Below are positions 1-22,590 of a stretch of 22,590 nucleotides of DNA, piece by piece (position 1 is the stretch's first letter; each line of letters opens with the position of its first letter). The DNA comes from a virus. The position numbers and the translations under genes were made by a program. The DNA is taken from IMG/VR virus record IMGVR_UViG_3300025168_000728, positions 1 through 22,590 of that record. One strand, given 5' to 3'. Below the pieces are notes generated by a model. That model did no database searches, had not been told where the DNA came from, and saw only the letters and a program-made list of their open reading frames with translations.

Positions 1-770
1 TCACCTGTACCTGCGCTTGGTGTTCCAGATCCAGAGAACCACTGCGTACCATCAGCACCAGCTGGTCCTTCAGGTCCGGGTTCTGTAGAGGCTGGTCCTG
101 CTGGTCCTTCTGGACCTTCTGGACCTTCTGGACCTGTAGCTCCGGGGTCACCTGTAGGTCCGGGCACATCTGAATCATCGCCCTTTGGTCCCTGAATTCC
201 GGGATTACCCTGAGGTCCAGCAACTTGGGAGTCATCCCCTTGTGGTCCTGCTGGTCCTTCTGGTCCTTCTGGTCCTATTGGTCCTTCAGGTCCGGGTTCT
301 GTAGAGGCTGGTCCTATTGGCCCCGGTACACCCTCTGGTCCCTCTGGTCCAACTACTGTAGAGTCTCCACCTACTGGTCCTTGTGGGCCTTCTGGCCCTG
401 CTGGGCCTTCTGGACCTTCTGGTCCGGGTACGTTTGAGTCTCCACCTACTGGTCCTTGTGGACCTTCTGGTCCTGCTGGTCCTTCTGGGCCAACCTCTGT
501 TGAGGCTTCACCTACTGGTCCTGCTGGTCCTTCTGGTCCTTCTGGTCCTATTGCACCGTCTGCACCCGCTGGACCTGCTGGTCCCGGTTCTGTAGAGGCC
601 GGTCCTTCTGGGCCTGTGCCGTAAGGCAGTGTGGTCCAGTCGTCGTAGCCGTTACCTATCTTCCATTGTCCTGTAATAAGCTCAACGCCCATTTCGCCTT
701 GTGCAAGGATAGGGTTAGCTGCTGTCCAGTTTCCGGGTGTGTCTATTCTCTGTTGAATTACGGTAGCCAT
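1..770 (-). CDS. Collagen-like tail fibre, partial (3' end beyond left edge)
   Basis: This open frame starts at 770 and runs off the left edge with no stop, giving 256 visible residues. Residues 1-50 resemble the N-terminal domain of phage major-tropism-determinant and fibre proteins: W15, the stretch [12 protein letters not shown], then [17 protein letters not shown]. Residues 53-241 are Gly-X-Y collagen triplets rich in GPE, GPA and GPQ. They are broken eight times by the motif G-x-[A/D]-S-x-[E/V]-x-G, which adds one residue to the triplet register. The last visible residues, [16 protein letters not shown], match a linker often found after phage collagen stretches, so a C-terminal adhesin domain probably lies outside the window. 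The Shine-Dalgarno GGGAGG lies about 10 bases upstream, inside the preceding gene, which overlaps by 13 bases. The likely role is a trimeric host-binding fibre; the receptor is unknown. Confidence 0.85.
48..614 (-). repeat. Gly-X-Y collagen repeat region of the fibre gene
   Basis: This is about 63 collagen-type triplets encoded mostly by GGT/GGA-CC codons, so the plus strand reads as repeated tggtccttc and tggacc units. Eight one-residue register breaks share the motif G-x-[A/D]-S-x-[E/V]-x-G, at roughly 20-30 residue intervals. The DNA similarity to 1069-1473 makes this a likely site of recombination or length variation. Confidence 0.9.
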
Positions 771-940
771 ACTGCGCCCCCTCCCTGTATTACCATATTT
801 GGTATAAGATTAACATCGGTAGCTGAGCCACCTGATATGTGTTGTAGGTTGGTGTACTTAGTGAAAGCACTCCCTCCGTCTATTTCCTCACCCTTAACTG
901 TTCTCAGCTTGATGAGGGCTTCTTTGTCTACTGTTTCCAT
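758..940 (-). CDS. 60-aa protein, paralogue of the spike C-terminal module
   Basis: The start is ATG at 940, preceded by GGAGGGGGTGCAGT within the end of the spike gene. The frame overlaps the spike gene by 13 bases and overlaps the following fibre gene by 13 bases. Residues 22-60 align without gaps to the last 39 residues of the spike: both begin GG-x-A-x-T-x-Y, keep Q and S-x-G in register, and end in GGGAVW plus two residues (14 of 39 identical by my count). Two GGSA motifs (residues 22-25 and 37-40) resemble short beta-strand repeats seen in phage tail proteins. The function is unknown. It may be a free copy of the spike tip or adaptor domain that helps mount the fibre. The overlaps at both ends and the strong Shine-Dalgarno support real translation. 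Confidence 0.7.
761..877 (-). repeat. Copy 2 of the 39-residue GGxA...GGGAVW module
   Basis: This stretch codes for residues 22-60 of the 60-aa protein and is a diverged duplicate of 931-1047. The DNA is best conserved over the last 18 bases, GGAGGGGG[T/C]GCAGTATGG, which differ at one position. They encode GGGAVW and at the same time supply the Shine-Dalgarno and ATG of the next gene. Confidence 0.75.
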
Positions 941-2187
941 ACTGCACCCCCTCCTGTGAGAATGATGTCTGTTGTGGGTCTAGGTGAGGCTGAAGTGCCA
1001 CACGATACGTTTTGCATGGCTAGGTACACGGTGTAAGCGTTGCCACCGTACAGGTTGCTAATTGTTCCACCCTGCGCCCCTTGTTCCCCTTCTGGACCTA
1101 CTGGCCCCTCAGGTCCGACTACTGTCGAGTCAGCACCTGTATCACCAGTTTCACCTTTGTCTCCTGCTGGTCCTGTGGAGCCTACGTCACCTTTGGCTCC
1201 TGTGTCGCCCTTAGCTCCAGTAGCCCCTTGGATACCCTGTGCCCCTTCTGGGCCTGTGGGTCCGGTGGGTCCGGGTACGTTAGAGTCCTGACCATCAGAT
1301 CCGGGTAACCCCGGAAGTCCTATGAAGCCTGATGGACCCTGTGGACCTGTTGGTCCTTGTGGTCCTACTGCCCCGTCTACTCCGTCTTCCCCGTCTTCAC
1401 CGTCAGCTCCATCTTCACCGGCTGGGCCTGTGTCTCCTGCTGGTCCTGTTGCTCCGGGTGCTCCGGGTGCCCCTGTTGTTCCACCTGATCCTGTGTGTAC
1501 AGAGTTCACGTAGTCAACTGTCGCGGCTGATGAGCCACCTGCCATAGTTAGGCCACTGATTGCATTACTGTTCATGTTCAAGGGTCCAACCTGATTGGTG
1601 TCCCCTATGATAGCTAGGTCAGCTGTAATGGTTGCTGTGCTTGCGTCCACAGTCATACTGGGAGCTACGATCTCTACCTGCCCGTCCATAGTAGCTACGA
1701 GCTTATCTGGTCCTGCTATGTCGATCACGCCACTCTCACGGAGAGAGATGTACTGAGTGAGGTCCATGTTTCGGAACTCAGCATCAGTGGCGCTGTAGTT
1801 TTCTATTGCTCGCGGAATAGGATTCAATCCTACGATAGCGAAGCCATCCTTGTCTGAGAACTTACGGCTGAGCCAAGGAGCTGCTGCGCCTGAAATATCT
1901 CCAGCCAAATCCTTATTCTCGAACATCCAGTGGTCGTAACCGAACTGGCTGAACATTAGCAGACAAGTATCATCTGGTTGTATGGGCATGGTGATGGAGT
2001 AACCTCCACCACTTGCCGTGTGTACCGGGACGTGCAACAAGTGGGTGTTCTCCACTCCTTCGTCAAGGGCATCTGTACTGCTATGTAGTCTCTCCCCTGA
2101 TATCAGTATTGTTGCTGTCTGATTCTCAGGGAAGTACTCTACAATGCGTCCCGGCATTACTATCTTATAGTCTCCCCAATTTTCCAT
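928..2187 (-). CDS. Baseplate central spike (Gp138/gpV-like) with collagen extension
   Basis: This 419-aa protein is a fusion. Residues 1-125 look like the OB-fold N-terminal domain of Gp138-type spikes: KIVMPGRIVEYFPENQTATI, then ITMPIQPDDTCLLMFSQ. Residues 150-195 carry beta-repeat text typical of gpV/gp5 spikes (VEIVAPSMTVDASTATITAD). Residues 204-229 match the recurrent phage fibre motif with N-x-I-x-x-L and a final VDYVN. Residues 239-373 are collagen triplets with two register breaks (G-x-D-S-x-V-x-G at 299-306 and 351-358). Residues 381-419 form a C-terminal module repeated in the next gene. It follows the Dit-like gene by one base. Spikes are trimers at the tail tip, and collagen is also trimeric, so the symmetry fits. 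The OB-domain family name rests on motif reading and gene position. Confidence 0.8.
   Translation of the reverse strand: MENWGDYKIVMPGRIVEYFPENQTATILISGERLHSSTDALDEGVENTHLLHVPVHTASGGGYSITMPIQPDDTCLLMFSQFGYDHWMFENKDLAGDISGAAAPWLSRKFSDKDGFAIVGLNPIPRAIENYSATDAEFRNMDLTQYISLRESGVIDIAGPDKLVATMDGQVEIVAPSMTVDASTATITADLAIIGDTNQVGPLNMNSNAISGLTMAGGSSAATVDYVNSVHTGSGGTTGAPGAPGATGPAGDTGPAGEDGADGEDGEDGVDGAVGPQGPTGPQGPSGFIGLPGLPGSDGQDSNVPGPTGPTGPEGAQGIQGATGAKGDTGAKGDVGSTGPAGDKGETGDTGADSTVVGPEGPVGPEGEQGAQGGTISNLYGGNAYTVYLAMQNVSCGTSASPRPTTDIILTGGGAVWKQ
931..1047 (-). repeat. Copy 1 of the 39-residue GGxA...GGGAVW module
   Basis: This stretch encodes residues 381-419 of the spike and is duplicated at 761-877. 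It directly follows the collagen stretch, so it may serve as a trimerisation cap or an attachment point. Confidence 0.75.
1069..1473 (-). repeat. Gly-X-Y collagen repeat region of the spike gene
   Basis: This stretch encodes residues 239-373 of the spike, about 45 triplets. An acidic part (GEDGADGEDGEDGVDG) lies near its start, and two one-residue interruptions use the same motif as the fibre gene. Confidence 0.9.
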
Positions 2188-2188
2188 A

Positions 2189-3343
2189 TTAACACTCTAC
2201 TTTAGTTATGGTCGTGGATTCCCCTACGACACCTTTGATTGTTTTATTAACGTCTTTGTTTACAAGCAACTCATGCTGCCCGAAGACTGCAGTTACTATC
2301 TCGTCCGTTGAAGGCAAAGCCTCTCCCGGCTGGTAAGGGAACCTTGATTCCACTACGCCAGTCACCCCACGAACCAAGCAGCCAACTCCACCATGTATCA
2401 GGGACTGACCGTAGTCGTTACCCGATAACTCCATAGTTGAGTACAAAGCACCGTACAAGGATTTCTTCAGCTCACCTACTTCGGTGTTCACTGTGTCTAT
2501 CACTATGTCTCTGGCTGTGTCTACTGCAGACTCCACAAGACAGTCACCTACTGGCAAGAAGCCAGCAACTACTTTCTCTCGGAGTGCCTCAGGGTCGTCT
2601 ATCGCGTTACCTACTGTCTGAGAAATGTCCTCATACAGCTTGGTTGCGCTGGTGTGTACATCGTAAAACCAGTTGCCAGTGGTAGCGTCCTGCCCCGTAG
2701 CTACGTAAGTAGTTGAGACCGGATTGCCAGCTGTGTCTACGTCCTTGGATATGTAATCCTGTCCGAGAGTCATAGCTGTTTGGCTAATGGTTGCGTCGTT
2801 GCAGACGTAGATGCCTGACTTCCTAAGTGCAGCTATTGTGTTATCCTTCTCTGCTCCTGCGAGTTTGTTAAAGGACATAATCTTTGGTGCGGTTCCCGCA
2901 ACAGAAGAAGAGATCTGAACCTCTTCCCCCATAAGACTAAACTCCATAGCGTCCGTCATGCCAGCTCTCTGCTTAGTAGAGAACTTGGTGAAGATCACTT
3001 TGTCGTAGTCGCCAAGGTTAGTCACTACGTGACATACCTGTCCAAGATTTACTATGGACTCAAGCTCTTCAAAGACTGTCTTTGAGTTGTTCTTAGAGTA
3101 GACGTAATCGTTCTTAGAGGATTCCAGTACTGTGTTAGTAACGATGCCCTTAATATCAATTTGTCTATTCTGCCTGATGGTGTTGTTGCTGATAACAAAC
3201 CCAGTCTGCACTGGGAACTTAGTAACCTGTGAAGAGGCTTGATGCCCCTCAGAGATTACTGCATGAAACCTAATCGTTCTTAGCTCACCACCGGACTCCG
3301 GGGTGTAGGTAATGAATGCTGGTGTAACTTTTGGTGCTGCCAT
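2189..3343 (-). CDS. Dit-like baseplate protein
   Basis: This 384-aa protein sits between the hub-like gene and the spike gene. The N-terminal half (residues 10-155) reads as a beta-rich, Dit-like domain found in phages with DUF3383 sheaths: the FHAVISEGHQ region, then KFPVQTGFVISNNTI and RQIDIKGIVTNT, a loop, and MEFSLMGEEVQI. The C-terminal half (TYVATGQDATTGNWFYDV onward, then a long helical stretch) is not recognised. The start at 3343 has GGGAG eight bases upstream. The gene ends one base before the spike start, so the two are probably translationally coupled. The likely role is a baseplate ring protein linking tube end, hub and spike. The family call rests on position and general pattern. 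Confidence 0.6.
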   Translation of the reverse strand: MAAPKVTPAFITYTPESGGELRTIRFHAVISEGHQASSQVTKFPVQTGFVISNNTIRQNRQIDIKGIVTNTVLESSKNDYVYSKNNSKTVFEELESIVNLGQVCHVVTNLGDYDKVIFTKFSTKQRAGMTDAMEFSLMGEEVQISSSVAGTAPKIMSFNKLAGAEKDNTIAALRKSGIYVCNDATISQTAMTLGQDYISKDVDTAGNPVSTTYVATGQDATTGNWFYDVHTSATKLYEDISQTVGNAIDDPEALREKVVAGFLPVGDCLVESAVDTARDIVIDTVNTEVGELKKSLYGALYSTMELSGNDYGQSLIHGGVGCLVRGVTGVVESRFPYQPGEALPSTDEIVTAVFGQHELLVNKDVNKTIKGVVGESTTITKVEC

Positions 3344-3347
3344 GTAA

Positions 3348-4322
3348 CTACTCCCATTGAGTTCTTTGGAACCAAGTAGCCCCTACGGGTGCCCTTGTTC
3401 CTGTTTGTGGTGAAACACAGTTAGCCGTGGTAGTCCAAGACCCTGTGTAGTTGCTTCCTTGATGTATTGATTCCAGTACCAAGAACTTGCTATACCCGGA
3501 CACTGAGTCCCGTGCATAGTCGTTAGCTGTCTGAAGTACAAAGTCGTCAGAATCTGCTTCAGCTGTCAGTAACTTAGTAATGTCAATCACAGCTCCCGGC
3601 TGTATGTCACCGTCCAAGTTAGATATTATCTGTAACTGGGCAGGTGACAACTTTGGGTTCGCTCTCATGTTATTTGTATCTAACACTATGGTGGGTTTAT
3701 CGTCAAGGTCGGTAAGTTTAACCTGATCCAAGCTGGGTTGATAAACTAACTGTATAATATCATCCCCCAAGGTATACCACTTAAAGCCGTACTCTTTTCC
3801 TAGCTCCCTGAGTATCTGAGTAAACGTACCGTTCATTTGTGACCCCGGCCTTTTAGACTTGGCGTCCATCAAGCCTTCAGGGAATACCAAATCCTGGAAC
3901 TCCCCTTTCCATTTTACCGCTTCCTTCAGTGATTGAAGTCGAGACCTCAAGCTGCTGGAGTTTACTGGTGCTGATATTGGTTTCTCGTAGAAGTCACGCC
4001 TAGCACCAGAGTAACAATACAAACTTGTTATTGTGTCTGGTACTTTCTTGTGGTCCATCGAGTTGCTGATGTAGAAACCGTCAACCATATTAAACTCCTG
4101 ACTTCCGTGTAGCCTAGTGCTCAGGGTTATGTAATGATCTTGGTTTCCACCAATCAAGTTACCAATCGTTTCTGCGTTCAGGTTATAGATAGTTATCTTA
4201 GCTCGTGAGAACTCAGGCAGCTGTCTGTAGTCAAAGTCTATACGAAGACCGGAGGCATCTAAGATGCCCACCCCGTCCTTGCTCTGTATAGTGACCATAA
4301 CCTCTTGTCCAAATCTTTTCAT
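3348..4322 (-). CDS. Baseplate hub-like protein
   Basis: This 324-aa protein is encoded immediately after the tape-measure-position gene. It opens with FGQEVMVTIQSKDGVGILDASGLRIDFDYRQLP and then SRAKITIYNLNAETI. That text is typical of gp27/gp44-like hub proteins and their siphophage counterparts, in which a first beta-domain states that the particle stands for relations between field variables and axes. A middle region (TFTQILRELGKEYGFKWYTLGDDIIQLV) fits the second hub domain, and VIDITKLLTAEADSDDFVLQT plus a C-terminal beta segment (KFLVLESIHQGSNYTGSW) the third. The start at 4322 follows the previous stop closely. The expected role is a trimeric hub that receives the tape measure and carries the spike. 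The fold assignment is inferred from pattern and order. Confidence 0.6.
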   Translation of the reverse strand: MKRFGQEVMVTIQSKDGVGILDASGLRIDFDYRQLPEFSRAKITIYNLNAETIGNLIGGNQDHYITLSTRLHGSQEFNMVDGFYISNSMDHKKVPDTITSLYCYSGARRDFYEKPISAPVNSSSLRSRLQSLKEAVKWKGEFQDLVFPEGLMDAKSKRPGSQMNGTFTQILRELGKEYGFKWYTLGDDIIQLVYQPSLDQVKLTDLDDKPTIVLDTNNMRANPKLSPAQLQIISNLDGDIQPGAVIDITKLLTAEADSDDFVLQTANDYARDSVSGYSKFLVLESIHQGSNYTGSWTTTANCVSPQTGTRAPVGATWFQRTQWE

Positions 4323-4336
4323 TTTAAACTCCGAGG

Positions 4337-7300
4337 CTATAGGCCTTGATTTGTACTGTAGTTAGAAGGAACTTCGCCGCCCTCTATAACTTTCTCCTCT
4401 ACGTCGAGGCCTTGTTGGACATTTACGACGACGGTAGTGTTATTGGTAAGTGGGTCTTCTCCGACTTTGACAGGATCTACAACAGCAGGTATGTTGCCCA
4501 TGCTCTCGTTAGGCATTGTACCAGTCCCAGTCATCACAAACCTACCAGCATTCTTCAACAAAGTTCCCGGATCTAAAGCTGCGTCAGCCAGATCCGAAGA
4601 CAACTTAGCTCCGAATGCAGATCCTTTAGTCATTCCGAAAGAATTAGTGGCTAATGTGACAAGGCTCCCAGCAAGATCAGTAATCATACCGCCTGACCTA
4701 AGTTTCTCTTTCTTCTGCATTGCAGCTGCGTTGTATGACATTAGAATACTTGCTTCGATTGAAGCTTCGCTAGTCTCATTAGGAGTAAGACCCATTTGGA
4801 TCTCTTCTTCCTTATGATCAACCTGAGCAGATGCACCATGTCCAGCTGACTTTACAGGAACTTTGTAATGCTCAAGCACTAGGTTATCTATGTTAGATAA
4901 GTTTCCTTCTGGATCATATATAGCCGCTTCTGATAACTGAAGAGCGTTAAATATATAAGCCCGGTTCTCTGGAGTCCAACCCATAGATGCTGATGCTACT
5001 TTATGTGCCAGCTCCTGAACAGAGGGCTTTGTTGCGAAGTAGTCATTGGAGAATATTTTCTTAGCCCTTTGAGTTTCGCTGTTCAGTGATAAAGCTCGGT
5101 TCACCTTCTCATAGTATGCAGCCCTAGACTCAGGTTGCTGGATCTGCTGAACTACGTCACCAACCTGCTGTAGAGCCTTACGAGACTCTTGTTGAGTCAT
5201 GCCGCCTATCTCCCACTCTCGTGTAAGGTTGGCTGCAGCATCAGTGGTAGTTCCTGCCCTAATGCCCATTGACTTGTAGTCTTGAGCTTTATCAATACCA
5301 CTGGCCTGTGCATCTACTAGATCCTTCATTGCATCAGTGAATATACCAATGATGAATGCTGAATCTTTTATGGACTTCTTAAACTTACCGAATGCACCAG
5401 AGTTGTTACGTGCCTCTACCTCACGCTCACGTTCAATCTGAAGAGCTTGGCCGTGTGCAGAGTTCAGTTCCTTCTGTATAGAAAGGGCTTCCCTCTTGGC
5501 TTCACGTTCTTCTTCGTCAACTTGATTGTTAGCACCCATAGCCTCTTCCTCTACACCCTGCTGCTCCTTATTCTTTGCAGCCTGAGCTGCTAGGAGTGGT
5601 GCGTTCTTGGCATCGAGGTCCAACTTACGTTGGTGCTTGATTGCTTGCTTGTGTGATTTAAGTATTTCAGACTCTTGCTCTTCTTTGTTCTTCTTGTCGT
5701 ACTTCAACTGTCTTGCCTGACCAGCTGCGCTAGCGACAGAACCTAAGTCGATGTCTGTATCATCCTCTTGGAAAACGGGCATGGCTCCTTCAGGCTGTGG
5801 CCCAACGAACTCAAACCTTGCTTCATTCCCGCTAACTTTATTCGCAGCTGTGGTTTGAGAGCTGCGATTACCTGTCTTCTGTTGTGCTATTACTGCTCTC
5901 ATATCCCTTATCCCTACTACGTCTGTTACTTGCGAAGAAATAGATTGTGATATCTGGCTGGCTTTAAATAGCCTTTCCTGATGATCCAGATCTGCTTCTA
6001 TCGTGTGTTGCGAGTATTCGCCTGTCTCCGTATCGAGGACTGCTAACGTAGCGTACTGCTCGTTTGCAATCATCATCTGCATTTGCATTTGGTCTGTGTA
6101 TGTCTTAAGTGCCTTACTAGCTGACTTGGTGCCAAGGAACTTAAACTCTACCACACCTAAACTGTTACCCTCTGCATCGAAAAGTCTGCCATCGGGTGAA
6201 GCACCCATACCTGCATACTTGTCGTTGACCTCGAAGATACCTTCACGGAACTGAGCACCTTTGAAAGCGCCTCCGTGTTTCTCACCGTACTGTTGTATCT
6301 CTGACATGAAGGCACGTTGTACTTTGCCCTCACCTACGTTACCGGCTTGTGTAGCTGCGTTGCCATAGAAGGGATCGTTACCCTTGCTACGCCAACCCTT
6401 AAGCCCTTTAGGATCTAGCCTCTCCTCTGCTGCATGGAGACCCCTAACTAATGGGTTACGCAACAGCTTAGTAGCCATAGACGCTGTGTCCCGGCCCTCA
6501 CGGAGTGCAAACCATTCAGGTGTCCTTTGCTCAGGCGCATGTCTTAGCTGCTCGTCGTAGTGCTCTAGGTCAGTCCTGTACGGACCGAACCTTGGAGCTG
6601 CTAAGTCAGCTTGCTCTGCGGCTATCAGATCGTAGTCAGCGGAAGCAGGGTTCAGTGCTTGCTCGTAAGCTAGCTCCGGTGAAGCCCCTTCCAACAACAT
6701 GTTTACGAATGTAGATGTACCGGATGTAGTTCCAGTAGTATCACCGTGCATAGTACTCCGGTCTGAGCCACTTACTGCGTCTATCTGAGATCCATACGTA
6801 GCGGTAGGTACATACCTCTCTCCGTGCTCATCTATCTGTGCTGCTGCTACCTGTGCGCTTTGCCTTTCCCTGTGCTCTATTTGTACCCTGTCTCGGTCAA
6901 GGTCGTAGAAGGCAGCTTCGTTATTAGCATTAGCGCCTAAGGATGCGATAGGTGTGTGTCTACCTGAACGTCCTTGGCCGTCTATCTCGTCCTGCAATCC
7001 CGGCATCACCCTAGTGTAGTACTTCTTCAGTGCCTTAAAGTCTCCGTACAGCTCATCAACCTGTTCCTTTTGTTTAGCTTTGGCTACACGAGCAGGACTT
7101 CCCTCAGGAGAATCCTGCCAGTCTTTCAGGTCTATGTCTGCGTCAATAGGGAAGAAAGTATTCGCCACGCTAGGCTGGTACTGAGCTAACTTCCATTCAT
7201 CGCTTGTACCTACCAAATGATTAAGCTCGCCACCGGGGGCTATAGCCTCTGCGTAGCCAAGCCTAGTAAATGGTGTGGTGTTGTTCGCCCCACGGAATCC

Positions 7301-8407
7301 ACCGAAGGTAGGTACAAGACCTGTAATCTGATGCCTGTCTCCGTCGTCACCAGCAACGCCCAAGAACATTTCATTGGGCATCCCTATTAAGGACTTGGCA
7401 TCTACACTCGGTCCTGTGAACAACCTCTCCACTACAGCTTGTTGAGTGGACTCGAACCTAGCTTTCTGCACTTGAGGCAAACCATTCTTTGTGTTCTCTG
7501 GTATGTAAATTCCAGTGACCCTATTTAGCTTGGCTTGCATAATCCTAGCCTCTTGCTTCTCATCTTCGAGTCGGAAGTCTGTAGCCATTGACCCACGCGC
7601 TACTCCAGAGATGTTGTAATTTTCCATTTCGGATATAAAACCCAACGCCATAGAAACATCAACTGAATTTGGCCCTACGGCAGTCTTGGGTAAATTATGT
7701 ATCATCACTTCCCCATGAAGACGACGCTCAGCTAAGTAACTGGTTTCATCCTCTGAGGGTGGGGCGTTGTGCAACCTATCCTGTTTTGGAAGGTCTGGAC
7801 TGTAGTACTCGTTCATCTCCGGGGTAAAGGTAGTTACCGGTCCCGGTCTCTGATCAATCATTAGCTCAGCTTGTACGTTGCCTAAGTGTGCGAGATCAAG
7901 AAAGGCTGCATCAACTGCAACCTGATCTAGTGAGGCCACACGAGAACCGTCTAGGTTTTTATTGGCTAAGTCCTTTACTACGCTCTGTTGAGCTAGGGTA
8001 TATCCAGCAAGCCTATTGGCTTGTACTGTCCTCTGGCTCGGCATACCTACGTCTAAGCTAGTTGCCATTTCACTGTTGTCGTTCATGACCTCTCTAGCTT
8101 CCGCACGTTTGACTGATGCTTTCAGTGTTTTAACTTGTGCGGATCTTGCCTTCAGCTCTTCAGGAGTCTTGCTTTTCTTGAGGCTAGTGATAGCAAACTC
8201 TAGTTGATCCATCTGGGTTTTGAGGGAATCTTCCATGCTTGTTGATCGCTCAGTCTCGTAACCGAAACCGAATCCATCCTCGAACTCGCCATCAATAGAT
8301 CCTTCATTGTCAAAGGAATCATACTCGTTCATCATGGCTTCGTCTTGTCTTAAATCTGGGGAGTCACCATCGTCCCCGTCGTGTCCTTCGTAAATATCAT
8401 CTGACAT
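4337..8407 (-). CDS. Tape-measure-position protein with embedded YqaJ-like nuclease domain
   Basis: This 1356-aa protein is the longest in the window. It lies just after the frameshifted chaperones and before the baseplate genes, which is the standard place of a tape measure. Residues 1-60 are very acidic. Residues 623-830 resemble a YqaJ/lambda-exonuclease domain: QRTPEW (627-632), R636, TAS (641-643), a G-x-x-x-E at 693, ASPDG with D739, VVEFKF with E754 and K756, and MQMQM with Q775 and Q777. Residues 901-1000 are highly charged and probably coiled coil. Residues 1005-1160 are helical and similar to other tape measures. Residues 1239-1295 are mildly hydrophobic. I found no cysteine in the whole protein. 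GGAGG lies seven bases before the start at 8407. The tape-measure call is an inference from order, and an alternative is an ejected virion nuclease. Confidence 0.75.
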   Translation of the reverse strand: MSDDIYEGHDGDDGDSPDLRQDEAMMNEYDSFDNEGSIDGEFEDGFGFGYETERSTSMEDSLKTQMDQLEFAITSLKKSKTPEELKARSAQVKTLKASVKRAEAREVMNDNSEMATSLDVGMPSQRTVQANRLAGYTLAQQSVVKDLANKNLDGSRVASLDQVAVDAAFLDLAHLGNVQAELMIDQRPGPVTTFTPEMNEYYSPDLPKQDRLHNAPPSEDETSYLAERRLHGEVMIHNLPKTAVGPNSVDVSMALGFISEMENYNISGVARGSMATDFRLEDEKQEARIMQAKLNRVTGIYIPENTKNGLPQVQKARFESTQQAVVERLFTGPSVDAKSLIGMPNEMFLGVAGDDGDRHQITGLVPTFGGFRGANNTTPFTRLGYAEAIAPGGELNHLVGTSDEWKLAQYQPSVANTFFPIDADIDLKDWQDSPEGSPARVAKAKQKEQVDELYGDFKALKKYYTRVMPGLQDEIDGQGRSGRHTPIASLGANANNEAAFYDLDRDRVQIEHRERQSAQVAAAQIDEHGERYVPTATYGSQIDAVSGSDRSTMHGDTTGTTSGTSTFVNMLLEGASPELAYEQALNPASADYDLIAAEQADLAAPRFGPYRTDLEHYDEQLRHAPEQRTPEWFALREGRDTASMATKLLRNPLVRGLHAAEERLDPKGLKGWRSKGNDPFYGNAATQAGNVGEGKVQRAFMSEIQQYGEKHGGAFKGAQFREGIFEVNDKYAGMGASPDGRLFDAEGNSLGVVEFKFLGTKSASKALKTYTDQMQMQMMIANEQYATLAVLDTETGEYSQHTIEADLDHQERLFKASQISQSISSQVTDVVGIRDMRAVIAQQKTGNRSSQTTAANKVSGNEARFEFVGPQPEGAMPVFQEDDTDIDLGSVASAAGQARQLKYDKKNKEEQESEILKSHKQAIKHQRKLDLDAKNAPLLAAQAAKNKEQQGVEEEAMGANNQVDEEEREAKREALSIQKELNSAHGQALQIEREREVEARNNSGAFGKFKKSIKDSAFIIGIFTDAMKDLVDAQASGIDKAQDYKSMGIRAGTTTDAAANLTREWEIGGMTQQESRKALQQVGDVVQQIQQPESRAAYYEKVNRALSLNSETQRAKKIFSNDYFATKPSVQELAHKVASASMGWTPENRAYIFNALQLSEAAIYDPEGNLSNIDNLVLEHYKVPVKSAGHGASAQVDHKEEEIQMGLTPNETSEASIEASILMSYNAAAMQKKEKLRSGGMITDLAGSLVTLATNSFGMTKGSAFGAKLSSDLADAALDPGTLLKNAGRFVMTGTGTMPNESMGNIPAVVDPVKVGEDPLTNNTTVVVNVQQGLDVEEKVIEGGEVPSNYSTNQGL
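5858..6535 (-). other. YqaJ/lambda-exonuclease-like PD-(D/E)XK domain within the 1356-aa gene
   Basis: This stretch codes for residues 625-850. The order of motifs matches the YqaJ family: QRTxEWxxxRxGxxTAS at the start, a conserved Glu (E693), then D739, E754-x-K756, and a Gln pair (Q775, Q777). The D-X14-ExK spacing is normal for this fold. All presumed metal-binding and catalytic residues are present, so the domain may be active. Domain edges are approximate. Confidence 0.75.
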
Positions 8408-8424
8408 GGTGCCTCCAGTTAAGT

Positions 8425-9011
8425 TTATGTTGGTGATGAAACAGATCTACCGTGTTGTTGTATCTCTGCTATTTGGTGCATTGTCTCTAGGTCGGCTATT
8501 GTGTAAGTGCCGTCCTTGAGTTGGTGTAGCTGACACATGGGAGGATTCATAAGTAAAGGTTTCAGTAAGTACCCGTTGAGTTCTGGATAGATCTCGTTGT
8601 AGTCAACGGGCATTAGTGTCTCTTCCCCGTTGCTTATTTGCTGGGGGAGGGTACCTTTGCTAAACCTGATGCGAAAAAATCAGCGTACTGTGCTGCTATT
8701 ACGTGTGCGAATATCTCAGCCACGGACTTAAGGTCTCCCTCAAAGTACTCGTCTACCTGAGCTGGTTGTAGTTTGTCTCCGCTAATACGGACTTGACAGA
8801 TAAAGTGCTTAATCAAAGAAGCCGCTTTTGCCGGTTCTTTAGTTTCCATGATCGCTACGATCACAGCTGGTATGTTTAGTTCAGCAATAGCTATCACTGA
8901 GTTGGTTCCTAGAATCTGTCCTGCTTTCGCCAAGTTCTCTAGCGATACGTCAACGGGCCAGTGTGGGATATAGATCTCCCGCATGTCTTCAAGCGTGGCT
9001 GTGTAGGCCAT
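8425..9011 (-). CDS. Tail assembly chaperone GT, -1 frameshift product
   Basis: The first 112 codons are those of the 125-aa chaperone G. At the heptamer T-TTT-TTC (8679-8673) a -1 slip gives TTT-TTT-CGC. The frame then runs through RIRFSKGTLPQQISNGEETL with no stop into the ATG at 8613 of the downstream 62-residue frame, which stops at 8425. The product is 195 aa. I followed the codons base by base through the junction. The G/GT arrangement just before the tape measure is conserved in long-tailed phages, where the T part binds the tape measure and the G part binds tube subunits. The 62-residue frame alone (8425-8613) starts with MPVDYNEIYPEL but has no obvious Shine-Dalgarno at normal spacing, which favours frameshift expression. 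Confidence 0.82.
8634..9011 (-). CDS. Tail assembly chaperone G
   Basis: This 125-aa protein is the unshifted product and is expected in excess over the GT fusion. It starts at 9011 with GGAGAG about six bases upstream. The sequence is largely helical (IPHWPVDVSLENLAKAGQIL, PAKAASLIKHFICQV, SVAEIFAHVIAAQYADFF), as is usual for tail chaperones, and does not resemble a virion protein. The slippery run lies at codons 111-113, near the end of the gene. The unshifted tail is only ASGLAKVPSPSK. A transcription terminator precedes the gene. Confidence 0.8.
   Translation of the reverse strand: MAYTATLEDMREIYIPHWPVDVSLENLAKAGQILGTNSVIAIAELNIPAVIVAIMETKEPAKAASLIKHFICQVRISGDKLQPAQVDEYFEGDLKSVAEIFAHVIAAQYADFFASGLAKVPSPSK
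8673..8679 (-). promoter_or_regulatory. Programmed -1 frameshift site T-TTT-TTC
   Basis: This is a perfect X-XXY-YYZ heptamer in the zero frame of chaperone G: the codons are GAT-TTT-TTC before the slip and TTT-TTT-CGC after. A weak five-pair stem (TCCCC with GGGGA) about 25 bases downstream could act as a stimulator, but this is uncertain. Confidence 0.8.
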
Positions 9012-9035
9012 AATGTCTCTCCAAGTTGTGTAACG

Positions 9036-9066
9036 AAAAAAGCCGCACCCAATTAAAGGTACGGCT
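9036..9066 (-). terminator. Rho-independent terminator after the tail tube gene
   Basis: On the minus strand, AGCCGTACC pairs with GGTGCGGCT (nine pairs, one G-T wobble) across an eight-base loop, followed directly by six Ts. It lies 15 bases past the tube stop and before the chaperone gene. It should reduce read-through from the abundant head, sheath and tube transcripts into chaperone, tape measure and baseplate genes. Confidence 0.85.
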
Positions 9067-9080
9067 TCTCGTATGATTTA

Positions 9081-9599
9081 CTATACGAAAGTAGAAGGTG
9101 ACTCAGTAAGAGCACCAGCCTGATCAAGATCTCCACCCGTGTTACGGTCGAAGACAACTTTCTCAAATGATACAACCCAAGTAACGATGTTCATGGTCTG
9201 ACCACGAGACATAGCTGGCATAGCCAGTACAACTCCGTTAGTCATATCACAAACGTCTTTACCCATGTTGTCTACAAGCTTAGCCTGAATAGGCGTAACC
9301 AGTTTTCCGTCAGCGTCTGCTTGCTCTTGGAAGTAGTTAGCGAAGTCTTGCATGTACTTGTTCTCAGGTGCATTCATAAGCACGCTGAAAGTCATGTCAC
9401 CAGCACGGATGCGCTGCATAGACACAACCATGTCACCGTAAGCGCCGAACTGAGTCGTTGCGATAGGTGCGCGTCGTGCGATGTTTACTAGGTTCTCGCC
9501 AGCTCCGTAACCAGTAACCTTAAACTTCTTAGGGTTCTGAGTGTTAGGGTAGTCCATCTCGATGATGAGGTCTACATTGGCAAAGCTATATTGATACAT
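9081..9599 (-). CDS. Tail tube protein
   Basis: This 172-aa protein is encoded immediately after the sheath, the normal place for the tube in contractile tails. The sequence has the beta-rich pattern of tube proteins: YSFANVDLIIEM, an early FKVTGYGAGENLVNIARR, then VVSMQRIRAGDMTFSVLMNAPENKYM, and a final VLAMPAMSRGQTMNIVTWVVSFEKVVFD. The MTFSVLMNAPEN text is typical of small phage structural proteins paired with DUF3383 sheaths. The start at 9599 has AAGGA eight bases upstream. A stable hairpin lies in the gap before it and a terminator follows it, suggesting a highly expressed unit. Confidence 0.8.
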   Translation of the reverse strand: MYQYSFANVDLIIEMDYPNTQNPKKFKVTGYGAGENLVNIARRAPIATTQFGAYGDMVVSMQRIRAGDMTFSVLMNAPENKYMQDFANYFQEQADADGKLVTPIQAKLVDNMGKDVCDMTNGVVLAMPAMSRGQTMNIVTWVVSFEKVVFDRNTGGDLDQAGALTESPSTFV

Positions 9600-9617
9600 A
9601 ATGTATATCCTTGTTTA

Positions 9618-9633
9618 TGGGGCCGAAGCCCCA
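9618..9633 (-). other. Stable UUCG hairpin between sheath and tube genes
   Basis: The minus strand reads TGGGGC-TTCG-GCCCCA, a six-pair perfect stem with the extra-stable C(UUCG)G tetraloop. It starts six bases after the sheath stop and ends 18 bases before the tube ATG. There is no T-run after it, so it is not a classic terminator. It could protect the 3' end of the sheath message or be a processing site. Confidence 0.75.
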
Positions 9634-9638
9634 GTAGA

Positions 9639-11114
9639 TTACTCCGAGAAGGAACCAGCTACTTCAACTTCGTGAAGTGCTCCAGCTCCTGCCATTACAA
9701 AGGACAGACCCTTGTAGATGCGGTTGCTTACGTCACCAGCGGGGGTGTCGGCAAGTGCCACAGCAGTTACTCGGTATCCTTTAGGAAGGAAAGTACCATC
9801 AGGTAAGAAACCCGGAGCAGCCAATCCGTTACGGACCGCAGCTTCCAGAGATTGCTCAAGAGTAGAAACACAAATGTTTATACCAGTCTGAGTAAAAGGA
9901 ATCTTAGTGTTGGTGGTGTAGAGAAGGTTGAACATGTCAGCTTCACATCGAGCTTCCAACCACATCAAACCGTGGGTGGTGTCGAGCCATGAGCCAGAAG
10001 CCATACGGCTATCTGTGTAAGCGTTAGTGCTTTTGCCAATTAGAACTACAGCAGAAGCGTACTTGTCTCGAAGTACAGCGAACTGTGCAGGTGTCAGATC
10101 CTCAGAAGAGACTCCGGGCATTTGCTTCAGGTTCAAAGTAATAGTAGATCCAACAGCAGCAAAGTTGACTGAAGCAGCACGGCCAAATACAGAAGCACTT
10201 GGGTACTGAGAGTCGTTCTTGCTGAAAGTGGTAAGGGTGAATCGCAAAGAAGCAGCCTTAAGTACGGATGCAACGTCACCTTGGTTAGAGCTATCAAGTA
10301 CGCTCAGGTCATTAGTAGTGTTCATGAAGAGCTTCTTAGCAGCTTCACACCACTGAGCTATCTCTAGTACAGTGTGTCCTTCTTGAACCAAAGTAATGTC
10401 ACGGTAATCTTTGTGAGTTACAGTGCCGACCCATTCAGCGCCAGAAGCTAAGTTAGCTGCCAGTGCGTCAACAGGAGTCTCGGCATCCAAGCCACCAACA
10501 GAAACTGCAGTGTGAGCTTCAAGGCCCAGAGCAACAGCAACGCTTCCAGTAGCGGGAGTGATAGCTCCTGTAGATCCAGCAGTAGCTCCGTAAATTACGA
10601 ACCTTCCGTCGTATGCAACAGAGGAGCCTGAAGCACCACCGGCGTCTAATGCGAGGGCTAGGATGGTTGCACAGTCTGAAACAGAGGTGGCTATAGAGAA
10701 GTCTATGCCGCCTGAGGACAGATCAATTTCATTTCCGTCGATAGTAATAACGAGGTCACCGTCAGCAATAGCTTTGAGTTCAAGCAAGGCTTCAGGTGTG
10801 TCTGCGAAGACTGGGCCACTAATTGCAGCTGGCTGGTCAACGGTGTATGACATAAGGACAACGAAGTCCCGTGGGGTAGGTGTCTGTGCATAGAAAGCTG
10901 TAGCAGCCTTGTATACTTCAGAGCTTGCTGTCCAGTCGTTACCGACAGAAGCCAAGCTAGTATAAGAACGTGAACGCTCTGCAGAGTTGATGGGGTTAGA
11001 AGCTGTGTCGGACTCCTTGGTTAGAAAACCAAGTACGCCAAAGTCGCCAGCTGTTACACCAACAGGGGATACAGAAATGCTTACGTCAGCGAATTCAGTG
11101 ATTTCAATCGCCAT
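9639..11114 (-). CDS. Contractile tail sheath, DUF3383 family
   Basis: This 491-aa protein matches the DUF3383 pattern throughout. It has an N-terminal VSISVSPVGVTAGDFGVLGFLT and a middle insert rich in Gly, Ala and Thr (residues about 115-215) that may be a surface domain. The conserved C-terminal half includes NLKQMPGVSSEDLTPAQFAVL, GLMWLEARCEADMFNLLY, KIPFTQTGINI and LEAAVRNGLAAPGF. DUF3383 proteins act as sheaths in several contractile-tail phages. The start at 11114 has AAGGA at good spacing, within a 13-base leader shared with the decoration gene. A hairpin follows the stop, and the tube gene comes next. This gene is the main reason to call the phage a myovirus. Confidence 0.88.
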   Translation of the reverse strand: MAIEITEFADVSISVSPVGVTAGDFGVLGFLTKESDTASNPINSAERSRSYTSLASVGNDWTASSEVYKAATAFYAQTPTPRDFVVLMSYTVDQPAAISGPVFADTPEALLELKAIADGDLVITIDGNEIDLSSGGIDFSIATSVSDCATILALALDAGGASGSSVAYDGRFVIYGATAGSTGAITPATGSVAVALGLEAHTAVSVGGLDAETPVDALAANLASGAEWVGTVTHKDYRDITLVQEGHTVLEIAQWCEAAKKLFMNTTNDLSVLDSSNQGDVASVLKAASLRFTLTTFSKNDSQYPSASVFGRAASVNFAAVGSTITLNLKQMPGVSSEDLTPAQFAVLRDKYASAVVLIGKSTNAYTDSRMASGSWLDTTHGLMWLEARCEADMFNLLYTTNTKIPFTQTGINICVSTLEQSLEAAVRNGLAAPGFLPDGTFLPKGYRVTAVALADTPAGDVSNRIYKGLSFVMAGAGALHEVEVAGSFSE

Positions 11115-11129
11115 GTTAATTTCCTTGAG

Positions 11130-11657
11130 TTATTCGTTAATGTTAAATTGAAAAAGATATGAGTCTATTGTGCTTGTAACATACGCACCTGAAATCTCAA
11201 GTGAGTTAATGTTATTGACAGTCTCTTCAAAGTATCTTGTTGTATAGAGATCTACTGAGAAACCTTGACGGTATTCCCATTCCTTCTCCAATTTTGCATC
11301 TTCATTGCTGAGAGGAGTGCATCGAATGAAGCCATAGCCTGACTGTATCATCAGAGACTTCATAGCTTCCGAAGTCCAACCGTGCATGATACGTGTGGCG
11401 GCATAGCCGTCTGTGTCAACCACTCCAATACGGAACCTCAGTCTGGAAGGACTAACTGTCCAGTAGACTGTTTCAAGATCAGTCTGTGACTTGATCCTCT
11501 GATTCGGTATGCCGACCTGATACTCCTCAATCATCCTGATGTGAGCGAACTCATCTCTAGGACGAGGTGCGAAGTTCTGTCTGGCTGGGTAGCTGAATTG
11601 AGGTATACCCACCATAGTATCGACCATAGTCTGTACTACTTGTACGTCTTGTCTCAT
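11130..11657 (-). CDS. Neck/tail terminator protein, LIC_12616-like
   Basis: This 175-aa protein fits the LIC_12616-type phage family: an N-terminal PQFSYPARQNFAPRPRDEFAHIRMIEEYQVG, then a central LETVYWTVSPSRLRFRIGVVD and a C-terminal RQGFSVDLYTTRYFEE. Such proteins are thought to cap the tail and join it to the neck. The start at 11657 overlaps the preceding stop by four bases (ATGA), so translation is probably coupled. The sheath gene follows after 15 bases. Its place between the stopper-like protein and sheath agrees with the terminator role. Confidence 0.72.
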   Translation of the reverse strand: MRQDVQVVQTMVDTMVGIPQFSYPARQNFAPRPRDEFAHIRMIEEYQVGIPNQRIKSQTDLETVYWTVSPSRLRFRIGVVDTDGYAATRIMHGWTSEAMKSLMIQSGYGFIRCTPLSNEDAKLEKEWEYRQGFSVDLYTTRYFEETVNNINSLEISGAYVTSTIDSYLFQFNINE

Positions 11658-12031
11658 GGGGCTTCTTCCTCGTCTGATTTCTCAAGAATGAATGATGAAA
11701 ATCCAAAGATCTGTTCATCTGATTCCTGTAACACATTGTAGTACGCACCACGGAAACTTATCTTGTCACCGACGTAAACCGTCCAGCGCTCTTGTACATA
11801 TAAGTTGCGGTAGTTACTGTAACGTGCTCCACCGTCCATCGAGTGCAAAGATATGCCTTCGTCGAACTGTGAGAATTTGTTACCTGCGACGATAACGCCG
11901 TAGATTGTGGAGTCCACTTTGGCCCCCGGTGTGTAATCATTGTTACTATCGTAGCTCCCAGCACTGATTGTACTGAGAGTCATTGGTGCTTGCATCCTGC
12001 TTGAGAATGCACGCTTCATGTTCATGGTCAT
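11654..12031 (-). CDS. Head-tail stopper or neck protein, putative
   Basis: This 125-aa protein lies between the DUF4054 adaptor (two bases away) and the terminator-like protein (four-base overlap). It has a beta-rich body: VDSTIYGVIVAG, RNLYVQERWTVYVGDKISFRGAYYNVLQ, and an acidic tail KSDEEEAP. The pattern 'defined VGDKISFRG-x-YYNV' is like short head-closure proteins, but I do not recognise a named family. Its role as a head completion or stopper protein comes from gene order only. Confidence 0.55.
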   Translation of the reverse strand: MTMNMKRAFSSRMQAPMTLSTISAGSYDSNNDYTPGAKVDSTIYGVIVAGNKFSQFDEGISLHSMDGGARYSNYRNLYVQERWTVYVGDKISFRGAYYNVLQESDEQIFGFSSFILEKSDEEEAP

Positions 12032-12033
12032 AG

Positions 12034-12393
12034 CTATACTCCATACATGCCAGCGAATACAATCCTCTGGTACGAGTAGTAGCGTTTCCCGTAAGATGTG
12101 GAATGTAGGTCGGAGGCTGTAGGGGTTGCCCCTTGTACAGCCTGCTCGATTACTACGTCATCAACTTCTTGTTTCTTAATTGGCGCTAACACAGTGCCAT
12201 CCCCCTGTGCCGTGTGCTCACCTACATAAAGTAAGTGTGCAGCATGGTAGCAGTGGGCGACATTGTAAAAGTCTAACCACTTCTCTTCGGAAGACATTAG
12301 CAGTGCAGCGTCGTCTAGGAACAACTGAACGCGAAGATCGAGTATATCAACGAACTCTGGAAATCGAGCACGGAACTCAGGTACATCTGCCAT
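12034..12393 (-). CDS. Head-tail adaptor, DUF4054 family
   Basis: This 119-aa protein opens with FRARFPEFVDILDLRVQLFLDDAALLM and follows with helices containing FYNVAHCYHAAHLLYV. This is the usual DUF4054 pattern, similar to short portal-docking adaptors. It ends with SYGKRYYSYQRIVFAGMYGV, a typical C-terminal arm. GAGGA lies eight bases before the start at 12393. It is followed two bases after its stop by the stopper-like gene. The likely role is the first ring docking onto the portal after DNA packaging. Confidence 0.78.
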   Translation of the reverse strand: MADVPEFRARFPEFVDILDLRVQLFLDDAALLMSSEEKWLDFYNVAHCYHAAHLLYVGEHTAQGDGTVLAPIKKQEVDDVVIEQAVQGATPTASDLHSTSYGKRYYSYQRIVFAGMYGV

Positions 12394-12428
12394 AGTGTTA
12401 TCCTCTGGCTGTGGGTTAGAAGGGGAGG

Positions 12429-12806
12429 TTAGCTCTCCTCAATTTTCTTCTTCTTAGGTGCAGGAGAAGGTACTTTTACTGTCAGGTCCACGCCCAGCTT
12501 AATAGCCAGATCTTGGATTACAGCTTTCTCTAATACTGAATCAACAGTTACACCAACTTGGCTCTTGATCAATTTGATCATGTCGCTAGCGGAGACAGGA
12601 GAAGCTGCGTGCTCAACCATTTCCAGTGCGCCGGTAGATATGGATGCGGCAATTGACTTAGAACCAGCAAAGCTGTTGTTCCATGTCTTGTCGTCCAACT
12701 CTAATGTTGACCCTGCTGGGATGGTTAAATAGTCAGCAGTACTCTTCGGTGCATCGTGCGCCTTACGAAAAGATACATTGTGACTTACAGTGCTCTTAAT
12801 CTTCAT
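12429..12806 (-). CDS. Hypothetical 125-aa protein, head-region
   Basis: I do not recognise this family. Residues 1-60 look beta-rich (TVSHNVSFRKA, DYLTIPAGSTLELDDKTW). Residues 70-110 appear helical (SASDMIKLIKSQVGVTVDSVLEKAVIQDLAIKLGV), and the tail is basic and then acidic (KKKKIEES). The start at 12806 is preceded by GAGGAATACCACC, with a usable Shine-Dalgarno. It sits between a one-TM protein and the DUF4054 adaptor. The strong start signal and tight spacing support it as a real gene. A minor capsid component is possible, with no direct evidence. Confidence 0.65.
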   Translation of the reverse strand: MKIKSTVSHNVSFRKAHDAPKSTADYLTIPAGSTLELDDKTWNNSFAGSKSIAASISTGALEMVEHAASPVSASDMIKLIKSQVGVTVDSVLEKAVIQDLAIKLGVDLTVKVPSPAPKKKKIEES

Positions 12807-12818
12807 GGTGGTATTCCT

Positions 12819-13094
12819 CTAATTGTTTTTTAGATGTTTGACATTCTCGTCAATACGGATAAGTGTCTCGTGCATTTCGCGTACTAGTGCATGATACTGG
12901 TCGGACTCTTCTTGATCCCTTTCGGTTACAGCCATGTGGTGCCTATCTTCAGCAACCAACGATGCGTGTACAATCTCTGCAGACATGATCCACATGCCTA
13001 CCCATATAGAAAAGCCTACGACAATACCCATGACGGTCTGCATAGGGGCTTCTTTAATAGCCTCAACAATGCGGATACCATTTATAATTGCCAT
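12819..13094 (-). CDS. Small one-TM protein with helical tail
   Basis: This 91-aa protein has a hydrophobic segment at residues about 18-42 (QTVMGIVVGFSIWVGMWIMS) with few charges. A highly charged, probably coiled-coil tail follows (EDRHHMAVTERDQEESDQYH, then HETLIRIDENVKHLKNN). AGGAGAG lies about nine bases before the start at 13094. It is placed between the major capsid gene and head-completion genes, where membrane proteins are unusual. Size and topology would suit a holin-like or spanin-like protein, but there is no neighbouring endolysin and no lipobox. It could also act in membrane-linked assembly. The function is unknown. Confidence 0.65.
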   Translation of the reverse strand: MAIINGIRIVEAIKEAPMQTVMGIVVGFSIWVGMWIMSAEIVHASLVAEDRHHMAVTERDQEESDQYHALVREMHETLIRIDENVKHLKNN

Positions 13095-13117
13095 AACATC
13101 AACTCTCCTAAGAGCTG

Positions 13118-13135
13118 CCCCTGCCGAAACAGGGG
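13118..13135 (-). other. Hairpin after the major capsid gene
   Basis: The minus strand reads CCCCTG-TTTCGG-CAGGGG, a six-pair stem 11 bases past the capsid stop. It lacks a following T-run, like the hairpin after the sheath gene, so it is more likely an RNA stability or processing element than a terminator. Confidence 0.6.
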
Positions 13136-13146
13136 ACTCCTAAAGT

Positions 13147-14232
13147 TTATACGTTGATGAAATGCTGAACAGCAGCAGGACGAATCAACTCAAGTCCAGC
13201 GAAACGTCCGTAGCAATTGACTTCAAACTCAAGTCCTTTGTACTGAACGGGCAGGTGAACGTAAGGAAACGGCTCGCGGATACGCATGTTGTCAGCAGAC
13301 TCAGCAACAACAGTGAAACCTTCTACACTTGCGCCAGTAGCGTCAAAAGCACCGCCGATAGTAGCAGGATAGATTCCAGCTAATTCGTTGATGTCTTGGA
13401 ACTGAGACGGGCTGTTGATGAACATGTTGTTGGCGCAGAACCAATCCATGATGCTAACATCAGAGTGGATAGAACGAGGAGTGTTCATGAGGAACATCTT
13501 CTTTTCTACAGAGATAAGGATAGTAGAAGGTCTAAAGAGCTTCTTAGTATCAACGTACATCTTAGCAACGGCGCTAGTCAGGTCAGCAATAACTTCGTCA
13601 GGAGTCTTGTCAACGCCCCACTCAGTTGCATTGCTTCCACCAGCAGCAGCGGCTACGTCAGAAACGGTACAGGTAGACCAAGGTCCGTCTGCAACGCCAC
13701 CGAACAAACCGTTCAGGCTAGTCTGTGCATCGCCAAACCATACCAGCTGGTTTACTTTCTCTTCGTATGAACGACGAGTCGCGTCAACTTTACGCTGCTC
13801 AAGAGGCAGACCAGTCAGACGTGAAGCAGCAAGCTCTTGACGGCTGTAGCCGTAAGCGTTACCAAGGGTACGGACAGAAATGGTGTATTCCTTTCCGTCG
13901 ATGTCGCCACGAGGCAGATCAGTAGCTTTACCAGCTATGATTGCAGTCTCGCCACGCTTGTCGTAGCTGCGGTAAGTGATGGAGTTAATTCCTTCGCCGC
14001 CTTCAGTGTTCAAAGCAAATACTTCACGAGCCATCAGGTCCGGGTACAGTACGTCATAGCTTTGAGCTTGGATGTATTCGAGCTGACGCTGAAAGAAAAT
14101 ACCAGCGTCGTCTCCAACGAGTATACCCTGATCAACCAGAGCACAGATAGCGTCAGTCATTACGACTTCTTCCATCTCGCCGGTAGGAGCACGAGTAGCT
14201 TCGTCCAAGATTGCAACATTTACAGTCTTCAT
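13147..14232 (-). CDS. Major capsid protein, DUF2184 family
   Basis: This 361-aa protein fits the DUF2184 capsid family of HK97 fold. The N-terminal region contains GIFFQRQLEYIQAQSYDVLYP and a segment around INSITYRSYDKRGETAII. The middle includes SVRTLGNAYGYSRQELAASR and EEKVNQLVWFGDA with a GLNGLFGG-like turn, the usual E-loop/P-domain text. The C-terminal part contains the sequence EPFPYVHLPVQYKGLEFEVN and a final LIRPAAVQHF. The start at 14232 has AAGGAA in its leader. The decoration-like gene lies just upstream and the protease/scaffold gene before that, the normal capsid order. A hairpin follows its stop. Confidence 0.9.
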   Translation of the reverse strand: MKTVNVAILDEATRAPTGEMEEVVMTDAICALVDQGILVGDDAGIFFQRQLEYIQAQSYDVLYPDLMAREVFALNTEGGEGINSITYRSYDKRGETAIIAGKATDLPRGDIDGKEYTISVRTLGNAYGYSRQELAASRLTGLPLEQRKVDATRRSYEEKVNQLVWFGDAQTSLNGLFGGVADGPWSTCTVSDVAAAAGGSNATEWGVDKTPDEVIADLTSAVAKMYVDTKKLFRPSTILISVEKKMFLMNTPRSIHSDVSIMDWFCANNMFINSPSQFQDINELAGIYPATIGGAFDATGASVEGFTVVAESADNMRIREPFPYVHLPVQYKGLEFEVNCYGRFAGLELIRPAAVQHFINV

Positions 14233-14259
14233 TATTTAAATTCCTTATTGAGTAGTGGC

Positions 14260-14709
14260 TTAAGCAACGATGTCGATACGTGCGCGAACGATGTCGCCAG
14301 CTATACCAGTCTGCTCAGCAGTTACGTTAGTTGTAGGAGTAGCTTCAGTGCCGCCGAAAGTTCCGGTAGCAGAAACAGCAAGCAAAGCGCCAGCAGTTAC
14401 AGCAGAAGCCAGCTCAACGTAGACGTAACCCTGACGCAATACAGAAACGCTTTCGCTCTGCTTGAATTCAGTAGTGCCGTCAGAAGGCTTGTTCTTAGCT
14501 TCGAGGGCCAGCTCACGTCGGACGATTCCGAATACGTTAGCAGCGCCAGAAACAACGATGTCACGAGGCTCAGTACCGCGCTCGCAAGCAACACCGATAG
14601 CCAGAGTAGCATCTTCACAGATACCAGTTTGGCTTACGTTAGGTCCAGAATCTACCAAGTCGCCAGCGTAGCCACGAGCAGTGTAGATGTTAAAAGATTG
14701 AATGGTCAT
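14260..14709 (-). CDS. Capsid decoration/cement-like protein
   Basis: This 149-aa protein is encoded between the protease/scaffold and the major capsid gene. It has a beta-rich pattern typical of small cement proteins: YTARGYAGDLVDSGPNVSQTG, a central region rich in Gly and Ala, SESVSVLRQGYVYVELASAV, then ALLAVSATGTFGG, and a final IVRARIDIV. Related proteins are called structural cement Gp24-like or DUF2190-like. The start at 14709 has AAGGA in a leader that shares 13 bases with the sheath leader, as expected for an abundant virion protein. It probably stabilises the capsid surface. Confidence 0.75.
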   Translation of the reverse strand: MTIQSFNIYTARGYAGDLVDSGPNVSQTGICEDATLAIGVACERGTEPRDIVVSGAANVFGIVRRELALEAKNKPSDGTTEFKQSESVSVLRQGYVYVELASAVTAGALLAVSATGTFGGTEATPTTNVTAEQTGIAGDIVRARIDIVA

Positions 14710-14741
14710 ATTAAAATGTCCTTGAGTTATTGGTTAAGTGC

Positions 14742-15404
14742 TTATCGCTTGAAGCGATCAGTCGCACGCGCTCTTGCGTCAGCAACAGCAGTACTAGGTT
14801 GTGCTACTTTATGTACTGCGGTAGCGTTATCGGAAAGCAAACGACCCATTGGGGTCTCGCCTATCTCGGCATCTTCGGAAAGAATATCGAAACGAGCGCT
14901 TACGTAAGCCTCAGACCTGTCACTAAGAACAAGTTTGGGCAGAAGGTTAGCTACGACTTCAGTCTTGATCTCACTGATACTCTTAGAAGAGAAGTCAGAA
15001 ATATCAGTCAAGTCCTTAGCTATCAGGATTACATTAACACGCTCTTCAACAGATGCGTTAAGCTCGTCCTGTAATGTAGCTATCTTAGCGGCGGCTTCGG
15101 AAAGCTCGTCATTCAGAGTAGCTACGGAAGCGGTTACTGTTGCCAGCTCGTCTTCCAAGTTTATTACGGCTACTACTTCGTCAGCTACTTCAACAGCAAC
15201 TTCTTCAACAGCAACTTCTTCGTCAACTACAGCGACTTCAACTTCAGCTTCAACAGCGTCAACCGAATCACTAGCCTCGTCCTCAACAACGTCAGATGGA
15301 ACGACAGCTTCAACATCTGAAAGGACAACTTCGCTTTCAACTGCTTCAACTGCGACTTCAACTTCGTCTGCAATGACTTCAGGTGTTTCATTTTGGGTAT
15401 CCAT
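14742..15404 (-). CDS. Possible internal-start scaffold product
   Basis: ATG at 15404 (M191 of the 410-aa frame) is preceded by GAGGA with four bases between, and lies exactly between the protease-like and acidic scaffold-like halves. The same-frame product would be 220 aa. It resembles the nested protease/scaffold arrangement of lambda C/Nu3. The spacing is a little short and no expression evidence exists. Confidence 0.4.
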   Translation of the reverse strand: MDTQNETPEVIADEVEVAVEAVESEVVLSDVEAVVPSDVVEDEASDSVDAVEAEVEVAVVDEEVAVEEVAVEVADEVVAVINLEDELATVTASVATLNDELSEAAAKIATLQDELNASVEERVNVILIAKDLTDISDFSSKSISEIKTEVVANLLPKLVLSDRSEAYVSARFDILSEDAEIGETPMGRLLSDNATAVHKVAQPSTAVADARARATDRFKR

Positions 15405-15974
15405 ATTATCCTCGTCAGCAATACTGCACATAGCACCGGCACGTCCTCTTTCGACGATAGCGATGTGGTTAGCACGTATGTTACGCTGGTAAATTACAGA
15501 GTCTTCGCCTTCAACATCTACGACTTCTAAGTCGCAAGTGTAACCAGCAGAGAGTTCCTTGGTGCCATCTTCAATAAGGTCGATAGCGTCTTGTCGAGCA
15601 ATCACCAATGTACCGGTGAGTGTGTCTTCGTCACGAGTAGGCATTCCTTCCAGTACACCAACCTGTAGCTCCTGAGAGTTCTCAGAGGTTACTGATAAGG
15701 GAAGTCCTTGCTCGGTCTTAGGGTGTCCTATAGTTACAGGGACGGACCGAAATGAAGACAAAGAAGCTGCGTCAAATACGTCAGCCTCATCTCTCATAAC
15801 GGATACTACTTTATCGGAAGCTACATCTTGCAAGCCAAGCTGACCTGCAGTGTAGCTCTGAACACCTGTACGCGCGAAGGCGCAAGGTACAATCATTTGA
15901 CCGGAGTCAGTTAGCTGTCGTGCGGAAGGTACGTTAATACGATCTTCAAAGCTAACATTATTCATTATTGTCAT
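14742..15974 (-). CDS. DUF2213 prohead protease-like / scaffold fusion
   Basis: This 410-aa protein has two parts. Residues 1-185 match DUF2213: VTIGHPKTEQG with H84, LSAGY with S142, and RANHIAIVERGRAGAMCSI with H170. The LSAGY text parallels LSIGF in S78 prohead proteases, so H84 and S142 are candidate catalytic residues; this is an inference. Residues 191-290 are an extreme acidic, Val/Glu/Ala-rich stretch. A helical coiled-coil-like region then follows (LATVTASVATLNDELSEAAA), and the tail is basic (RARATDRFKR), as in scaffold proteins that bind capsid subunits. The start overlaps the portal stop by four bases (ATGA). M191 has its own Shine-Dalgarno, so a separate scaffold product may be made. 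Confidence 0.8.
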   Translation of the reverse strand: MTIMNNVSFEDRINVPSARQLTDSGQMIVPCAFARTGVQSYTAGQLGLQDVASDKVVSVMRDEADVFDAASLSSFRSVPVTIGHPKTEQGLPLSVTSENSQELQVGVLEGMPTRDEDTLTGTLVIARQDAIDLIEDGTKELSAGYTCDLEVVDVEGEDSVIYQRNIRANHIAIVERGRAGAMCSIADEDNMDTQNETPEVIADEVEVAVEAVESEVVLSDVEAVVPSDVVEDEASDSVDAVEAEVEVAVVDEEVAVEEVAVEVADEVVAVINLEDELATVTASVATLNDELSEAAAKIATLQDELNASVEERVNVILIAKDLTDISDFSSKSISEIKTEVVANLLPKLVLSDRSEAYVSARFDILSEDAEIGETPMGRLLSDNATAVHKVAQPSTAVADARARATDRFKR

Positions 15975-17287
15975 TTCTTAGCTCCTACTGGTGCGGCTGG
16001 AGCTGGGTTAGGATTCTCACCGACTGTTGCCGACTCGGATACCATTCCAGATTCCTTGGCTTCTTCCAGTGCAGACTCACGAGAGATGATCCCGGAGTCA
16101 GCGAACATCTGGAGCCACGCTGCTTGTGTGTTTAATCGGTCCTGCTTCTGTGCTGCAGACTCAGGGAAGATACAGTTCCACTCGTAAGTGAACTCTGGTA
16201 TCCCTGCGTCAGCTTGTAGCAAACGATCTACTACGTCCAGTCGCGGAACGAATATGTCTTTCTGTAGTCCCATAAGGAATTCAACGTAGTTAATGAGGTC
16301 AGACTCACCTGTAGCATTCATGCCGTCAGGGGATGCGCTCAGGAAACGAGTGGCAGGTATGCCAACGGATGCTGATACTATCTTTAAGTATTCCCAGATC
16401 AAGTCCTTAACACCGGACAGTTGAATCTTCTTTTGCTCATACATCTCGGTGCTGTCCAGAATGGATACGCCGAATACTGATTTGATATCCTTCCAAGAGG
16501 AGAAGCGATCTAACATAGCGTTAGTTCCCATATCACTCTGCAGGATCTGAGCCAGACCTTCCACTGAGATAATGTCAGTGTTGGCTTCCTGTACCATCTG
16601 TGCGGCTGCACTTGAGGTAGCGTGGAAGTTATCTATCTGGTTCATAAGAGGTATCAACACACTGTCTGAGTACCACAGGTTACGCTGGCGTTCGTACACG
16701 GGAAGCTCTGTTCCCTCGAAACGAATGATGCGGTCTTTGTGGATACGGACTGGTGAGTTAACAAACTGGTAGTGAGTAGGCATACCGAAGGTAGGAGACA
16801 AAGGCTCCTGATCAATAACACCAATCACTGTTACTCGTGTGCGGTCTACTACGTTGAAAGAACGGATACAGCCGGGGCCGACCTTCTTCCAGTTAATAGG
16901 CTTGTCTACGTTACGACCATCGGCTATGTCCATGATGACAAAGCTGGTGCCGTACAGTCGTGCCCACTGATATGCTTCCCTAAAGATCTTAGCTATGTTC
17001 CAGAAGGAATCAGCCTCTTGTGCTTCAGGTGTGGATAGCTTACGCCACTCACGGGTCATGTCTTGTGGTACGATCTTGCAGACTTTCTGGCTTACCCAAT
17101 CCTCACGGAAACGGGCAGACAGGTTGATATGATTTACATTGCGGTTACTGTGTAACCACTCATTGGACATAGACTTGTCTTTAGCTGTACCAAGTCCTGT
17201 TGCCAAGTTGATAAGACCATCAGCGATGGTAGAAGTCTGTCCGGGTTCGTCAGATATGACAATCCCTTTATCTTTCTCGTCAGCCAT
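15971..17287 (-). CDS. Portal protein, DUF1073 family
   Basis: This 438-aa protein fits DUF1073 portals. An N-terminal helical stretch (residues 40-115: VSQKVCKIVPQDMTREWRKL, then FREAYQWARLYGTSFVIMDI) is followed by beta-rich text. The family signature SASPDGMNATGESDLINYVE lies at residues 317-336. Near the end is FTYEWNCIFPESAAQKQDRLN and a Pro/Ala-rich tail. AAGGAGG lies before the start at 17287. Its stop overlaps the next gene by four bases. Twelve copies are expected at the capsid vertex as the DNA channel. The size is usual for the family. Confidence 0.9.
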   Translation of the reverse strand: MADEKDKGIVISDEPGQTSTIADGLINLATGLGTAKDKSMSNEWLHSNRNVNHINLSARFREDWVSQKVCKIVPQDMTREWRKLSTPEAQEADSFWNIAKIFREAYQWARLYGTSFVIMDIADGRNVDKPINWKKVGPGCIRSFNVVDRTRVTVIGVIDQEPLSPTFGMPTHYQFVNSPVRIHKDRIIRFEGTELPVYERQRNLWYSDSVLIPLMNQIDNFHATSSAAAQMVQEANTDIISVEGLAQILQSDMGTNAMLDRFSSWKDIKSVFGVSILDSTEMYEQKKIQLSGVKDLIWEYLKIVSASVGIPATRFLSASPDGMNATGESDLINYVEFLMGLQKDIFVPRLDVVDRLLQADAGIPEFTYEWNCIFPESAAQKQDRLNTQAAWLQMFADSGIISRESALEEAKESGMVSESATVGENPNPAPAAPVGAKK

Positions 17288-17296
17288 GTGGCCTCC

Positions 17297-17482
17297 TTAT
17301 TTACGTTTGGAACTCCAACCGCTGGGCTTCTCTATGTAAGATCCGTCAGCAGTGGAGACTTCTAATGTAATGCCTCCGGTGTCGAGTAGCGTGATCTGTG
17401 CTACTACATTGCCGTTGGCGTCTTTTATTACGAATGAACTGTTCTCGGTGGAACGTCCATCTAGTCGAGTCTTGAGACCCAT
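17297..17482 (-). CDS. Small 61-aa protein between terminase and portal
   Basis: The family is not recognised. The protein has beta-strand-like repeats (SSFVIKDANGNVVAQITLLD and GITLEVSTADGSY) and a basic end (SGWSSKRK). AGGAG before the start at 17482 overlaps the large terminase stop, so translation is likely coupled to terminase. The gene ends nine bases before the portal start. The strong start signal and the tight fit support it as a gene. Confidence 0.65.
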   Translation of the reverse strand: MGLKTRLDGRSTENSSFVIKDANGNVVAQITLLDTGGITLEVSTADGSYIEKPSGWSSKRK

Positions 17483-17491
17483 GATGTGCTC

Positions 17492-19060
17492 CTAACTCCA
17501 GTCAGCGTAAGACATCTTCTCGTTAGCGAAGGCTACGGCTACTGCATCTGATACGTTATCAGCGAAGTCATCGTGTCCTGTATTGTTGCCTAGGTCAGAT
17601 TGACCCGCGAGTTCTCGTCTCATGTACTGGTAATGTTCGTGGTTCTTAGGTAGGAGTATTCTTCCCGCCTTAAAGTAAGGTATGGCATTCATGAACCGAC
17701 TAAACTTGTCGTTGTTCGAGGTACCATCGCGTGGGACTGGTCGTACCAGTACAGTTCCATCCTTCAAGAACTGTTGGTTAAGAAATAGTCCACTGGACTT
17801 GTCTTCAATGTAGAACCCACGAGGTTTCATCGCAGGCTTGTGTATGTTGAACGTGTTGTGCTTACGCCAGAAGGCACGCATAGCTTCAATCAGCTCTGGT
17901 ACTTCCCACTTGTCGATTATGGTATCAATTACTATCAACTCATTCTTACGAGTCACACCCCAGAATACCGCACAAGACGGGTCGGAGTATGACTGCGTAG
18001 TCGCAGCGGTATCAGCTGTGAGGAACGTGTAAGCAATGTTCTGGTCTTCGAGGTTAGCATAGAATCCTATGTCCTCGTAGCCCAGTGCTGAGTTCCCTTT
18101 GCCGATTGGCTCTCCCATGTACTGAGAGTAAAATGTGTATGCGTCTTTGTCCCTCAACCCTTTCAAGGTCTTGGTGGTCTTACGCACAGACCAAAAGGAT
18201 GAATCACCCTCTTCGTCGTATTCTTCATCTGCACGGTCAAGGTTGTAGAGGATTGGCTTAACGTGTGTATAGCCGTGCTTCTCTATCAATGCCGAGTACC
18301 ACTCTGCAGATCCGGTCTCTTTACGTATGAGGCCGGGGATGTTTAACCAATCGTATACATCACTGCTGCCGCCCGTCATAAGGAAACCACAAAGGTCGTC
18401 GTTATGTAGACGCTGCATGATGATAGCGAGAGGTGTTGTCTCCGTAGCCAGTCGGCTTAGGAGTGTGTTACTGAATCTGTTATTAACTTTGTTACGCTCT
18501 GTTGGTGAACTAGCGTCGTCTGGCTTGATCACATCGTCGATGCACATCATTCCAGCGAAACCCTCTACCAACGCCCCGCAACCTTTACCTGTCATCTTGC
18601 CTGATGTGGGGATCGCGTGGATCACACCTGCGCTCATTGTACCGAGTCGCTCGATAGACTTCTTGTTCATGTCTATGATTACATCAGGGAATACTTTTTG
18701 GAAGTCTGGATCGGACATGATGGTCCTGATATATCCAGAGCACTCCGCGAGTACGTCAGAGTTAAACCCGGTAAGGATCGTCTGGCCGCAAGGGTTACGT
18801 ACCCAAGCGAACAGCGGCAGGAATATCGACACGATTAGTGTCTTACCTGCACGGGGTGGGATGTTCATTATCATCCGGTTAGATTCTAAATCAATCAGCC
18901 GTTGTATAGCTTCAAAGAGAACTACGTAGTAGTCAACGTGGAGCATACTCTGGCCTGTCATAATCTTAAAACAAAACTTACTGAACTCCTCAAAGTCTCC
19001 AGTGAGGTAATCCCTCAGAGCGTCAGTCTCATGAGTTTCTAGCGAACTAATATAACTCAT
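17492..19060 (-). CDS. Terminase large subunit
   Basis: This 522-aa protein is the packaging motor. Walker A is PPRAGKT (68-74), Walker B is MMCIDD (171-176), and the coupling region has IIMQRLHNDDL (213-223). The C-terminal RNase-H-like nuclease has D350 (FLTADTAAT), E419/D420 (YIEDKSSG) and D497/D498 (GHDDFADNVSDAVAVAF). I chose ATG at 19060 because AAGGAG sits seven bases before it. An upstream in-frame ATG at 19201 would add 47 unlike residues and overlap the preceding gene by 128 bases. The small terminase is five genes away rather than adjacent. Confidence 0.93.
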   Translation of the reverse strand: MSYISSLETHETDALRDYLTGDFEEFSKFCFKIMTGQSMLHVDYYVVLFEAIQRLIDLESNRMIMNIPPRAGKTLIVSIFLPLFAWVRNPCGQTILTGFNSDVLAECSGYIRTIMSDPDFQKVFPDVIIDMNKKSIERLGTMSAGVIHAIPTSGKMTGKGCGALVEGFAGMMCIDDVIKPDDASSPTERNKVNNRFSNTLLSRLATETTPLAIIMQRLHNDDLCGFLMTGGSSDVYDWLNIPGLIRKETGSAEWYSALIEKHGYTHVKPILYNLDRADEEYDEEGDSSFWSVRKTTKTLKGLRDKDAYTFYSQYMGEPIGKGNSALGYEDIGFYANLEDQNIAYTFLTADTAATTQSYSDPSCAVFWGVTRKNELIVIDTIIDKWEVPELIEAMRAFWRKHNTFNIHKPAMKPRGFYIEDKSSGLFLNQQFLKDGTVLVRPVPRDGTSNNDKFSRFMNAIPYFKAGRILLPKNHEHYQYMRRELAGQSDLGNNTGHDDFADNVSDAVAVAFANEKMSYADWS

Positions 19061-19073
19061 AAGGTGCTCCTTA

Positions 19074-19409
19074 TTAAGTGATAGGGAGTAACTCTCCCTT
19101 TTTGTTAAAGTACGCGCTCTTAATGAGCCGCACAACATGTTCTTGTAGGTACGCATCGGCTTCATGATCTTCGGCGGTAGTATCCACACCGTGGTGATCA
19201 TTGACTTGACGGGCTACGTGGTGAGCCTCGTGCCATACTGTGTCCTCTTGGTACTGGTCTTGTAGCAATACCCACCAAGCACCTTTGTGCCTAAGCGTGT
19301 AGCCGTAAGCCTCAGCTTTGTCGCAGTGGTGTTCTTTCCACGCTTCATCACTTGTGCCTACCATCAACGTAACCCCGAAAGGCTCGATGGTCATCTTCTT
19401 GGTTTTCAT
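19074..19409 (-). CDS. Putative zinc metallopeptidase, HExxH
   Basis: This 111-aa protein contains HEAHH (60-64), the HExxH zinc-binding motif, then HHGVD and a C-terminal DHEADAYLQEHVV (81-93), where E83 is a candidate third ligand. The 'VWHEAHH... AYLQEHVV' arrangement is like small phage zincin-type proteins related to ImmA/IrrE peptidases. The protein has no signal peptide or membrane segment. CAGG before the start at 19409 is a weak Shine-Dalgarno. It ends just before the terminase start and its end overlaps the terminase Shine-Dalgarno region. A role in capsid maturation is possible but unproven, since a separate protease-like protein is present. The substrate is unknown. Confidence 0.65.
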   Translation of the reverse strand: MKTKKMTIEPFGVTLMVGTSDEAWKEHHCDKAEAYGYTLRHKGAWWVLLQDQYQEDTVWHEAHHVARQVNDHHGVDTTAEDHEADAYLQEHVVRLIKSAYFNKKGELLPIT

Positions 19410-19446
19410 AAGTAACCTGCTACTGCGGTTAGTGGTGAATGAGGTG

Positions 19447-19482
19447 CCCGTACCCCTGTGAAATCTAGGGCCGGGACTTTTT
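19447..19482 (+). other. Terminator-like hairpin, plus-strand orientation
   Basis: On the plus strand, CCCG + CCCT pair with AGGG + CGGG (two four-pair stems with a small bulge, nine-base loop), followed by AC and five Ts. It lies just after the stop of the LamG-like gene. The T-run is on the strand opposite to all genes, so it would stop antisense transcription; on the sense RNA it is just a hairpin. This is a weak call. Confidence 0.35.
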
Positions 19483-19484
19483 GT

Positions 19485-20438
19485 TTACTCAGCTATAACT
19501 GGAACGTCAGCGAAATCATTTGATGCGCCGCCAACCAGTGCTCCACCTGTTACATTTCCTTTGTCATCAACGACAGCAGGGAACGTGTCTTCACCCAAGC
19601 GAAAGTAGCTTGTGAGGTCAGGGTAGTACTCGTGTGTAGTAAAATCTTCACCAGTCTGGAAGAACTCAGTTACCTGAGGACCAACAAGTACTGTGTCGGA
19701 TACTACCATGTTGTTTACGCCGCCATCCCAATTGATGATTGCTCCAGCGCCTTTACCTACGTTGAGGCTGGCTGCTGGGGAGTTACCTGCAATCACTGTA
19801 GAGTTGACTGCCAAGTTAGCTCGCATAGCGAACGATCCAGTTACAGGGCTACCCAAGTAGTACTTGAGGCGTGCTGTGGCTGCTTCGTAGGTGAACAGGA
19901 TACGGTCGAACTCGCCCGGAGCGTACCATGTGTTAGCACCGTGCTGATAGCCGTTGTCGTTACTGGTGACATACATGCCCCAGTTAGAACCGCCACGACG
20001 TAAAGTGATGTGGTTGCCACCTGATGAAAACAGTGACATCCATAGGGCATCGCTAGCGTGCTCGATACCAAGCAGTGTGATTCCTACAGACCAATCTTTA
20101 GTCCAGTCCAAGGCATCCTCTGATCCGTTAGTACGGGTAGGGAGTTCAATGTAATCGTTAGCACCGTCAAGCTCAATGAACTTAGGTGACTGGTTAGCCG
20201 CACCTGCCAGTTCTGTGATGTTAACGAAGTCAAGAAGATCAAAATCATAAACCATGATTCCTTGACCAAGCATAAGAACTGCGTTTACCATACCGGGAGT
20301 AGGTATATAATCCCCGGCGGTTACTGAAGCAAGAGCCTCGTCTTTTGATTTGAAGAAACGAGAGAAGCTATTAAACTCAGCTCCTGCGCCTCTCAAAGAA
20401 AGGGTATCTACACCCAAACTCTTAATAATGTGTGTCAT
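19485..20438 (-). CDS. LamG/concanavalin-A-like virion protein, putative
   Basis: This 317-aa protein has an N-terminal helical part (residues 15-80), then a LamG/lectin-like beta-sandwich at 86-255. That region opens with FIELDGANDYIELP, continues through WSVGITLLG, ITLRRGGSNWGMYV, DRILFTYEAATARLKYYL and ends with NNMVVSDTVLVG. A short C-terminal section (SYFRLGED, then VVDDKGNVTG) fits typical text after such domains. AGGAG lies before the start at 20438. It sits in an unusual place between the two terminase genes. A carbohydrate-binding decoration or head fibre is the likely role; binding residues were not identified. Confidence 0.65.
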   Translation of the reverse strand: MTHIIKSLGVDTLSLRGAGAEFNSFSRFFKSKDEALASVTAGDYIPTPGMVNAVLMLGQGIMVYDFDLLDFVNITELAGAANQSPKFIELDGANDYIELPTRTNGSEDALDWTKDWSVGITLLGIEHASDALWMSLFSSGGNHITLRRGGSNWGMYVTSNDNGYQHGANTWYAPGEFDRILFTYEAATARLKYYLGSPVTGSFAMRANLAVNSTVIAGNSPAASLNVGKGAGAIINWDGGVNNMVVSDTVLVGPQVTEFFQTGEDFTTHEYYPDLTSYFRLGEDTFPAVVDDKGNVTGGALVGGASNDFADVPVIAE

Positions 20439-20439
20439 T

Positions 20440-20631
20440 TTATTCTTCTCCTACTTCAAAGTTAACTACGTATAGGTGACCAGATGCCATTGATGCCAAA
20501 AGCGCATATTCAATACCGCTAGCGTCTTTACTTTCTGAATCCAAAAAAGCACTAACTGCGTCTGTAAGCTCATCTGCTGAAGCTCCTGAGGTAAACATAG
20601 CGTCACTAAGTACACTCTTTAAAGCACTCAC
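20440..20631 (-). CDS. Hypothetical 63-aa acidic protein
   Basis: The family is not recognised. The protein has one acidic helix-like region (SADELTDAVSAFLDSESKDA) and a beta-like end (GHLYVVNFEVGEE). Its start at 20631 overlaps the preceding stop by four bases (ATGA), and the LamG-like gene starts two bases after its stop. This tight coupling implies that it works with the neighbouring 110-aa and LamG-like proteins, perhaps as a virion or chaperone component. Confidence 0.6.
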   Translation of the reverse strand: MSALKSVLSDAMFTSGASADELTDAVSAFLDSESKDASGIEYALLASMASGHLYVVNFEVGEE

Positions 20632-20960
20632 TTGAATACTCCAGATGACTCTAATACTATGTTAGTTGTTGCTGATATTCCGGTTACCTTAACTGTGACT
20701 GGTTGTCCCTTACCTATGGTGGCACTTTGTATAAAATCTGATGTAAAAGTGGCTCCGGGTATAGTAACTAGTCCAGAAGATCTACTGCCGTCACGCAATC
20801 GGGTCTCAGTCTGAAGCTCAACTGTGGCTCCACCGAAAACTCCTAGGCAAGCAACGGTTTCAACACCAGACGTTGATGAACTTACTATTAGTTCACTCTT
20901 GTCCGAGGTTGATTCAGATCCATCAGCGTAGAACTCGCCTCTATCTCCTAATACTGCCAT
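20628..20960 (-). CDS. Hypothetical 110-aa beta-rich protein
   Basis: The family is not recognised. The sequence is mostly short beta-like stretches (SELIVSSSTSGVETVACLGV, GATVELQTETRL, PVTVKVTGISATTNIVLES) with few helices, which suits a small virion protein. AAGGATAATAAC precedes the start at 20960, the same initiation form used elsewhere here. It follows the small terminase by ten bases and overlaps the next gene by four. Confidence 0.6.
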   Translation of the reverse strand: MAVLGDRGEFYADGSESTSDKSELIVSSSTSGVETVACLGVFGGATVELQTETRLRDGSRSSGLVTIPGATFTSDFIQSATIGKGQPVTVKVTGISATTNIVLESSGVFK

Positions 20961-20970
20961 GTTATTATCC

Positions 20971-21420
20971 TTATGAATCTAAGAAGCCAGCGAGGATCTC
21001 TCGTGCGTCTTCTTTGCTTGCCAGTATAACTGCTGATTTATCTGACATGTTGATGCCCTTACCTTCTGATATCAGGCGGCTAATTTCTCTGGATAGCTCG
21101 ATAGCCATCTTGGGGTCTTGCATGTGTTCTACTACCTCGCCCGTAATCGGGTCCGTAATAGATCCACCAAAAGCCTGTTCCTGCATCTCAGCCATTTTGA
21201 GTATTCTTTCGGCTATGTGCAGTCCTGACTCTTGCATTTCTATTGCCAGTAACTCATGGTATCTGGCTCTTATATCTGGGTTGGCTTGAACCTCGGCTCT
21301 TAGTGCCATAGCGTTCATACCAACTTGGTCAAAGCGGCTTGCTTTAGATAGGTTGCCTCTGGTGGCTAGCATAGCTTGCGCGATGATCTCGTGTTTGCTG
21401 CTTACTATTAAGTCACTCAT
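20971..21420 (-). CDS. Terminase small subunit
   Basis: This 149-aa protein has an N-terminal helix-turn-helix-like part (residues 8-50: EIIAQAMLATRGNLSKASRF and following helices). The central helices (YHELLAIEMQESGLHIAERI and following) are typical of the oligomerisation core, and DPKMAIELSREISRLISEGK closes it. I chose ATG at 21420 because CAAGGAG stands nine bases before it. An upstream ATG at 21462 would add 14 unlike residues and include that Shine-Dalgarno. The protein should recognise the packaging site, probably in the structured gap just upstream, and load the large terminase. Confidence 0.75.
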   Translation of the reverse strand: MSDLIVSSKHEIIAQAMLATRGNLSKASRFDQVGMNAMALRAEVQANPDIRARYHELLAIEMQESGLHIAERILKMAEMQEQAFGGSITDPITGEVVEHMQDPKMAIELSREISRLISEGKGINMSDKSAVILASKEDAREILAGFLDS

Positions 21421-21437
21421 AGGTTCTCCTTGAAAGA

Positions 21438-21467
21438 CCTTAAATAAAAACCCTCTAAACAAAAACC
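21438..21467 (-). repeat. Two 15-base tandem repeats in the terminase leader
   Basis: The minus strand reads GGTTTTTGTTTAGAG then GGTTTTTATTTAAGG, which match at 12 of 15 positions. They sit just upstream of the small terminase Shine-Dalgarno, next to the palindrome CCTTTAAAGG (21466-21475). Confidence 0.55.
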
Positions 21468-21531
21468 TTTAAAGGAAAACTAAAAAGCCCCCCTTACCCC
21501 CCGTGAGGAATAAGTGAAGCTAAGTGTAGGT

Positions 21532-21552
21532 CCGACCCCATTACAGGGTCGG
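21532..21552 (-). other. Seven-pair hairpin in the gap
   Basis: CCGACCC and GGGTCGG pair perfectly across a seven-base loop, and a wobble pair at 21531/21553 could extend it. No T-run follows on the minus strand. It may be a terminase recognition or RNA element. Confidence 0.65.
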
Positions 21553-21607
21553 GTTATGGATCGAGTGCCTTGCTCACTTTCCGAGAGTTCAGCCGGTCGC
21601 CCAAGGT

Positions 21608-21660
21608 AAAAAGGGGGAGACCACAACTGATTCTCCATTAGTGTAGACCTCAGCGTGGTC
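21608..21660 (-). terminator. Candidate terminator after the RNA polymerase gene
   Basis: On the minus strand GGAGA (21636-21632) pairs with TCTCC (21620-21616), then CCC and five Ts (21612-21608). An outer pairing GACCAC (21660-21655) with GTGGTC (21624-21619) shares bases with the inner stem, so the two exclude one another, as in attenuators. The outer stem could be lengthened by CTGA/TCAG. Read-through from the polymerase gene is the likely target. Confidence 0.5.
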
Positions 21661-21692
21661 TAAAATAATAAACCCCTTAAATATCAAGAGGT

Positions 21693-22590
21693 TCAGACAA
21701 AGAAAAGTTGCACGGATTTTAGAATAGCGGGATTCCAGTCGCCTTGTGCGGGTGGCTCAGGTAGCTCCACATTGTATCTAGTTACCCAGTACATGCGTAG
21801 TTCCTTCATCCAATTACCCGAATAAAGCTCCTCGAAAGTCTCCGTAATCATCTTGTACAGCTTGCTTTTATGGTTAGCATGTGTGCTGAAAGAGTCATGA
21901 ACGAATACCATAGGTAGTCCAGCGTCCCGTAGCCTTGCAGCTACCATCCTAAGGTGGGTCGCGTCAAGTGAATGTATCACATTAGGTGCTATTGCCGACC
22001 TGTTCTTGGAGTGTGCCGGTATCTGACCGGAGTAATCCATGATTGTAGAGGTAAACAAGTCCTTGTTGCTCAGAAAAACAGCAACTCTGCGCTGCTCCCC
22101 AATAACTTTACGCTGTTTACACTCGAATCCGTCCGGGGTAGGCCAGTGGATGTCCGGGTTACCAGCTCGTGAGATAACATCTGCACAGTCTGTGACCCAA
22201 TCTACCGCCGCCTTCAGATCCACGAGGGTATCCTGCAGGTTATCGTAGAGACCAGCCCCCAATCGCCCAGCTTCAGCCCTGCTCAGCCCCGGTGTGGTAA
22301 CAATCCACTCCTTAGCCTTGCGATCCCATCGGCGCTTCTCGCCAAATTGCTTATCCAACCACTCCATAGAGGTCATTCTTGTTGCATTATAGCCCCAAGT
22401 CATGGTAGGAACCTTCGCAGCCTTGCGGGTTGCGTAGTGCTTGTGGGTCTCAGGTAGGGTATCGGCCCAGTCATCAGCCACTTTCTCGTATATATCCCGG
22501 TCAGCTTCCACCAAAGACATCCCTATATGGTCTGAGATGCTCTCAGATCGCGTGAGAGCGCTCCAATGCTGTAAGCCAGAACAACGCCCG
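21693..22590 (-). CDS. T7-type single-subunit RNA polymerase, partial (5' end beyond right edge)
   Basis: The frame is open across the right edge, so the ATG at 22520 is internal. The 298 visible residues begin GRCSGLQHWSAL, the counterpart of the T7 sequence just after catalytic D537 (that codon is outside). TRKAAKVPTMTWGY aligns with the T7 O-helix: R627, K631, M635, T636 and Y639 are all present. IAPNVIHSLDATHLR matches the H784 region, and VFVHDSF carries the second catalytic Asp (D812 in T7). The C-terminus ends in LFFV, similar to the T7 foot. The visible part is shorter than the T7 equivalent by about 48 residues. The enzyme would transcribe phage genes from its own promoters. Confidence 0.95.
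   Translation of the reverse strand, partial: GRCSGLQHWSALTRSESISDHIGMSLVEADRDIYEKVADDWADTLPETHKHYATRKAAKVPTMTWGYNATRMTSMEWLDKQFGEKRRWDRKAKEWIVTTPGLSRAEAGRLGAGLYDNLQDTLVDLKAAVDWVTDCADVISRAGNPDIHWPTPDGFECKQRKVIGEQRRVAVFLSNKDLFTSTIMDYSGQIPAHSKNRSAIAPNVIHSLDATHLRMVAARLRDAGLPMVFVHDSFSTHANHKSKLYKMITETFEELYSGNWMKELRMYWVTRYNVELPEPPAQGDWNPAILKSVQLFFV

Follow-up and report, generated by a model that had tools for sequence, protein, structure and literature searches.

The tape measure protein of a myovirus lineage carries in its interior a genuine exonuclease domain of the lambda Exo/LHK-Exo type, whose active site is complete, and this fusion is a fixed trait of the phage family Chaseviridae and of its uncultured relatives. 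The domain was recognised in a window of 22,590 nucleotides (the whole stretch of DNA that was analysed, taken from IMG/VR virus record IMGVR_UViG_3300025168_000728). That the tape measure of this lineage serves as the carrier of an active, virion-borne exonuclease, which would refold after ejection and act on DNA ends at entry, appears to us an evenly balanced proposition.

The window contains a myovirus structural operon on the minus strand, whose head part encodes a terminase, a portal, a head maturation protease, a cement protein and the major capsid protein, and whose tail part encodes a DUF3383 sheath, a tube candidate, a TAC_15 chaperone, a 62-aa ORF, a 1356-aa protein, a baseplate hub, a Dit-like protein and a collagen-like fibre. 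The features on which the argument depends are the following:

3348..4322 (-): baseplate hub, the next gene after the tape measure (phrog_196, 4.4e-19)
4337..8407 (-): tape measure protein with internal exonuclease domain, 1356 aa (open frame; position between chaperone and hub; full-length relative in contig L010)
5870..6553 (-): YqaJ/lambda-Exo type PD-(D/E)XK exonuclease domain, residues ~619-846 (Pfam, PHROG, AlphaFold2, Foldseek/VIA-align, profile against PDB)
8634..9011 (-): tail assembly chaperone (Pfam PF21822 Phage_TAC_15, 4.7e-11)
9081..9599 (-): tail tube candidate, KPP10_Orf10 family (Pfam match)
9639..11114 (-): contractile tail sheath, DUF3383 (Pfam and PHROG matches)
21693-22520 (-): T7-like single-subunit RNA polymerase gene (RNA_pol, 1e-34)

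The 1356-aa protein is the tape measure by position, by exclusion and by the annotation of some of its homologues, since its uninterrupted frame is the sole long ORF of the interval between tube and hub. Its full-length relative in L010 is 34-35% identical to it. No transmembrane segment above a hydropathy of 1.2 was found in the window protein; a full-length model of the counterpart in contig L011 (with a mean pLDDT of only 53) is mostly helical outside the nuclease and includes one helix of more than 50 residues. The RNA polymerase gene lies upstream of the structural operon, beside the packaging genes, and is possibly cut by the end of the record, which is a fragment of a genome. Such a T7-like polymerase gene is a hallmark of the Chaseviridae (PMC8472413), and both it and the contractile-tail gene order of that family, with a Chaseviridae-like sheath (best isolate match, the Chaseviridae phage VPs20, at 39%), are present in the window. 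In several of the uncultured relatives, RNA_pol gives one strong match and a second, weaker match in another frame.

Two further observations concern the neighbouring genes. Between the chaperone and the tape measure lies the 62-aa ORF, at 8425-8613 (-), with its own ATG; the corresponding gap in the uncultured relatives spans ~200-240 bases, and small ORFs occupy this place in several Chaseviridae; a second tail chaperone is a possible identity. A partnership of the ORF with the nuclease is not evident, because its counterparts in phages GJ1 and ST32 are 98% alike whereas the tape measures of the same two phages are only 76% alike. At 3-770 and 928-2187 (-) of the window are two fibre-like genes with collagen repeats, one of which has an Mtd_N (major tropism determinant) domain.

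An initial annotation, made from the letters of the window, had assigned residues 625-850 (correctly mapped to positions 6535-5858) to a YqaJ/lambda exonuclease-type nuclease, and profile and structural comparisons bear that assignment out. The Pfam-A family PF09588 (YqaJ) matches residues 631-782 over profile positions 1-148 of 150, with 25.1 bits against a curated cut-off of 22 (E 2.4e-5), and PHROG 434, a RecE-like exonuclease, matches residues 676-969 (E 2.6e-7). A single-sequence phmmer search of the PDB placed LHK-Exo at the top (E 0.011); with a profile of eight domain sequences, LHK-Exo was matched at E 8.5e-22 and lambda Exo at ~1.5e-3. The AlphaFold2 model of residues 602-877 (mean pLDDT 76, pTM 0.75) contains the alpha-beta-beta-beta-alpha core fold; Foldseek ranked LHK-Exo (3sz4) first for it, at E 2.6e-8, and lambda Exo next, and VIA-align gave Z scores of 16.1 and 15.9 against these two enzymes over 177-184 residues.

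The residues that make up the active site could be placed individually, as follows:

6500..6502 (-): R636, aligned with lambda Exo R28 in the profile alignment (R in 24 of 24 proteins)
6479..6481 (-): S643 of the TAS motif, aligned with lambda Exo S35 (S in 22 of 24, T in 2 of 24)
6329..6331 (-): E693, catalytic acid (lambda Exo E85; E in 24 of 24, and in 66 of 66 covering proteins of a wider set)
6191..6199 (-): S737-P738-D739, metal-ligand motif (lambda Exo S117-D119; D in 67 of 67 covering proteins)
6140..6148 (-): E754-x-K756, catalytic motif (lambda Exo E129-x-K131; 67 of 67 covering proteins)
6077..6091 (-): Q773-x-Q775-x-Q777, glutamine motif of the last core helix (Q773 and Q775 invariant, Q777 not)

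In the domain profile alignment R636, S643, S737 and D739 fall on R28, S35, S117 and D119 of lambda Exo, in which R28, S35 and S117 hold the 5'-phosphate; the window domain shares with lambda Exo and LHK-Exo (PF09588) its fold, its catalytic residues and those of the 5'-phosphate pocket. The catalytic E, D, E-x-K and Q are identical in all 24 aligned proteins, and the catalytic residues are invariant in each of the 67 different proteins whose sequence spans them (66 of 66 for the first E), a set drawn from three clades (28 uncultured, 26 Cleopatravirinae-type and 13 Nefertitivirinae-type). Of the catalytic residues originally proposed, E693, D739 and E754-x-K756 stand, and the glutamine pair, given as Q775 and Q777, has to be moved: the invariant glutamines are Q773 and Q775, and Q777 is replaced by G in the Cleopatravirinae. 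An apparent absence of K756 from GJ1, VPs20 and PVN03 was traced to gap placement, the E-x-K being visible in each. A profile match is therefore present, the fold is the right one and the homologues retain D739, E754 and K756, so that none of the three findings named at the outset as fatal to the assignment was encountered.

Homologues with the same fusion were found both in uncultured relatives and in Chaseviridae. The fusion occupies the same position in uncultured contigs L002 and L010-L016, and the nearest isolates, as judged by hub and sheath, are Chaseviridae. That link was drawn through hub and sheath; the window protein is too diverged from its Chaseviridae counterparts for a whole-protein search to detect them: tblastn of the entire protein against isolates returned only one YqaJ gene, which is not a tape measure. 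A scan of bacterial genomes yielded no relative of the window protein. Within the Chaseviridae, YqaJ is matched in the tape-measure-position proteins of phiEcoM-GJ1 (gp62, 3.8e-11) and 4HA13 (7.4e-10), and in that of VPs20 at 0.0012, which falls under the cut-off in a protein scan and over it in a genome search; gene position, YqaJ domain and all catalytic residues are shared between the window protein and the Chaseviridae proteins phiEcoM-GJ1 gp62, 4HA13 gp67 and ZPAH14 gp34 (phrog_19855, phrog_149). The cultured carriers include the E. coli phages phiEcoM-GJ1, 4HA13 and flopper, and tblastn with GJ1 gp62 retrieved 72 phage records at a coverage of at least 80%.

Since a nuclease query necessarily finds a nuclease, the hub protein was used as an independent bait in a search of IMG/VR, and 21 loci were examined, some of which the nuclease search had previously returned while others were new. 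The nuclease domain was present, at E 1e-35 or better, in all 19 of the hub-selected loci that contained enough of the upstream gene. The nuclease-bearing ORFs form two classes, namely complete fused proteins of 1137-1428 aa and stand-alone proteins mostly of 200-400 aa. No YqaJ match was found elsewhere in four complete genomes of isolates and seven near-complete genomes of uncultured phages; the tape measure nuclease is the sole copy in those 11 genomes, and is therefore not a spare one. In two Chaseviridae-like records (L141 4360-7505 and L143 4300-7991) the fused gene lies in two overlapping frames, through either sequencing error or a real frameshift, and these split ORFs were counted as fragments rather than as losses. 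An assembly chimera or a chance motif match might be suspected in a 22.6-kb IMG/VR virus record that is not an isolate genome; the recurrence of the fusion in phages that were cultured and sequenced, as well as in numerous independent contigs (those selected by their hub among them), rules out such an artefact almost completely.

The domain has been visible in databases, where homologues of GJ1 gp62 are variously labelled tail fibre, virion structural protein, tape measure, endonuclease or hypothetical, and where ZPAH14 gp34 is already labelled exonuclease with a yqaJ note. PHROG 149 (1242 positions) is named exonuclease, yet its match to VPs20 starts at residue 1 of the tape measure. The Chaseviridae tape measures at L089 6232-9951 and L090 9015-12845 (PHROG 149, phrog_19855) are filed partly under 'exonuclease' (DNA metabolism) and partly under 'head and packaging', a split that makes automatic annotation of the gene misleading. 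Despite this visibility, no paper describing a nuclease-bearing tape measure was found in the open-access literature. Tape measures are known as rulers, as membrane channels and as cutters of the cell wall, and their known enzyme domains (SLT transglycosylase and peptidase) are, to our knowledge, all cell wall-acting. An SLT domain lies near the C-terminus of the GJ1 and 4HA13 tape measures (1.8e-7 in 4HA13), as in the Cleopatravirinae proteins that were scanned, whereas the window protein has none. The enzyme is in both cases carried in the tail by the tape measure, but the window domain should act on DNA.

Within the tape measure, conservation is highest in the nuclease region in all three clades, with mean pairwise identities (nuclease against its two flanks) of 45% versus 30% and 24%, 64% versus 54% and 52%, and 60% versus 46% and 41%; its dN/dS of 0.08-0.26 is usually lower than that of the flanks. 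These values bear upon the suggestion that the fold has been reused structurally, as a spacer or DNA-binding plug in which catalysis no longer matters. A tape measure is a structural protein, and dead enzyme domains are often reused; however, the catalytic residues are all invariant in the 67 proteins, as in active enzymes, in the face of an overall sequence divergence to 21-35% identity. The retention of the active site across such deeply diverged phages, in what is the most conserved region of the protein, speaks against mere structural reuse, which is judged improbable.

The nuclease block also appears to be mobile. The tape measure of MLP1 (L105 1842-5537, compared with those of GJ1 in L089 and TH37 in L103) is TH37-like overall and carries a GJ1-like nuclease block at residues ~401-680; the block is 98-100% identical to that of GJ1, and identity to TH37 is 39-75% inside it and mostly 90-100% outside. 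The tape measure genes of flopper and GJ1 have independently been described as having low similarity (PMC7552041). The exchange of the nuclease block as a cassette, by recombination among Chaseviridae tape measures, is well supported. Swapping of this kind is typical of modules in conflict, and it lends some weight to the reading that the nuclease, once ejected, turns on foreign DNA within the infected cell, be it host plasmids, damaged chromosome ends, or the genomes of competing or superinfecting phages at the same entry sites. Mosaicism of tail genes is, however, common in phages; it may be neutral, or may result from host defences by which tape measures are recognised. Bulk degradation is unlikely given the few copies per particle and the need for free DNA ends; an attack on foreign DNA is regarded as rather unlikely.

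In a tree of the domain the Cleopatravirinae stand apart from the other two groups, an arrangement that needs two changes and does not reject a single origin (AU p 0.25). Profile alignment of the two Chaseviridae subfamilies runs from the nuclease on into the C-terminal part of the tape measure; comparison of the window clade with the Chaseviridae recovers mainly the nuclease, with a weak C-terminal extension in one case and the nuclease alone in another. Because the AU test keeps a single origin and the alignment between subfamilies extends into the C-terminal part, one ancestral fusion is the simpler reading. An independent fusion in each clade, which would accord with the two changes on the tree, was set aside on the same two grounds.

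The lumen of a tail has only about half the width of a folded lambda-Exo ring, and the domain is therefore expected to be extended while in the tail and to fold once ejected. The ring's width, together with a location in mid-protein that would be expected to place the domain mid-tube, argues against an action of the nuclease before ejection, in virion assembly (for example, on the packaged genome end in the upper tail), and we consider such an action improbable. What favours it comes from siphophage JBD30, whose tape measure is reported to form a trimer in the tail channel that probably holds the DNA end and is expelled ahead of the DNA (PMC11445458). During injection, the lambda tape measure has been labelled near the inner-membrane complex ManYZ (PMC13190303). 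Both findings also speak for delivery of the domain with the tape measure. For the Chaseviridae, LC-MS/MS of 4HA13 virions named the tape measure second of twelve proteins, at the level of the whole protein (PMC9699118), and the gene concerned (38683-42297) encodes the YqaJ domain.

That an active nuclease is delivered together with the tape measure is held to be somewhat probable. The domain would lie extended or unfolded within the tail tube and leave it before the DNA does; with the C-terminus in front, the Cleopatravirinae transglycosylase would come out before the nuclease, and the nuclease before the DNA. In the cell the domain would refold, possibly into a ring-shaped trimer like that of lambda Exo, and would degrade the 5' strand, starting at a DNA end located at the site of entry. 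The phage's own genome is a tentative candidate for the target, favoured because the few copies in a particle would match one or two DNA ends more readily than host DNA in bulk. In its most specific form, which we put forward as a doubtful proposal, a ring-forming 5'-3' exonuclease delivered at time zero would resect the entering genome's own end, and the resulting 3' overhang, a poor substrate for RecBCD, would shield that end and ready the terminal repeats for pairing; a terminal direct repeat of 3120 bp is predicted in 4HA13.

Several observations count against this resection of the phage's own end: (i) a separate early gene for a 5'-3' exonuclease is present in the Chaseviridae, so end resection would be possible without the tape measure domain; (ii) it is not obvious why an enzyme confined to its own DNA would require its block to be swapped between phages; and (iii) the usual partner appears to be missing. 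Lambda Exo normally works with an annealing protein; it and LHK-Exo are stand-alone early recombination enzymes so partnered, whereas the window domain lies inside a late structural protein. In a lambda Red-type pair the annealing gene stands beside the exonuclease, but here the neighbours are a tail chaperone and a baseplate hub, with no annealing gene. Searches that leave room for divergent kinds gave no match to a RecT or ERF annealing protein in four genomes, nor to a Rad52-type protein in 11, and this negative result counts against the proposal.

The recognition of this domain allows the annotation of scores of records, now labelled tail fibre or hypothetical protein, to be corrected, and a direct test of its function is possible in E. 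coli K-12 with phage flopper. A conserved and catalytically complete exonuclease in the tape measure of a whole culturable phage family would imply that DNA processing is coupled to genome entry; if this is true, a DNA-processing step is performed by the injection machine itself, and the viruses of this family probably bring a DNA-processing enzyme into the cell along with their genome.
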